From the NCBI RefSeq assembly GCF_002093665.1, contig NZ_MRWE01000004.1, positions 1 to 64,000 on the forward strand: DNA of 64,000 nucleotides, read 5' to 3'. The position numbers were made by a program, and so were the translations under genes. The notes beneath the pieces are model-generated. The model was not told the DNA's origin and searched no databases. It was given only the letters and a program-made list of their open reading frames with translations. Positions 1 through 64,000 of the stretch are shown piece after piece. The stretch comes from Rouxiella badensis (GTDB lineage: Bacteria; Pseudomonadota; Gammaproteobacteria; Enterobacterales; Enterobacteriaceae). How positions within the stretch are numbered: the stretch's first letter is position 1; every line of letters starts with the position of its first letter.

Positions 1-50
1 CTATTTATAATTAAAATTAGATAAGTATTACCGATGAAGTGTGATGCAGA

Positions 51-962
51 TCACACTTCATTAACCTCGCCTACGCTGGCACGTAAATGCTCAATAAACA
101 GACGAACCTTCTCCGGCACGTAGCGCGTATTCGGGTAAAGCGCATAGACTCCCTGTCGCGGAAACTGGTGGTCGGGCAACAGCACCGTCAATTTCTGCTT
201 TGCAACGTGCTCCGCGACCAACCACTGCGGCAACAGGGCGATGCCCGCCCCATGAAGTGCAAACGACAGCAATGCTGCGGCGCTGTCGGCAGTCACACAG
301 GCATCTGGCTCAACGCTAAACAGGCAACTCACTTTTTGTGGCGTCGTCACGACCCAGCTTAGCGGCGTGCTTAACCGACTGTGGGCAAGCCATTTGGCCT
401 GCGCCAGTTGCTCGAGCGTATTCAAGCCCTGTGGCGCATAGCGCTGCAAATAGGCAGGTGAAGCGACAGGGAGAATGGCAAAGCTGTCGATCAGGGTCGC
501 ATGATGGCTGGAGTCGGCGAGCTGGCCGAGGCGGATAGCGACGTCAAAACGACCGGAGATTAAATCGTTGTGCTGTGAGGAAGAAACCTGCTGGATGCGC
601 AGTTGCGGATGCCGCTCGCTGAATGAGGTTAGCGCAGGGACCACCACCCGCGCGCCATACTCTGGCGTCGTGGTCAGCCGCAGTGTACCGCTCAGGCCTT
701 GATGATCGAGCCTGACCTCGTCAAGCACACTTTCTGCGTCCTGCAACAGCAGCAGGCAGCGCTGATAAAACCCCTCCCCTGCGCCGGTCAAAGAGACCCG
801 CCGCGTCGTGCGATGCAGTAGCGCCACGCCCAGTTCGGCCTCAAGCTGTTTGATGTTAAAACTGACGACGGCCTTGGTCAGCCCCATCGTTGCCGCAGCC
901 GCGGTAAAACTTCCCGCCGCCGCTACGTTGACGAACATCTCCAGCCGTTGAAAATTCAGCAT
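51..962 (-). CDS. LysR-family transcriptional regulator
   Basis: The 303-residue protein has a typical LysR layout. A winged helix-turn-helix occupies about residues 1-60 (start MLNFQRLEMFVNVAAAGSFT, then a helix ending in LGVALLHRTTRRVSLT), and a periplasmic-binding-like effector domain occupies about residues 90-295. The N-terminal and effector regions resemble the CrgA/DsdC-like subgroup common in Proteobacteria. It is divergent from the MFS exporter gene at 1068, with a perfect inverted repeat between them, so it probably controls that exporter and itself. The effector is unknown. The family assignment is secure; the target is inferred from position. Confidence 0.9.
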   Translation of the reverse strand: MLNFQRLEMFVNVAAAGSFTAAAATMGLTKAVVSFNIKQLEAELGVALLHRTTRRVSLTGAGEGFYQRCLLLLQDAESVLDEVRLDHQGLSGTLRLTTTPEYGARVVVPALTSFSERHPQLRIQQVSSSQHNDLISGRFDVAIRLGQLADSSHHATLIDSFAILPVASPAYLQRYAPQGLNTLEQLAQAKWLAHSRLSTPLSWVVTTPQKVSCLFSVEPDACVTADSAAALLSFALHGAGIALLPQWLVAEHVAKQKLTVLLPDHQFPRQGVYALYPNTRYVPEKVRLFIEHLRASVGEVNEV

Positions 963-973
963 GACGCCCCCTT

Positions 974-996
974 ACTGTCAAAATATTTTTGACAGT
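974..996. promoter_or_regulatory. Perfect inverted repeat, probable LysR operator
   Basis: Two 10-bp arms (ACTGTCAAAA and its exact complement) flank a 3-bp centre. The repeat lies 11 bp upstream of the LysR start codon and about 70 bp upstream of the divergent MFS start. Position and symmetry fit a LysR-type operator shared by both promoters. Binding is inferred. Confidence 0.6.
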
Positions 997-1067
997 GTAA
1001 CTGCTGGTAGCCGGTTTATCCGCTTCCTTTTGTTGTCTACACTCCCCATTCTTGAGCTGGAAGTGCG

Positions 1068-2453
1068 ATGAAGGATGCTATGAATTATCGAATGCGCGTG
1101 GCCGTTGTTTACCTGCTTGGTTTCTTTATCGACCTGATTAACATGTTTATTTCCAACGTGGCCTATCCCGCCATCTCACGCAGCTTTCATGCGACGGTGG
1201 AACAGCTCGCCTGGGTCAGCAATGGCTACATCATCGGATTGACGCTGATTATTCCCGCCAGCCGCTGGCTCGCCGCTCGCCTCGGCTCAAAACGGCTGTT
1301 TCTGCTCTCGCTGAGCCTCTTTATGGTCGCGACGCTGGGCGCAGGAACGGCGAACTCCCTGACCTCACTGGTCGGCTGGCGCGTAGCGCAGGGGCTGGGG
1401 GGCGGGCTGCTTATCCCTATCGGTCAGACGCTGACCTATTCACTCTATCCCGCCAATGAACGTGCGCGTCTCTCGGCGGTCATTATGCTCGTGGGGTTGC
1501 TGGCTCCGGCGCTTTCTCCGGCGCTCGGCGGGGTGATTGCCGACGGCCTCGGCTGGCGATGGGTATTTTTTGCCTCTTTGCCGCTGGCGACGCTGACGCT
1601 GCTGCTGGCTGCATTTTGGCTGCGTAACGATGAAACGGCAGCGGTGAAGACCCGCCTCGATGCCGTCGGACTGCTGATGTCATGCGCCGCATTAACGCTG
1701 ATTCTGCTCGGGCTGACTCAGCTGGGTACTCGTACTGAAAGAATCGGCGGCGCAATGCTGCTGCTCGCCGGGATTGCACTGATGGCGATTTACGTACGCC
1801 AGTCGCTTCGAAAAACTCACCCTCTGCTTAACCTGCGGCTGGTCGCACTGCCGCTGCTAAGAACCTCGATGCTCATCTATCAGCTGGTGCCCGGTCTGTT
1901 TACCGGCGTCAGCCTGCTCGCCATGCTTTATCTGCAAAACCAGCTTGCCATGTCGGCCACCCATGTCGGTGAGCTTATGCTGCCATGGGCGCTGGCGGCC
2001 TTTGTTGCCATCAGCCTGACCGGCAGGCAGTTTAACCGTCTTGGACCGCGCCCGCTGTTTATTGCGGGATGCCTCATCAATGGATTGGGCATCGCCGCGC
2101 TCACGCTTATCGGCAGCGGGGACGATAGACTGACTCAAATGACCTGTTTCGCGCTGATGGGGTTTGGCAGCAGCCTTTGCAGCAGCACGGCACAAAGCGC
2201 GGCGTTTATCGAGACTCACGACGCGCAGCTGGGCGACGCCAGTGCGCTGTGGAACATCAACCGCCAGCTGAGCTTTTGTCTTGGCGTCACGCTGATGGGT
2301 CTGCTGTTTAACCTGTTTTCAACGCTAACAGAAGGCTCGGTCACGCTTGCCTATCGCAGCTGCTTTGTCGTCGCGGCGCTAAGCAGCGTGATTCCTGTGG
2401 CGCTCTGTCTGCGCCTCAAAGACAACGCCATCGTGGAAAAACTCGCACAATAA
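1068..2453 (+). CDS. MFS drug:H+ antiporter, DHA2 (EmrB-like) family
   Basis: This 461-residue, very hydrophobic inner-membrane protein has about 14 predicted membrane segments, which fits the DHA2 branch of the major facilitator superfamily. Near the N-terminus is the family-like stretch NVAYPAISRSF, and the GLGWRWVFFASLP segment is typical of EmrB/QacA-type exporters. Family members expel hydrophobic drugs or metabolites using the proton gradient. The ATG at 1068 follows a GGAAG ribosome site. The gene ends 12 bp before the NTF2-like gene, so the two are probably cotranscribed. No membrane-fusion partner (EmrA type) is adjacent. The substrate cannot be told from the sequence. Confidence 0.88.
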   Translation: MKDAMNYRMRVAVVYLLGFFIDLINMFISNVAYPAISRSFHATVEQLAWVSNGYIIGLTLIIPASRWLAARLGSKRLFLLSLSLFMVATLGAGTANSLTSLVGWRVAQGLGGGLLIPIGQTLTYSLYPANERARLSAVIMLVGLLAPALSPALGGVIADGLGWRWVFFASLPLATLTLLLAAFWLRNDETAAVKTRLDAVGLLMSCAALTLILLGLTQLGTRTERIGGAMLLLAGIALMAIYVRQSLRKTHPLLNLRLVALPLLRTSMLIYQLVPGLFTGVSLLAMLYLQNQLAMSATHVGELMLPWALAAFVAISLTGRQFNRLGPRPLFIAGCLINGLGIAALTLIGSGDDRLTQMTCFALMGFGSSLCSSTAQSAAFIETHDAQLGDASALWNINRQLSFCLGVTLMGLLFNLFSTLTEGSVTLAYRSCFVVAALSSVIPVALCLRLKDNAIVEKLAQ

Positions 2454-2465
2454 TTTGGAGAATCT

Positions 2466-2861
2466 ATGCAGCACAACAACCCTTACTTTAATGAAGTTAT
2501 CGAGGCACACGTTCTTATCCAGCAATGGCTGGCAGGCCACGCGCCACAAGCGGTATGCGAGCAACTGCTGTCGAGATTCAGCCCGCGGTATAGCATGGTG
2601 GGCATCGCAGGAAAGGCATTGGATTACGCCGGGCTGACGCAGTTTTTCCGCAGCAGCGGAGGGGCAAAAAGCGGGCTAGAAATCGAGGTCTTCGCGCTGC
2701 ATATCATCAGCGAATGGCCGAACGGTGCGGTCGTGAGCTATCAGGAAAAGCAGGCGCAGCCTGGCAACCCCGCAACGCTGCGCCATTCAACCGCCGTGTT
2801 TGAACGCACAGCAGAAGGAAGAATTGTCTGGCAGCGCCTGCACGAGACTGCAGCAGGCTAA
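2466..2861 (+). CDS. NTF2-like / SnoaL-type small protein, function unknown
   Basis: The 131-residue soluble protein lacks a signal peptide. Its alternating helix/strand pattern, with a late stretch IISEWPNGAVVSYQEKQ followed by HSTAVFERTAEGRIVWQRLHET, looks like the NTF2-like (DUF4440/SnoaL) alpha+beta barrel fold. The start has a good GGAG ribosome site and lies 12 bp after the MFS stop, indicating an operon. Its 3' end overlaps the convergent eryD stop by 4 bp. Such domains bind or modify small molecules, so a role alongside the exporter is possible but is inference only. Confidence 0.6.
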   Translation: MQHNNPYFNEVIEAHVLIQQWLAGHAPQAVCEQLLSRFSPRYSMVGIAGKALDYAGLTQFFRSSGGAKSGLEIEVFALHIISEWPNGAVVSYQEKQAQPGNPATLRHSTAVFERTAEGRIVWQRLHETAAG

Positions 2862-3811
2862 CTTATCAAGGCACTGGCCGTTACCTCGTCGGTGATGAGG
2901 CCATGCAGCAGGCCGCTGGACAGGACGGCGCGAATCGCTTCTACCTTGTTCTCGCCACCGGCAATCGCCACAATTTTGTCGGCGCGATTGGCATCCAGAC
3001 TGACCGCCAGCATTCTTGCGGTGAGCTGGGTGTTGATTACCCGCCCGTGTCGGTCGAAGAAGTGCCCAATCAATTCACCCACGCCGCCCGAGGCAGAGAT
3101 ATCGAGCATTTCGCCCTCTTCCACCATACCCGCTTCCACCAGCTGAGCCGCAGCCTCGACGGTACCGATACCCACCAGTTTGACTTCGGCGCCTTCAGCC
3201 ATAGAAAACACCTCTTTCACGCCGCGCTGGGCCAGCAGTACTTCTTTATCTTCCACCGTATTTGCCAGGAACGGCACCGGCATAATGTAGGCATGCGCGC
3301 CGGTTTTCTCGGCAATGCGATGCATAACGTCGTGAGGGTTGAGGGCATAATTGCGGGTCAGACAGCCGAGCAACGACACAAAGCGCACGCTCTGGGCATC
3401 GATTCGGGGAAGTTGGTGAATCACGGAGGAAAGCGTTCGCCCATGGCCCAGCCCGAGCGTAGTCATCTCGCCGGACGCCAGCAGGCTGCGCAAATAGTCT
3501 GCGCCCGCCATACCGAGCGCCCGCACCGGCAGCCCGCTTTCGGCGAGGTCCGGTGCGACGCGGCAAAAGCTCAGCCCAAAGTTGTCGCGCAGGCGATTTT
3601 CGAGCTCGACGCATTCAACGATATCGCCGTCGATGGTCACTTTTACCGCCCCGTCGGCGACTACGCGGGCAATCATGCGGTGTGTTTTCAACGAAGGTAA
3701 ACCAAGACGTTTTGCCACGTCCGCCTGAGTCAGTCCTCCCACGTAGTGCAGCCATGCGGCTCGTAGTGCAAGGGAGTCGTCAGCGTCCGCCTGCGAGGAA
3801 GAATGTTTCAT
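2858..3811 (-). CDS. eryD: SorC-family erythritol regulator EryD
   Basis: The 317-residue regulator has an N-terminal helix-turn-helix (about residues 10-60, GGLTQADVAKRLGLPSLKTHR) and a C-terminal SorC-type sugar-phosphate-binding domain (about 65-315, with SASGGVGELIGHFFD). In Brucella, EryD is the last gene of eryABCD and represses the operon until erythritol is present. Here it is also the last gene of the minus-strand arm, 23 bp downstream of the lumazine synthase gene, with a GGGG ribosome site. The natural ligand is probably erythritol or a tetrulose phosphate. Family and context agree. Confidence 0.85.
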   Translation of the reverse strand: MKHSSSQADADDSLALRAAWLHYVGGLTQADVAKRLGLPSLKTHRMIARVVADGAVKVTIDGDIVECVELENRLRDNFGLSFCRVAPDLAESGLPVRALGMAGADYLRSLLASGEMTTLGLGHGRTLSSVIHQLPRIDAQSVRFVSLLGCLTRNYALNPHDVMHRIAEKTGAHAYIMPVPFLANTVEDKEVLLAQRGVKEVFSMAEGAEVKLVGIGTVEAAAQLVEAGMVEEGEMLDISASGGVGELIGHFFDRHGRVINTQLTARMLAVSLDANRADKIVAIAGGENKVEAIRAVLSSGLLHGLITDEVTASALIS

Positions 3812-3834
3812 GGATTACCCCGGGAACAACCCTG

Positions 3835-4269
3835 TCATTTAATCGCGTGTACCATGCAGACCGCTTTGGCTGCTTCAGCGCCTTTCTTGATGAAGTGCTG
3901 ATGATAGAACTCGGTAAACTCTTTTTCAGGTTGGAAGTTGTGCGGCGTCAGGGAAACCGAGAACACCGGGACTTCGGTTTCTAGCTGGACCTGCATCAGG
4001 CCGCTAACGACCGCCTGCGCAACGAAGTCATGGCGATAAATTCCGCCGTCTACCACCAGTGCGGCGCAGACCACGGCATCGATGTTGCCGCGTTTTGCCA
4101 GGCGCTTGGCCAGCAGAGGCATCTCAAAAGCGCCAGGAACGTCATATACTTCAATTTCATACGCTTGGTTGTTGCTTTCAAAATACTGCTTAAAGCCTAC
4201 CAGCGTCTGGTTAACGATATCGGCATGCCAGTTGGCTTTGACGTAGGCAATCTTAATAGGGGCGGTCAT
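3835..4269 (-). CDS. ribH2: Type II 6,7-dimethyl-8-ribityllumazine synthase (RibH2-like)
   Basis: The 144-residue protein closely resembles Brucella RibH2. It has the N-terminal KANWHADIV (W14, H15), the substrate loop DVPGAFEMP (about 43-51), and DGGIYRHDF (74-82) with the conserved His80. Type II enzymes condense 3,4-dihydroxy-2-butanone 4-phosphate with a pyrimidinedione to give the riboflavin precursor, usually as decamers. It lies inside the erythritol operon between eryC (78 bp gap) and eryD (23 bp gap), with a GGAG ribosome site. No other riboflavin gene is nearby. Its usual substrate is a four-carbon keto-sugar phosphate much like the erythritol intermediates, so an altered or auxiliary role is plausible but unproven. 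Confidence 0.85.
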   Translation of the reverse strand: MTAPIKIAYVKANWHADIVNQTLVGFKQYFESNNQAYEIEVYDVPGAFEMPLLAKRLAKRGNIDAVVCAALVVDGGIYRHDFVAQAVVSGLMQVQLETEVPVFSVSLTPHNFQPEKEFTEFYHQHFIKKGAEAAKAVCMVHAIK

Positions 4270-4347
4270 AAAAACTCCAGTAAAGGTTTGATGATATCAT
4301 CATTATAATCAAGGGTATCGCCCTTATCATCCACGATAAAACGGCCG

Positions 4348-5280
4348 TTATAGCGATAAGTGCTGGCTGCCGGAATCAATATACGGTGCCCAGAACGCCA
4401 CGCTCTCAGCAATCTGTGCGACCACCTGCCGGTCGCTCGGCTCACGCTCTTTGAAACTCAGCTCGAGACAAATTTCGTTGTCCCGCGCGCCTCCGCTGGC
4501 AAACGCTTTAAGTAGCGGCTCGGGCTGGATCCGACCGTTAACATTATACTGCGCAGTGAAGGGTCGATGACCACCTTTATCTAACATACTTTGCTTTATA
4601 TGAATAATCGGCGAGTAACGAGGCACGGCGGCGGCCCAGGCATAGGGATCGTAATCCTGTGGATTATCGGAGGTCACGTCGCCGTGATCGATATCCGCCA
4701 TCATCCACATCGGAATCGCCATCGCGGTCTCCGTCAGCCGTTTTTGCAGGTCGAGGCTGGCCTGAATAGTTTCGCCAAACTCCCTTCCCACGCTCATAGG
4801 CTCCCAAAAGAGGAACTCGAGACCGGCCGTTTTCGCATGCTCCGCGACTTCGCACCAGCAATCGAGCGCGGTATTTTGCAGCGCTTCACGTCGCTCGGTA
4901 TAGTCAAAATCTTGATAAGTAAAGATAGCAAATTGCGAACCCACGGATTTTCCGCCGAGATCGGCGATAATGTCAGCAAAAATTTTGAACCAGTCGACGT
5001 AATAGCGGCGCACGCTGGCATCCGGATGACCAAAATGATTCAGTCGCCCGTAGGGGCCAGTCATGCCGGAAGTTACCCGCACGCCGGTACTCTCCATCGC
5101 CGTCTTCATACGCCGGGTGAGACTGCGCAGGGTCGAGGCAGGCCACGACGGATTGATAAATTCGTGAGTCAACTGCAGGTCTCGAATGCGAATATCGCGC
5201 GCCACGGTGTAAATCAGGTCTTCCGGTTCAGCGAAGCGATTCACCAGCGGATTAGTATTTAAAGACAGAGTGAGTGCCAT
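4348..5280 (-). CDS. eryC: Tetrulose-4-phosphate racemase EryC (xylose isomerase-like TIM barrel)
   Basis: The roughly 310-residue protein belongs to the xylose-isomerase-like sugar phosphate isomerase/epimerase superfamily. Acidic and histidine positions typical of a metal-binding TIM barrel include FWEPMSVGREF, ADIDHGD, IIHIKQS and ICLELSF. In Brucella, EryC converts L-3-tetrulose-4-phosphate to its D form. The gene follows eryB by about 14 bp. Two tandem ATG codons are present; the second (5280) is chosen because the strong AGGGGG ribosome site is too close to the first. Identification rests on fold features plus the eryA-eryB-eryC order. Confidence 0.85.
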   Translation of the reverse strand: MALTLSLNTNPLVNRFAEPEDLIYTVARDIRIRDLQLTHEFINPSWPASTLRSLTRRMKTAMESTGVRVTSGMTGPYGRLNHFGHPDASVRRYYVDWFKIFADIIADLGGKSVGSQFAIFTYQDFDYTERREALQNTALDCWCEVAEHAKTAGLEFLFWEPMSVGREFGETIQASLDLQKRLTETAMAIPMWMMADIDHGDVTSDNPQDYDPYAWAAAVPRYSPIIHIKQSMLDKGGHRPFTAQYNVNGRIQPEPLLKAFASGGARDNEICLELSFKEREPSDRQVVAQIAESVAFWAPYIDSGSQHLSL

Positions 5281-5294
5281 CATTGCCCCCTAAT

Positions 5295-6833
5295 TCAGCT
5301 GGCGTTTGCCTGTAAAATCACCGGTGGCTGCGTGACCAGCGTCTGTTCAAACCACTGTTCGAACGCCTTAATCTCATCTTCCGAAAGATGTAGCCCGTGT
5401 TTGGTGCGGCGTTTGAGAATGTCTTCAGGTCGCTGTGCCCACTCGTTTTTTACCAGGTAGCGCGCTTCGGCCTCGTAAAAATCGCCGCCGAAATGGCGTC
5501 CTAGGTCGGCGAGCGTGGTGGCCTCTGCCAGTAGATTGCCGGTTCGTGCGCCATAGAGGCGAGCATAGTGTTTACGCAATGACGGCGGCAACCACGGGTA
5601 ATCGGTTTTGAGTTTTTCGCTGAAGGCCTCGAAATCGGCGTTTTCAATCTCCCCGCCAGGCAGCACGCTTTCCCGCGTCCAGTCCGGTCCCATGTTCGGC
5701 AGAGCCTCTTTCAGCCGTTGCATCGCGTGCTCGGCCAGCTTGCGGAAGGTGGTTATCTTGCCGCCAAACACGTGCAGGATAGGCGCACCCCCCTGCGTAT
5801 CGAGGTCGAACACGTAGTCGCGCGTCACGGCAGACGGATTGCCCTTACCGTCGTCAAACAGCGGCCGCACGCCGGAGAAATGGGTTATCACGTCGTCGCG
5901 GCGCAGCTTGACCTTGAAGTAACGGTTTACCGCGTCCATCAGATACTGGATCTCGCTTTCGTCCGCCTTCACGTCCTCGGCGCGCCCCTCATAGGGAATA
6001 TCCGTGGTGCCAATCAGGGCCATGTCGCCCTCATACGGATTGATGAAAATCACCCGTTTATCATGATTCTGCACCAGATAGGCCTGCTGCCCTTCCCAGA
6101 ATTTTGGCACAATAATGTGCGAGCCTTTCACCAACCGCACGTTGCGCGCGCTGCGGGTGTGGGTTACCTGTTTGACGATATCCAGCACCCATGGACCGGC
6201 GGCATTAATAAGTACCTTGGCGAATACCTGACGCATCTCGCCGCTGTGTTCATCGCGCAGAAAAATCTCCCAGCGGTCCTTGCTGCGTTTCGCCATCACA
6301 CAGGCGGTGCGGGTAAGAATTGTCGCGCCCTTCTCTTTCGCACCAAGCGCGTTGAGTGTCACCATTCTCGCGTCATCGACCCAGCAGTCGGAATACTCGA
6401 AACCGCGATGATATTCGTCGAGCAAAGGCGTGCCTTCAGGGCTTCGGTCGAGATTGAGTGAACGCGTGCCGGGCAGTTTTTTTCGCCCTCCCAGGTGGTC
6501 ATAGAGGAACAGTCCAAGGCGTACCAGCCACGCGGGCCTGTCCTGCGGGCTGTGCGGCAGCACAAAGCGCATAGGCCAGATAATGTGACAGGCAGAGTTA
6601 AGCAACACCTCGCGTTCAATCAGCGCCTCGCGCACCAGACGAAATTCATAGTATTCGAGGTAGCGCAGACCGCCGTGAACCAGCTTGCCGGAACGGGAAG
6701 AGGTGCCCTGAGCGAGGTCGTCTTTCTCACACATCATCACCGACAGGCCACGTCCGGCTGCGTCGCGCGCAATACCGGCGCCGTTGATGCCGCCGCCAAT
6801 GACAAAAACGTCCAACAAGTCTGAATCACTCAT
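5295..6833 (-). CDS. eryB: Erythritol-4-phosphate dehydrogenase EryB (GlpD-like, FAD)
   Basis: This 512-residue flavoprotein resembles glycerol-3-phosphate dehydrogenase GlpD. It has an N-terminal dinucleotide-binding GGGINGAG (about 13-20), then GTSSRSGKLVHGGLRYLE, a central GVRPLFDDG, and VFGGKITTFRKLAE near residue 365, followed by a C-terminal helical domain. EryB oxidises L-erythritol-4-phosphate to L-3-tetrulose-4-phosphate and probably passes electrons to the quinone pool at the membrane. Its ATG overlaps the end of eryA by 8 bp and has an AGGAG ribosome site, so translation is coupled. A simple GlpD duplicate is less likely, given the neighbouring EryA and EryC. Confidence 0.88.
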   Translation of the reverse strand: MSDSDLLDVFVIGGGINGAGIARDAAGRGLSVMMCEKDDLAQGTSSRSGKLVHGGLRYLEYYEFRLVREALIEREVLLNSACHIIWPMRFVLPHSPQDRPAWLVRLGLFLYDHLGGRKKLPGTRSLNLDRSPEGTPLLDEYHRGFEYSDCWVDDARMVTLNALGAKEKGATILTRTACVMAKRSKDRWEIFLRDEHSGEMRQVFAKVLINAAGPWVLDIVKQVTHTRSARNVRLVKGSHIIVPKFWEGQQAYLVQNHDKRVIFINPYEGDMALIGTTDIPYEGRAEDVKADESEIQYLMDAVNRYFKVKLRRDDVITHFSGVRPLFDDGKGNPSAVTRDYVFDLDTQGGAPILHVFGGKITTFRKLAEHAMQRLKEALPNMGPDWTRESVLPGGEIENADFEAFSEKLKTDYPWLPPSLRKHYARLYGARTGNLLAEATTLADLGRHFGGDFYEAEARYLVKNEWAQRPEDILKRRTKHGLHLSEDEIKAFEQWFEQTLVTQPPVILQANAS

Positions 6834-8409
6834 TGTCTACTCCTTTCAGAGACTGCAACTCGGCCCACACCGGCGGTAACAGCGAACGCGTTTGCCGATA
6901 GGTCTCGAACAGTCGGTTGTAATGGTTGACCAGCGCCGGGGAAGGCGTTTCGACCGCACTCAGCAACGGCGTAACCCAGGTGGCAATACAGCTTTCCATA
7001 TCGGGGTAAGCGCCAATCGCCACGGCGGCCATCATCGCCGCCCCTGCGGCCCCGGCCTCATCGCGAATGCTGACCCGCACCGGTGCCCCGATACAGGCGG
7101 ACAAAATCTGCCGCACCTTCGCCGAACGCACCGCGCCACCGGACAACCGCAGCTCGAGCGGCGTTTGAGCAGACATCGCCCGATAACAGTCGCGAGCCGC
7201 CATACCAATCCCCTCTATCACCGCACGAAGCAAATCGGCGTAGCCGTGGCTGTAGCGCAGACCAATAAAACTGGCGCGGGCGTCGGCATTAACGAATGGC
7301 CCCCGCTCACCGGCCAGAGAGATATAGGGGTGATACATCAGTTCGTCGGGATGGGTGTTCTCCAGCCATTTATCGAGGTGCTTCACCAGCGTGGCGTGAT
7401 CCGCCTTGCCACCAAACTCCTCGATAAGCGACAGCGTCATGTTGAGTAACCAGTCGAGATTGAGCGTAGCGGCCATGTTGGTCTGCATCTGCGTCACCTG
7501 ATGGGGTATCGGCAGCGTGATAACGTAGCCGGTCTGCGCCTGATTCAGGAAAACATCGGACGAATGCACCGAACGCATGTGTACGCCGGTAGAGCCGATG
7601 ATTGAGCAGGCGGTATTCTTGTTAAAGGAGGCGTCTCCGCCGGTGTGCACACCGGCACCCAGCCCGGTCATCACCATATCGACATAGCCCAGGCAGACCG
7701 GCGTTCCCGCCAGCAGCCCAGTAGCCTCGGCGGCCTCGGGCGTGAGCGGATGCGTTACCTGAGTACCCTCGACAATTTCCGGCAACAGATAGCGTCGTTC
7801 CTGAAGCCCCAATGCCTCGATGACCACGTCTTCGTAGCCGCGATGGCGGAAATTACCGAAGGTGAAACTCGCCTCGGAGGGATCTGTGGCGCGCACGCCG
7901 GTCAAGTTAAGGTACAGCCAGTCTTTACAGTGCATCACCGCCTCGGCGCTCTCCAGCAGTTCGCGGTGATGCGCCTGCATATAGGCAAGCTGCGCGCCCT
8001 GCTGGCAGGTGTTAAGGCCGGTGCCGGTGGCGCTGAATCGCTCACGAGAAAGCGGAGACTGCTCCAACTGGCGGACGGTATCAGCGGCGCGAGCGTCAAG
8101 CCAGATCCACGCATCCCCTACCGGACGATTCTCTTTCCCCACCAGCCAGGTGCCGTCTCCCTGCGCCGTGACCGCCAGCGCCACGACTCTCGACGCCAGA
8201 TTCTCGATGTCATCGGCAAGATGACGAATAGCATCAACACAGTCATGCCAGGTTTTATCCATTGACTGTAGCGCCGATCCGTCTTCTCCACGTTGATAGG
8301 TATTTCTGACCGATGCACAACCCAATTGTTGACCTTCAAGGTCAAACGCGACGGCTTTTACCACCGAGGTTCCGGAGTCAATGCCGAGAATAATGTCGCG
8401 GTTATCCAT
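6826..8409 (-). CDS. eryA: Erythritol kinase EryA (FGGY family)
   Basis: The 527-residue FGGY carbohydrate kinase has the N-terminal phosphate-binding GIDSGTSVVKAVAFD (about 9-23), the middle SIIGSTGVHM motif and the C-terminal LRLSGGAVRSAKVRQ that closes the ATP site. Its length matches Brucella EryA better than glycerol or xylulose kinases. It phosphorylates incoming erythritol in the cytoplasm, the first step of the pathway. It is first in the minus-strand operon, with a GGGAG ribosome site, and is divergent from the transporter operon across a 552-bp control region. Confidence 0.87.
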   Translation of the reverse strand: MDNRDIILGIDSGTSVVKAVAFDLEGQQLGCASVRNTYQRGEDGSALQSMDKTWHDCVDAIRHLADDIENLASRVVALAVTAQGDGTWLVGKENRPVGDAWIWLDARAADTVRQLEQSPLSRERFSATGTGLNTCQQGAQLAYMQAHHRELLESAEAVMHCKDWLYLNLTGVRATDPSEASFTFGNFRHRGYEDVVIEALGLQERRYLLPEIVEGTQVTHPLTPEAAEATGLLAGTPVCLGYVDMVMTGLGAGVHTGGDASFNKNTACSIIGSTGVHMRSVHSSDVFLNQAQTGYVITLPIPHQVTQMQTNMAATLNLDWLLNMTLSLIEEFGGKADHATLVKHLDKWLENTHPDELMYHPYISLAGERGPFVNADARASFIGLRYSHGYADLLRAVIEGIGMAARDCYRAMSAQTPLELRLSGGAVRSAKVRQILSACIGAPVRVSIRDEAGAAGAAMMAAVAIGAYPDMESCIATWVTPLLSAVETPSPALVNHYNRLFETYRQTRSLLPPVWAELQSLKGVDNE

Positions 8410-8961
8410 TTATTACTCCCGAATGTTGAGGGGCAAACTAAACATATCACTAAGCTAACATAGAGAATGAATTAAATTTCAGTACAAATAAAATTTTTCA
8501 ATTCAGTAAGCGCTCTCGATCACAAATTTGTTTGATAAATGATCACATTTGTCGGGAAACTCTTTATTGTCTTTAGACCAGCATCAGGGAAAACTCAGAT
8601 AATAATCACCACGAGATCCTGAGAGAGCTTGAGACTCCCAGTAAAATCTCAACTTCGCGTTAATTTTAAAATATAAATAAAATCAATTATTTAAATAAGA
8701 AACTCTTGATAAATACAGGCGCTAAGGATCCGCAACTAACGTCGAGCAGGCTAAAAAGCGAACAGGAAGGAGATCCAGATCTCCAACCGCAAAAAAAGTC
8801 GGTAAAGCGATTGACAAAAAATATCACGCATAACATTTTTAACATTAACAATTATCATATTTATAACATTTCAACGCGGCAAAACGCCGCATAGATATGA
8901 TAATAATCACACTAATCATGTGATATAGGCCATGAGGGAAAGTCACTATGAGGTCCATGCT
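8410..8961. promoter_or_regulatory. Divergent control region of the erythritol locus
   Basis: This 552-bp AT-rich region separates eryA from the transporter operon. Visible elements are: GATCACATTT near 8540, which matches one half of a CRP site with only a poor partner; a perfect -35-like TTGACA at 8811-8816, without a convincing -10 at normal spacing; a 5-bp GCGGC/GCCGC hairpin at 8876-8890; and an inverted repeat ATCAC-N9-GTGAT at 8906-8924, about 40 bp before the DUF2291 start. These are candidate CRP, EryD or DeoR sites. No open reading frame here looks real. Confidence 0.5.
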
Positions 8962-9615
8962 ATGACGACGCTTTCAATCCTTTCTAACCAGGTCACGCCG
9001 CGAACCTTAAAAAAGATTGGCGTCGCTTTGGCCGTTACGCTTGCTGTGATGGTGGCCATTGGCCTGAACACCAAAGTGGTCAAAATTGGCTCAACGGAAG
9101 ACGTGGCCGAGCAGGCCTTCAATCCGGACAGCTACGGGGACAAAACTTTTCCGCAGATTCAGCAAAGCGTTCAATCGCGTGCAGTCGATGCGGCAACGCT
9201 CGCCACGGCGCTCAACGCTGACCCTGCGGCTGCGACGACGAAATACGGCGTCGGTAGCCCGATGCCGGTATTCTCTGTTTCGTTAACAGGCGTAGTTGGA
9301 GAAGGCGAGATGGGCATTTACGCACTGAAAGTCGCGGGCATGCCGGACGACATCAAGGTGCGTCTGCAAACCGGTCCGGCCATTAACGGCACCGATCTGC
9401 GCGACGCGACCGGCACCCTTCAGTTTGGGGATTTCAAGAACCAGATTGAGTACCAGAATGCCGGTTCGGGGATTAACCGTGCGATGAAAAAAGCGGTATT
9501 GAGCAATATCGATACCCAACATCTCAGCGGAAAAACCGTCAAAGTCACCGGCGTATTCCGCCTGCTTAATCCGAAAAACTGGCTGGTAACGCCAGTAGGG
9601 ATGACCGTCCAATGA
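8962..9615 (+). CDS. DUF2291 family protein, transporter-associated, membrane-anchored
   Basis: The protein of about 217 residues has one N-terminal hydrophobic segment (about residues 16-36, KKIGVALAVTLAVMVAIGL) followed by a roughly 180-residue soluble, presumably periplasmic domain rich in beta strands. DUF2291 genes typically sit beside sugar ABC importers; their role is not established, to my knowledge. No lipobox cysteine is seen, although relatives are often annotated as lipoproteins. The ATG at 8962 is preferred over the upstream ATG at 8932 because of a GAGG ribosome site 8 bp before it. Its end overlaps the ATPase gene by 4 bp. Confidence 0.75.
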   Translation: MTTLSILSNQVTPRTLKKIGVALAVTLAVMVAIGLNTKVVKIGSTEDVAEQAFNPDSYGDKTFPQIQQSVQSRAVDAATLATALNADPAAATTKYGVGSPMPVFSVSLTGVVGEGEMGIYALKVAGMPDDIKVRLQTGPAINGTDLRDATGTLQFGDFKNQIEYQNAGSGINRAMKKAVLSNIDTQHLSGKTVKVTGVFRLLNPKNWLVTPVGMTVQ

Positions 9616-11162
9616 GCAATGTAATCACTCATCCCAACGTCATTGATAACCAGACTGAGGGCGAAATCGTGCTCTCGGCGCGTAATGTCAGCAAAGTCTA
9701 TGGCTCGACTCACGCCCTAAAGGAAGTGGATTTCGACATTCGGCGGGGACAGGTCACCACGCTGTTCGGCGAAAATGGTGCCGGAAAATCGACGCTAATG
9801 AAGATCCTTTCCGGCGTGATAACCCCGAGTTCAGGGCAAATCCTCCTCAACGGCGAGCCGGTGGTGTTCAATTCCACCAATCAGGCCCGTGAGTGCGGTA
9901 TCTCAATCATTCATCAGGAGTTGAACCTCTCTCCCAATATGAACGTGCGCGACAACATCTTCGTCGGCCGTGAACTTCATCATGCCACCGGCGTGAACTT
10001 CGCCGAAGAAGAACGCATCGCCCGTGAACTGATGGAAGAGCTGGAGGAGGAGATCGACCCCTTAACCCTGGTTGAGGACTTGCGTCTCGGCCAGCAGCAG
10101 ATTGTTGAAATAGCCCGTGCACTGTCGGTTAAGTCGCGCATCCTAATCATGGACGAGCCGACTTCCGCACTGAGCGCCGCCGAGGTTGAGGTGCTATTCA
10201 AGATTATTCGCGATTTGACCAGCCGCGGCGTCGCCATCGTCTATATCTCGCATCACCTCGAAGAGGCGTTGGAGATAACCGACCGCGCGGTGGTACTGCG
10301 CGACGGCGTAATGACCGCCTACGCCAAACGCGAGGATATCGATTTACAGTGGATCGTGCGCAACATGGTGGGTGAGCATTTCGACCTGGGCTCACCGCCG
10401 ACCGGCTATGAGTTCGGTAATACCGCGCTGGAAGTGGGCGGCCTCACGGTGAAAGGCCCGACCGGCATCAAGGTAGTAGACAACCTGTCGCTGGCAATAC
10501 GCGCCGGGGAAATCGTCTGTATTTATGGCCTGATGGGCGCAGGACGCACCGAATTAATGGAGTGCATCGCCGGTCGAGTTAACGCCGAAAAAGGCACTAT
10601 CACCCTGAACGGGAAAGAGATCACTGGGTTGAGTATCGCCGACCGTATCGAGAGCGGTCTGGCACTGGTGCCCGAAGACCGCCAGCGCGATGGCCTGATT
10701 CAGACCATGACCGTCGGTGAAAATCTTACGCTCGCCAGCATCGGCGATTTTGTCAAAAGGCTGGTGCTGTCCCCAAAACGTGAGAAGCAGCTGGTCGATG
10801 AGTCTATCCGCAACGTCACGGTGAAAACCTCCGGCGGCGAAGCCACTATCGGCTCCCTCTCCGGCGGCAACCAGCAGAAAGTGGTCATCGGCAAAATGCT
10901 GGCGACGCATCCCAAAGTCATCCTGCTCGATGAGCCGAGCCGGGGGATTGATATCGGCGCCAAGGCCGAAGTGTTCAGGCTATTGGCCGAGAACGCCCGC
11001 AAAGGATTGGCGGTTATCTACTCGACGTCGGAAGTGGGCGAATGCCTCAGCGTGGCGCACCGTATCGTGGTGATGAGCAAAGGACATATTTCCGCCATCT
11101 TCGACGCCAGTGCAACCAAAGAACAGATTATGGCCGCCTCGGGCGAATCGCTCGTGGCCTGA
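9612..11162 (+). CDS. eryE: Erythritol ABC importer, double ATPase subunit (RbsA-like)
   Basis: This 516-residue protein contains two ABC domains, as in RbsA/XylG. Domain 1 has Walker A GENGAGKST (about 55-63), signature LRLGQQQIVEIARAL and Walker B ILIMDEPTSAL. Domain 2 has a degenerate Walker A GLMGAGRTEL, signature LSGGNQQKV and Walker B ILLDEPSRGID, the usual asymmetry of sugar importers. It energises uptake at the inner membrane. It overlaps the DUF2291 gene by 4 bp and is followed 61 bp later by the permease gene. Erythritol specificity is inferred from the divergent eryABCD genes. Confidence 0.85.
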   Translation: MSNVITHPNVIDNQTEGEIVLSARNVSKVYGSTHALKEVDFDIRRGQVTTLFGENGAGKSTLMKILSGVITPSSGQILLNGEPVVFNSTNQARECGISIIHQELNLSPNMNVRDNIFVGRELHHATGVNFAEEERIARELMEELEEEIDPLTLVEDLRLGQQQIVEIARALSVKSRILIMDEPTSALSAAEVEVLFKIIRDLTSRGVAIVYISHHLEEALEITDRAVVLRDGVMTAYAKREDIDLQWIVRNMVGEHFDLGSPPTGYEFGNTALEVGGLTVKGPTGIKVVDNLSLAIRAGEIVCIYGLMGAGRTELMECIAGRVNAEKGTITLNGKEITGLSIADRIESGLALVPEDRQRDGLIQTMTVGENLTLASIGDFVKRLVLSPKREKQLVDESIRNVTVKTSGGEATIGSLSGGNQQKVVIGKMLATHPKVILLDEPSRGIDIGAKAEVFRLLAENARKGLAVIYSTSEVGECLSVAHRIVVMSKGHISAIFDASATKEQIMAASGESLVA

Positions 11163-11223
11163 TAGCCGACCACGCTGACCTCAGGCGACTCGGATTTTAC
11201 GAAAACATTGGAAGCGAACTATC

Positions 11224-12285
11224 ATGAACGACAGAACCCATGCCCTGAGCACCTCGCGTGCACCCGCGGCGAAAAAACCCTCGAGCCATCGCAGCTTTAG
11301 CATCGCCAAGCTGCTGCTCGAAGGCCGTGCCTTCTTCGCCCTGCTGTTGATTATTATCGTGTTCTCTATCATGTCGCCGAACTACTTTAATTCTGCCAAC
11401 TTCCTGACCATGGCGTCTCACGTCGCTATCTTTGGGCTGCCGGCGATAGGTATGCTGCTGGTTATCCTCAACGGCGGCATTGACCTGTCGGTAGGATCCA
11501 CGCTCGGCCTTGCTGGCGTGTTTGCAGGCTTTCTGATGCAGGGCGTCAACCTGCAGGCATTTGGCGTCATCCTCTATTTTCCGGTCTGGGCGGTGGTGAT
11601 TCTGACCCTCGCACTCGGTGCGGTCGTCGGCCTGATTAACGGAGTCCTGGTCGCCGTGTTTCGCGTGCCGGCCTTCGTCGCCACACTCGGCTCACTGTAC
11701 GTTGCGCGCGGTATTGCCCTGCTGATGACCAACGGGTTGACCTACAACAAACTCTCCGGTGAAAGCGTGCTCGGCAATACCGGCTTCGACTGGCTCGGCT
11801 TTAACCGCATCTTCAATATTCCCATTGGCGTGCTGACTCTGTGTGTCATCGCTTTGGCGTGCGGTTTCCTGCTCAGCCGCACCGCGTTTGGCCGCTGGCT
11901 GTATGCTTCCGGCGGTAACGAACGTGCCGCCTCGCTCTCCGGCGTGCCGGTAAAACGGGTCAAAATCACAGTGTATGTCCTCTCTGGCGTCTGCGCCGCC
12001 ATTGCCGGTCTGGTGCTCTCCTCCCAGCTCACCTCGGCAGGCCCGACGGCAGGTACCACCTATGAACTGACCGCCATCGCCGCAGTGGTTATCGGCGGTG
12101 CGGCACTGACCGGCGGACGCGGTAACGTTCGCGGCACGCTGCTTGGCGCATTCGTCATCGGCTTTCTTTCCGACGGGCTGGTTATTATCGGGGTTTCCGC
12201 CTACTGGCAAACCGTATTCACCGGCGCGGTCATCGTATTGGCCGTACTGCTTAACACGCTACAGTACGGACGACGCAGCAAGTGA
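11224..12285 (+). CDS. eryF: Erythritol ABC importer, permease subunit (RbsC-like)
   Basis: The 353-residue inner-membrane protein has about 8-10 hydrophobic segments beginning near residue 40 and belongs to the RbsC/AraH permease family (BPD_transp_2). The family signatures LNGGIDLSVGS near residue 80 and the late GGAALTGGRGNVRGTLLGA, which contacts the ATPase, are clear. It presumably acts as a homodimer with the preceding ATPase and the following binding protein. The first 40 residues are hydrophilic and cytoplasmic, longer than in RbsC. Confidence 0.85.
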   Translation: MNDRTHALSTSRAPAAKKPSSHRSFSIAKLLLEGRAFFALLLIIIVFSIMSPNYFNSANFLTMASHVAIFGLPAIGMLLVILNGGIDLSVGSTLGLAGVFAGFLMQGVNLQAFGVILYFPVWAVVILTLALGAVVGLINGVLVAVFRVPAFVATLGSLYVARGIALLMTNGLTYNKLSGESVLGNTGFDWLGFNRIFNIPIGVLTLCVIALACGFLLSRTAFGRWLYASGGNERAASLSGVPVKRVKITVYVLSGVCAAIAGLVLSSQLTSAGPTAGTTYELTAIAAVVIGGAALTGGRGNVRGTLLGAFVIGFLSDGLVIIGVSAYWQTVFTGAVIVLAVLLNTLQYGRRSK

Positions 12286-12352
12286 TGTGACTTTAGATGT
12301 AAAAACAAGAAGATAGAAAACTCTACACCCTACAAACACTGGAGTATCTCAC

Positions 12353-13306
12353 ATGTTCCATAACAGCAGACGTTTACTGATGGTCACCGCCGTCGCCGCA
12401 ATGACGGTGTTCGCGACCCCTTCCTGGGCGGATAAAGGCCTGATGACGATTATCGTCAACGACCCTTCCAACCCTTACTGGTACACCGAGGGCCAGGTGG
12501 CTAAGGCACAGGCTGAAAAACTCGGCTATTCGGCGACGGTCAGCGCCCATAAAGGCGATACCAACACCGAGAGCCAACTGATTGACACGGCGATCACCAA
12601 CAAATCCAAAGCGATTATCCTCGATCCCGCTAACGCCGACGGCTCGGTAGGATCGGTCAAGAAAGCCATCGCGGCGGGGATCCCGGTGATTGTTATCAAC
12701 GCCGAGCTGAACCAGAGCGGACTGGCGAAGGCGCAACTGGTGTCTAATAACGCGCAGGGTGCCGCATTGGGTGCAATGGAGTGGGTCAAGGCGGTTGGCG
12801 ACAGCGGTAATTACGTCGAACTGCTCGGTTCGCCGTCAGATAACAATGCCGCAACCCGTGCCAACGGCTACGATACCGTGCTGTCACAGTATCCTGACCT
12901 CAAACAGGTTGCCAAAGAGGTTGCCAACTGGGACCGCACTCAAGGCTATAACAAAATGCAGTCCATGCTTCAGGCGCATCCTGACATTAAAGGGGTGATC
13001 AGCGGCAACGACGAAATGGCGCTTGGCGCGATTGCCGCGTTGAAAGAAGCGGGGAAACTGGGTCAGGTCAAAGTCGGTGCATTCGATGGCTCACCGGACG
13101 CGGTTGATGCAGTGAAAGCCGGCACACTGGCCTACACCGTCATGCAGCCAGTGGCACAATTTGCCGCCAAGGCGATTGATGAGGCCGATACCTTCCTTAA
13201 AACCGGTAAAACCGGTGCGGCTCAGGAGAAACAGCTGTTTGACTGTGTGCTGATTAACAAGGATAACGTCGCGAAATACACTTCCGCGTTCAAACTGTCT
13301 AATTAA
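12353..13306 (+). CDS. eryG: Erythritol ABC importer, periplasmic binding protein (RbsB-like)
   Basis: The 317-residue protein has a clear Sec signal peptide (positive MFHNSRRLLM, hydrophobic core, cleavage after PSWA near residue 26). The mature protein is a two-lobed ribose-binding-type domain: IIVNDPSNPYW, AIILDPANADGS, GVISGNDEMALGAIAAL and VGAFDGSPDAVDAVKAG. It captures the polyol in the periplasm and delivers it to the permease. It has a GGAG ribosome site and is the last transporter gene. Ligand identity rests on context. Confidence 0.85.
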   Translation: MFHNSRRLLMVTAVAAMTVFATPSWADKGLMTIIVNDPSNPYWYTEGQVAKAQAEKLGYSATVSAHKGDTNTESQLIDTAITNKSKAIILDPANADGSVGSVKKAIAAGIPVIVINAELNQSGLAKAQLVSNNAQGAALGAMEWVKAVGDSGNYVELLGSPSDNNAATRANGYDTVLSQYPDLKQVAKEVANWDRTQGYNKMQSMLQAHPDIKGVISGNDEMALGAIAALKEAGKLGQVKVGAFDGSPDAVDAVKAGTLAYTVMQPVAQFAAKAIDEADTFLKTGKTGAAQEKQLFDCVLINKDNVAKYTSAFKLSN

Positions 13307-13406
13307 CGCAGAGAAACAGGTTAACTTTCCGTTCTTACAGGCTTTTTTACTTCGCTGATTTGCCAAACCGCTCAATCAGCGCTGTAATAGGTCGATTTTA
13401 CAGGAC

Positions 13407-13436
13407 ACCCCGTCGCCCTTCTCGTGCCGACGGGGT
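13407..13436. repeat. 9-bp perfect hairpin before the DeoR gene
   Basis: ACCCCGTCG and its exact complement are separated by 12 bases. No T-run follows on either strand, so it is not a standard terminator. It lies 101 bp after eryG and 28 bp before the DeoR regulator start. It could stabilise the eryG mRNA end or act as a regulator site. Confidence 0.5.
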
Positions 13437-13464
13437 GACGTTAATTCGTCTTTTGGAACTCACT

Positions 13465-14310
13465 ATGACTCAGGCTTCCCAAAATAATGCAGTCGACGTT
13501 TTCATGGCGGAAGCGCTGCCCAGCGACAGTCGCCAGGCGAGACAGCTTGCACGTCGCCAGCTGATTGTCGAGGCGGTGATGGCGGAAGGCGCGATTCGTA
13601 TTGAGGACATCACCGACCGCTTCAGCATCAGCCTGATGACCGCACATCGCGACATTGATGAACTGGTCGAGCGCGGCCTGCTGAGAAAGACGCGTGGTGT
13701 GGTTTCCGCGACGCCCACCAGCCTGGTCGAGTCCAGCGACGTTTATCGTTCCACCCGTCAGCTTGAAGAAAAATGTGCCCTTGCCGAGGTTGCGGCCAGC
13801 TATATCGAACCCGGTCAGGCAATATTTTTCGATGACTCCACTACCGTGCTGCAAATGGCGCGCTATTTGCCGTCAAAAGCGCCGCTGACGGTGATTACTA
13901 ACTCACTCACCGTGATGACCGAGCTCAAAGAAATGCGCGACATCACCTTAATGGGCCTCGGCGGCCAGTTCTATAACTGGTGCAACGCCTTTATGGGCCA
14001 GATGACGCGCAAGGAAATCGCGAATTTACAGGCGGATATGTTCTTCGTCAGCATGTCGGCGATTATCGACGATCGGGTATTTCACCAGTCGGCCGAGATG
14101 GTCGAAACCAAGCGCGCAATGTTTGAGTCCTCCGAGAAACGTATTCTGCTGGTCGATCACACCAAGTTTGAACGCCGCGCCCTGCATAGCTTCGCCCACC
14201 TCGACGAGTTTGACGTGGTCATCGTCAATCAAGGCACGCCGCTGCCCATCATTCAGCGCATGAAGGATAAAAACGTCAATGTGGTGGTTGCACCGATGAA
14301 AGCTGATTAG
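13465..14310 (+). CDS. DeoR-family transcriptional regulator
   Basis: The roughly 281-residue regulator has an N-terminal DeoR helix-turn-helix (about residues 25-75, AEGAIRIEDITDRFSISLMTAHRDIDEL) and a DeoR C-terminal sugar-phosphate sensor domain (about 95-250, with FDDSTTVLQMARYLP and VFHQSAEMVETKRAMF). ATG 13465, with a GGA ribosome site, is preferred to an upstream in-frame start that would add 35 unrelated residues. It follows the transporter operon. As I recall, Brucella erythritol loci also carry a DeoR-type gene next to eryH/eryI, so it may be a second pathway regulator. Its stop overlaps the convergent SDR gene by 4 bp. Confidence 0.85.
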   Translation: MTQASQNNAVDVFMAEALPSDSRQARQLARRQLIVEAVMAEGAIRIEDITDRFSISLMTAHRDIDELVERGLLRKTRGVVSATPTSLVESSDVYRSTRQLEEKCALAEVAASYIEPGQAIFFDDSTTVLQMARYLPSKAPLTVITNSLTVMTELKEMRDITLMGLGGQFYNWCNAFMGQMTRKEIANLQADMFFVSMSAIIDDRVFHQSAEMVETKRAMFESSEKRILLVDHTKFERRALHSFAHLDEFDVVIVNQGTPLPIIQRMKDKNVNVVVAPMKAD

Positions 14311-15107
14311 CCGTTATCCTGAAAACCGGGATAGAGGCTCATCCCACCGTCAACGAACAGCGTGGTGCCATGCACGTAGTCGGAGAGGTCGCTAGCCAGC
14401 CAGACCACGGCGTTAGCAACGTCGACAGGGTCGCCGATCCGCCCATAGGGCACCAGTTTGAGGATTTTGTTGGTACCCTCTCCCTCTCTGCTGCTTGCAT
14501 TGATGGGGGTAGCGATGGCCCCAGGAGCCACAGAATTCACGCGGATCTTCTCGCCACCAATCTCCTGCGCGATGCTGCGCATCAACATATCCACTCCCCC
14601 TTTCGAAGACGCGTAATTAACGTGCCCACCCCAGGGAATAACCTGATGCACCGAACTCATGTGGATAATTTTCCCGATGGCGCGGCTCACATTGCGCTGT
14701 GTCCCCTGTTTGCGGAACTGACGTAATGCCGCGCGGGCACAGAGAAATTGCCCGGTGAGATTCACCTCGATCACCTTGTTCCAGTCCGCCAGCGTCATCT
14801 CACCAATCGGCGAATCCTTCTGCAAGCCCGAGTTGGCGACCAAAATATCCAACGCCCCGAATTCGGCGATCGTCTGTTCAAACAGACGCTCAACGTCCTC
14901 TTCGTTCGAGACATCTCCCCCTAACGCGATAGCCTGACCGCCCTGTTGACGAATCTGTGCGGCCAAGGCTTCGGCGGGTTCTGCATGACTGTTGTAATTG
15001 ACAACAACGCTGGCACCGGCGGCTGCCAGCCCTTCGGCACAGGCATAGCCAAGGCCCGAGCTGGCACCGGTGACCAGCGCAATTTGATGAGTAAGAGATA
15101 AATTCAT
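14307..15107 (-). CDS. Short-chain dehydrogenase/reductase, glucose 1-dehydrogenase-like
   Basis: This 266-residue classical SDR has the NAD(P) motif TGASSGLG (about 14-21), NNAG replaced by VANSG (about 90), a catalytic Ser in HMSSVHQV, YASSK (Tyr and Lys about 164-168), and PGAIATP. The overall sequence resembles bacterial glucose 1-dehydrogenases. It is convergent with the DeoR gene and probably has its own promoter. The substrate, perhaps a polyol or sugar given the neighbouring ery locus, is unknown. Confidence 0.85.
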   Translation of the reverse strand: MNLSLTHQIALVTGASSGLGYACAEGLAAAGASVVVNYNSHAEPAEALAAQIRQQGGQAIALGGDVSNEEDVERLFEQTIAEFGALDILVANSGLQKDSPIGEMTLADWNKVIEVNLTGQFLCARAALRQFRKQGTQRNVSRAIGKIIHMSSVHQVIPWGGHVNYASSKGGVDMLMRSIAQEIGGEKIRVNSVAPGAIATPINASSREGEGTNKILKLVPYGRIGDPVDVANAVVWLASDLSDYVHGTTLFVDGGMSLYPGFQDNG

Positions 15108-15218
15108 GCATGCTCCTCATTGATTTCTATTGGGTATTACAACTTAGTGTAGTCACTAGAGTTGTTCAGCACCGAAATAATGAGCACGCAAAGGTTACAA
15201 ACTCCTACAGAAACAGAC

Positions 15219-15482
15219 TCAATGACCGTGCACCGTCCAGCTCACCAGACGCATTACCACAGGCCGAACCACAAGAATGCAAACGAAGGCCGCAGGCATT
15301 GCAACGCGATAGGCATTCATCACATTTGCCATGTAATGATCCCCTGCGCCAAATTCAGCGAACGTGATCACCAGACTCATCATAAACGCCATGATGGTCG
15401 CCATATAAAGCGCAAAAACGTAGGGTGAGGTATGCTTGGGAAAGCGGATCCTTGACGTATTCTTAAGGGTGCTCTGGGTCAT
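15219..15482 (-). CDS. DUF2798 family small membrane protein
   Basis: The 87-residue protein has two hydrophobic segments (about 21-42, YVFALYMATIMAFMMSLVIT, and 58-76, VAMPAAFVCILVVRPVVMRLV) joined by a short polar loop, which is the DUF2798 pattern. Function is unknown. It lies divergent from the LysR gene at 15611, which may regulate it. Confidence 0.7.
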   Translation of the reverse strand: MTQSTLKNTSRIRFPKHTSPYVFALYMATIMAFMMSLVITFAEFGAGDHYMANVMNAYRVAMPAAFVCILVVRPVVMRLVSWTVHGH

Positions 15483-15610
15483 CGTTGTCTCCTGCTTTTT
15501 TGATAAGTAGCGTAAGAGCGCTTAACCTAACAAGCTCTCCGGTACGGCGGTAGAGGCGCTATGCTTTAATCATTGCTAAGTAAAAATTACGAATGGAGCG
15601 TTGAGCATCA

Positions 15611-16510
15611 ATGGATATTCTGGGCCTGATCAATAGCTTTATCCGCGTGGTGGATAACGGCAGCATCGCAGCAGCGGCTCGTGCCCAGGGCATAAGCCCT
15701 GCCGCTGTAAGCCAGAGCATCTCGCGGCTCGAAAATCATTTAGGGGTGCGGCTGCTGTCGCGCACTACGCGTAGCATGACGCTCACCGAAAGCGGCAAAC
15801 GTTATTACGAGAAAGTGCACCACATCCCGCAGGATATCGACCTTGCCTCGCAGGCCGCTGCCGTCGAGACCAAACCTCAGGGGGCGCTGTGTATCGCAAC
15901 GACCGCCGCCTTTGGCCGTCACGTGCTCGCACCGCGCATGCCTGCGTTTAAAGATGCTTATCCAGATATCGAAATAGAGATCATCAGCACCGATCGCAGC
16001 GTCGATCATCGGCTAGAAGGCGTAGATGTCAGCATTCGGATCGAGGCCCAGCTCAACGATCAGCTTATCGCCCGCCCTATTGCTTCAATCCCTTTTGTGT
16101 TTTGCGCCGCCCCTGCCTATCTTGACCGCGCAGGCGTACCCGCAACGCCTGAGAACCTGAGCCATCATTCCTGCCTGGTTTTTCGTTATCCCACCGATGG
16201 CCGTTTCCTGCCCTGGAGTTTTGTGCGTGACGGCAAACGTTTCAACGCCAAACTGAACCCCGGTTTTATCAGTGATGACATCGATATCATTACGCAAATT
16301 GCACTAAACGGCGGCGGCATTGCCCGACTTGCAGGCTTCGTCGCACAACCGTTGATTGATGCGGGAAAGCTGGTAGCGTTATTTACTACTTTTAACGACG
16401 ACACCGCCCGAGCGGAACCTTTACCGATGAATATCTATGCCTGCGTGACGGAACGTTCGGCGCTCAATGCCAAAGTACGGGCGTTTATTGAGTTTCTGGA
16501 GGGAATGTAA
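15611..16510 (+). CDS. LysR-family transcriptional regulator
   Basis: This 299-residue LysR protein has an N-terminal winged helix (residues 1-60, LINSFIRVVDNGSIAAAARAQGISPAAVSQSISRLENHLG) and an effector domain (about 90-295) like the CrgA/AaeR group. It is divergent from the DUF2798 gene across 128 bp, the most likely target. It is the last protein gene of the accessory block before argU. The ATG at 15611 has a GGAG site just upstream. Confidence 0.88.
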   Translation: MDILGLINSFIRVVDNGSIAAAARAQGISPAAVSQSISRLENHLGVRLLSRTTRSMTLTESGKRYYEKVHHIPQDIDLASQAAAVETKPQGALCIATTAAFGRHVLAPRMPAFKDAYPDIEIEIISTDRSVDHRLEGVDVSIRIEAQLNDQLIARPIASIPFVFCAAPAYLDRAGVPATPENLSHHSCLVFRYPTDGRFLPWSFVRDGKRFNAKLNPGFISDDIDIITQIALNGGGIARLAGFVAQPLIDAGKLVALFTTFNDDTARAEPLPMNIYACVTERSALNAKVRAFIEFLEGM

Positions 16511-16549
16511 TGCTTTGCTGCAAAGGGTTCAGCAGTGAATTTCAGGCAT

Positions 16550-16573
16550 AAAAAAAGACATCCTGAGATGTCT
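16550..16573 (-). terminator. Rho-independent terminator of argU
   Basis: Read on the minus strand, a 7-bp stem AGACATC/GATGTCT with a 4-base loop is followed by a run of Ts. It begins 23 bases after the tRNA 3' end. It may also slow transcripts from the convergent LysR gene. Confidence 0.8.
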
Positions 16574-16596
16574 GAATTCTGGCGCTGCCATATTAA

Positions 16597-16673
16597 TGGT
16601 ACGCCCTACAGGGCTCGAACCTGTGACCTACGGCTTAGAAGGCCGTTGCTCTATCCAACTGAGCTAAGGGCGC
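16597..16673 (-). tRNA. argU: tRNA-Arg (anticodon UCU)
   Basis: The reverse complement folds as a 77-nt cloverleaf starting GCGCCCTTAGCTCAG, with anticodon stem ACGGC/GCCGT enclosing loop CTTCTAA (anticodon TCT). It has a T-loop GTTCGAG and an encoded CCA end. It reads AGA codons. The first acceptor pair appears as G1-U72. In E. coli, argU lies near folD/ybcJ, as here, and is a known integration site for mobile DNA. Confidence 0.95.
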
Positions 16674-16880
16674 ATTAGACTGCTAAAAGGCAGTACAGCG
16701 GACTCGGATTATACGGGCCATCCGAGTTGAGTCAATGGCTTTTGCGTTTACTGCTCAATGCCTGAGCAATTTCACCTAAATTTCTAACTAATACGGCAGC
16801 AAGGCTGGTGAAATTAAATAAATTTCAATGATTAGGCCTCTGCCGCCGTTTTTTACGATTTGCCGCCTTGGCTTACGACT

Positions 16881-17786
16881 TTAGCGGTTAAAGGCATCTA
16901 AAATGACTCGTGCGGAGGACTCGTAGGCCGCATTCTCTGCTGTTGTGAGCTTTGGATGTAGGCGTTTAACAATGCCACCTTTGCCAATAATGGCCGGTTG
17001 GCCGATGTAGACCTGTTTGGCATCGTCCCACGCGGCGACCGGATACACGCTTTGCGCATCGGAGAGAACGGCATCAACCAGTCTTGCCGTCGCGGTGGCG
17101 ATGCCGAAGCTGGTCCAACCTTTGCCCTGCAGAATCGCCCATCCGCCGCCGCGCACCGCCGACTCAAGCTGTAGCCAGTTTGCTTCCCCCTCTACCGCCA
17201 GTTCGCTAACCGGGCAGCCGCCGATGTTTACCGTGCTCCAGGCCACAAACTGCGATTCGCCGTGCTCGCCCATCACGTAGCCGTTTACGCTTTTCGGATC
17301 GACGCTAAAGAACTCACCGACCACGCGCTTCATACGTGCTGTATCCAGAGAGGTGCCGGTACCCAATACCTGCGCATGCGGCAGTCTACTCACTTTCTGA
17401 ATTACCTGAGTAATCACGTCGCAGGGATTGGTAATATTGATGATAACGCCATTAAATCCGCTGGCGATGATTTTTGGTGTTACCTCACTCACTGCCTCTC
17501 GTGTTTCGGCCAGCTCTTCGAGACGGTCTTCGCGCAGCAGCGTTTTAGGACCGACGGCGATGACAACAACCTCGGCATCCTCCAGCGCCGCATAATCATT
17601 GGCGATCACCTGCACCCGCGAAGCCGTCAGCGAAGCCATATCACGCAGCTCAATTGCCTGACTGTCAGCCTTCGCTTTATTTTCATCGATCAGGACCAGA
17701 ACGTCACACAGCCCCTGCGTCACAAGTGAAAATGCCGTATCGGCCCCAACGTGACCCACGCCTATAATGCCTACTTTTCTGGTCAT
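16881..17786 (-). CDS. L-2-hydroxyacid dehydrogenase (L-lactate / L-2-hydroxyisocaproate type)
   Basis: The 301-residue protein belongs to the LDH/MDH superfamily. Residues include the NAD-binding GVGHVG (about 8-13), the acidic IDEN that favours NAD, NPCDVIT, GTGTSLDTAR (substrate-binding Asp/Arg) and GEHGESQFVAW (catalytic His). The specificity loop and overall sequence look more like Lactobacillus L-2-hydroxyisocaproate dehydrogenase than true lactate dehydrogenase. It probably reduces branched or medium 2-keto acids. It stands alone between argU and folD, where E. coli has no counterpart, suggesting acquisition. Confidence 0.8.
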   Translation of the reverse strand: MTRKVGIIGVGHVGADTAFSLVTQGLCDVLVLIDENKAKADSQAIELRDMASLTASRVQVIANDYAALEDAEVVVIAVGPKTLLREDRLEELAETREAVSEVTPKIIASGFNGVIINITNPCDVITQVIQKVSRLPHAQVLGTGTSLDTARMKRVVGEFFSVDPKSVNGYVMGEHGESQFVAWSTVNIGGCPVSELAVEGEANWLQLESAVRGGGWAILQGKGWTSFGIATATARLVDAVLSDAQSVYPVAAWDDAKQVYIGQPAIIGKGGIVKRLHPKLTTAENAAYESSARVILDAFNR

Positions 17787-18033
17787 TGCCGCCTTCTCCC
17801 TCTTAAAATCGATAAAAGTGCATTTTTACGCGCAGAGGCGTCATCGTTTGTATCTGTTATAAAACGCATAACTCTCGATTCTGTCACGCCTTTTTGCACT
17901 TTATTGCTACAAAAATCGGCTATTCGATTAATTTACGTTCATCTTATGATGATTCTGCGCCTGACAGCAGCCGCGCGTTCTGACAAAATAGGCGCATTCC
18001 CCGCACTTAATTAATTGATGGATTTATTCCCAG

Positions 18034-18900
18034 ATGGCAGCAAAGATTATTGACGGTAAAACGATTGCGCAGCAGGTTAGAAGCGAAGTCGCTGAAAAAG
18101 TTAAACAACGCCTGGCCCAGGGTAAACGCGCCCCAGGACTGGCCGTTGTGCTGGTCGGTCAGAACCCGGCATCACAAATTTATGTTGCCAGCAAACGCAA
18201 AGCTTGCGATGAGGTTGGTTTCCTTTCCCGTTCATACGATTTGCCTGCTACCACCACCGAAGGTGAGTTGCTGGCGCTGATTGACCAGCTTAACAACGAC
18301 GACGCAATCGATGGCATTCTGGTTCAGCTGCCTCTGCCTGCGGGCATCGACAACGTCAAGGTGCTGGAAAACATCCATCCGGACAAAGACGTCGACGGCT
18401 TCCATCCTTACAACGTCGGCCGTTTGTGCCAGCGCGCGCCTAAGCTGCGCCCTTGTACCCCACGCGGCATCGTGACGCTGCTTGAGCGTTACAATATCGA
18501 CACTTTCGGCCTGAACGCCGTGGTTATCGGGGCGTCAAACATCGTAGGTCGCCCGATGAGCATGGAGCTGCTGCTGGCTGGCTGCACCACCACCGTGACT
18601 CACCGTTTCACCAAAAACCTGCGCCATCACGTTGAGCATGCCGATTTAGTGGTCGTTGCGGTCGGTAAACCGGGCTTTATTCCGGGAGAATGGATCAAAC
18701 CGGGTGCTATCGTCATTGATGTGGGTATTAACCGTCTGGAAAGTGGTAAAGTAGTCGGCGATGTGGAATTTGAATCGGCGTCCGAGCGAGCTTCGTACAT
18801 TACGCCGGTTCCTGGTGGCGTTGGTCCTATGACCGTTGCTACACTTATCCAAAATACCTTGCAGGCTTGCGAGGAATACCACGACGTGAATAATCACTAA
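18034..18900 (+). CDS. folD: Bifunctional methylenetetrahydrofolate dehydrogenase/cyclohydrolase FolD
   Basis: The 288-residue protein has the family length and motifs: the catalytic Lys/Tyr region YVASKRKAC (about 50-58), [22 protein letters not shown], the NADP-binding GASNIVGRP (about 169-177) and the C-terminal [10 protein letters not shown]. It interconverts methylene- and formyl-tetrahydrofolate in the cytoplasm, feeding purine and formyl-Met synthesis. ybcJ follows 11 bp later, as in E. coli. Confidence 0.97.
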
Positions 18901-18911
18901 GACAGGATGGC

Positions 18912-19130
18912 ATGGAAACTTTTTATCTCGAATCTCACCCGCACGTAGAACTCTGCGACCTGCTCAAATTTATGGGCTGGTGTGAGAGCGGTGCAGCAGC
19001 AAAAGCGGTGATTGCCGAAGGTCTGGTTAAGGTCAACGGTCAGGTTGAAACCCGTAAACGTTGCAAAATTCTGGCCGATCAGCAGATTGAATTTGCCAGC
19101 AGCAAGATGGTCGTTAAAGCCTCCCAGTAA
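18912..19130 (+). CDS. ybcJ: S4-type RNA-binding protein YbcJ
   Basis: The 72-residue protein contains an S4-like RNA-binding fold (LKFMGWCESGAAAKAVIAEGLVKVNGQVETRKRCKI), as in E. coli YbcJ. It probably binds structured RNA; the exact role is not known. It is cotranscribed with folD and followed by a strong terminator. Confidence 0.9.
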   Translation: METFYLESHPHVELCDLLKFMGWCESGAAAKAVIAEGLVKVNGQVETRKRCKILADQQIEFASSKMVVKASQ

Positions 19131-19150
19131 TCAGGCAGACCTATTGCGAT

Positions 19151-19189
19151 AAAAAAAACGGCGGTTAAGCAATTAACCGCCGTTTTTTA
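19151..19189. terminator. Bidirectional rho-independent terminator
   Basis: A perfect 12-bp stem beginning AACGGCGG has a 4-base loop, with a run of As before it and Ts after it. It sits between folD-ybcJ and the convergent cysS gene and can serve both directions. Confidence 0.9.
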
Positions 19190-19252
19190 TTAGTTTATCG
19201 GAATGATAAATCTGGAGATTTCGCGTCACATCAGGTCGGTGAGCTAATAACT

Positions 19253-19284
19253 CCCCAGTAGCTTAGCGAACTAAGTGACTGGGG
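19253..19284. repeat. REP-like hairpin between ybcJ and cysS
   Basis: Outer stem CCCCAGT/ACTGGGG encloses an inner stem CTTAG/CTAAG with loop CGAA. The same architecture (outer CCC-rich stem, inner TGAC/GTCA-like stem, 4-base loop) recurs near 51868 and in each unit of the 41863 array. This marks a dispersed palindromic repeat family. Confidence 0.6.
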
Positions 19285-19309
19285 CGCAGAGTAGCTGAAA
19301 AGCTATGAT

Positions 19310-20695
19310 TTATTTACGACGCCAGGTTGTACCAGAGGCACCATCTTCCAAAACAATACCCATTTCATTTAAACGATCGCGCGCCTGGTCGGCCATTGAC
19401 CAGTTTTTAGTTGCTCGGGCATCGTTGCGCTGCTTGATCAAGGCTTCAATCTCGGCCACTTCACCATCGTCTGCCTGAGCGCCAGACTGTAGGAACTGCT
19501 CGGGATCCTGCGCCAGTAAACCCAGTACCCCGGCCAAACGACGCAGCTCGGCAGCAAGGCCATTAGCAGCTTCTGGGTTCTCACTCTTCAAGCGGTTGAT
19601 ATCGCGAGCCATATCAAACAGCACTGAATAAGCCTCTGGAGTATTGAAATCGTCGTCCATTGCCGAACGGAAACGAGCCTCAAACTCTTCCCCACCCGCA
19701 GGTTGCGCATTGGCATCTGTACCGCGCAGTGCGGTGTAAAGGCGTTCCATTGATGAACGCGCAAGCTTGAGGTTCTCTTCGCTGTAGTTCAGCTGGCTGC
19801 GGTAATGGCCAGACATCAGGAAGTAACGCACGCTTTCGGCGTCGTAATACTTGAGAACGTCACGCACGGTAAAGAAGTTATCCAATGATTTGGACATCTT
19901 TTCGCGGTCAATCATCACCATACCCGAGTGCATCCAGGTATTGACGTAAGGACCATCGTGCGCACAGCAAGACTGGGCAATTTCGTTTTCGTGGTGCGGG
20001 AACATCAGGTCGGAACCGCCGCCGTGAATATCAAAATGGGTGCCCAGCTGTTTGCAGTTCATCGCCGAACATTCGATATGCCAGCCCGGACGGCCGTTGC
20101 CCCACGGTGAATTCCAGCTCGGTTCGCCCTCTTTGGACATTTTCCACAGCACGAAGTCCATCGGGTTACGCTTGACATCGGCGACTTCGACGCGAGCTCC
20201 AGCCTGCAACTGGTCAAGATCCTGACGCGACAGGATGCCGTAATCAGCATCGCTTTCAACGGAGAACATCACGTCACCATTGACGGCAACGTAGGCATGA
20301 TCGCGGTCGATCAGGCGCTGAACCAGTTCAACGATCTCGGCAATGTGATGCGTCGCGCGCGGTTCGAGATCGGGAGGAAGGATCCCTAACGCCTCGAAAT
20401 CAGCATGCATTTCAGCAATCATGCGATCGGTAAGATCGTTAAAACCTTCGCCATTTTCAGCAGCACGTCTAATGATTTTGTCGTCGATGTCGGTGATATT
20501 ACGCACATATTTAAGCGCATAACCGGAATAACGCAGGTAGCGAGCCACGACGTCGAAAGAGACAAAAGTACGGCCATGCCCAATGTGACAGAGGTCGTAA
20601 ACGGTAATCCCACACACGTACATACCGACTTTTCCGGCATGAATTGGTTTAAATTCCTCTTTTTGGCGACTCAGGGTGTTAAAAATCTTCAGCAT
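19310..20695 (-). CDS. cysS: Cysteinyl-tRNA synthetase
   Basis: This 461-residue class I synthetase has [14 protein letters not shown] (HIGH motif, about 29-42), zinc ligands in the [10 protein letters not shown] and [13 protein letters not shown] regions, and KMSKSLDNF (KMSKS, about 266-274). It charges tRNA-Cys in the cytoplasm. It is divergent from ppiB, as in E. coli, and convergent with folD-ybcJ. Confidence 0.98.
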
Positions 20696-20994
20696 CGAGC
20701 TATTCCAATTGTGTTGTGGGTAAATTACTTAAAATGCAAAAAACGTGCGTGTGATAATAATGCTCATAATATAACGAAAAGCCCGCTACCGAAACGGTAT
20801 AAGCCGCTCATCAACATATTGACGCATTCTATTGTTATAATATAACAAATTAAACAGCATCCAGGCGCTTTGCCGCACCTTATATTAGCGGCCAGCGAGC
20901 AAGAAGCTGACGGCTACTTTTGAGTTATGGTATAAGAAAAGGCTATAGTACTGCCTCATTATGAGTAAACACTAACAAAAGCAGGATGATTATT
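20696..20994. promoter_or_regulatory. cysS-ppiB divergent promoter region
   Basis: This 299-bp region must hold the promoters of both genes. An AT-rich stretch lies near 20740-20850, and a TTTTGAGTTATGG-TATAAG-like stretch lies near 20918-20937. I see no clear operator or conserved RNA. Confidence 0.35.
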
Positions 20995-21489
20995 ATGGTC
21001 ACTTTTCACACCAATCACGGCGACATCGTTATCAACACCTTTGCTGACAAAGCGCCAGTCACCGTTGAAAACTTCCTGAACTATTGCCGTAAAGGGTTCT
21101 ACGACAACACAATTTTCCACCGTGTCATTAACGGCTTCATGATCCAGGGCGGCGGTTTCGAGCCAGGCATGAATCAGAAAAACACCGACGCACCTATCAA
21201 AAACGAAGCGAACAACGGTCTGAAAAACACCCGTGGTACGCTGGCAATGGCGCGCACTAACGATCCACATTCTGCAACTGCTCAGTTCTTTATCAACGTT
21301 GTTGATAACGATTTCCTGAACTTCAGCGGCCAGAACGCACAGGGTTGGGGCTACTGCGTATTCGCAGAAGTGACCGACGGTCTGGATGTTGTAGAAAAAA
21401 TCAAAGCAGTTAAAACCGGTCGCAGCGGTATGCACCAGGACGTTCCAGTAGAAGACGTGATCATCAAAAGCGTTACCGTTAGCGAATAA
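20995..21489 (+). CDS. ppiB: Peptidyl-prolyl cis-trans isomerase B (cyclophilin)
   Basis: The 164-residue cytoplasmic cyclophilin is nearly the same as E. coli Ppi[19 protein letters not shown] (active-site Arg and Phe), [11 protein letters not shown] and [12 protein letters not shown]. It speeds proline isomerisation during folding. The start MVTFHTN is chosen because AGGA lies 9 bp before it; an ATG three codons earlier overlaps that site. lpxH follows after 11 bp. Confidence 0.97.
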
Positions 21490-21500
21490 CGCACGCAGGA

Positions 21501-22223
21501 ATGACAACGTTTTTTATCGCAGATATCCATCTTTGCGCACAGGAACCGGCAATCACTGCCGGTTTTCTGCGTTTTTTGCGGGAGGATGCCCCGCAGGCCG
21601 AGGCGCTCTATATTCTGGGCGATTTGTTTGAAGCCTGGATTGGCGACGACGATCCCCAGCCTTTACACGCAGAAATCTCTCGTGCACTCAATCAATTACA
21701 TCAACAGGGCGTACCCTGCTTTTTCATTCACGGCAATCGGGATTTTTTGCTGGGCCGACGTTTTGCCCGCGACAGCCTGATGACGCTGCTGCCTGAAGAG
21801 AAGGTGCTGGAACTTTACGGCCGCAGAGTGCTTATCCTGCACGGTGATACGCTGTGTACTGATGACGTGGGCTATCAAAAGTTTCGCAAAAAAGTGCATA
21901 ACCCACTGATTCAAAAAATATTCTTAATGCTTCCGCTCAAATGGCGTTTGGCGATTGCCGCCAAAATGCGGGCGGGGAGCAAGGCGTCGAACGGCCATAA
22001 AGACATGAGCATCATGGACGTCAACCCTCAGGCCGTCGTGCAGCAAATGCAGGCCCACGGCGTTGAATGGATGATCCATGGCCACACGCATCGGCCCGCC
22101 ATTCATCCGGTCGAGCTGGGCAAAACCCTGGGTCATCGTGCCGTGCTCGGGGCATGGCACGAAGAAGGTTCAATGGTGAAGGTCACGCCCGAAGGCGTAG
22201 AACTCGTCACCTTCCCATTTTAA
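21501..22223 (+). CDS. lpxH: UDP-2,3-diacylglucosamine diphosphatase LpxH
   Basis: The 240-residue metallophosphoesterase has the metal ligands in ADIHLC (D8, H10), [22 protein letters not shown] and HGHTHRP. It removes UMP from UDP-2,3-diacylglucosamine to give lipid X in lipid A synthesis, acting peripherally at the inner membrane. It follows ppiB in a short operon and is convergent with miaE. Length and motifs match E. coli LpxH. Confidence 0.97.
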
Positions 22224-22233
22224 CCGGTAAAGA

Positions 22234-22845
22234 TTAAGCCGGTACTCCGCTGTGAAAACGGAACTGTTGGTCTGGTGACAGAATCAGTTCCGCCTCTACC
22301 CTGCCTAACTCCTCGACGCGATCGCTGATGTCCACTCCAGCATACTGCTGCGCCAGTGACAGATAATCCTGGAAATGACGCGCTTCGGAACGCAACAGTG
22401 AGGTGTAGAATCGCGACAGCGTTTCATCAAGATGCGGGGCAATCTTGGCAAAACGCTCGCACGAGCGCGCTTCGATGTATGCACCAATAATCAGTCTGTC
22501 GACCAGAAGATTCAGCTCATCGTGATGGCGTGAATGTTTGAGCAAGCCATTGGCGTAGCGAGATGGCGTAAGAACCTCATAATTTATGCCGCGCTTTTGC
22601 ATAATATCCACCACCTGCTCGAAATGGTGCAGTTCTTCGCGCGCGAGACGTGCTGCGCAAAACAGCAGTTCGGTGCGGTCAAGATAGCGGGTCATCAAAC
22701 TCATCGCCGAGGCGGCGGCTTTCTTTTCGCAGTTGGCGTGGTCGATCAGCATAATTTCCTGATTAACCAAGGCAACGTCTACCCAACGTGCCGGGGTTTC
22801 GCAGTGCAGAAAGTCATTGATCGGAGCCAGTAAATCTTCAGTCAT
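22234..22845 (-). CDS. miaE: tRNA-(2-methylthio-N6-isopentenyladenosine) hydroxylase MiaE
   Basis: The 203-residue ferritin-like di-iron monooxygenase has iron-ligand motifs EELHHFE (about 69-75), EARSCERF (about 124-131) and SEARHFQDY. It hydroxylates the isopentenyl group of ms2i6A37 in tRNAs reading UNN codons, using oxygen. The gene is present in Salmonella and Serratia but absent from E. coli K-12, where lpxH directly adjoins purE. It is convergent with lpxH and divergent from purE. Confidence 0.93.
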   Translation of the reverse strand: MTEDLLAPINDFLHCETPARWVDVALVNQEIMLIDHANCEKKAAASAMSLMTRYLDRTELLFCAARLAREELHHFEQVVDIMQKRGINYEVLTPSRYANGLLKHSRHHDELNLLVDRLIIGAYIEARSCERFAKIAPHLDETLSRFYTSLLRSEARHFQDYLSLAQQYAGVDISDRVEELGRVEAELILSPDQQFRFHSGVPA

Positions 22846-22929
22846 GGCGATAATTCCAGGTAAAGTCTGTGAAATTTGTTATCCCTTGATTATATGCGCA
22901 AAGTCATCGCAGTTGCAGCAATGCTGGCT

Positions 22930-22945
22930 ACGCAACCGTTTTCCT
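22930..22945. promoter_or_regulatory. PurR operator upstream of purE
   Basis: ACGCAACCGTTTTCCT fits the PurR consensus ANGCAANCGNTTNCNT at every fixed position. It overlaps the -35 region of a promoter whose -10 is TATTAT at 22962-22967. It implies hypoxanthine/guanine-dependent repression of purEK, as in E. coli. Confidence 0.85.
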
Positions 22946-22980
22946 TGCGGATTTGCCGTGCTATTATTTGCGCCCTCTCG

Positions 22981-23016
22981 GTCAGGTAATCATTCATGTT
23001 TACGCCGCTACCTGAC
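22981..23016 (+). repeat. 8-bp inverted repeat in the purE leader
   Basis: GTCAGGTA and TACCTGAC are exact complements separated by 20 bases, just downstream of the purE promoter and 32 bp before the start codon. A leader hairpin is likely. No aptamer core of a known purine riboswitch is visible. Confidence 0.5.
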
Positions 23017-23048
23017 AACGCTTGCATAATCACAGGAGCTTTACAGGC

Positions 23049-23558
23049 ATGACATCCAACGTTACCCCGGCAAAAATCGCTATCGTCATGGGGTCTAAAA
23101 GTGACTGGGCTACCATGCAGTTCGCTGCTGACGTCCTCACAACGCTGAATATTCCTTTTCATGTCGAGATTGTCTCCGCTCACCGCACGCCGGACAAACT
23201 GTTCAGCTTTGCCGAGCAGGCGTCTGAAAAAGGTCTGGATGTAATCATCGCCGGTGCCGGTGGCGCTGCACACCTTCCGGGCATGATTGCTGCAAAAACG
23301 CTGGTTCCTGTCCTCGGGGTGCCGGTACAGAGCGCGGCACTGAGCGGCGTTGACAGCCTTTATTCCATCGTGCAGATGCCACGCGGTATCCCGGTTGGTA
23401 CGCTGGCGATTGGTAAAGCGGGTGCGGCTAACGCAGCCCTGCTGGCGGCTCAGATTCTGGCGCTACACGACACGCGCATCGCAGAGGCTCTCGCCGCCTG
23501 GCGTAAAGAGCAAACCGACGAAGTGCTGAACAATCCCGATCCGCGGGAGGAAGCATGA
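23049..23558 (+). CDS. purE: N5-carboxyaminoimidazole ribonucleotide mutase PurE
   Basis: The 169-residue protein has the class I PurE signatures: [12 protein letters not shown] (about 12-23), [13 protein letters not shown] with the catalytic His, and [11 protein letters not shown]. It moves the carboxylate of N5-CAIR to C4 in purine synthesis, taking the product of PurK. The start at 23049 is preferred because earlier in-frame codons overlap the leader; GGAG lies 10 bp before it. It overlaps purK by 4 bp. Confidence 0.97.
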
Positions 23559-24619
23559 AGCCGGTCTGCGTACTCGGAAACGGCCAGTTAGGCCGCATGC
23601 TGCGTCAGGCAGGTGAGCCGCTGGGCATCGCCGTTTATCCGGTTGGGATTGACGCAGAGCCTGAAGCCGTTCCTTTCCAGAATAGCGTGATCACTGCCGA
23701 AGTTGAACGCTGGCCAGAAACCGCGCTGACTCGCGAACTGGCGAGCCATACCGGCTTTGTAAACCGCGACATTTTCCCGCGTCTGGCCGACCGCCTGACG
23801 CAAAAACAGCTGCTCGACCAGCTGGGTCTGGCAACGGCCCCGTGGCAACTGCTGGCTGACGCCTCAGAGTGGAACAGCATCTACGCGAACATAGGCGAGT
23901 TGGCTATCGTTAAGCGCCGCGTTGGCGGTTACGACGGTCGTGGCCAATGGCGCTTCCGCCAGGGCGAAGAAACCGCTCTGCCAGAGGACTGCTACGGCGA
24001 GTGCATCGTTGAGCAAGGCATCAATTTTTCGGGTGAAGTCTCGCTGGTTGGTGCTCGCAGCCATGACGGCAAGACGGTGTTTTACCCGCTGACTCACAAC
24101 CTGCATCAGGACGGCATTTTGCGCACTAGCGTCGCATTGCCGACACCGAACGCTGCCCAGCAGCAACAGGCTGAGTCCATGCTTGCCGCGATTATGAACG
24201 AGCTTGGCTACGTCGGCGTCATGGCGATGGAGTGCTTCGTGGTTGCGGAAGGTCTGTTGATTAACGAACTGGCGCCTCGCGTGCACAACAGCGGCCACTG
24301 GACGCAAAATGGCGCGTCTATCAGCCAGTTTGAGCTACATCTGCGCGCTATCCTCGACCTGCCGCTGCCAACCCCGGTTGTCAGTACGCCGTCGGTGATG
24401 GTTAACCTGATTGGCACCGATGTAAACAACGAGTGGCTGAGCCAGCCGCTGGTGAATCTGCACTGGTACGAGAAAGAAGTCAGAGCCGGTCGCAAGGTTG
24501 GGCACCTCAACCTCAACGACGCCAATCCCCTGTTGCTGAAGGATAATTTGCAGGCGCTGGTTCCCATGCTGCCCGCCGAATATGCCAGCGGCATCGCCTG
24601 GGCGCTTGAGAAGCTTTAG
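23555..24619 (+). CDS. purK: N5-carboxyaminoimidazole ribonucleotide synthase PurK
   Basis: This 354-residue ATP-grasp enzyme has the N-terminal [13 protein letters not shown], the ATP-binding [15 protein letters not shown] and the late [14 protein letters not shown]. It uses ATP and bicarbonate to make N5-CAIR for PurE. Its ATG overlaps the purE stop (ATGA), so translation is coupled. It is PurR-regulated through the purE promoter. Confidence 0.97.
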
Positions 24620-24659
24620 TTTAGCTGAACAATAAAATTGGAAGTCGCGACTCCTCTAG

Positions 24660-24695
24660 GGGCAGTGAGCTAACGCAAGCTGCCCTTTTCTCTTT
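24660..24695 (+). terminator. Terminator after purK
   Basis: A 6-bp GGGCAG/CTGCCC stem is followed by TTTTCTCTTT, 41 bp after the purK stop. It ends the purEK transcript. Confidence 0.75.
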
Positions 24696-24950
24696 GAAAA
24701 TTAGCATTATTTTTATCTCCCCTCCGCTTATCCCCAACGATAATTAGCACACTCTCAAAAAAATCACGTCTTAATCCTAAACTTTTACTACTCTTATTTT
24801 TGGGATAAAGAGGGTTGAGACTTTTCCGAATAATTCAGGCGCACAAAGAGGCATCTGAAATCGCAAAGCAATTTCTATTTTGACGTTTTTTCTTGTAACC
24901 CGGGAAGTGGTTTGATTTTTAAATAAAAATTAAATAACAGGAAAATGCTG
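24696..24950 (+). other. AT-rich region before the acyltransferase gene
   Basis: The 255 bases between the purK terminator and the acyltransferase start are strongly AT-rich compared with purK. They must contain the acyltransferase promoter, but I cannot pick one clear -35/-10 pair. No gene, tRNA or repeat is seen. Confidence 0.4.
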
Positions 24951-26768
24951 ATGTTTAGATTAGACATAAATGCCCTGCGATTTATCGCGGTGGCATCAGT
25001 TGTTCTGTTCCACTTTCAAATTAATTTTCTGCCGGGCGGCTATGCGGGGGTCGACGTTTTCTTTGTAATCTCAGGCTATCTCATGAACGAGATAATCTCC
25101 AGACAACCCGTCACACTGTCTTCATCTATCGGATTTTATAAGAAAAGATTCAAAAGGATATATCCCGCGCTGCTGGCAGCCGTCACACTTTATGCAATTA
25201 TTCTCTTGATAATCAGCCCTCCCAACAGCTTCAAGGATTCTTTTAAAGAGATCGTCCCTGCACTGACATTTACCTCTAATATTTTTTATCTGAAAACCGC
25301 GTCGGGCTATTTCTCCAATGCCGCTGACTTTTACTTCCTGCTGCATACCTGGTCGCTGGGTGTAGAATTCCAGTTTTATCTTTGCCTGCCAATATTTTTA
25401 TTTATTGTTCAGAAGCTGAGAGTCAAGAAGGTGCTTGCCTATGCGTTGATCACCGCAGCGTCATTGGTGTTATGCATTCTGATAGCAAAAAGCCACCCTC
25501 AGGCAAACTTCTATCTCCTGCCTACCCGAGCCTGGGAGCTTTTTCTCGGCGCAATGGCATCCAGCATAAAGTGGGAAAATAAATATAAAAAGACCACGGA
25601 AATCGTCTGTCTGGTCTTAATTGTCGGCTTCGTTTTAACCTATAAAGAAACAGCCTTCTGGCCCAGCTATCCGACGCTTATCCCTGCTATCGCCACTGCC
25701 CTTATTCTGCATGCCGGCGTCAAAAATGAGCAAGTACTGCTAAAAAATCATTACATCCAAAAGATTGGTAAATGGTCTTATTCTATTTATCTGGTTCATT
25801 GGCCTATTGTTTCGCTTTTTTATACCAATAACATTGCTTTCTCATTGGCGAATCAGCTTATTGGCATCGCAGTGTCCATATTCCTCGGATACCTGTCTTA
25901 TGAATTAGTCGAACAGAAGGTTAGATTCTCATGGCTCAAAACCCCGACGGCGGCCATCTGTATTGTGGCGCTGTTCTTTGGGCTTTCATCGGCATCAGTT
26001 TCCAGCCAATGGTTGAGCAAAGACGTGGTCTCACTGGATAAATACAGTAACTACATCACCACTGACGCAGGTAAAACGCAGTTTGGGCAGTTGCCGGCAC
26101 TGTGCTTTATTGAGGGTAGCAATTTGGATTTCAACTATAAGGCCTGCGTTCCAGATAACCAAAAAGGCAAAACCATTTTGTTGCTCGGCGACAGTCACGC
26201 CGCTGAATTTTCAGCAGCATTGAAGAAGGAATATAAGAACGATACCGTTCTTCAGGTCACTGCCGCAGGCTGTCCGGCGATTATCGATTCCGTGGGTTCA
26301 GCACCCTGCGTCAATCTGATGAATTACGCGTTCAATAAACTCATCCCATCGAGAAAAATAGACGCAATTATCGTGGCAAGCGACTGGTATAACTTCCACA
26401 CCTATAACGACATCAATAAAGGCATTGAGAAGACCCAGCTTTATCTACAGAAGTTCACGCCAAACGTTTATTTCATCACCCAAACCAAACACTTTAAACC
26501 CACCGTCTATCGCTTATTGCAAATTCATGGCAAAACGGCGGATATCAATAGTCTGAGAGAGCGTGACACCGAGGAAACCTATAACGACATGAGAACGCTC
26601 TCATCCATTGACCATATCAAGTTCTTTGATCTTTATAACTATGGCTGCCAAGGCAAGCAGTGCGTCTTTGTGAAGGATAATACCGTTCCGATGTTCTTCG
26701 ACGATAACCACTATAACTACGAATGGACGCGCGAGATAGTGCACGACGTGATAGCAAAAAATATCTAG
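24951..26768 (+). CDS. Acyltransferase 3 with C-terminal SGNH domain (OafA/YrhL-like)
   Basis: The protein of about 605 residues has an N-terminal acyltransferase-3 domain (about 1-350) with 10 or more membrane segments, including the conserved HF pair in VVLFHF (about 18-23), GGYAGVDVFFVISGY and WSLGVEFQFY. A periplasmic SGNH domain (about 400-605) has LLGDSHAAEF and the late D-x-x-H in FFDDNHYNYE. Such fusions O-acetylate lipopolysaccharide, peptidoglycan or exported glycans. ATG 24951 fits AGGA 8 bp upstream better than ATG 24945. It is AT-richer than its neighbours and lies where synteny with E. coli breaks, suggesting transfer. The target glycan is unknown. Confidence 0.85.
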   Translation: MFRLDINALRFIAVASVVLFHFQINFLPGGYAGVDVFFVISGYLMNEIISRQPVTLSSSIGFYKKRFKRIYPALLAAVTLYAIILLIISPPNSFKDSFKEIVPALTFTSNIFYLKTASGYFSNAADFYFLLHTWSLGVEFQFYLCLPIFLFIVQKLRVKKVLAYALITAASLVLCILIAKSHPQANFYLLPTRAWELFLGAMASSIKWENKYKKTTEIVCLVLIVGFVLTYKETAFWPSYPTLIPAIATALILHAGVKNEQVLLKNHYIQKIGKWSYSIYLVHWPIVSLFYTNNIAFSLANQLIGIAVSIFLGYLSYELVEQKVRFSWLKTPTAAICIVALFFGLSSASVSSQWLSKDVVSLDKYSNYITTDAGKTQFGQLPALCFIEGSNLDFNYKACVPDNQKGKTILLLGDSHAAEFSAALKKEYKNDTVLQVTAAGCPAIIDSVGSAPCVNLMNYAFNKLIPSRKIDAIIVASDWYNFHTYNDINKGIEKTQLYLQKFTPNVYFITQTKHFKPTVYRLLQIHGKTADINSLRERDTEETYNDMRTLSSIDHIKFFDLYNYGCQGKQCVFVKDNTVPMFFDDNHYNYEWTREIVHDVIAKNI

Positions 26769-26775
26769 AGGCGTT

Positions 26776-26806
26776 TACCGGCGTGGAAAACCACGCCGGT
26801 AGTTTT
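26776..26806 (+). terminator. Terminator after the acyltransferase gene
   Basis: A perfect 11-bp stem TACCGGCGTGG with an AAAA loop is followed by GTTTTCGT, 8 bp after the stop and just before the convergent ybbP end. Confidence 0.85.
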
Positions 26807-26822
26807 CGTCAAGGTATGACAA

Positions 26823-29255
26823 TCAGCCCTGATAACTGCGGAACAAGGCTTTGCCGCGTAAGAGTCTAATCCCCAGCCAGCCGCCGCACAGCGATAGCAG
26901 CACCGCACTCAGGAGAGGCACCGACCACCACAGGACCATATTTGGCTGCCACGGGAAGTCGAAGACTTTACGCTGCAGCAGCCAAAGCGCAGCCTCGGCG
27001 CCCACTGCGGCGGCTATGCCTGCGACTAATCCCAGCACCGCGAACTCACACCACAGCGTACTGCGCAGCAGTTTTTTGCTGGCTCCCAGCGTACGGTAAA
27101 CCACCAGCTCCTGACGGCGCTGACGCATACCGACCTGAATCTGCGCCAGCAACAGCAGCCCGCCACAGAGGATGACCAGGATAACCATCACCTCAAGCGC
27201 GCGGCTAACCTGCTGAAGCACATCACCAATCTGGCGCAGGATTGAGCCGATATCCAGCAGGCTTAGCGTCGGGAACTGTCTGTTTAGCTCCACCAGCAGC
27301 TGTCCGTTTTCCTGATAATGGAAACTGGTTAGCCAGCTTTGCGGCTGCGCATCGAGCGCGCCCGGCGGGAAGATAAAGTAGAAATTAGGCCGCAGGCTGT
27401 CCCAATCGACCTTACGCAGGCTGGTAACTTTGGCACTGAAATCCTGCGTATCGCCGCTAAAGGTCACGGTATCGCCCAGCTTGATGTTCAGACGCTCGGC
27501 GATGCCCTGATCGATAGACACCTCACCCGCTTTCGGCGGGCCCTCGCCGGAAATCACCTGATTATGCGACGGCAGTCCCTGCATCCAGGTAAGGTTTAAT
27601 TCACGGTCCAGCGCCTCACGCCCTGCATCACCCGGGTGGACAAGGTCAGTCGCATCCTGCTGGTTAATTTTGGTGAGCCTGACCCGCACGATAGGGTAGA
27701 ACGTATCCGGCTCAACCTTGTGCTGGCGCAGGAAGTCAGTCACCTGCGGCACCTGCTCCCTGGTGATATTTAGCAGGAAATAGTTAGGACTATCAGGCGG
27801 CAGCTGCTGCTGCCATTGGCTGAGCAGGTCACTTCGCAGTACCAGCAGGAGCGACAGCAGCATGAATGACATCGAAAACGCGGCCAGCTGACTCAGCGTT
27901 ACCCAGGGTTGGCGCAACAGCCTATTGATAGCCAACCGCAGGCCAAGATGGCTAACGGTCAGGCGGCGAAGGACAAGCAGGCTGAGCCAGCCAATCCCCC
28001 CCAGCAGCAGTGAGAGCACCACAATACCGCCCAACAGCGCCCAAAGCAGAGAACTGTTGCCAACCAGCGCGACCAGCAGTCCAACCACCACCAAAATAAT
28101 CACCGGCAGGAAATAGCGCAGCGGCCAGACATTGGCGACGACGTCCTGCCTCAACACACGCAGCGGCAGCGTCGCCGACAGCTGGCGGTAAGGCCGCAGG
28201 CCCACCAGCAGCGAAATAATGACCAATGCCCCCATCGACCACACCCACGGCCAGAGACCCGCAGGGGGTAATTTTGAGGGTAACACCGGCGCCAGCATTT
28301 TCATTAACAGGGCCTCAAAGCCCAGCCCGATAATACTGCCCGCTATCGCCGCCAACACTAAAACGGCGACCCATTGCCCAATAATCAATTTTTGCAGCGC
28401 ACGTCGCCCTGCTCCAAGCGTTTTCAGCACCGCCACCAAATCGTAACGACTGCGGCAGTAATGGTTCATCGAGACCGCAACCGCGGCAATCGACAGCATT
28501 AGCGTCAGCAGCGCTGACAGGGTGAGGAATTGCTGCGAACGTTGCAGAGAACGGCTCAACGCCCCGTCAGACTCTTCCATGCCATACCAGCGCTGGTCCG
28601 GGCGCAATAGCCCCTTCACCGCTTCGCCGTAGGTTGCAATATTCTGCGCCGAACCGGCAAACATATAACGGTAGGTCAAACGGCTGCCAGGCTGAATCGC
28701 ACCGGTTTTAGGTACGTCCTGCAAATTCATGATAACTCTCGGCGCGGTCTGGAACGGGTTAAACCCGGAGTCAGGCTCCTGATTAATCACCGCCGCAATA
28801 CGCAGCGTGGTATCGCCAACGTCGAGGTTGTCTCCGACCTTCAGATTCAGCAACGCCAGCAGTCGAGGCGCAACCAGCACAGTGCCCGGCTGCGGCTTGA
28901 CGCCCGGAGGCTGGGTGTCGAGATTGCCGTACAGCGGATACGCCAGATCGGTCGCCTTGACCGACGCCAGCTGCGGCGTATTACCGGCAAAGGTCATGGT
29001 CATGAACGACAGCTGGCGGCTGACCTTCAGCCCCTGCTGCTGCGCGTCCTGGATCCAGGCTTCGGTAATCGGCCTGGCGGACTCCAACACACGGTCACCG
29101 GCAATAAAGTCGCGGCTTTGCTCACTCAGCCCTTTGTCCATACGGTCACTGATGCTGCCAAGTGCCAATACGCAGGCCACGGCCAGCGTTAATGAGAGCC
29201 AGACAATCAGCAGCGAGGGCGATCGCCATTCACGCCAAAACCAACGCCAAATCAT
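26823..29255 (-). CDS. ybbP: ABC transporter permease YbbP (FtsX/MacB-type)
   Basis: The roughly 810-residue inner-membrane protein has an N-terminal anchor, a large periplasmic domain (about 40-250), membrane segments near 255-480 and a final FtsX domain with three segments at the C-terminus (about 690-805, with LVVYRTLGASKKLL). It closely follows E. coli YbbP. With YbbA it forms a type VII-like complex, probably handling envelope lipids or lipoproteins; the substrate is not settled. The start MIWRWFW overlaps the ybbA stop (ATGA) behind a GGGAGG ribosome site, showing coupling. Confidence 0.95.
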   Translation of the reverse strand: MIWRWFWREWRSPSLLIVWLSLTLAVACVLALGSISDRMDKGLSEQSRDFIAGDRVLESARPITEAWIQDAQQQGLKVSRQLSFMTMTFAGNTPQLASVKATDLAYPLYGNLDTQPPGVKPQPGTVLVAPRLLALLNLKVGDNLDVGDTTLRIAAVINQEPDSGFNPFQTAPRVIMNLQDVPKTGAIQPGSRLTYRYMFAGSAQNIATYGEAVKGLLRPDQRWYGMEESDGALSRSLQRSQQFLTLSALLTLMLSIAAVAVSMNHYCRSRYDLVAVLKTLGAGRRALQKLIIGQWVAVLVLAAIAGSIIGLGFEALLMKMLAPVLPSKLPPAGLWPWVWSMGALVIISLLVGLRPYRQLSATLPLRVLRQDVVANVWPLRYFLPVIILVVVGLLVALVGNSSLLWALLGGIVVLSLLLGGIGWLSLLVLRRLTVSHLGLRLAINRLLRQPWVTLSQLAAFSMSFMLLSLLLVLRSDLLSQWQQQLPPDSPNYFLLNITREQVPQVTDFLRQHKVEPDTFYPIVRVRLTKINQQDATDLVHPGDAGREALDRELNLTWMQGLPSHNQVISGEGPPKAGEVSIDQGIAERLNIKLGDTVTFSGDTQDFSAKVTSLRKVDWDSLRPNFYFIFPPGALDAQPQSWLTSFHYQENGQLLVELNRQFPTLSLLDIGSILRQIGDVLQQVSRALEVMVILVILCGGLLLLAQIQVGMRQRRQELVVYRTLGASKKLLRSTLWCEFAVLGLVAGIAAAVGAEAALWLLQRKVFDFPWQPNMVLWWSVPLLSAVLLSLCGGWLGIRLLRGKALFRSYQG

Positions 29256-29938
29256 GCATCCTCCCACAATTTTCCGTCACGCAGTCGCAGGCGCCTCTGA
29301 CAGCGCGCGGCAAGTTGCTCATCATGGGTAACCAAAATCAGCGTGGTGTGATTATCGCGGTTAAACGAGAACAGCAGGTCGGCGATGCGTTCGCCGGTAT
29401 GACGGTCAAGATTTCCGGTCGGTTCATCGGCGAAAAGCAGTTTAGGCTTGCCGATAAAGGCGCGCGCCAGCGCAACGCGCTGCTGCTCACCGCCGGAAAG
29501 CTGCGCCGGCAGATGATGTAAACGCTCGCCAAGGCCCAGCTGTTTCAACAATTGCACCGCTTGTTCGCGGCTGCTGGCGTCGGTTTCTCCACGCAGCAAC
29601 GCCGGAAGCTGCACATTTTCGAGGGCGTTCAGGGTCGGTACCAGCATGAACGACTGGAAGACAAAACCGACATTTTTGGCACGCAGCGCCGCACGCCTTT
29701 CTTCATTTAGCGCTGATAAGGGTTTTCCCAGCAGCGTGACTTCACCGCTGCTGCCATCATCCAAACCGGCAAGAATACCGAGTAACGTTGATTTTCCTGA
29801 ACCCGACTCGCCGATCAGCGCAATAGTCTGAGCGGGTTTGACAACCAGCTCAACACCGGACAGGATGGATAACTCATGTTCACCCTGACCAACGTGTTTA
29901 CTAAGATGATGAACTTCAAGTACGTTTTCCGCTGGCAT
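29252..29938 (-). CDS. ybbA: ABC transporter ATPase YbbA (LolD-like)
   Basis: This 228-residue ATPase has Walker [10 protein letters not shown] (about 40-48), signature [15 protein letters not shown], Walker [13 protein letters not shown] and switch His in VTHD. It energises the YbbP permease. Its first codons overlap the 5' end of tesA on the other strand by 33 bp, an arrangement also found in E. coli. Confidence 0.96.
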
Positions 29939-30553
29939 CTTCCCTTCCTTCTGTTGATGGGAATGTTAAGTTTTCGCGCCGTTGCTGCTGATACGCTGCT
30001 GATCGTAGGCGACAGTTTGAGTGCCGTTTACCGATTACCGGCAAACACTTCATGGCCCACGCTACTGAATAATCAGTGGAAAAAGCGTGGTGGCCTGCCT
30101 GATATTGTCAACGCAAGCATCAGCGGTGATACGTCTGCGCAAGGTCTGGCTCGCCTGCCTGGACTGCTGCAACAGCATCACCCGCGCTGGGTGTTGATTG
30201 AGCTGGGCGCTAACGACGGGCTGCGCGGTTTTGCGCCGCAGACCATCAGCCAAACGCTCGGCCAGATAGTGACTTTGGTGAAGCAGGCCCATGCCGAGCC
30301 GCTGTTAATGCAGATTCGTCTGCCGCCAAACTACGGTAAACGCTACAACGATGCGTTTTATGCGATTTATCCGGCACTGGCCAAACAGGCTGATATCCCG
30401 CTGGTTCCTTTCTTTATGGAACAGGTCGCTATCAAACCAGAATGGATGCAGGACGACGGGCTTCACCCGAATCAGGCGGCGCAAAGCTTTATTGCCGACT
30501 GGATGTCCGGCAAGCTGGCACCTTTGGTTGCTCCATCAATGAGTAAACCATAA
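29906..30553 (+). CDS. tesA: Periplasmic thioesterase I / lysophospholipase L1 TesA
   Basis: The roughly 215-residue SGNH hydrolase has a signal peptide (start [10 protein letters not shown], cleavage near FRAVAA). Catalytic blocks are GDSLS (Ser), SGDTSAQG (Gly), GANDGLRG (Asn) and DDGLHPN (Asp, His). It cleaves acyl thioesters, lysophospholipids and small esters in the periplasm. The start at 29906 matches E. coli TesA; an in-frame ATG 10 codons earlier would disrupt the signal. Block I reads GDSLSAVY where E. coli has GDSLSAGY, an unusual Gly-to-Val change beside the active site. Confidence 0.95.
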   Translation: MMNFKYVFRWHLPFLLLMGMLSFRAVAADTLLIVGDSLSAVYRLPANTSWPTLLNNQWKKRGGLPDIVNASISGDTSAQGLARLPGLLQQHHPRWVLIELGANDGLRGFAPQTISQTLGQIVTLVKQAHAEPLLMQIRLPPNYGKRYNDAFYAIYPALAKQADIPLVPFFMEQVAIKPEWMQDDGLHPNQAAQSFIADWMSGKLAPLVAPSMSKP

Positions 30554-30588
30554 TCTCCAAATATTTGGGGCGTTTAACAGGTAAAGTT

Positions 30589-31365
30589 ATGCAAAAAGCG
30601 GTTCTGATTACCGGTTGTTCGAGTGGAATTGGCCTTGCTGCCGCTCAGTATCTCCGCAATCGCGGATATCGCGTACTCGCGGCATGCCGTAAAGCGCAGG
30701 ATATCGACAACCTGCGCCAGCTAGGTTTTGAAACTATCGAACTGGACCTCGACGACAAGCACAGCGTCGCACGCGCGGCTGCCGAGGTGATTGAACTCAC
30801 CGGAAATCGTCTATATGCGCTGTTCAACAATGCCGGATACGGCGTTTATGGCTCACTGCACACCGCGAGCCGCGAACAGTTTGAACAGCAGTTTTCGACC
30901 AATGTTTTCGGGACCCACCAGCTAACCCAGCTGCTGCTTCCGGCGATGTTGGCACACGCAGAGGGCCGTATTATTCAAACCAGCTCGGTGCTGGGTCTGG
31001 TCACGACGCCGAACCGCGGGGTGTATGCGGCCAGCAAATATGCGCTCGAGGCCTGGTCAGATACGCTCCGAATGGAGCTGCACGGCACGGGCATTCATGT
31101 CAGCCTGATTGAGCCGGGTCCACTGCACAGCAACTTTACACTGAACGTTAAACAGACACAGTCGGACAAGCCGATTATTAATCCGAGTCTGGCTGACAAA
31201 TTTACGCTGGGTGCAGAGGCAGTGTTGCCAAAATTACGCCATGCTTTAGAGAGTCCACGGCCGAAATTACGCTATCCGGTTACCTTGATTACTCACGCGG
31301 TTGTGGTGGCGCGCCGCCTGTTACCCGCCCGTTTGCTGGACAGGCTGCTCAGGGGAAATAGTTGA
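30589..31365 (+). CDS. ybbO: SDR-family NADP-dependent oxidoreductase YbbO
   Basis: The roughly 258-residue short-chain dehydrogenase has TGCSSGIG (about 7-14), NNAGYGVYG, catalytic Ser in SSVLGLV and YAASK. It matches E. coli YbbO, reported to reduce aldehydes. The ATG at 30589 has a good AGG ribosome site and is preferred to an upstream in-frame TTG. It follows tesA by 35 bp and may be cotranscribed. Confidence 0.93.
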   Translation: MQKAVLITGCSSGIGLAAAQYLRNRGYRVLAACRKAQDIDNLRQLGFETIELDLDDKHSVARAAAEVIELTGNRLYALFNNAGYGVYGSLHTASREQFEQQFSTNVFGTHQLTQLLLPAMLAHAEGRIIQTSSVLGLVTTPNRGVYAASKYALEAWSDTLRMELHGTGIHVSLIEPGPLHSNFTLNVKQTQSDKPIINPSLADKFTLGAEAVLPKLRHALESPRPKLRYPVTLITHAVVVARRLLPARLLDRLLRGNS

Positions 31366-31438
31366 TACCCCGTCTTGAACAACCCTAAATCGCCCCCATT
31401 TAGGTACTAAACGGAACGGACGAGAGAGAAAAGAATTC

Positions 31439-32296
31439 ATGCTTGCACAACCTTTATCAATAGATATTACCGAATCCAATCTTCACCAAACGCTGGAGCA
31501 GTCAATGACTGTGCCAGTGATGTTTTATTTCTGGTCTGAACGCAGCCAGCATTGCCTAATCCTCGGCCCTATCCTTGAAAAACTGGCCGCAGAGTACGCG
31601 GGTCAGTTCATTCTCGCCAAGGTAGACTGCGACGCGCAGCAGGCTATCGCCGGACAGTTCGGTCTGCGTTCAATTCCTGCCGTCTACCTCTTCCAGGATG
31701 GTCAGCCGGTCGATGGTTTCCAGGGCCCACAGCCTGAAGAAGTCATTCGCGAGCTATTGAGCAAAGTTCTGCCTAAAGAAGAAGAGATCAAAACCGCACA
31801 GGCTATCGAGCTCATGCAGCAAGGTAAGGTGATTGACGCCCTGCCTCTGTTGAAAGACGCCTGGCAACTCAGCAATCAGCGGAGCGACATTGGCCTTTCA
31901 CTGGCCGAGGCCCAGATTCTGCTTAACCGCAGTGAAGACGCAGAAGCGGTGCTGGCGACCATTCCACTGCAGGACCGCGATACCCGTTATCAGGGGCTAG
32001 TCGCGCAGATTGACCTGCTGAAACAGGCCGCTGACACCCCAGAGATCCAGCAACTTCAGCAGCAGATCGAGAAAGATCCGCAGAACGTCGATTTGGCCGT
32101 TCAGCTTGCGTTGCAGTTGCATCAGGTTGGCCGCAATGAAGAGGCGCTCGAGCTGTTGCTTGGCCATCTGAAGAAAGACCTGGCTGCCGGTAATGGCGCG
32201 GCGCGTAAAACGCTGATGGATATTTTGGCCGCCCTCGGCACCGGTGATGCATTAGCCGCAAAATATCGTCGCCAGCTTTACTCACTGCTTTACTAG
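31439..32296 (+). CDS. cnoX: Thioredoxin-fold chaperedoxin CnoX (YbbN)
   Basis: The 285-residue protein has an N-terminal thioredoxin domain (about 1-110) with SQHC in place of the CGPC active site, and a C-terminal tetratricopeptide domain (about 115-285). The SQHC variant is the same as in E. coli CnoX, which holds proteins during bleach stress and hands them to GroEL/DnaK rather than reducing disulfides. Confidence 0.95.
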
Positions 32297-32325
32297 TCAC
32301 ACCTGTCTACTCCTGATAATGCCTT

Positions 32326-32366
32326 ACTGCACGCTGTGTTTCCCTCTCTCGACTACAGCGTGCAGT
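32326..32366 (+). repeat. Inverted repeat after cnoX, weak terminator
   Basis: An 11-bp stem (ACTGCACGCTG and its complement) with a 19-base loop lies 30 bp after the cnoX stop. Only TTTCTG follows, so termination may be partial. Confidence 0.55.
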
Positions 32367-32530
32367 TTCTGGGATACGTCTCCCGTCATACGCCTCCTCT
32401 CTGAACTATCCTTTAATCATTACCGCTTTGTCTAAATATGCGATGATTTACCCGCAGCGGCAGTTTGCCCGCTGGCACAGGGAAACGGTTTACCCGACAT
32501 TTCGGGATATCTCATTACAGGAGTTTCACC

Positions 32531-33439
32531 ATGCTGACTTTTATACCCGTTGTGGTCATTTTTGCGCTGATCGTGGTATTTGCAGGGGTCAAAATTGTGC
32601 CTCAGGGTTTTCAATGGACGGTTGAACGCTTTGGTCGCTACACCAAAACCCTGATGCCAGGCCTGACGCTGGTCGTGCCCTTCATGGACCGTATTGGTCG
32701 TAAAATCAACATGATGGAGCAAGTACTGGATATCCCTTCACAGGAGATAATCTCGCGCGACAACGCCAACGTCGCTATTGACGCCGTGTGCTTTATTCAG
32801 GTCATCGATCCTGCCCGCGCCGCGTATGAGGTCAGCAACCTTGAGCAGGCGATAGTTAATCTCACCATGACCAACTTTCGAACCGTGCTAGGCTCGATGG
32901 AGCTCGACGAAATCCTGTCGCAGCGCGACAACATCAACGCTCGCCTGCTGCATATTGTCGATGAGGCCACCAATCCCTGGGGTGTGAAAATCACCCGTAT
33001 CGAAATTCGTGACGTTCGACCACCGGCCGAACTGGTTTCCGCGATGAATGCGCAGATGAAGGCTGAACGAACAAAACGTGCCGATATTCTTGAAGCCGAA
33101 GGGATCCGTCAGTCAGCGATCCTCCGCGCCGAAGGCGAAAAGCAGTCGCAGATCCTCAAGGCAGAAGGTGAACGCCAGTCGGCATTTTTACAGGCTGAAG
33201 CGCGTGAGCGTAGCGCCGAGGCAGAAGCCAAGGCAACGCAGATGGTGTCAGCGGCAATCGCGGCCGGTGATGTCCAGGCCATTAACTATTTTGTGGCACA
33301 GAAATACACTGAAGCACTGACCAAAATCGGGTCGGCTAACAATAGCAAAGTGATTATGATGCCGCTGGATGCCACCAGCCTGATGGGCTCGATTGGCGGT
33401 ATCGCGGAATTGCTGAAAGAAACCAAAGGCGGAAAATAA
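32531..33439 (+). CDS. qmcA: SPFH/stomatin-like membrane protein QmcA (YbbK)
   Basis: The roughly 302-residue protein has one N-terminal membrane anchor (about 2-20), an SPFH/band-7 domain (about 20-190, with [19 protein letters not shown] and [15 protein letters not shown]) and a heptad-like coiled coil (about 190-260, repeated ILxAEGxxQS). QmcA scaffolds the inner membrane and acts in quality control alongside FtsH. ATG 32531 follows CAGGAG by 7 bases. The stop overlaps the ybbJ start by one base. Confidence 0.95.
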
Positions 33440-33891
33440 TGCTGCAGCAGTTGATGGCAAGTCCACATCTGTTCTGGTTATCGCTCGGGGGCCTGCTTCT
33501 GGCCGCCGAAATGCTCGGTGCCAGCGGTTATCTGCTGTGGAGCGGCGTGTCAGCCGCACTAGTCGGCGCGCTTATCTGGCTGGTGCCGCTGCCGTGGGAA
33601 TGGCAAGGCGTGGCCTTCGCCGTGCTCACCGTCATTGCCGCCCTGCTTTGGGCCGCATGGCTTAAACGCAAAACCACGGTTAGCGAATCAAACGCCAGTC
33701 TTAACCAACGCGGTCAGCAGATGGTCGGTCTACACGGCCATTTGCTCGAGCAACCGGAGAATGGCTACAGCCGCATTCGCATCGGCGACAGCACCTGGCG
33801 GGTCAGCTGTGCGGACAGCCTGAATATCGGTGAAGAGGTCACCGTGACAGGCGTTGAAGGGAACACCTTACGCGTCATGCCCAGCCATTAA
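33439..33891 (+). CDS. ybbJ: NfeD-family membrane protein YbbJ
   Basis: The 150-residue protein has three hydrophobic segments (about 10-75) followed by a C-terminal OB-fold domain (about 85-148), the NfeD1b layout. NfeD proteins partner with the SPFH protein encoded upstream, here QmcA, and the one-base overlap fits that. It is convergent with cueR. Confidence 0.93.
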   Translation: MLQQLMASPHLFWLSLGGLLLAAEMLGASGYLLWSGVSAALVGALIWLVPLPWEWQGVAFAVLTVIAALLWAAWLKRKTTVSESNASLNQRGQQMVGLHGHLLEQPENGYSRIRIGDSTWRVSCADSLNIGEEVTVTGVEGNTLRVMPSH

Positions 33892-33911
33892 TACCGTACT
33901 CGCGGAATAAC

Positions 33912-34310
33912 CTATTTGTGGCAGCAGCCGCTCAGATTCTCAATGATTGGGCAGAATGCGCCGTCGTCACCCGGACAAGACTCCGCAAGCGCCAGCAGCC
34001 GCTGGCGCATTTCTTTTAATTCCTCGATGTGTCGCCCAATTTCCTGCGCTTTTTCTAGCGTTCGCGCTTTTACATCGGCACTGTGGCGCTGCGGATTATT
34101 GAACAGCGCGACCAACTCCTGGCACTCCTCCAGGGTAAATCCCACCTGACGTGCCTGTCGCAACAGCGTCAGTTCTTCAATCTGTTTGGGCGCATAACTG
34201 CGGTAGCCGTTTTCGCTGCGCATGGGTGCCGTGACCAGGCCCTTTTCCTCATAAAAGCGAATTGCTTTACTGGTTAAACCGGTTTTTTTTGCTACGTCGC
34301 TAATATTCAT
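33912..34310 (-). CDS. cueR: Cu(I)-responsive MerR-family activator CueR
   Basis: The 132-residue MerR protein has an N-terminal helix-turn-helix ([22 protein letters not shown]) and a long dimer helix. The Cu(I)-binding loop has Cys112 and Cys120 ([10 protein letters not shown]), exactly the E. coli spacing, and a CC near the C-terminus. It activates copA from the divergent promoter when copper or silver is present. Confidence 0.97.
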
Positions 34311-34319
34311 TTCGCCTCC

Positions 34320-34350
34320 TTGACCTTCACCTTGCTGGAAGGTTTATTGT
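34320..34350 (+). promoter_or_regulatory. CueR-dependent copA promoter
   Basis: The -35 TTGACC (34320-34325) and -10 TATTGT (34345-34350) are separated by 19 bp, the over-long spacing of MerR-type promoters. The dyad with ACCTT/AAGGT ends (34323-34343) between them matches the E. coli copA CueR box almost base for base. Confidence 0.9.
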
Positions 34351-34418
34351 ATATCATGACGAGGAATTGACGACTTATTCACCTTAAACAGGGCACAAAT
34401 CGCCCAGAGGAAATAATT

Positions 34419-36965
34419 ATGGCTAACACCACCGTATTGGCCCTTGAGGGCTTATCCTGCGGTCACTGTGTGGCATCTACGCGCAAAGCGCTGGAAGCCG
34501 TTGCGGGGGCACAGCAGGTTGATGTGACAATCGACAAGGCCGTGATTACCGGCGAGGCAAGCAGCCAGAGCCTGATCGACGCCGTCGAGAACGCGGGTTA
34601 TCACGCCAAGCTTCAGGCGGATGACGCGTCCCCAAAATCTGAGCCGCTGACTCTGCCTGAAATGTCTTTGCCGGAACGTCAGTCAGCGGCAACCCTTTCT
34701 GTTCCGGCATCCAACGAAACGACTCCCGCGGCAGACGACGACAGCGTTCAACTTCTGCTTAGCGGAATGAGCTGTGCCAGCTGCGTATCGAAAGTGCAAC
34801 AAGCCCTCGAGCGCGTTGATGGCGTCACCCGCGCCAATGTGAATCTGGCCGAGCGCAGCGCGCTGGTTCGGGGTGCGAAAAACACCCAGGCGCTGATAGA
34901 TGCGGTTGAAAAGGCCGGATACGGCGCTGAAATTATTATCGATGAAACGCTGCGTCGCGAGCGGCAGCAGCAAACTGCACGCAGCAGTATGATTCGTTTT
35001 AGCTGGCAGGCAGCGCTGGGACTGGCGGCCGGTATTCCGTTAATGGCCTGGGGGCTGTTTGGCGGCGAGATGATGGTCACCGACGAGAATCGTAGCGGTT
35101 GGCTGGTCGTCGGGCTGCTCACACTGGCGATTATGATCATCGCAGGCGGCCATTTTTATCGCAGTGCCTGGAAAAGCCTCCTGCGCGGTAGCGCCAATAT
35201 GGACACGCTGGTCTCGTTAGGCACCGCGGCAGCCTGGATTTTCTCGTTTCTGGTCACTCTATGGCCAGACTCTTTCCCCATGCAGGCGCGCCACCTCTAT
35301 TACGAGGCAGCAGTCATGATAATCGGCCTGATCAATCTGGGTCATGCGCTGGAGCAGCGCGGCCGTCAGCGTTCGTCAAAGGCGCTTGAGCGCCTGCTCG
35401 ACCTCACGCCACCAACCGCACGGGTAATGACCGACAAGGGTGAAAAAACGCTGCCGCTGGCAGACGTACAGCAGGGGATGCTGTTACGCCTGACTACGGG
35501 CGATCGTGTGCCGGTTGACGGTGAGATTCATCAGGGTGAAGCCTGGTTTGACGAGGCAATGCTGACCGGCGAACCTATTGCGCAGCACCGCACTCCCGGT
35601 GAGAAAATCAGCGCGGGTACCCAGGTGCAAGACGGCAGCGTGCAGTTTATTGCTCGTGCCGTAGGTGGACAAACTCAGCTGTCGCGAATTATCAACCTGG
35701 TGCGCGAGGCCCAGAGCAGTAAGCCGCAAATCGGCAAACTGGCGGACCGAATTTCGGCAGTCTTTGTTCCGACAGTGGTGCTCATTGCGCTGCTCAGTGG
35801 CGCAGTCTGGTTCTTCTTCGGCCCGCAGCCGCAGCTGATGTATACGCTGGTTATCGTAACAACGGTCCTTATCATCGCCTGTCCTTGTGCTCTGGGGCTG
35901 GCAACACCGATGTCGATTACTGCGGGCGTAGGCCGCGCCGCCGAGTTTGGTGTGCTGGTAAAAGACGCTGATGCGCTACAAAAGGCCAGTTCGCTGACCA
36001 CGCTGGTGTTCGATAAAACCGGCACGCTTACCGAAGGTAAACCTCAGGTTATCGACGTTCATCTGTTTAATGCTAACGAGCAGCAGCAGGCGCTGAGGCT
36101 AGCCGCTTCGCTTGAGCAGGGGTCTCATCACCCGCTCGCCCAAGCAATTGCCGAGAAAGCGGCCGGTATGGCTCTTTCACCGGTTACCGATTTCCGAACT
36201 CACGGCGGGCTCGGGGTCAGTGGGCATCTTGGCGCTACCGCCCTACTGCTCGGTAACCGGGAACTGCTCGAACAACATCAGGTAGATTGCCATGAAGCCG
36301 ATACGCTGCTGGCGAAACAGGCTGCCGAAGGTTTTACGCCAGTGCTGCTGGCCGCCAACGGCAAGGTTGTGGCGTTGTTCTCGATACGCGATTCCCTACG
36401 CGAAGACAGCATCGATGCGCTGCGTCGCCTGCATCGTGCGGGGTATAAGCTGGTGATGCTGACCGGCGATAATCCTGTTACCGCCAACGCCATTGCGAGA
36501 CTCGCTGGAATCGATGACGTTATTGCAGGCGTCAGGCCCGAGGGCAAGGCCGAAGCCATCAAGACGCTTCAGGCCCGCGGTGAGCAGGTGGCGATGGTTG
36601 GTGACGGTATCAACGATGCACCGGCCCTGGCACAGGCAGACGTGGGGATTGCCATGGGCGGCGGCAGCGACGTTGCGATTGAAACCGCCGCTATTACGCT
36701 GATGCGCCCTAGCCTGCACGGCGTTGCCGATGCGCTGGCGTTGTCCAAAGGCACGCTGCGCAATATGAAGCAGAACCTGATGGGGGCATTTGTTTACAAC
36801 GTGATTGGTATTCCGATTGCCGCCGGGGTGCTGTTCCCGCTGACGGGCACGCTGCTCAGCCCGATTGTTGCCGGTGCAGCGATGGCGCTGTCATCGATTA
36901 CTGTCGTAGCCAACGCCAACCGACTGCTGCATTTCAGACCCGATAACACCCCATCTATTAAGTAA
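34419..36965 (+). CDS. copA: Cu(I)-exporting P1B-type ATPase CopA
   Basis: The 848-residue protein has two N-terminal metal-binding domains (GLSCGHC with Cys14/Cys17, and GMSCASC with Cys119/Cys122) and eight predicted membrane segments. It also has the membrane CPC in ACPCALG, the phosphorylation site DKTGT, the HP motif SHHPLAQ, and [10 protein letters not shown]. It pumps Cu(I) from the cytoplasm to the periplasm. Transcription is from the CueR promoter. A -1 frameshift cassette after codon 73 should also yield a 74-residue single-domain copper chaperone. Confidence 0.97.
34631..34690 (+). promoter_or_regulatory. Programmed -1 frameshift cassette in copA
   Basis: The in-frame heptamer CCCAAAA at 34631-34637 (read C CCA AAA, codons 72-73) is followed after 5 bases by a perfect 10-bp stem, GCCGCTGACT at 34643-34652 and its complement at 34681-34690. 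Slipping -1 gives ATC then TGA, ending a 74-residue product. E. coli copA does the same at CCCAAAG to make CopA(Z). Confidence 0.8.
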
Positions 36966-37047
36966 ATGTGCGATAGAGAGTTTTCCCCCTGTTCCTAATT
37001 GCGCGCAGGCGATAGCATGAAAAGCAATTGGAATAGGGAGACTATGA

Positions 37048-37857
37048 ATGATACGGGAACTTGTAATTCGCCTGGCTCGCTGGACCGGGCTGCTTTCTCC
37101 CACGCAATACCCATATCCTGCTATCGATATTACGCTGCCGGGTGGGCGCAACTTTCATCTGGTGGGCAGTATCCACATGGGGACACAAGACATGTCTCCG
37201 CTGCCGAAACAACTGATTCGAAAGGTGGCGCAGGCCGATGCGCTGATTGTCGAAGCCGACATCAGCGGCAATGAATCGCCGTTCGGCGAACCCGCCCCGC
37301 TGCCACCGCTGGTGGAACGCATCGACGAGCAGCAGTATCAACATATCGAGCGGCTGTGCGATGAGCTGGGCGTGCCAATGTATTCTCTCATTGCCCTGCC
37401 GTGCTGGCAGATAGCGTTAATGTTACAGGCAACACAGGCGCAGCGTTTAGGGCTACGCGGAGAGTACGGCATCGACTTTCAGCTGCTGACCTATGCAAAA
37501 ACTCATGCAAAGAGAGTCATTGAGCTGGAAGGGGCAGAGCAGCAGCTCGAATTGCTACATCAATTACCTGAAGGCGGGCGTAGCCTGCTTGATGACACTC
37601 TTACCCACTGGCACACTAATGCCAGACTCTTGCAAACCATGATCAGCTGGTGGCTGGACAGCCGTCCGTCCGTTGGCATCGAGCAGCTCCCCGCCACCTT
37701 TGGTAACGTGCTTTACGATGTGCTTATGCATCAACGTAATCAGCGCTGGAAGCGACTGCTGGAAAATATGCCCGCAGGAAACTACGTCGTCGCCGTCGGC
37801 GCGCTGCATCTTTATGGCGAAGGTAACCTTCCCAACCTGCTGAATCAGAAGAATTAA
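37048..37857 (+). CDS. ybaP: TraB/GumN-family protein YbaP
   Basis: The 269-residue protein matches E. coli YbaP, with FHLVGSIHMGTQDM (about 32-45), EADISGN, QLLTYAKTHAKRVIELEG, LTHWHTNARL and the C-terminal VVAVGALHLYGEGNL. The TraB/GumN fold has conserved Glu/His residues related to metal-dependent peptidases such as Tiki. No clear signal peptide is seen. The cellular role is unknown. It lies just after copA, as in E. coli. Confidence 0.92.
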   Translation: MIRELVIRLARWTGLLSPTQYPYPAIDITLPGGRNFHLVGSIHMGTQDMSPLPKQLIRKVAQADALIVEADISGNESPFGEPAPLPPLVERIDEQQYQHIERLCDELGVPMYSLIALPCWQIALMLQATQAQRLGLRGEYGIDFQLLTYAKTHAKRVIELEGAEQQLELLHQLPEGGRSLLDDTLTHWHTNARLLQTMISWWLDSRPSVGIEQLPATFGNVLYDVLMHQRNQRWKRLLENMPAGNYVVAVGALHLYGEGNLPNLLNQKN

Positions 37858-38166
37858 AAATGGAATTTGTTGCGGGATAAAACTCGGGATAAAAAAATGG
37901 CCAATATTTCTATTGGCCAGTCAAAGAGGAATTTCATTTTTATTAATTATCGCGGCAACATGGCATTCTTGAGGAATCCATGCCGGCGCGCGTAGGTTAG
38001 CAACGTGTTTGACATCTGGCAACACTCAAAATGATTAAAAACCGCACAGAACGATTGATTTTCGTACTTTAGTCTTTAGTATCAAAAGATTGAGCAAAGT
38101 GATTATTTTTTTACGTAATCAAGTCGCCGCCTGTGAAAAGCCGACTTTGTTAAATGGAAAAGAGAA
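37858..38166. terminator. Intergenic region with an inverted repeat at 37898-37919
   Basis: TGGCCAAT and ATTGGCCA form an 8-bp stem preceded by seven As. It therefore reads as a terminator on the minus strand and only as a weak one for ybaP. From 37920 to the ybaK start the sequence is AT-rich, with no gene seen; a GGAAAAG ribosome site precedes ybaK. Confidence 0.55.
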
Positions 38167-38646
38167 ATGACACCCGCCGTAAAACTTTTGGAAAAAAATA
38201 AAATCAGCTTCACGCTGCATGCCTACGAGCACAGCAGCGATGAAACCAATTTTGGCGATGAAGCGGTAAAGAAATTGGGGCTAGATGCCGCCCAGGTTTA
38301 CAAAACGCTGCTGGTGGCCTTAAACGGTGAGGCTAAAAACCTGGCCGTTGCCGTTACGCCAGTCGCGGCCCAGCTCGATCTCAAGAAGGTTGCCAAAGCG
38401 TTGGGTGCCAAAAAGGCCGACATGGCCGATCCCCAGCTGGCTCAGCGTGTAACCGGTTATCTCGTCGGTGGGATCAGTCCTTTGGGGCAGAAAAAACTGC
38501 TGCCGACGGTTATCGACAGTCCGGCTCAACAGTTTTCGACTATTTTTGTCTCCGGGGGCAAACGTGGCCTCGATCTTGAGCTCTCGGCAGCGGATTTGTG
38601 TCAATTATTAAACGGGCGCTTCGCCGATATCGCTAAACGAGATTGA
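38167..38646 (+). CDS. ybaK: Cys-tRNA(Pro) deacylase YbaK
   Basis: The 159-residue protein of the YbaK/ProX editing family has [30 protein letters not shown] with the catalytic Lys region, and [21 protein letters not shown]. It hydrolyses Cys-tRNA(Pro) formed by prolyl-tRNA synthetase error. In E. coli, ushA lies between ybaK and fsr; here fsr follows directly after 48 bp. Confidence 0.95.
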
Positions 38647-38694
38647 CGGCACTACGCTGAATTCACCCTGCAAATATATAATAATGAGCCTCCA

Positions 38695-39912
38695 ATGACA
38701 GATAGCATAGAATCCAAAATCCCTCCAAAGGAGAGTGCGTTAAAAGGCACCGCCTTCAAGGTGTTGACCGCCATCAGCGTCTCACATCTGCTTAACGACA
38801 TGCTCCAGTCGCTGATTCTGGCGATTTATCCCCTGCTGCAAAAAGAGTTCACTCTGAGTTTTACGCAGATAGGCATGATAACCCTGACCTACCAGGTAAC
38901 CGCCTCGCTGCTTCAGCCGTTAATTGGTCATTACACCGACAAGCATCCGAAGCCCTACTCCCTGCCGGTGGGCATGGGCTTTACGCTTGCAGGTCTACTG
39001 CTGCTGGCGGTCGCGCAAAGCTTTGGCGTGATCCTCATCGCCGCCGCGCTGGTAGGTACCGGTTCTTCGGTGTTTCATCCCGAGTCTTCGCGGGTGGCAC
39101 GTATGGCCTCAGGCGGGCGTCACGGTCTGGCACAGTCGCTGTTTCAGGTCGGCGGTAACTTCGGCAGCGCCCTGGGGCCACTGCTGGCCGCGGTTATCAT
39201 CGCACCTTATGGAAAAGGTAATGTAGCCTGGTTCTCTCTGGCCGCGCTGCTGGGTATGGTCGTGCTGTTACAGGTCAGCCGCTGGTATAGCCACCAGCAA
39301 CAGCTGGCGAAGAAGCGTGGACCAGCACCGGTCGCCGTGAGTCTCTTGCCAAAACGTACCGTCGTGAAGTCACTGACTATTCTGTTGGTGCTGGTTTTCT
39401 CGAAGTATTTCTATCTGACCAGTCTGAGCAGTTATTACACCTTCTATTTGATTCACAAGTTTGGCGTTTCCATTCAGGAGGCGCAGTTCCACCTGTTCGC
39501 CTTCCTGCTGGCAGTCGCGGCGGGCACGATTCTTGGCGGTCCGATTGGCGACAAGATTGGTCGTAAATACGTGATTTGGGTGTCTATCCTCGGTGTTGCG
39601 CCCTTCACTCTGCTGCTGCCACACGCCAACTTGCTGTGGACCAGCGTTCTGAGTGTGATTATAGGGGTGATTCTGGCCTCGGCATTTTCGGCGATTCTGG
39701 TCTACGCACAGGAGCTTATTCCGGGCAAGGTCGGCATGGTTTCCGGATTGTTCTTCGGTCTGGCGTTTGGGATGGGTGGTCTGGGGGCGGCGGTATTAGG
39801 CTACGTGGCCGATAAAACCAGCATTGAGCTGGTGTATCAAATTTGCGCATTCCTGCCGCTTTTAGGGATATTGACCGCGTTCCTGCCGAATCTCGAACGT
39901 AAATCTACGTAA
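38695..39912 (+). CDS. fsr: Fosmidomycin-resistance MFS exporter Fsr
   Basis: This 405-residue, 12-segment major facilitator protein is close to E. coli Fsr: SHLLNDMLQSLILAIYPLL, GTGSSVFHPESSRVARMASGGRHGLAQS, FSKYFYLTSLSSYYTFYL and GDKIGRKYVIW. It exports fosmidomycin and perhaps related small acids at the inner membrane. It probably shares transcripts with ybaK. Confidence 0.95.
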   Translation: MTDSIESKIPPKESALKGTAFKVLTAISVSHLLNDMLQSLILAIYPLLQKEFTLSFTQIGMITLTYQVTASLLQPLIGHYTDKHPKPYSLPVGMGFTLAGLLLLAVAQSFGVILIAAALVGTGSSVFHPESSRVARMASGGRHGLAQSLFQVGGNFGSALGPLLAAVIIAPYGKGNVAWFSLAALLGMVVLLQVSRWYSHQQQLAKKRGPAPVAVSLLPKRTVVKSLTILLVLVFSKYFYLTSLSSYYTFYLIHKFGVSIQEAQFHLFAFLLAVAAGTILGGPIGDKIGRKYVIWVSILGVAPFTLLLPHANLLWTSVLSVIIGVILASAFSAILVYAQELIPGKVGMVSGLFFGLAFGMGGLGAAVLGYVADKTSIELVYQICAFLPLLGILTAFLPNLERKST

Positions 39913-40149
39913 AGACCCGCTCTATGTCATTTCATTAGGCTGATATTGCACTTTTTCTATCGCAAGATAACGTGCTTTATCAGCCTTTTTCACCTTAATG
40001 TAATACAAACATTCCCTTCATAAGGTTTTATCAGTATCCCTCGCATTTATCTTATTTTTAAAATTAATTTCTCACCTAAAATTAATTTTTTAACTTAAAC
40101 TGAAAACACCAGGTTCACGCTGTTCCGTGCATAACGAGAGGGAATCTTG

Positions 40150-41838
40150 ATGCATAATTCCACCCCATTGATTACGACAATTGTTGGCGGGCTGGTTCTC
40201 GCCTTTCTTCTCGGCATGCTGGCCAATCGTCTACGTATTTCGCCGCTAGTCGGCTATCTCGCCGCCGGGGTATTGGCGGGTCCTTTTACTCCCGGTTTTG
40301 TTGCAGATACCTCACTGGCTCCCGAACTCGCCGAGATAGGCGTTATCCTGCTGATGTTTGGCGTCGGGCTGCATTTCTCCCTTAAAGATCTGTTAGCGGT
40401 AAAGTCTATCGCTATTCCCGGAGCCATCGCTCAGATTGCCGTAGCGACGCTGTTGGGGATGGGCCTTTCGCACTTTCTCGGCTGGGATCTGACCAGTGGG
40501 CTGGTATTTGGCCTCTGCCTCTCGACCGCCAGTACGGTAGTACTGCTGCGCGCACTGGAAGAGCGGCAACTAATAGACAGTCAACGCGGTCAAATCGCCA
40601 TCGGCTGGTTGATAGTTGAAGATTTGGCGATGGTGTTGACGCTAGTCCTGCTCCCCGCCATCAGCAATATGATGGGCAATCAGCACGTCAGTTTCGGCCA
40701 GCTGTTTACTGAATTAGCCATCACGCTTGGCAAAGTGGTCGCCTTTATTATTCTAATGATTGTTGTCGGTCGTCGTCTGGTGCCCTGGATACTGGCAAAA
40801 TCCGCTAGCACGGGTTCGCGTGAGCTCTTTACGCTGGCGGTTCTGGCGCTGGCTCTCGGTATTGCCTTTGGCGCGGTAGAGTTCTTTGATGCCTCGTTTG
40901 CGCTGGGTGCCTTCTTTGCAGGTATGGTACTTAACGGATCCGAGCTGAGCCAGCGTGCAGCACATGACACCCTGCCACTGCGTGATGCATTTGCAGTGTT
41001 ATTTTTTGTCTCGGTCGGCATGCTGTTCGACCCGATGATCCTGATTCATGAACCGCTGGCCGTGCTGGCAACGCTGGCGATTATCCTGTTTGGCAAGTCT
41101 GCGGCCGCCTTCCTGCTGGTGAAAATGTTTGGCCATTCGCAGCGCACGGCATTAACGATTTCCGTGAGTCTGGCGCAAATCGGCGAGTTTGCCTTTATCC
41201 TTGCCGGGTTGGGCATCTCGTTAGGCATGCTGTCTGAACACGCGCGTAACCTGGTTCTCGCGGGTTCAATTCTCTCCATAATGCTTAATCCGCTGCTGTT
41301 TTCCCTCCTGGAAAGCTATCTCGCCAAAACCGAGGTCATTGAGGATCAAAGTCTTGAGGAAATCGTGGAAGACGAAGCACAGACGCCGGTCGCATTCTGC
41401 GATCATGCCTTGATTGTGGGCTACGGACGCGTCGGCAGTCTGCTGGGTGCCAAGCTCATACAGCAGGGGATCCCGCTGGTGGTGATTGAAAATTCCCGAC
41501 CACGCGTAGAGGCGCTGCGCGAACAGGGCATCAGTGCGGTACTCGGCAATGCGGCTAATCAGGAAATTATGACGCTAGCCGGTCTGGAATGTGCCCGCTG
41601 GCTGCTGCTAACCATTCCAAACGGCTATGAGTCTGGGGAAATCATCGCCTCGGCGCGGGCCAAACGCCCGACCATCGAGATAATCGCCCGCGCGCACTAC
41701 GATGATGAAGTGACCTACATCATGGCACGCGGGGCGGACAAGGTCGTGATGGGCGAGCGCGAGATAGCCAACAATATGCTCGACTCGATCAACATCGGGA
41801 TGGCGATGCCGCCCAGAGCCGAAGGTTGCACGATTTGA
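40150..41838 (+). CDS. ybaL: CPA2-family cation:proton antiporter YbaL (KefC-like)
   Basis: The 562-residue protein has an N-terminal Na+/H+ exchanger domain with about 12 membrane segments (about 10-390, with LLMFGVGLHFSLKDL and FVSVGMLFDP) and a C-terminal TrkA-N/RCK NAD-binding domain (about 415-530, ALIVGYGRVGSLLG). It matches E. coli YbaL and is probably a K+/H+ antiporter. The ATG at 40150 gives MHNSTPLITT, like E. coli. It is convergent with gsk across a repeat array. Confidence 0.95.
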   Translation: MHNSTPLITTIVGGLVLAFLLGMLANRLRISPLVGYLAAGVLAGPFTPGFVADTSLAPELAEIGVILLMFGVGLHFSLKDLLAVKSIAIPGAIAQIAVATLLGMGLSHFLGWDLTSGLVFGLCLSTASTVVLLRALEERQLIDSQRGQIAIGWLIVEDLAMVLTLVLLPAISNMMGNQHVSFGQLFTELAITLGKVVAFIILMIVVGRRLVPWILAKSASTGSRELFTLAVLALALGIAFGAVEFFDASFALGAFFAGMVLNGSELSQRAAHDTLPLRDAFAVLFFVSVGMLFDPMILIHEPLAVLATLAIILFGKSAAAFLLVKMFGHSQRTALTISVSLAQIGEFAFILAGLGISLGMLSEHARNLVLAGSILSIMLNPLLFSLLESYLAKTEVIEDQSLEEIVEDEAQTPVAFCDHALIVGYGRVGSLLGAKLIQQGIPLVVIENSRPRVEALREQGISAVLGNAANQEIMTLAGLECARWLLLTIPNGYESGEIIASARAKRPTIEIIARAHYDDEVTYIMARGADKVVMGEREIANNMLDSINIGMAMPPRAEGCTI

Positions 41839-42321
41839 CGACTAACCTAGGTTCGGTGTCCAGAGCTGACATAAGTCAGTGATTCGGGCGCGCGAAAGAA
41901 GCCAATGCCGCTAGGGTGTTCAGAGACGCTTAATGTTAATCCTCGAAGCCATGGACACCGTAGCCAGGCGGCAATTGAGCAAGTCCCGATGAGCTGACAT
42001 AAGTCAGTGATTCGGGCGCGCGAAAGAAGCCAACGCCGCTACGGTGTTCAGGGACGCTTAATGTTAATCCTCGAAGCCATGGACACCGTAGCCAGGCGGC
42101 AATTGAGCAAGTCCCGATGAGCTGACATAAGTCAGTGATTCGGGCGCGCGAAAGAAGCCAACGCCGCTACGGTGTTCAGGGACGCTTAATGTTAATCCTC
42201 GAAGCCATGGACACCGTAGCCAGGCGGCAATTGAGCAAGTCCCGATGAGCTGACATAAGTCAGTGATTCGGGCGCGCGAAAGAAGCCAACGCCGCTACGG
42301 TGTTCAGGGCGACGAGGATTT
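41839..42321. repeat. 128-bp tandem repeat array (3.5 units, 41863-42309)
   Basis: Units start at 41863, 41991, 42119 and 42247 with an exact 128-bp period. Units 2 and 3 are identical, unit 1 differs at three positions, and the last stops after 63 bp. At each junction lies a hairpin, CCCGAT-GAGCTGAC-ATAA-GTCAGTG-ATTCGGG, and inside each unit a second imperfect hairpin joins GCCGCTACGGTGT to ACACCGTAGC. This looks like an amplified REP/BIME-type element in the convergent ybaL-gsk gap. No coding frame spans it. Confidence 0.9.
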
Positions 42322-43656
42322 TTAGTACTCCCAGTAAGACTCTTCGAGACTGTCCTCTCTTTCAGGCAAACCTCGCGTCAGGCGCGGAGAGTGTTGGTTC
42401 AGCACCTGATAGCTTACGCGGTTGGCGTATTTACAGACCTGCGCCAATGACGAATAGGTCAGATAGTCGCGCGCGTGTTTGCTGGAGTTTGGTACCGACA
42501 TACGATGGAAACCGTTGGCGGCAATGTCGTGCAGCAGCGCTGAAAGCGCGCCATCGCCAGCCCCGTTGGTGTTCATGATTTTCTCGGGTCCGCCCATATA
42601 AGGCGCAATATGGGAGAAAATCTTCAGCGGTTGGGTGCAGCTTTCACGACGCATCGCGCGGCTAAATTCATACTGGTTAAACTCGGCGATTGCACCCGGC
42701 AACAGCGGATGATTGGTGGCACGCTTGAAGGCCTCTTCGGTGTAGCTGCCCATATAAAGCCCGCTCGGACCTGCAGTACACAGCACCAAATCGGCCCACT
42801 CCAGCGCCTGATTGACCGCCATCAGCGGATCCCCCAAGCCGGTCAGCGCGCAGGCCTCATCTTCGTTCATCGCCAGAATGGTCACATTTTCACGGATAAA
42901 TTCGCGCCAACCTTCGGGATCGTCGGCGATGACGTACTGCGTGCCGAGAGTTAACACCACCGGAACCTGGTACTTCTTCGCATACTTGATCGCCTGCCTT
43001 GTTGCTTCAGGCATAGGATCACCCGCTTCGCCGCGCAGCAGGTAAGAAGTCAGCACCAGTGCCGAAGCACCGGCTATTACCTCTTCAGGAATGCTCTCAG
43101 GACGCAACTGATTCATGTGCCCCGGGCTGATAGCAAAGGTGCGTTCACCGCTTTCATTGATCAACGTAAAACAGCGACCAATCGCGCCATCGACGCCCTG
43201 CAGGTAGTCAAGATCGGTACGGCTAGAGGTATTGCACAGGTAGCGATAAGCGTAGCTGCCAATCTTCACGTTGCTGCACATCACGCCAAGCAGCACAGAG
43301 CGGTCGTCGGCCAGCACCGAATAGTTGTGCAGCGTGTTACCGATGGTGCCACCGGCAAACTGATGGGTAATCAGAGACTGACTAACCAACTCCTGATACA
43401 GGCGCTCGGCGCTGTCGTCGTCGATCAGGCTCGACTGCCCCGCGACGAGGCCGTAACGCGCGATGACCTCGTCATCAACCCGGGCTTCAATATCCACCAG
43501 CGTCTGATCGATGCCTACGATGTAAGAAGCATTGGCCTCTGGCTCGGTATGCATATTTTTCTGCACCGACTCATGCAACATGGAGTCACGCAGCAGGGGA
43601 TCGCGGGCGCTAACGGGGAAATAGTGTTTGGATTTACGTTTACCGGGAAATTTCAT
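42322..43656 (-). CDS. gsk: Inosine-guanosine kinase
   Basis: The 444-residue PfkB-family kinase has GGTIGNTLHNYSVLADDR (about 104-121), CSNVKIGSYAYRYL and the anion-hole/base region NTNGAGDGALSALLHD (about 365-380). It phosphorylates inosine and guanosine to IMP and GMP. Start MKFPGKRKSKHYFPV and end LPEREDSLEESYW match E. coli Gsk. It is transcribed in the same direction as hemH. Confidence 0.97.
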   Translation of the reverse strand: MKFPGKRKSKHYFPVSARDPLLRDSMLHESVQKNMHTEPEANASYIVGIDQTLVDIEARVDDEVIARYGLVAGQSSLIDDDSAERLYQELVSQSLITHQFAGGTIGNTLHNYSVLADDRSVLLGVMCSNVKIGSYAYRYLCNTSSRTDLDYLQGVDGAIGRCFTLINESGERTFAISPGHMNQLRPESIPEEVIAGASALVLTSYLLRGEAGDPMPEATRQAIKYAKKYQVPVVLTLGTQYVIADDPEGWREFIRENVTILAMNEDEACALTGLGDPLMAVNQALEWADLVLCTAGPSGLYMGSYTEEAFKRATNHPLLPGAIAEFNQYEFSRAMRRESCTQPLKIFSHIAPYMGGPEKIMNTNGAGDGALSALLHDIAANGFHRMSVPNSSKHARDYLTYSSLAQVCKYANRVSYQVLNQHSPRLTRGLPEREDSLEESYWEY

Positions 43657-43725
43657 GAAGTTTGGGCACGGGCAGTGAGACAGACGCGAATGTTATCACA
43701 CGAAAACAATGGATTCAGGAGAGTT

Positions 43726-43759
43726 ATTATCCGGATGGCGTGCGCGTCAGCCGGATAAT
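43726..43759. repeat. REP-like palindrome between hemH and gsk
   Basis: A 9-bp stem ATTATCCGG/CCGGATAAT encloses a GC-rich 16-base centre. It resembles the E. coli REP core and may stabilise the hemH mRNA end or serve as a weak terminator. Confidence 0.65.
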
Positions 43760-43773
43760 CGAGTCTGGCAGGA

Positions 43774-44736
43774 TTAGAAGTGTTGCGTAACCAGTTGCTG
43801 CATCATGTCGATATGATCGTTACGATCGTTAAGCGCTTCAATGTACTCAAACTTTTCACCACCGGCGTGCAGGAACAGCTCGCGGTTCTCACCGTTTATC
43901 TCCTCGATGGTCTCAAGACAGTCGGCGGAGAATCCCGGGCAGATAACCTGAATATGTTTCACGCCCTGTCCCGGCAGGCTTTCCATCGTTTCATCTGTGT
44001 ACGGCGTTAACCAAGGCTCACGGCCAAAGCGTGACTGGAAGGTCAGCATGATTTTCCCGGCGGGCAGCTGCAGCGCCGTAGTCAGCGCCTGCGTGGTTGC
44101 CTGACAGCGCTGCTGATAGTCGTCGCCCAGCGTCACGAAACGTTTAGGAATACCGTGGAAAGACAGCACCAGCCGGTCCGGTTCGCCGTGTTTCTCAAAG
44201 GATTCCAGAATACTGGCCTTTAGCGCGGCGATGTAGGCCGGATGCTCAGCGTAATCGCGGATAAAACTGACAGAAGGCAGGCGACGCTGCTCCTTAAGCA
44301 CGCGCGCTACGCCGTCAAATACCGAGGCACTGGTCGAACAGGAATATTGTGGATAAAGCGGCAATACCACCATTTTGGTCACTCCGCGCTCTATCAGGCG
44401 GCCAATGCCATCTTCGAGGCTTGGTTTGCCATAGCTCATCGCCAGCTCAACCGGGGTATCCGGGAAACGTGCTGCCAGCGCCTTTTGCTGACGCAGGCTG
44501 TAGACCATCAGCGGCGAACCTTCGTCCATCCATACCGATTTATACAGTTTGGCTACGCGCGGTGAACGGAACGGCAGGATAACGCCTTGCAGTATCGGCC
44601 ACCAAATCAGTCGATTGGTATCAACAACGCGAATATCACTTAAAAACTCAGCCAGAAAACGTTTTACCGCGGGGGTGGTTGGAGCTTCCGGGGTTCCTAG
44701 GTTGACCAGTAACACACCGAATTTCGTCTGCATCAT
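43774..44736 (-). CDS. hemH: Ferrochelatase
   Basis: The roughly 320-residue protein has ferrochelatase motifs [13 protein letters not shown] (about 7-19), [26 protein letters not shown] with the catalytic His, [12 protein letters not shown] and [15 protein letters not shown] with the catalytic Glu. It inserts iron into protoporphyrin IX at the inner membrane. The start MMQTKFG fits an AGGG site; the longer in-frame version adds residues absent from relatives. Confidence 0.96.
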
Positions 44737-44893
44737 GCTGAATTCCCTAAATAATATTGCTAATTTTTTAACACAGGGCAAGTGACCTGTCTGAATGCGA
44801 CCTTATTGTAACCAAACTCAGGCAAATCGGAACCGATAACAGTAAATGGGATTAACAATCAATGCTATCAGCAAGGGGGAAATGAGGGAAAAA

Positions 44894-44914
44894 CAAAGGC
44901 GACCTAAGTCGCCT
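44894..44914 (-). terminator. Terminator after adk
   Basis: On the minus strand, a 7-bp stem AGGCGAC/GTCGCCT with a TTAG loop is followed by TTGTTTTT, about 30 bp after the adk stop. Confidence 0.85.
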
Positions 44915-44943
44915 CTGATAACGTTTGCGTACCGTGCAGGAAA

Positions 44944-45633
<690 letters not shown>

Positions 45634-45650
45634 TCAACCATACCATTCTG

Positions 45651-45676
45651 CGCCCCCTTCCTCAAGAAAGGGGGCG
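45651..45676. repeat. GC-rich hairpin between adk and the ycf-like operon
   Basis: CGCCCCCTT and AAGGGGGCG form a perfect 9-bp stem with an 8-base loop, 27 bp after the exporter stop. It lacks a T-run on the minus strand, so it would be an atypical terminator for the operon. Confidence 0.55.
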
Positions 45677-45702
45677 GCAAGTTAGCGATTAAACGCCAAC
45701 TA

Positions 45703-46587
45703 TCAGGCAATGGCTGTCTGTTTTTTAGCCTGCAAGGTTTGCGAAATGACGGCAACGATAATGATACACCCGCCGATCACCGCGTTTGGCGTCGGTGCTT
45801 CGTTCAGGAAAACATAAATCCACAGTGGAGCCAGCGCGGTTTCGAGCAACAGGAAAAGTCCAGCATTCGCCGGTGGCACATAGCGGGTCGAAAGTGAAAT
45901 CAGACCCATGGCAACAGGAATGATCAGTGCCCCTTCAATCACCAGCCACAGCCACTGCTCTGCATGCAGGTCAGCAACGGTTGTCAGCAGGCCAGTACCA
46001 GCAAAGGCAGGCACAACAACCGAGGCCAGCACGCCGCCGAGCGAAGGCAGTCCCAACGTGCCCTGCTCGACGCGTGAGGCAAAGATAAACGCCAGCGCCA
46101 TACAGACGGCAGTTGCCAGAGCAAAGTAGTTGGCGGTTGCATCAACGCCCGCCTGCCTTCCTGACATCACGATAACCACGCCGAGCATACCGACTACCGC
46201 CGCAACCATCAGCGACTTGTCAATTTTAGTGGCAAAGAACAGCCGCGAAATAATCGCCGATACGAAGGGTGTTGAAGAGATAATCACCAGAACGGTTGCC
46301 ACATTGCCGCGATTAAGCGCGTTAACGAAACAGGCCGACGACGCGCAGAAAAACAGTACTGAGAGCAGGTTTTGTCGGGTTATCCACGGCACACCCAGCA
46401 CCGCACGACTCTTGGGGACTAACAACCACACGGCAAAGACCACTGCCCACATCAGCAATCCCCGCAGCACCACAATCAGCCACGAATTATGCACTGCCAT
46501 GAGACGGATAAATACCGAATCGGTACTGAGAATAACCCCACCGAGAATGCCGATCAGGTTACCGTTTACTGCACTTGATTTACTCAT
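45703..46587 (-). CDS. ycfD: EamA-family exporter, YcfD-like
   Basis: The roughly 294-residue protein has ten hydrophobic segments in two EamA repeats (about 10-145 and 155-290), typical of drug/metabolite transporters such as YdcZ and RhtA. ATG 46587 overlaps the upstream stop in an ATGA, so it is translationally coupled to the PLP-enzyme-like gene. As last gene of the operon it probably exports the product or gives self-resistance. The E. amylovora 6-thioguanine cluster, as I recall it, also includes a membrane exporter. Substrate inferred. Confidence 0.65.
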   Translation of the reverse strand: MSKSSAVNGNLIGILGGVILSTDSVFIRLMAVHNSWLIVVLRGLLMWAVVFAVWLLVPKSRAVLGVPWITRQNLLSVLFFCASSACFVNALNRGNVATVLVIISSTPFVSAIISRLFFATKIDKSLMVAAVVGMLGVVIVMSGRQAGVDATANYFALATAVCMALAFIFASRVEQGTLGLPSLGGVLASVVVPAFAGTGLLTTVADLHAEQWLWLVIEGALIIPVAMGLISLSTRYVPPANAGLFLLLETALAPLWIYVFLNEAPTPNAVIGGCIIIVAVISQTLQAKKQTAIA

Positions 46588-47462
46588 CTTATATTCCATA
46601 GTTTTGAAATATCTTCAAAAACACTGCCGGTACAATTTACCGGCCGTCCATGCTTTCCACGCATCCAGCGGGACAAGCGGAGGGTACCGCTATGTTCGAA
46701 ATAGCTTCCGTTCATCTCCTTCACCGCCTTGCGCTGCTCGTGCGAAAATGACGGCACCTTGAAACAGCAGAAAGGCAGACCCGGTTCGCCGATTGACTGC
46801 AGTCTTTCGCCGTCGGGCAGCCAAAGATCGATGGCATCCACGCTGGCAACGTTGTAGGGCTGCCACCCGGGGGTATTAATCGTTTCGAGCGCCATCGTGA
46901 GCGGGGTTTCCGACACCGTCGCTCGCTCGAAGAGACGCAGCTCGCTGCGTAGCAGCATGCTGTACTCTTCCGGGCGCACCGCAATCAGCGTCAGGCCTAC
47001 CGCGACCGAGGCGTGCTTGTGCAACGGCGCTAAAAATATCGAACCCTGCTTAATCAGGTCATCATGCATGTTGGTCGCAAAACTGTGAGATGCGTCCACC
47101 ACGATGCCCTTCGCCGGATGATGAAGTCGGTTCAACTCGCCGGTGTAAGGGTTAACGTGCGTCACAATCTGCACGCCGCTGTTTTCTCTGCCTTCCGCCA
47201 CTGCGTGGGGAAAGAGCATATCAATCGGCTGATAATGCTGATGATTCGCCAGGCTCAGTGAAATATTTTGCTTATGTAGTAAGTGGGACAGCATCGCCAA
47301 CCCGACGCTGACCGACTGCACCATAAACACATCGTATTGCTCCAGACGGTAAACTTCGGTGAGTTTCTCCCGCAGAACTTCACGCAGCTGATTCACTTTT
47401 TTGTAGAAGTGTCCGCCGCCGTGCAGCTTCTGGAGCTGGGGTGACAATGCTGAAGGATCCAT
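46584..47462 (-). CDS. ycfC: Short PLP-enzyme-like protein (class V aminotransferase-like), YcfC-like
   Basis: The 292-residue protein looks like a shortened fold-type I PLP enzyme. VVDASHSF (Asp123, His126) suits the PLP pyridine-binding Asp, and APLHKHAS (Lys149) suits the Schiff-base lysine. It is about 100 residues shorter than cysteine desulfurases. The ATG overlaps the Nudix stop (TAATG), and its stop overlaps the exporter start. In the E. amylovora 6-thioguanine pathway a PLP-dependent protein mobilises sulfur for the thioamide-forming enzyme; that role is inferred here. It might instead belong to the poorly described DUF6024 group. Confidence 0.6.
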   Translation of the reverse strand: MDPSALSPQLQKLHGGGHFYKKVNQLREVLREKLTEVYRLEQYDVFMVQSVSVGLAMLSHLLHKQNISLSLANHQHYQPIDMLFPHAVAEGRENSGVQIVTHVNPYTGELNRLHHPAKGIVVDASHSFATNMHDDLIKQGSIFLAPLHKHASVAVGLTLIAVRPEEYSMLLRSELRLFERATVSETPLTMALETINTPGWQPYNVASVDAIDLWLPDGERLQSIGEPGLPFCCFKVPSFSHEQRKAVKEMNGSYFEHSGTLRLSRWMRGKHGRPVNCTGSVFEDISKLWNIR

Positions 47463-47860
47463 TAGTCGATCAACTCCTTCTGGTAGAGCAAAGGAAGCAC
47501 GTTGTCGCGAAACACTGAGCCCACGCCGACTTCGCAAGGCGGCTTACGGTAATTGACCCAGGCAATCTCGGCGATTTCCGAGCTGGCGACAGGCTGACCG
47601 ACGACTTCAACCTGATAAACGTGGTTCTCGATGGCTACGGATTCGAACTCCGCGATGCCATGAAACAGGCCGAAAGGCTTGATTTCTGCCGCTTCAACGT
47701 TGAGCTCTTCCTTAAGTTCACGGCGCAGGCAGGTGAGGTGATCCTCACCCTGAAGAGGTTTTCCGCCCGGTGAAATAAACACGTCGGTCCCCTCTTTACG
47801 CGTCAACAGCAGCGAACGGTTGCGAATAATAATCGCCGAACACTTGATGATAGTTTTCAT
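47462..47860 (-). CDS. ycfB: Nudix hydrolase, YcfB-like
   Basis: The 132-residue protein has a Nudix box at residues 33-55 (GKPLQGE then RRELKEELNV) that fits the consensus except that the last Gly is Asn54. The fold begins IIKCSAIIIRNRSLLLTRKEG. It should cleave a nucleoside diphosphate linkage, possibly processing a thiopurine nucleotide. ATG 47860 has a GGAG site 6 bases upstream; a GTG right after the ycfA stop is the alternative start. It is coupled to the next gene by a one-base overlap. Confidence 0.7.
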   Translation of the reverse strand: MKTIIKCSAIIIRNRSLLLTRKEGTDVFISPGGKPLQGEDHLTCLRRELKEELNVEAAEIKPFGLFHGIAEFESVAIENHVYQVEVVGQPVASSEIAEIAWVNYRKPPCEVGVGSVFRDNVLPLLYQKELID

Positions 47861-47872
47861 CACAGGCTCCAC

Positions 47873-48583
47873 TCAGGCAGCTTCAGCGGGAGAGCTGGCC
47901 ACTTTCTTGGCCAACGTCAGGGTTTCACCCGACAGGAATTTGACAATATTCAGCGCCAGCGGCGTTTTCTCGCGCAGGTAGGCCAGAATGGTGTCGTCGC
48001 TTGGGGTGGTAAAGCTATCACCGAAGATGCTCACACCTTCCAGTGACTTGGTGGAGATCCCAAGCTGCAGCAGACGATATTTCACGTCGTCGGAAGACTG
48101 GGCAAATTCATATATAGGTGAGTGATACTGAATGCCGAATTCTTTCATCAGATCGACCAGATATTCTTTCGCGACCAGACGCTGCTCCGGGAATTCCTGC
48201 TGATAATGGGTAATGCCGTCATTAATGACGTCAATATCATGACGACGACAGAAATCAATAAGATGTGCGTGTATTGCCAATTTTTCGCCGAGCAGCACCA
48301 GATTTTTTCTATACTTAAGAATATCTCCTTCGATATTCTCGATAGCGATACTGCGGAACGTCCCGCTAATATCTTCAACCGTGTGTTCCACGACCAATTC
48401 ACCAAAACGGTTTTTAAGTTCATCAACACGATGAGAAAGAATGCCGCGATGCAGGGAGCAACCGCTGTTAGCGGAGTACAGATGAACCGGGATACCCTGT
48501 AACATTAAATAACAAGCTGCCAAGGTACTGTCACGACCACCGGTAAACATCACAAGCTGAGTCTTTACGGAAGTATTATTCAT
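47873..48583 (-). CDS. ycfA: PP-loop ATP pyrophosphatase (thioamide-forming, YcfA-like)
   Basis: The 236-residue protein has an N-terminal PP-loop MFTGGRDST (about 12-20) followed by an adenine nucleotide alpha-hydrolase-like domain, with [17 protein letters not shown] near the middle. Such enzymes adenylate a carbonyl or base and replace it with sulfur or nitrogen (QueC, ThiI, TsuA families). In E. amylovora, YcfA installs sulfur on a guanine nucleotide to make 6-thioguanine. It is the first gene of a four-gene operon with Nudix, PLP-like and exporter genes, and a LysR gene is divergent. The PP-loop assignment is firm; the 6-thioguanine role is inferred from cluster content. Confidence 0.65.
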
Positions 48584-48787
48584 ATTGATCCTTAATATTG
48601 TCTGAATACCCGGGTGAAAGGCACGGTTTTAAAGGGTTATAGGTTGTCCCGCCACGCTCGTTACTAAGACTAGCTCCGCCATCCTGGCGACTCGTTTTGG
48701 GACAAGGTCGAGACTAAAGGGTTTTTTTCACGTTAGAAAATGATATAAACAGACAGACAAGTTGAAATTAACTAACAAGGTGGCGCT
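48584..48787. promoter_or_regulatory. Divergent control region of the ycf-like cluster
   Basis: This 204-bp region lies between ycfA and the LysR gene. TTGTCCC (48644-48650) and GGGACAA (48699-48705) are exact complements 48 bp apart, on either side of the midpoint, and may be paired LysR sites. The LysR side is AT-rich near 48720-48780. Confidence 0.45.
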
Positions 48788-49660
48788 ATGTCTGATCTCC
48801 CTTCACTGCGCGCGTTGCACTACTTTAAACAGGCGGCACTGTTTGAAAGCTTCAGCGCCGCCGCTGAATCCTTAAATATCACTCACAGTGCAATCAGCCA
48901 TCAAATAAAGAATCTTGAGTCCTGGTTAGGGACGCCTTTATTTAAACGCACGGCCGGACGGGTTTATTTAACCCAGGACGGAGAGACCTTAAAGAAATGC
49001 TGTGAACAGGTATTTAGAAATATCGAGGCAACCTGCAAAGAAATAAAAACCCGCGAAGAGAACAGTCTTATTATTTCCTGCGCGCCCAGTTTCTTGTCAC
49101 AGTGGTTAATTCCCCGTATCGCGCGTTTTTCGCAACGGCATGAAAATATCGCCCTGACATTCCAGACCCATGTAAACATTGAAAATATTCAGGATGAACG
49201 CACGGATATTTTAATCAAAAGTAATGAAACACCGCTGTCGGATGAAATAGAGGCGACGCTGATTACCGTCGATTATATTGGGCCCGTCTGTTCGCCAGAT
49301 TTCCGTCATCGCTTTACCTACGAGACCGACTTCGCCACCCTTCCACTGCTGCATGCCGACACCAAAATCAATGCCTGGCAAGAATGGGCAAGAAAAACCA
49401 ATACGCGGGGAGACTTTATTTCGGGCAAGCATTTTGACAATTTGACGCTGGCCATTCAGGCCGCAAAAAATGGTTTGGGAATTATTATGACGCCGCAGAT
49501 TTTGGTCAAAAAAGAGATTCAGGAAGGGAGTTTAATTGCGCCGCTGGGCTTTACCGAGGTCGACAGAGCCACCTATATGCTGGTGAAACGTTCGCGTAGC
49601 CACGAGAAAGAGATCACGCTTTTCCGCCACTGGCTATTGGAAGAGGCCAGCCGGGGTTAA
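48788..49660 (+). CDS. LysR-family regulator (GcvA-like) of the ycf-like cluster
   Basis: The 290-residue LysR protein has its helix-turn-helix at about 8-65 (LRALHYFKQAALFESFSAAAESLNITHSAISHQIKNLESWLG), as in GcvA/AmpR, and an effector domain at about 90-285. It is divergent from ycfA and convergent with htpG. It probably activates the operon; the inducer is unknown, possibly the thiopurine product itself. It is AT-richer than the neighbouring core genes. Confidence 0.8.
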   Translation: MSDLPSLRALHYFKQAALFESFSAAAESLNITHSAISHQIKNLESWLGTPLFKRTAGRVYLTQDGETLKKCCEQVFRNIEATCKEIKTREENSLIISCAPSFLSQWLIPRIARFSQRHENIALTFQTHVNIENIQDERTDILIKSNETPLSDEIEATLITVDYIGPVCSPDFRHRFTYETDFATLPLLHADTKINAWQEWARKTNTRGDFISGKHFDNLTLAIQAAKNGLGIIMTPQILVKKEIQEGSLIAPLGFTEVDRATYMLVKRSRSHEKEITLFRHWLLEEASRG

Positions 49661-49674
49661 CCGTCTGGCCTCTT
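49641..49674. terminator. Terminator overlapping the end of the LysR gene
   Basis: AAGAGGCCAG and CTGGCCTCTT form a perfect 10-bp stem followed by ATTAGG. The left arm lies within the last codons of the LysR gene. It sits between the convergent LysR and htpG genes. Confidence 0.7.
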
Positions 49675-49696
49675 ATTAGGTCAATATTTCAATTAA

Positions 49697-51571
49697 TTAC
49701 GCTTGCAGCAGGGTGTTCATACGACGGATGAACTGGTTAGGGTCCTCCAGCGTACCGCGCTCTGCAAACAGAGCCTGGTCAAGCAGCAGCTCTACCCACT
49801 CTGAGAACTGGCTCTCCTGGGTTTCATCTGCAGCACGCTTGACCAGCGCATGCTCAGGGTTCAGCTCAAAGATGTATTTCACCTCTGGCGCTTCCTGACC
49901 CGCAGCGGCAAACAGCTTGGCCATCTGCGTGCTCATCTCGTCCGCACCGGTGGTAACGATAGCCGGGGTGTCGGTCAGACGATGCGTTAAACGCACCTCT
50001 TTAACACGATCGCCCAACAGGGTTTTGACGCGTTCAACGAACGGCTCAAGCGCCTTGTCGGCATCTTTCTGCTGTTCGTTCTTCTCGTCGGCCAGCTTGT
50101 CGAGAGACTCATCGGCCTTGCTCACAGACTGGAACACCTTACCGTCGAACTCGGTCAGGTAGCTCATCATCCATTCGTCGATGCGGTCTGACAACAGCAG
50201 AACTTCAATGCCTTTCTTGCGGAAGAGCTCAAGATGCGGGCTATTTTTCGCCGCGGCATAGCTGTCGGCGGTGATGAAGTAAATCTTGTCCTGCCCTTCA
50301 ACCATGTTGGCAACATAGTCTTCCAGCGACAGCGTCTGCTCGGAAGAGTCATTGCGGGTACTGGCGAAACGCAGCAGCTTGGCGATGGTTTCTTTGTTGC
50401 TGCTGTCTTCTGCCGGACCTTCTTTCAAGACCAGACCGAACTGCTTCCAGAACTGCAGGTATTTTTCTGCATCGTCTTTCGCCAGTTTTTCGAGCATCTG
50501 TAGCGCACGCTTGCTCAGTGCATTACGCAGATTCTGCGTCACGCGGCTGTCCTGCAGAATTTCACGGGAAACGTTAAGCGGCAGGTCGTTGGAGTCTATC
50601 AGGCCACGCACAAAGCGCAGGTAATTAGGCATGAACTGCTCGGCTTCGTCCATGATAAAGACGCGCTGCACGTACAGTTTCAGACCGTGCTTGTGGTCGC
50701 GATTCCACATGTCCCACGGTGCCTGTGAAGGGATATACAGCAGGCTGGTATATTCCTGCTTACCTTCAACGCGGTTGTGGCTCCAGCTCAGCGGATCGCT
50801 AAAGTCATGAGAGAGGTGTTTGTAAAACTCTTTGTATTCGTCGTCGCTCACTTCTGTGCGACCGCGCGTCCACAGCGCCTGCGCCTTGTTGATCTGCTCC
50901 CAGGTAACGGTATCGTCTTCTTCGTTACGGGTCTCGATTTCAACCGGCAGTGCGATGTGATCAGAATATTTGCTGATAATGGAACGCACGCGCCAGCTGT
51001 CCAGGAACTCGTCCTGATCTTCACGCAGGTGCAGGGTAATTTCGGTGCCGCGAGAGGCTTTCTCGATGTCGGCCAGGGTGTATTCCCCTTCACCGGCAGA
51101 TTCCCAAAATACGCCTTCATCGGCGCTAACGCCTGCTGCACGGGTGCGAACGGTGACTTTATCAGCCACGATAAACGCAGAGTAGAAGCCCACGCCGAAC
51201 TGGCCGATCAGCTGGCTGTCTTTGGCCTGCTCGGATCCGACTGACTGTAGGAAGGCTTTGGTGCCCGATTTAGCAATGGTCCCGAGGTTGTCGATCACTT
51301 CATCACGGGTCATACCGATGCCGTTGTCGCTCAGCGTCAGGGTACGTTTTTCTTTGTCAAACGACACACGAACGCGCAGCTCGGCGTCGCCTTCGTAAAG
51401 TACAGGCTTTGACAGCGCGCAAAAACGCAGTTTATCGGCCGCGTCCGAGGCGTTGGAAATTAGCTCACGCAGGAAGATTTCTTTATTCGAATAAAGCGAG
51501 TGGATCATCAGGTGAAGCAGTTGTTTAACTTCTGACTGGAATCCGCGGGTCTCTTGTCCTTTCATACTCAT
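49697..51571 (-). CDS. htpG: Hsp90 chaperone HtpG
   Basis: The roughly 624-residue protein has the GHKL ATPase domain (about 1-215) with [26 protein letters not shown] and [11 protein letters not shown]. The middle domain (about 230-490) has the catalytic Arg region, and the C-terminal dimer domain ends in MNTLLQA. It refolds proteins with DnaK under stress. ATG 51571 (MSMKGQ) fits GAGG 6 bases upstream better than the MKGQ start used in E. coli. A sigma-32 promoter lies upstream. Confidence 0.97.
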
Positions 51572-51636
51572 CAAATACCTCAATCAAACCGTTTGAGTGG
51601 TTAAAAACGTAACTCTGTAAAAACAGACTGAGTATG

Positions 51637-51665
51637 AAGTGGGGGGGTAAAGGCAGATTTTCAAG
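51637..51665 (-). promoter_or_regulatory. Sigma-32 heat-shock promoter of htpG
   Basis: On the minus strand CTTGAAA (51659-51665) and CCCCACTT (51637-51644) are separated by 14 bp, a close fit to the sigma-32 consensus (CTTGAAA, CCCCATNT). It lies about 65 bp before the htpG start. Confidence 0.8.
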
Positions 51666-51947
51666 AGGAACGGGCAAGGAAATATCGAAACGCGCGTTAA
51701 TTGATTATTTTAGAATCAGCAGGGAACAAACCGCTAACGCTTTGGAAATACTGAAACAAGGCTTTTTAACAGACTGCCTGATTGTGGAAGTGACCAAGGT
51801 GGGATTTTAAAAAACAGCCGGTCTGGGTTATAGAAGTTGTAGCAAGGCGGCAGGTTAGTTCATCCCCAGGCGCTGACACAAGCCAGTGACTGGGGCGGGC
51901 TAGCGCAGCCAACGCCGCTACAGCTTCAAATACGATAACCGAGCAAA
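51666..51947. repeat. htpG-recR intergenic region with REP-like element near 51868-51935
   Basis: A stem CCCCAG/CTGGGG encloses an inner CTGAC/GCCAG-type stem with an ACAA loop, followed by GCAGCCAACGCCGCTACAG. The trailing block matches the unit of the 41863 array (GCCAACGCCGCTACGG), so these are the same repeat family. The rest of the region, 51666-51860, shows no gene. Confidence 0.6.
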
Positions 51948-52553
51948 CTAATATTTGAAGGCGTGCCGACCTGCCAGAGAATGCGCAAGAGTCGTGCCAT
52001 CAACCATTTCTAGCTCGCCCCCCACTGGAACACCGTGAGCAATTCGACTCGCCAGAACGCCATACTGACCGCACATCTCGGCGATATAGTTCGCGGTAGC
52101 GTCACCTTCGACCGTGGGGTTGGTCGCGAGGATCACTTCCTGAATACTTTCGCTTTCAAGACGTTGCTCGAGACGACCTAATCCGATGTCGTCAGGACCA
52201 ATGCCGTCGAGAGGAGACAGATGCCCCATCAGGACAAAATAGCGACCTGAGAACTGACCGGTCTGCTCGATAGCATGAATATCTGCCGGGCTTTCAACCA
52301 CGCAAATCTGACCATTTTCCTTGCGACGCGGATTGGCGCAAATGGTGCAGACATCCTGCTCGGTGAAAGTACGACAGTCGGCACAGTGGCCGATTTCGGA
52401 CATCGCCCGAGTCAGGGACTGCGCCAGCCGCATTCCGCCACTGCGATCGCGCTGCAGCAGCTGGAATGCCATACGCTGCGCCGACTTCGGGCCTACACCC
52501 GGCAGACAGCGCAACGCCTCCATTAATGATTCAAGGAGTGGGCTGGTTTGCAT
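51948..52553 (-). CDS. recR: Recombination mediator RecR
   Basis: The 201-residue protein has a helix-hairpin-helix start ([20 protein letters not shown]), a C4 zinc finger ([16 protein letters not shown]) and a Toprim domain ([26 protein letters not shown]). With RecO it loads RecA on gapped DNA. Its ATG overlaps the ybaB stop by one base (TGATG). Confidence 0.97.
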
Positions 52554-52882
52554 CAGAATGGCATCTTAAAGCCCGGTGGCAACTGCATGCCGCCAGAAAC
52601 TGCTGCCATTTTTTCTTTCTGAGTTTCATCGATGCGACGAGCCGCGTCGTTGAATGCTGCAGCAACCAGATCTTCGAGCATGTCTTTGTCATCTTCCAGC
52701 AGGCTTGGGTCGATTTCAACGCGACGGACGTTGTGTGCGCCGTTGATGGTGATTTTCACCAGACCTGCACCAGACTCACCGGTAACTTCGATGGCAGCGA
52801 TTTCCGCTTGTGCCTGCTGCATTTTTTCCTGCATTTGCTGGGCCTGTTTCATCAGGTTACCAATGCCGCCTTTTCCAAACAT
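52553..52882 (-). CDS. ybaB: Nucleoid-associated protein YbaB/EbfC
   Basis: The 109-residue protein is identical in layout to E. coli Yba[26 protein letters not shown], a central beta sheet and a C-terminal MKMP-like end. It binds DNA as a dimer. It is coupled to recR and follows dnaX by 55 bp. Confidence 0.96.
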
Positions 52883-52937
52883 AATCTTCTCTCTTTGCGT
52901 CGGGCCGCGTATGTGCACCATGCTCCTACTGCGGCGG

Positions 52938-54896
52938 TTAAATAGGGCGAATACTCTCTTCGTCCAGCTCGGCGTCAAAGAAACGACGCAAAGTCTGGAT
53001 ATTATTATCCGCGATAATCGACTGACGCGCCTGCGCCAGTTTTTCTTCATAGATGGCCTGTCGCCATTCGAGCGGCGTGCGTATCGCCAGGTTGTCGTCT
53101 TCAACCACGTTCAGCGCTATCTCCTGCTGATACAGCGAGGCAAGCGCGTCTGCCAAGGTTTTTTGCGCCGTTGGCGAGTTTAAATGACGCTGCGAAGAAC
53201 GTAAATGCAGACAGACTGTAGCCGAATCAGGCCGCTCAAGGAAAGCATTGAGCGCCAGTTGCTGAACCAGTTTCGGAATAGTCAGCTTATTGACCGTAGC
53301 TGCCCACTCGTCTCGCTCGATGGCCTCTTCGGCCAGGCGTGTCGCCAGCTCCGGCGATTTTTCGTGCTCAAGCGCAGCGCGCAAGGCTTTCGGCGTGGCA
53401 ACCGGCTCAGGGGCGGCCTCAGGCTCATTCACTGTTCTCCAGCGATAAGCCTCTTCTTTAACCGGCGCAGCGGGGGCTTTCTTCTGCGCAGTCGCTCCCG
53501 TGCGTTCTAATGAACGCTCGGTGACGGAAGCCAGTCGCTCCAGCACCGAATTTGCCGGCTGCGCTTTTCCAGGCGCGGCCGGCTCAGCTTTTTTTGGGGA
53601 TGAGCTTCCCTGCTGTCGAAGCAGCTGTGTTCGCGCCTGCAAGAGCTGCGCGGTGGAGTCAGGTATTGCGACGTCACCGCCCGCAGACGCCTGTTGAGCA
53701 GGGGCGGCTTTAGGCTGCGCAGGGGCATTTTGCGCAGGCATGGCCGAGTTCGACATCGGCTGCGGTGCAGCGGTGCGTGGTTCTCTGGCGGCCGGTTCGG
53801 CAATCAACACCTTAGGGTGGAACGCCAGCGCACGCAGCAACGTCATCTCGACGCCCATGCGTTTATCCGGGGCGAACGGCAACTCTTTGCGGCCAATTAG
53901 CAGCGTCTGATAATAAAGCTGCACGTCGGTCGGCGGAATAACCCGCGCCAGTTCGCGCAGACGCTGTTCGATAGCCGCATAGTGGTTATCCAGCACCGAC
54001 GGCAGCAGTTGGACCATCGCGATACGGTGCAGCAGCGCCAGGGTTTCAACCAGCAGCGTTTCCCAGTCCACCCCGCGCGAGGCGGCTTGTTCAACCTGCG
54101 CCATCACCGTCGCGCCATCGGCACTCACCAGCGCTTCAAGAATAGCCAGCGGCTGTTCGTCGTCGAGGGTGCCAAGCATCTGCGCCACGGTCTCGGTGGT
54201 GACTTTGCCCTGTCCCATCGCGATAGCCTGATCGGTCAGGCTGAGCGCATCACGCATACTGCCATCGGCCGCACGGGCCAACAGCTGCAAGGCGCGCGCC
54301 TCGTTGTCGATTTGCTCTGCCTGCAACACTTTAGCCAGCTGATTGCGGATCTGTTCGACGTCCAGCGCCTTCAGGTGGAACTGTAAGCAGCGTGAAAGGA
54401 TGGTGACCGGCAGTTTCTGCGGATCGGTAGTCGCGAGCAGGAATTTGACGTGCGAAGGCGGCTCTTCAAGCGTTTTCAACAGCGCATTGAAGCTGTGGCG
54501 CGAGAGCATGTGTACTTCGTCAATCAGATAGACTTTGAAACGCCCTCTGGCCGGTGCGTACTGCACATTATCGAGCAATTCACGGGTGTCTTCGACTTTG
54601 GTACGCGATGCGGCGTCAATCTCGATGAGATCAACAAAGCGCCCCTGCTCTATTTCACGACAGTTGTCGCAAACGCCGCAGGGCGCTGAGGTAATGCCGG
54701 TTTCACAGTTCAGGCCTTTAGCCAACAGACGGGCAATAGTGGTTTTACCCACGCCGCGCGTGCCGGAGAAAAGATAGGCGTGATGAATTCGCCCCAGCGA
54801 CAGGCCATTGGCCAGTGCCGTTAGCACGTGTTCCTGACCAACTACGTCAGTGAAAGTTTGGGGGCGCCACTTACGGGCAAGAACCTGATAGCTCAT
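52938..54896 (-). CDS. dnaX: DNA polymerase III tau/gamma subunit
   Basis: The 652-residue protein has the clamp-loader AAA+ region: Walker [11 protein letters not shown] (about 44-53), a zinc module with four Cys at about 64-79, IDEVHML, and SRC sensor 1 region LSRCLQF. It also has domain III, a proline/alanine-rich linker (about 365-500) and the tau-specific C-terminus that binds alpha and DnaB. A -1 frameshift cassette after codon 436 should also make a 437-residue gamma, as in E. coli (431). Confidence 0.97.
53554..53611 (-). promoter_or_regulatory. Programmed -1 frameshift cassette in dnaX
   Basis: On the minus strand: an SD-like AGGGA (53607-53611), then seven As at 53589-53595 (read A AAA AAA). 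Five bases later comes a stem GCCGGC-C-GCGC pairing with GCGC-A-GCCGGC (53554-53583, one C-A mismatch, 8-base loop). Slipping -1 gives AGC then TGA. All three E. coli elements are kept. Confidence 0.85.
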
Positions 54897-55091
54897 TAAT
54901 ACCGGAGAAGTCGAGGGGTCTGTAGCGTTATGTTATCACAGCCCCGCCTGCACGGGCGAGGCCTGATATAAACAAGAAATTCTAGTGCCTTCGGGTTGAC
55001 AGGTAGGGTAACTGCACAAGTTCCCGGACGCTGAAATGCATCAGTGACCGAGGTGTGCAAAGCCCCACCGTAACGCGATGGACGCCGAATT
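54897..55091. repeat. dnaX-apt gap with decayed REP-like element
   Basis: Near 55020-55085, GACGCTGAAATGCATCAGTGACCGAGG and the following block resemble the dispersed repeat family (GCTGA/TCAGTG stem) but are degenerate. No gene or clear terminator was seen. Confidence 0.4.
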
Positions 55092-55658
55092 TTAGTGACC
55101 GGCGAAGTTCACCAGGCAGTAACATTCAATGCCCAGACCGTTCAGGCGTTTTTCACCGCCCAGCTCTGGCAGATTGATAATGAAGGCCGCGTCAGAAACC
55201 TCACCGCCGAGACGACGGATAAGCTTGGCGGTAGCTTCGATGGTACCACCGGTCGCCAGCAGGTCATCGATAACCAGCACTTTATCACCTGGCTTGATAG
55301 CGTCGGTGTGAATTTCGAGCTTATCGGTGCCGTACTCCAGCGCGTATTCTTCCGCGATGGTTTCACGCGGCAGCTTGCCCGGCTTACGCACGGGAACGAA
55401 GCCTACGCCCAGCGCCAGCGCAACCGGTGCGCCAAACAGGAAGCCACGTGCTTCGGTACCCACCACTTTGGTGACACCGGTATTGCGGTAACGCTCTGCC
55501 AGCAGATCGATAGTGGCCTGATAGGCCTCGGGGACTTCCAGCAAACTGGTGACATCACGAAACAGTATGCCCGGCTTAGGGTAATCGGGGATGGTTTTGA
55601 TACTGTCTTTAATAAACTCAAGCTGCTGTGCAGTAGCGGTCATAACGGTAGCGCTCAT
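55092..55658 (-). CDS. apt: Adenine phosphoribosyltransferase
   Basis: The 188-residue protein has [12 protein letters not shown] (about 29-40), [18 protein letters not shown], and the PRPP-binding [13 protein letters not shown] (about 126-138). It converts adenine and PRPP to AMP. The start [13 protein letters not shown] is slightly longer than in E. coli but similar to Yersinia, and follows AGG. Neither ybaN nor a recognisable remnant was seen between apt and priC. Confidence 0.97.
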
Positions 55659-56005
55659 AATAAAGGCCTGAAAAAGCGTCGGTTCATACCTGAACGGCGC
55701 GAGAATCTGTTCAAACCAAACGCCCTACGCCGAGATAATTCGGAATAGCTAACTGAGCTTAAGGCGACGGCGAACGACTCTGGCAGGCGATTCAAGAAAA
55801 ATAAGTTGGGGATGACCGAGGGTCAAGACGCCCAAATTTATGCAAAGCCACTTTAAAAAGCAACCTACAGCCGGCGATGATCGCCTTTTTTATTGCCCCA
55901 GGTCAACCACTGCGGCGAATCAGTGCGTGATAAACCGCCCACAACGCATGATTTACCGCGCAGTTTGTCGCATAATCGCGGAAATAATCGTTCGGGAGAG
56001 TCTCG
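55659..56005 (+). terminator. apt-priC region with a plus-strand terminator at 55873-55891
   Basis: The stem GGCGA/TCGCC with a TGA loop is followed by six Ts, a good rho-independent terminator reading rightwards. No plus-strand gene lies upstream, since apt reads left. It could be a priC leader attenuator or the end of a small RNA. E. coli has ybaN at this place; no trace is seen here. Confidence 0.55.
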
Positions 56006-56542
56006 TTGAGCACGCAAACACTTTTGCATTCGCTGGAGCAGCAGATAGAAAATCTGGCGCAAGAAATTGAACCTGTCGCCCATGCACCGGCGCAGCAGGC
56101 GCGCTTTGACGTTACGCTTTTTGCGACCAAGGGAACCCGCCTGCGTGAATATCTTGCCGAAGTGCGCGTAAACTTTGCTCAGCTGCGTCAGGTAGTCGAA
56201 GAAAACCGCAGCGCGCAGGTCGCCTTTGTCGCCGAGCGGCTGGTCTCGCAAATCACCGCACTACAGCGCGAACTCGCGACCCAGAACCTGCGCAAGGCCG
56301 ATAAACAGAAAGAACAAAGCGGCGGCGATTACTACAGTAAACTGGTTGAACATCAACAGTATGAGCGTCGATTGCTGGCGATGATTCAAGACCGCGAGAG
56401 TCGTCTTGGGAGAGTCGAGACTTTCAAGGAACAGCAGCATATGCAGAAAGAGCTTGCGGCACTGGAGGGACGCCTCATGCGCTGCCGTCAGGCGCTGATC
56501 AAAATCGAGCGCAGCATCGAGCGTCAGGAAAGGGGTTTTTGA
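56006..56542 (+). CDS. priC: Primosomal replication protein N'' PriC
   Basis: The 178-residue helical protein has RFDVTLF near residue 34, HQQYERRLLAMIQDRE (about 115-130) and a C-terminal RCRQALIKIERSIE, all matching the PriC family. It remodels SSB at stalled forks so DnaB can reload. The start is TTG at 56006, behind GGGAGAG; no in-frame ATG gives the family N-terminus. Confidence 0.9.
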   Translation: MSTQTLLHSLEQQIENLAQEIEPVAHAPAQQARFDVTLFATKGTRLREYLAEVRVNFAQLRQVVEENRSAQVAFVAERLVSQITALQRELATQNLRKADKQKEQSGGDYYSKLVEHQQYERRLLAMIQDRESRLGRVETFKEQQHMQKELAALEGRLMRCRQALIKIERSIERQERGF

Positions 56543-56681
56543 CGCTCTTATCACAAAATTTGAAAAATACCGTCGTTAGTTGAGACAAAATCTCTATACT
56601 GGAAATTCGATTACCCGTCGTTAGTCAGCCTGTTAACGACTGATAAAACAGATGCCCACTACCAAGATGACTGGAACGCCT

Positions 56682-56855
56682 ATGTCCATTGAAAACGCCC
56701 CTCCCGAACTGCAACTAGCCGTAGATCTGATCTACCTGCTGGAGTGTAACGAAATCGCCCCTGAAGTGGCGTTGGCGGCACTGGAGATTGTCAAAAAGGA
56801 CTATCAGGAAAAACTCAAGAATCCGACCGGCAGCTTGTCCATAAGCTACCGATAA
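56682..56855 (+). CDS. rsmS: Pleiotropic small protein RsmS (YbaM, DUF2496)
   Basis: The 57-residue protein (start [21 protein letters not shown]) matches the DUF2496 family. RsmS was reported to control secondary metabolites and virulence factors post-transcriptionally in Serratia/Pectobacterium. ATG 56682 is chosen over one 10 codons upstream by homology and a GGAA site. It lies between priC and mscK, as in E. coli. Confidence 0.9.
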
Positions 56856-56867
56856 CGACGGTATGAA

Positions 56868-59800
56868 TCAGACGAGGGTCGCCTCGTCCGGCGGCGTGAA
56901 TGGGCGTTTCACTTCCTGAACTTCGTTGCCGCCTTTGTCGTGCAGATACACTTCCAACTGATTGAAAGCAATATTGATATCGTTATCGCGGCACAGCTGG
57001 TCTACGCTGCGGTTCAGCTCATCGACGGTCGAACTCCTGTCGCGCAGCTCGCGAACGTATACCCTGAGCTCGTGGTCCAGCGTGCTGGCCCCGAAGTTAA
57101 GGAAGTACACCGACGGCGAAGGATCGCTCATCACCTTGGCATTTTCATGCGCCGCCTGCAGTAAAATCTCCTTAACCTTATCTAAATCAGACCCATAGGC
57201 TACGCCAACTTTAATAACTACGCGGGTGACGGTGTCCGACAGCGACCAGTTGATAAGACGCTCGGTCACGAAGGCCTTGTTAGGGATGATCACCTCTTTA
57301 CGGTCAAAGTCGGTAATGGTGGTCGCACGAATACGAATCTTGCTGACCGTCCCAGAATAGGTCCCGATAGTGACCGTATCGCCGATGCGAATCGGGCGTT
57401 CGAACAGAATAATCAGGCCCGAAACAAAGTTGGCAAAGATTTCCTGCAAACCAAAGCCCAGTCCAACCGACAGCGCGGCCACCAGCCACTGGAGTTTGTC
57501 CCACGACACGCCGAGCGCACTCAGCGCCACCGCCGCACCGATAACCGTAATGGTATAGGTCAGAATGGTGGTAATCGCGTAGGAGGTCCCCTGCCGCAGA
57601 TGCAGCCTCGACAGCACCAGCACCTCGAGCAGGCCCGGCAGGTTTCGCGTCAGGACATAGGCAATGATTATCTCGATAAAGGCCAACAGGAAATTGCCCA
57701 GCGTCACCGTCTGCTGTACCACCTTGCCGCCGATATTACCGGAGTAGTGCCACAGCGAAATGCTGTCGAGATAAGAGATAACCGTCAGCAAATCTGACCA
57801 CACCCAATACAGCACGGCGGCAAAGACGATGAACAGCGCCATGGTGATCAGACGCAGCGTCTGCTGGTTAATCTGGTCCAGACCGAGCACGGTTTCCTCG
57901 ATGGTCTCCCCTTCGGCACCCTCTTTGACATTGGTGTTCTGACGACGCGCCAGCGCACGACGATAGGCCAGACGCCTTGCCGCCACGCTCAGCCCGCGCA
58001 GCGCTATCCTGCCGGTGATATTCCAGATTATCAGCAGATAGAGGCTTTCTAGCCAGCGGCTGGCGAGACGCAAGGTAGTATAGAAGTAGCCGGTGAACAT
58101 CAGTCCCATCAGGAAGACCGGAGCCAATGCAATGGCGGTGACGATAACCAGATGCACGCTGTGCGCATTTTTCTCGCGCCAGCCGTCCCTGAACATCGGA
58201 AAAAGCAGAACTGTCAGCGTCGCCAGCGTCAGTAAAATAATCACCTGACCGATAGTATCGTCCACCAGCCCCAGCGGGATCTTCTCACCGCGAACAGTCC
58301 AGAAAATCAGCGGCAGCATGGTGAGTGACAGACGCAGGATTGAGCGTCGGTAATGCGCGCAGGTGGCCGCTTCCATATTAAAGTGGCGCTCACTGACCCC
58401 GCGCGGCCCCAGCAGTCGGTAACAGAATCCCATCACCAGCTGGAACACGGCGATGCGCTGTGCCAGCGTCCATAAAAAGTTATTAAACTCGATATCACAA
58501 ACGGACAGCCAATAGCCAACGCCGAGCGTCAGCAGCATGCCCGGCATCACTCTGAGAACGAGAAGGAGCAGCGCCTGAGGCGTATGCAGTTGGGAATCAC
58601 GCTTCAATTGGCCGACGTCGCTGCTCAGTTTATCGATACGCGCTTTGATAGCCTTCTGACGCCACAGAAGAATGACGACAGCTATCAGCATCGGCACGGT
58701 CACCGGCAACGAGCGCAGCGCGCCCTGCTTCAGCTCGTCAACCGGCAGCTTGAAACTCAGACTGTTAATCTGATTTTTGACGTCTTCGGGCAGCGATTTA
58801 ATAAACTGCCAGTCAATCGGCTTGTTGCTGCTGACCCAAAAGATTTGCTGGGTCAGCGTGTCGTTGAGGGTCTGGTTTACGCTCAACAGCTGCTGCTGGT
58901 TGATTTGCAAATTGATCGCCAGCGCCAGCTCGTTGCCAAGCTGTTTGTTGAGCTGGTCCAGCAGGTCGCGGCGCACGTCAACGATTTGCTCAAGCGCATC
59001 GCTAATGTCGTCATTAATCTTTTCTTTGCTGCCTTTTACCAGATTCTGAATATAGTCATCACCCTGGAAAAGCGCGTCGCGCTGCTCGTTGATATTGAAC
59101 TGCTCCAGGCGCAGATCGGCGATTTGCGTCTGGGTGTCGGTCATCAGATTGGCCGTCGGCTGCGCATTTTGCTGCTGCTGATAAAGGATACGCGAGAGCA
59201 GCAAACTCCCCTTCAAGACGCTGATTTCTTCACTCAGATCGTGTTCCGACTGCGACGAACGTTCCAGCCAGTTCTTGATGGTGATGTTCTGTTGCAACAG
59301 CTTGTTGCCATCCTCGGTAGAGGCTATCAGGCGTTGGCTCAGATGGCGATTGATGTCCAGTTCCTGACTCACCAACGGATCTTTTTGCAGATCGGTGGTG
59401 CTTTCCGGCGTCTGAGCTTCTTTCGCCGTACGCTCGGACAGCGTCAGACGTTTACCGTTGACCACTTCTTGCAGCGTTTGAGTGTAGGCTTCGAGCTGTG
59501 AAATATGGGCATTGGTATAGTCGCGCTGCTTCTGGTAGAGGTCCTGCAAGGTGGTGTTGGCCTCCAGGCTGTTGCGCTGGAAATCCACCTCGGCATTAAG
59601 CAGCGCCTGCTCGGTGACCAACATCGCCTGCTGCGTTGGCCGCAGATCCTGCTGATTCGGCGCCATGCCGTTAAGCTCGTTTCGCACCTGTTCCAGGCTT
59701 TGCGAGTAGCTGTACATCGCACTCTGCGCCCGTTCAGGCTGGGTCTGCAAAGAAATCAGCTGAGTATTGTAGGTTGAGAGGTCATTCTGCGAAGACTGCA

Positions 59801-60260
59801 AATCGTTGAGCGTATCGCCGAGCGTGCTTTCCAACTGATGCAACGACATCGCCAGCAGCGCCGTTTTATCCGCCGCCGGGTTGCTCTGATTTTGCAACTT
59901 GGCGAGGCCGTCGGTGGCGATGCGCAGTTTTTCAGGCGCATCATCCAACTGCTGTCTGAGCTGATTTTGCTGCTGTTTGACGCGATCCAGCGCGTCGAGC
60001 AGTTCCATCGTGCGATAGAGATCCTGCTGCGTCAGTTTTTCAACCGGCGTTAGCGTTTTCTGGCGGCTCAGCGCATCAAGTTGATTCTGCACTTCACCGC
60101 GCAGGGGGATATCCGCCGTTCCCGCCGCTAACGCACGAGGAGCAGCCAGCATAGCGGCGCAAAAAACCAATGCAATCAACAGGAAAGAAATTAATCCTGA
60201 AGAGGCCAAACGCAAAAAGTCGGCGTGGCGGTAGCGAAAGTCAGCGGATAGGCTAAACAT
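56868..60260 (-). CDS. mscK: Mechanosensitive channel MscK (KefA)
   Basis: The 1130-residue protein has a signal sequence ending near ALA (residue 46), a long periplasmic helical region (about 50-500, many QQQL-type heptads) and about 11 membrane segments. The MscS channel core lies at about 850-1100, with GVSWDKLQWLVAALSVGLGFGLQEIFANFVSGLIILFERP. It opens under membrane tension in high K+. Length and sequence match E. coli MscK. Confidence 0.97.
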   Translation of the reverse strand: MFSLSADFRYRHADFLRLASSGLISFLLIALVFCAAMLAAPRALAAGTADIPLRGEVQNQLDALSRQKTLTPVEKLTQQDLYRTMELLDALDRVKQQQNQLRQQLDDAPEKLRIATDGLAKLQNQSNPAADKTALLAMSLHQLESTLGDTLNDLQSSQNDLSTYNTQLISLQTQPERAQSAMYSYSQSLEQVRNELNGMAPNQQDLRPTQQAMLVTEQALLNAEVDFQRNSLEANTTLQDLYQKQRDYTNAHISQLEAYTQTLQEVVNGKRLTLSERTAKEAQTPESTTDLQKDPLVSQELDINRHLSQRLIASTEDGNKLLQQNITIKNWLERSSQSEHDLSEEISVLKGSLLLSRILYQQQQNAQPTANLMTDTQTQIADLRLEQFNINEQRDALFQGDDYIQNLVKGSKEKINDDISDALEQIVDVRRDLLDQLNKQLGNELALAINLQINQQQLLSVNQTLNDTLTQQIFWVSSNKPIDWQFIKSLPEDVKNQINSLSFKLPVDELKQGALRSLPVTVPMLIAVVILLWRQKAIKARIDKLSSDVGQLKRDSQLHTPQALLLLVLRVMPGMLLTLGVGYWLSVCDIEFNNFLWTLAQRIAVFQLVMGFCYRLLGPRGVSERHFNMEAATCAHYRRSILRLSLTMLPLIFWTVRGEKIPLGLVDDTIGQVIILLTLATLTVLLFPMFRDGWREKNAHSVHLVIVTAIALAPVFLMGLMFTGYFYTTLRLASRWLESLYLLIIWNITGRIALRGLSVAARRLAYRRALARRQNTNVKEGAEGETIEETVLGLDQINQQTLRLITMALFIVFAAVLYWVWSDLLTVISYLDSISLWHYSGNIGGKVVQQTVTLGNFLLAFIEIIIAYVLTRNLPGLLEVLVLSRLHLRQGTSYAITTILTYTITVIGAAVALSALGVSWDKLQWLVAALSVGLGFGLQEIFANFVSGLIILFERPIRIGDTVTIGTYSGTVSKIRIRATTITDFDRKEVIIPNKAFVTERLINWSLSDTVTRVVIKVGVAYGSDLDKVKEILLQAAHENAKVMSDPSPSVYFLNFGASTLDHELRVYVRELRDRSSTVDELNRSVDQLCRDNDINIAFNQLEVYLHDKGGNEVQEVKRPFTPPDEATLV

Positions 60261-60391
60261 AGTTAACTTAATTCAAATAAAGATGCGCAATATTAACACG
60301 GCCCCCTTCTACAGCGTATGCAGTGAAGGTGCTCAGGCAGCATCAAACTTGTAAAACTTTACTAAACTCTACTTACAGCCACTTGACACAC

Positions 60392-60625
60392 TTAATTACC
60401 TTTAATCAATCTTGGACATAACCTCAACATCTCGATATAAGTATCAATAAATTGACTTACCTGGTTGTGGAGGTCGTTACTTTCTGGCATAAAAAGCCAA
60501 CTCTCCATCATTTCAGTCATGTAGGCGCAACGGACTGTCGGCGCCCGGCGTGCGTCATGGACGGAGCACATCTCCCCAACAAATTCACATTTGTGAAATA
60601 GGATTTTCACCCTCCATGGGTGCAA
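60392..60625 (-). pseudogene. acrR: acrR remnant (AcrAB repressor, C-terminal fragment)
   Basis: The 77-residue frame contains KILFHKCEFVGEM, which matches E. coli AcrR near residue 108, and later MMESWLFMPESNDL and TYIEMLRLCPRL, which match the AcrR C-terminus. The N-terminal part of about 100 residues, including the DNA-binding helix-turn-helix, is missing, and some 35-40 central residues are deleted. It sits in the normal acrR position and orientation between mscK and acrA. No repressor function is expected. The flanks 60261-60391 and 60626-60728 hold no gene; the latter must contain the acrAB promoter. Confidence 0.85.
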
Positions 60626-60728
60626 AATCGGTAATCGTAGTCAGCACATACTAAAAACGCAGCTGCGGGATGTCACAGCGCCGCACGCAACGAAGTTAAT
60701 TTTAAAATCGGACACTTGAGGTTTATTT

Positions 60729-61901
60729 ATGAACAAAAACAGAGGGTTAACGCCTCTGGCGGTCGTTCTTATGCTAACCGGTGGATTAGCTCTTACAGGA
60801 TGTAACGATAAAAAAACCGAGCAGGGAGCCGCTAAAGCCCCCGAAGTGGGTGTCGTCACGTTGAAAGCCGCCCCGCTAAATGTAACAACTGAGCTTCCGG
60901 GACGCACCTCGGCCTACCGTATTGCCGAGGTACGTCCTCAGGTCAGCGGCATTATCCTGAAACGTAACTTTGTGGAAGGCAGTGAAGTCAAGGCCGGTAC
61001 CTCGCTCTACCAGATTGATCCTGCGCCTTATCAGGCCACGTACGACAGCGCCAAGGGTGATTTGGCGAAGGCACAGGCCAGTGCGCAGATTGCCCACGTG
61101 ACGGTCAACCGCTACAAGCCGCTGTTGGGCACCAACTACATCAGTAAACAAGATTATGATACTGCTAATTCCACCGCACTCCAGGCCGATGCTTCGGTCG
61201 TAGCGGCCAAGGCAGAGGTTGAAACGGCGCGTATCAATCTCGCCTACACCAAGGTCATTGCCCCAATCAGCGGCCGTATCGGTAAATCCTCAGTGACGGA
61301 GGGTGCGCTGGTGACCAGCAGCCAGACCGACGCGCTGGCGACGGTTCAGCAACTTGACCCTATCTACGTTGACGTGACCCAGTCCAGCAATGATTTCCTG
61401 CGCCTGAAGCAGGAGCTGGCCGACGGTACGCTCAAACAGGAGAACGGCAAAGCGAAAGTGACGCTGATTCTGGATAACGGTAAAGAATATCAACAACCTG
61501 GCACATTGGAATTCTCCGATGTTACGGTTGATGAAACGACGGGGTCTATCACTTTACGTGCGGTATTCCCGAATACGCAGGACTTCCTGCTGCCGGGTAT
61601 GTTTGTGCGCGCCCGTCTCGACGAAGGTGTCAACAACAATGCCCTGCTGGTGCCTCAACAGGGGATCACCCGTAACCCGCGCGGCGATGCAACCGCGATG
61701 GTTGTCGGTGCCGATAATAAAGTGGAACTTCGTACGGTGACGACGACTCAGGCTATTGGCGACAAATGGGTCGTCACGGATGGCCTCAAGCCGGGCGATA
61801 AAATCATCGTGACCGGCCTGCAAAAAATCAGACCCGGTGTTCAGGTGACAGCACAGGAAGTTGACCAGAACGCCCCCGCAGATGAAGCGACGAAGTCTTA
61901 A
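60729..61901 (+). CDS. acrA: RND efflux periplasmic adaptor AcrA
   Basis: The 390-residue lipoprotein has a lipobox LALTGC (Cys25), a lipoyl domain (about 60-90 and 170-205), an alpha-helical hairpin (about 100-170), a beta-barrel and a membrane-proximal domain. It is close to E. coli AcrA throughout (TTELPGRTSAYRIAEVRPQVSGIILKRNF). It bridges AcrB to TolC. acrB follows after 17 bp behind AAGGAG. Confidence 0.97.
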   Translation: MNKNRGLTPLAVVLMLTGGLALTGCNDKKTEQGAAKAPEVGVVTLKAAPLNVTTELPGRTSAYRIAEVRPQVSGIILKRNFVEGSEVKAGTSLYQIDPAPYQATYDSAKGDLAKAQASAQIAHVTVNRYKPLLGTNYISKQDYDTANSTALQADASVVAAKAEVETARINLAYTKVIAPISGRIGKSSVTEGALVTSSQTDALATVQQLDPIYVDVTQSSNDFLRLKQELADGTLKQENGKAKVTLILDNGKEYQQPGTLEFSDVTVDETTGSITLRAVFPNTQDFLLPGMFVRARLDEGVNNNALLVPQQGITRNPRGDATAMVVGADNKVELRTVTTTQAIGDKWVVTDGLKPGDKIIVTGLQKIRPGVQVTAQEVDQNAPADEATKS

Positions 61902-61918
61902 AAAGGAGCCGGTAATTC

Positions 61919-64000
61919 ATGGCTAATTTCTTTATTGATCGCCCGATATTTGCGTGGGTTATCGCCATCATTATTATGCTGGCGGGGGGACTTTCGATCC
62001 TCAAACTTCCTATCGCACAATATCCGACCGTAGCGCCGCCGGCCATTGAGCTGACGGCGACCTATCCTGGTGCCGACGCACAAACGGTGCAGGATACTGT
62101 CACCCAGGTTATCGAACAGAACATGAACGGTATCGATAACCTGATGTATATGTCATCTACCAGTGACTCCTCTGGTGCGGTTCAGATAACGCTGACCTTT
62201 GCTTCAGGTTCCGACGCAGACATCGCACAGGTTCAGGTGCAGAACAAACTGCAGCTGGCGATGCCTTTGCTGCCGCAAGAAGTTCAGCAGCAGGGGATAA
62301 GCGTTCAGAAATCGAGCAGCAGCTTCCTGATGGTGGCAGGCTTTGTTTCTGATGGCAGCATGACCCAGGAGGATATCGCCGACTATGTGGCATCAAACGT
62401 CAAGGATCCTATCAGCCGCGTATCGGGTGTAGGGGATGTGCAGCTGTTTGGTGCGCAGTATGCGATGCGTATCTGGATGGACCCGAACAAGCTAAATAAC
62501 TATCAGCTGACGCCGGTTGACGTTATCAGCGCGATTACCGTGCAGAACAACCAGGTGGCCGCAGGTCAGCTGGGCGGAACGCCTCCGGTACCGGGCCAGC
62601 AGCTCAACTCGTCTATTGTGGCGCAAACCCGCCTTAAATCGGCCGACGAATTCGGCAAGATTCTGCTGAAGGTTAATCCAGACGGCTCGCAGGTTCGCCT
62701 GCGCGACGTGGCGGACATCAAGCTCGGTGGCGAAAGCTACGACGTGATTGCCCGCTTTAACGGACAGCCTGCCGCAGGTCTGGGGATTAAACTGGCGACC
62801 AACGCCAACGCCCTCGACACCTCGACCGCCGTAAAAGCGGAGCTGGCCAAGCTGCAGCCGTTCTTCCCGAACGGACTGAAGGTGGTCTATCCGTATGACA
62901 CCACGCCTTTCGTCAAAATCTCGATTCAGGAAGTGGTGAAAACGCTGGTTGAGGCCATCGTGCTGGTGTTCCTGGTAATGTATCTGTTCCTGCAAAACTT
63001 CCGCGCTACGCTCATCCCGACGATAGCGGTACCGGTGGTCTTGCTCGGCACCTTTGCCATTATCGCCGCCTTCGGTTACTCGATAAACACTCTGACAATG
63101 TTCGGGATGGTACTTGCCATCGGCCTGTTGGTGGATGACGCCATCGTGGTGGTCGAGAACGTCGAACGCGTCATGGCCGAAGAGGGGTTGCCGCCGAAAG
63201 AGGCGACGCGCAAATCGATGGGCCAGATTCAGGGCGCGTTGGTCGGCATCGCGATGGTGCTCTCGGCGGTCTTTATTCCGATGGCATTCTTCGGCGGGTC
63301 GACCGGGGTTATCTACCGCCAGTTCTCGATTACTATCGTTTCCGCGATGGTGCTGTCGGTGCTGGTTGCCTTGATTCTGACTCCGGCGCTTTGCGCCACC
63401 ATGCTCAAACCGATTGCCAAGGGCGACCACGGCAAAACCAAAGGCTTCTTCGGCTGGTTCAACAAGAAGTTTGAGCAGAGCACGCACCACTACACCGACA
63501 GCATAGGCAACATCCTGCGCAGTACGGGGCGTTATCTGGTCATTTATCTGCTGATCGTCGTGGGCATGGCGTTCCTGTTTGTTCGCCTGCCAACCTCCTT
63601 CCTGCCGGAAGAAGATCAGGGCGTGTTCCTGACCATGGCGCAGCTGCCGGCCGGTGCAACGCAGGAACGTACTCAGAAAGTGCTGGATGAGGTCACTCAT
63701 TACTACCTGACCAAAGAAAAAGCCAACGTGAACTCGGTGTTTACCGTTAACGGCTTCGGCTTTGCGGGTCGCGGCCAGAACACCGGTATCGCGTTCGTGA
63801 GCTTAAAAGACTGGTCGCAGCGCAGCGGTGAAGAGAACAAGGTTGCCGCCATTACCGGTCGCGCAATGGGCGAGTTCAGCAAAATCAAAGATGCGATGGT
63901 CTTTGCCTTCAACCTGCCCGCGATCGTTGAACTGGGTACGGCGACCGGCTTTGACTTCGAGCTGATTGACCAGGCCAACCTCGGCCACGACAAGCTGACG
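61919..64000 (+). CDS. acrB: RND multidrug efflux pump AcrB (5' part, runs off the window)
   Basis: The first 694 codons of a roughly 1048-residue pump are visible. They include the start [14 protein letters not shown], the porter domain with the substrate-pocket Phe residues, and TM4 [21 protein letters not shown] with the proton-relay Asp pair (about 407-408). AcrB exports drugs, dyes and bile acids from the periplasm in exchange for protons. The reading frame is intact to the window end. Confidence 0.97.

Follow-up and report, generated by a model that had tools for sequence, protein, structure and literature searches.

An orthologue of the Erwinia amylovora ycf cluster at the htpG-adk site of Rouxiella badensis as a probable source of 6-thioguanine

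The system described so far that most resembles the locus analyzed here is the ycf cluster of Erwinia amylovora, which is controlled by YcfR. According to the available parts of one review, 6-thioguanosine formation depends, both in vivo and in vitro, on YcfA, a PP-loop ATPase, and on YcfC, a distant relative of the PLP cysteine desulfurases (PMC6225789). Accounts of the minimal set vary, as the accessible text of another report cites YcfA and YcfB, rather than YcfA and YcfC, as necessary and sufficient (PMC7994395). The same text describes 6-thioguanine in staphylococci, where it is made via a different six-gene cluster, the tgs operon (tgsA-F) of Staphylococcus chromogenes. By the roles listed in its Table 1, this operon resembles the ycf genes in having a PLP desulfurase, a PP-loop-type sulfur transferase, a Nudix protein, and an efflux function, but it comprises six genes, two of them for Nudix proteins and one for a HAD phosphatase (PMC7994395), while the operon described here consists of four genes accompanied by a regulator.

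Our window, the whole stretch of 64,000 nucleotides of R. badensis DNA that was analyzed, contains the genes listed in the table below. The preliminary description had placed five genes between adk and htpG, had taken four of them to be translationally coupled, and had assigned to the set the same five functions as the E. amylovora ycf cluster, and the comparison bore out each of these points. All five reading frames were found, and four of them fit Pfam families, the short PLP-enzyme-like protein matching DUF6024; the PP-loop protein, YcfA, has no Pfam family above the cut-off. As for the coupling, the ycfB/ycfC and ycfC/ycfD pairs overlap by TAATG (47462) and ATGA (46587), respectively, and the ycfA stop is separated by 12 bases, with GGAG upstream, from the likely ycfB start. 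In many relatives, the match to YcfB begins no earlier than residue 5 of the longer open frame, which corresponds to the ATG at 47860 and makes this codon the more likely start.

Features of the ycf locus and its flanks in the R. badensis window
Feature	Position	Strand	Support
ycfD orthologue, EamA exporter, final gene of the operon	45703..46587 (frame 45703-46599)	-	Pfam EamA 8e-20
ycfC orthologue, DUF6024, PLP-fold	46584..47462	-	Pfam DUF6024 3.9e-131; 317 bits to PDB 9kq4
ycfB orthologue, Nudix hydrolase	47462..47860 (frame open from 47872)	-	Pfam NUDIX 6.1e-13
ycfA orthologue, PP-loop ATP pyrophosphatase	47873..48583	-	81% identical to reference locus; 405 bits to PDB 9kq6
18-base ycfR-ycfA intergenic element TGTCTGTTTATATCATTT	48738..48755	-	32 bases before ycfR
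ycfR orthologue, divergent LysR regulator	48788..49660	+	Pfam HTH_1 5e-21, LysR_substrate 2e-23
adk, flank, also beside reference cluster	44944..45588	-	
htpG, flank, also beside reference cluster	49697..51583	-	

As an E. amylovora-type reference we used a locus whose YcfA and YcfC show zero differences from the PDB chains 9kq6 (YcfA; 222 residues aligned) and 9kq4 (named YcfC; 288 residues aligned), these identities being the reason for treating it as such. In this reference, five ycf genes lie between htpG and adk in the same order and orientation as in the window, and the encoded proteins are 72% (YcfR), 81% (YcfA), 72% (YcfB), 52% (YcfC), and 62% (YcfD) identical to those of R. badensis, alongside 85% for HtpG, 86% for Adk, and 67% for HemH among the flanking proteins. 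The locus shares with the E. amylovora type a PP-loop in YcfA, the presumed PLP lysine in YcfC, a Nudix protein and an EamA exporter within the operon, a divergent LysR regulator, the htpG-adk site, and a shared intergenic element, and it differs from the reference in its 19 to 48% protein divergence and in that its product and regulation are deduced here from the genes. Orthology of the five genes to the E. amylovora ycf cluster, order and site included, is thus strongly supported by these comparisons.

YcfA, which is encoded by a single copy in the genome, aligns with PDB 9kq6 from residue 2 to 223 (222 residues) with no gap, carries the PP-loop motif FTGGRDST, and preserves the cysteines 24, 42, and 112 of the alignment with the PDB chain. 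YcfC matches 9kq4 over nearly its full length and preserves the Asp123/His126 motif and the His148-Lys149 pair, in which Lys149, lying inside an HKH motif, presumably binds PLP. The Asp and His-Lys motifs of the cysteine desulfurases SufS and IscS fall in register with those of YcfC in hhalign, a comparison of which we used the register alone because its probabilities are poor (0.3 and 1.3%; E values of 0.2 and 0.04), and this register is supported by Aminotran_5 matches in 2 of 14 YcfC family members. In contrast to these desulfurases, which have 398 to 406 residues, YcfC has 292 and matches their profiles weakly. It is probably a PLP-fold enzyme that mobilizes sulfur.

These similarities lead us to propose, with a probability of about 0.86, that this Rouxiella counterpart of the E. 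amylovora ycf cluster produces 6-thioguanine. The steps of such a pathway are modeled on the E. amylovora literature and on what is known of the protein families: YcfC would mobilize the sulfur of a donor molecule, most likely cysteine; YcfA would use ATP to activate the 6-oxygen of a guanine nucleotide, which sulfur would then replace; YcfB would remove phosphates before the base is released; and YcfD would export 6-thioguanine, while YcfR would regulate the four genes by way of the conserved element between ycfR and ycfA. Since YcfC and YcfD have diverged from the reference further than YcfA, the sulfur donor or the exported cargo could have shifted. For the same reason, together with divergence in the processing steps, an orthologous cluster might yield a related thiopurine or another thioamide, such as a thiolated nucleoside left as such, and within the Rouxiella group, too, YcfC (74-86% identity between the window and three named loci) and YcfD (85-89%) vary more than YcfA (94-96%). 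We consider a different product improbable, however, as YcfA, the expected chooser of the substrate, is the best conserved of the proteins and the five genes stay together under purifying selection.

In the regulatory region, the element TGTCTGTTTATATCATTT occurs in all 21 ycfR-ycfA intergenic regions compared, as an exact copy in 18, with one mismatch in two, and with three mismatches in one, always 30 to 36 bases before ycfR. The window holds one site at up to three mismatches, where 0.01 would be expected by chance, and we presume that the element is an operator for YcfR and/or the ycfR promoter.

The cluster is not particular to this genome: YcfA to YcfD are found in all six genomes of the genus examined, and the set is also present in Ewingella, Hafnia psychrotolerans, several Erwinia and Pantoea genomes, and others. 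The preliminary description had called the cluster an insertion between adk and htpG, which are adjacent in E. coli; relative to E. coli alone this description stands, but a separate insertion in Rouxiella does not, given that the reference occupies the same site and the trees are largely concordant. A tree of the ycf cluster and one of HtpG, Adk, and HemH, both built for 21 loci by a quick method with no bootstrap, have 14 of 18 splits in common, and the four discordant splits involve close relatives and the position of E. aphidicola. We therefore regard the cluster as an old resident and reject a recent insertion into this genome as the main account. On these trees, the cluster is old at the htpG-adk site and appears to have travelled along with its flanks, and both may have been transferred jointly between the Rouxiella/Ewingella and Erwinia groups. 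The base composition gives no clear foreign signal, with GC at 0.53 to 0.54 in ycfD, ycfC, and ycfB, 0.47 in ycfA and ycfR, and 0.54 in the window. The cluster can nevertheless move, as two genomes carry it with no htpG or adk match within the 15 kb examined, in one case near an IS110-type transposase.

The occurrence of the cluster also bears on whether it is active at all. Decay is common elsewhere, as six genomes have partial or broken ycf sets and a YcfA profile finds its target in just 22 of the 37 genomes in the genus of genome G249, and the Rouxiella cluster might likewise look intact by descent while being silent, decaying, and no longer expressed or useful. This seems quite improbable, since besides its presence throughout the genus the cluster has five intact frames in each of the named loci of R. 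silvae, R. aceris, and Serratia sp. M24T3, the intergenic element is preserved, and dN/dS between Rouxiella loci lies between 0.007 and 0.123 for ycfA to ycfD and does not exceed 0.123 for any of the five genes wherever computable among the four loci, in pairs whose dS mostly exceeds 1, with 4 of the 30 values saturated. The cluster has been conserved over the long term. A further alternative would be a tRNA- or cofactor-thiolation operon with no antimetabolite connection; tRNA thiolation typically employs PP-loop and PLP sulfur enzymes, and there is a weak NCBIfam ThiI match (E 0.01, far below the cut-off). Such a function is extremely improbable in view of the scattered occurrence of YcfA (18 of 392 family genomes), the accompanying exporter and LysR regulator, and an architecture shared with the 6-thioguanine-linked cluster.

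In some genomes, YcfC, with or without YcfR, is retained between htpG and adk while YcfA was not found. The His-Lys pair of YcfC is present in 38 of 38 genomes with YcfA and in 2 of 40 in which YcfA is absent (one locus per genome, the wider motif survey covering 110 loci with some genomes entered twice), an association for which the tree needs just two changes in the motif and four in YcfA and for which an independent-pairs test had too few pairs to reach significance. In one large genus (g170), a Lys-lacking YcfC, YcfR, and the 18-base element persist at the htpG-adk site under purifying selection, although dN/dS in several wider pairs is saturated or higher (0.17-0.33) and the medians are descriptive because species recur among the pairs of a set, near-duplicate pairs included. 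The YcfC copies came from 31 genomes of this genus, the best 30 of 52 positives plus one further genome (G333), with the other 21 positives, three of which have short or interrupted copies, left aside; in two of the 31 loci, a stop lies inside the profile match and the open frame alone was used. The YcfA profile gave no positive of any kind in 60 genomes of this genus. The same profile does find YcfA elsewhere, at the family and genus counts given above. The persistence of this Lys-lacking YcfC with YcfR and the element points to a pseudoenzyme that may have taken on another role, and we speculate, at somewhat less than even odds, that YcfC in this genus is a stand-alone pseudoenzyme and that the YcfC-YcfR pair, having outlived its parent pathway, serves a regulatory, sensing, or protective function, perhaps against thiopurines of neighbors.

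Thiopurines are immunosuppressants. In the portions available of the respective reports, R. badensis appears as an onion bulb-rot pathogen (PMC9749400), as a biocontrol strain whose antifungal activity is diffusible (PMC8375033), and as a strain that is associated with blueberries, ferments them, and affects immunity in mice (PMC8258396, PMC9966222). In the accessible text of the last of these, 4T1 tumor cells were scored as colonies in 60 uM 6-thioguanine (PMC9966222), so that the effects on 4T1 cells are not explained by this compound. The available Rouxiella literature shows no sign of thioguanine production, the one report that names both the genus and the compound using 6-thioguanine as a selection reagent, and the accessible antiSMASH tables (PMC9749400 Table 5; part of PMC8375033 Table 4) list no such cluster, a type that antiSMASH may not detect. 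Likewise, the available parts of a study of iron-limitation metabolites in Rouxiella sp. Arv20#4.1 (PMC6761702) make no mention of thioguanine or purines, and those of an Ewingella genome report (PMC7281767) none of 6-thioguanine or thiopurine.

The preliminary interpretation holds for the most part. Its suggestion that thiopurine production would here extend beyond the plant pathogen is preceded by the staphylococci already in print (PMC7994395), and production by Rouxiella itself is inferred. Because loci in intact, partial, and orphan states share a single position, the loss of the pathway can be tested directly, as can the survival of YcfR and YcfC in its absence. If the cluster works, Rouxiella and Ewingella would be a second group within the Enterobacterales, besides Erwinia and its kin, that secretes a drug-like purine antimetabolite.

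The preliminary description had claimed a putative 6-thioguanine gene set between adk and htpG, and this arrangement is confirmed: four minus-strand genes with tight junctions lie there beside a divergent LysR gene (see table). Reading outward from the shared intergenic region, the four encode a PP-loop, a Nudix, a DUF6024 and an EamA protein, and the junctions, as read from the sequence, are 12 bases (A-B), TAATG (B-C) and ATGA (C-D). A search of the genome found the PP-loop protein to be single-copy. The closest named relatives of the locus are those of Rouxiella silvae, Serratia sp. M24T3 and R. aceris, with which the flank tree groups it and whose HtpG proteins are 94-96% identical to that of the window.

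Features of the ycf cluster and its flanks in the window
Feature	Position	Strand	Remark
adk	44944-45588	-	flank of cluster
YcfD, EamA transporter	45703-46599	-	domain assignment
YcfC, DUF6024 protein	46584-47462	-	domain assignment
YcfB, Nudix protein	47462-47872	-	domain assignment; ATG at 47860 more likely
YcfA, PP-loop protein	47873-48583	-	innermost, beside shared intergenic region
18-base element TGTCTGTTTATATCATTT	48738-48755		ycfR-ycfA intergenic region
YcfR, LysR regulator	48788-49660	+	divergent from the four minus-strand genes
htpG	49697-51583	-	flank of cluster

The cluster genuinely belongs to an established natural-product family. Its PP-loop protein matches PDB 9kq6 (405 bits) and its DUF6024 protein matches 9kq4 (317 bits), which was deposited under the name YcfC, both chains presumably originating from Erwinia amylovora. 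All five reference genes came from one locus, L100 of genome G418, and the identity of its YcfA to 9kq6 (222 aligned residues) and of its YcfC to 9kq4 (288 aligned residues), in each case without a difference, marks it at the sequence level as E. amylovora or a very close relative of that species. The comparison with E. amylovora YcfA-D that the preliminary description had called for came out in its favor, as L100 has the same arrangement (htpG, divergent LysR, A, B, C, D, adk, hemH) and the window proteins are 72% (YcfR), 81% (A), 72% (B), 52% (C) and 62% (D) identical to it, next to 85, 86 and 67% for the flanking HtpG, Adk and HemH. Between the window and the three named Rouxiella-group loci, YcfC has evolved much faster than YcfA (74-86% versus 94-96% identity), although the two enzymes would share one pathway.

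In the window YcfA, FTGGRDST is kept, as are three cysteines of the solved chain (24, 42 and 112). The window YcfC retains Asp123, His126 and His148-Lys149, which line up with this genome's own SufS and IscS in weak hhalign matches; Aminotran_5 is matched by 2 of 14 YcfC family members. Judging from their families, YcfB would trim, YcfD would export, and YcfR, which we take to be the regulator of the E. amylovora ycf cluster, would control the genes. A review (PMC6225789) describes YcfC and YcfA, distant relatives of PLP cysteine desulfurases and of PP-loop tRNA thiolases, respectively, as needed to make 6-thioguanosine both in vivo and in vitro.

All six genomes searched from the window's genus carry DUF6024, and the four genes A-D occur together in every one. 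Among 392 genomes drawn from the family, DUF6024 occurs in 25 and YcfA profile matches in 18, while the genus of G249, probably Erwinia from its likeness to named loci, has YcfC in 27 and YcfA in 22 of 37 genomes. Two short YcfA peptide patterns, whose use is no census, retrieved 21 named loci, 18 of which (L028-L034, L036-L046; among them Ewingella americana, Hafnia psychrotolerans, several Erwinia and one Pantoea) have all five genes, flanked by htpG and adk as expected. L035 is truncated by a contig end, L047 (Pantoea coffeiphila) has htpG unmatched within its stretch, and in L048 only R and A are present. According to one paper, E. tasmaniensis has ycfA and E. piriflorinigrans lacks it (PMC5663808). 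Two further complete clusters, L114 (G032; neighbors arsB and mdoG) and L115 (G116; neighbor an IS110-family transposase), have htpG and adk unmatched within the 15 kb fetched. L116 (G127) and L117 (G275) form a second, diverged clade with YcfA 70-72% identical, a distant LysR, and a YcfC only about 22-24% identical yet bearing the HKH motif; htpG and adk were unseen in the fetched stretches.

Cluster and flanks share most of their history: for 21 loci, the R+A+B+C+D and HtpG+Adk+HemH trees have 14 of 18 splits in common, the discordant ones involving close relatives and E. aphidicola. The Rouxiella/Ewingella and Erwinia clusters may go back to one ancestor followed by many losses, or the whole stretch may have been exchanged between the two groups.

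Unlike the rest of the ycfR-ycfA intergenic region, much of which is unalignable between the two groups, the 18-base element is identical in 18 of the 21 loci (one mismatch in two, three in one) at a constant 30-36 bases before ycfR; the window holds a single site at up to three mismatches, with 0.01 expected. The element accompanies YcfR. It recurs at 0-1 mismatch in the six retrieved Erwinia-type partial loci whose YcfR frame is intact (L102-L106, L113), at four mismatches in G025, and at 1-2 mismatches in all 31 loci examined from genus g170, 32-33 bases before ycfR in the R-C intergenic region. It was not found in G060, G199 and G431, where YcfR is missing or broken (best 6 mismatches anywhere in the stretch). 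In G127 and G275, where LysR identity is just 32-33%, it was likewise not found where it would be expected. Because its distance to ycfR is fixed, the element may in part be no more than the ycfR promoter.

Twelve genomes from the family (392) and G249-genus (37) searches have YcfC with YcfA unmatched. In G431 the YcfC frame is intact and R, A, B and D are in fragments; in G440, A is a stump, D is gone, and R, B and C remain. YcfC stands beside R in eight genomes, shortened in G147, G425, G421 and G447 and diverged in G025, G267, G333 and G392, whereas G060 and G199 carry YcfC only. In g170, the genus of G267, DUF6024 occurs in 52 of 60 genomes, and a profile search matched YcfA in 0 of 60, a set-wide blank to be read with caution. 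In the g170 loci examined (the best-scoring 30 of the 52 DUF6024-positive genomes, plus G333), a LysR gene adjoins DUF6024 with adk nearby in 31 of 31, and an htpG match is in reach in 30. Orphan YcfC lacking the His-Lys pair lies between htpG and adk in L023-L025, L109-L112 and L120-L147 (g21, g170) and in L107-L108 (g56). The opposite reduction is seen in L113 (G445, uncultured Erwinia-type), which retains YcfR, the element and an intact YcfA frame (5828-6505), with no YcfB, YcfC or YcfD match at the site; L048 has the same arrangement.

In a tally of 78 loci, one per genome, which are not independent observations because the tree needs only two motif changes, all 38 YcfA-bearing genomes have the His-Lys pair, compared with 2 of the 40 that lack YcfA, namely the partly eroded G431 and G440. 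Elsewhere the pair is replaced by HE, HL, HR, NL, DR, DN, GS, NR or DK, the last, in two genomes, keeping the lysine without the histidine. In this tally the presumed PLP lysine of YcfC tracks the pathway. Median dN/dS is 0.10 for orphan g170 YcfC (range 0.05-0.41; 53 pairs, dS 0.15-1.0) and 0.09 for cluster YcfC (0.065-0.204; 34 pairs), the pairs being non-independent in both sets, and a g56 pair gives 0.07 at dS 1.5; by this measure the orphan copies are still constrained. Slow decay is the plain alternative, and the shortened copies fit it; a conserved YcfC without its PLP lysine, beside YcfR and the element, resembles a pseudoenzyme that serves a different role.

As far as the literature searched shows, the cluster is unreported in the window's genus: the matches listed include no report of it in Rouxiella or Ewingella, full-text searches found neither Ewingella with thioguanine nor any mention of DUF6024, and the sole match for Rouxiella with thioguanine employs the drug for counting metastatic tumor cells (PMC9966222). 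The cluster itself is of moderate interest; more interesting is the series of partial and orphan loci that occupies its site.
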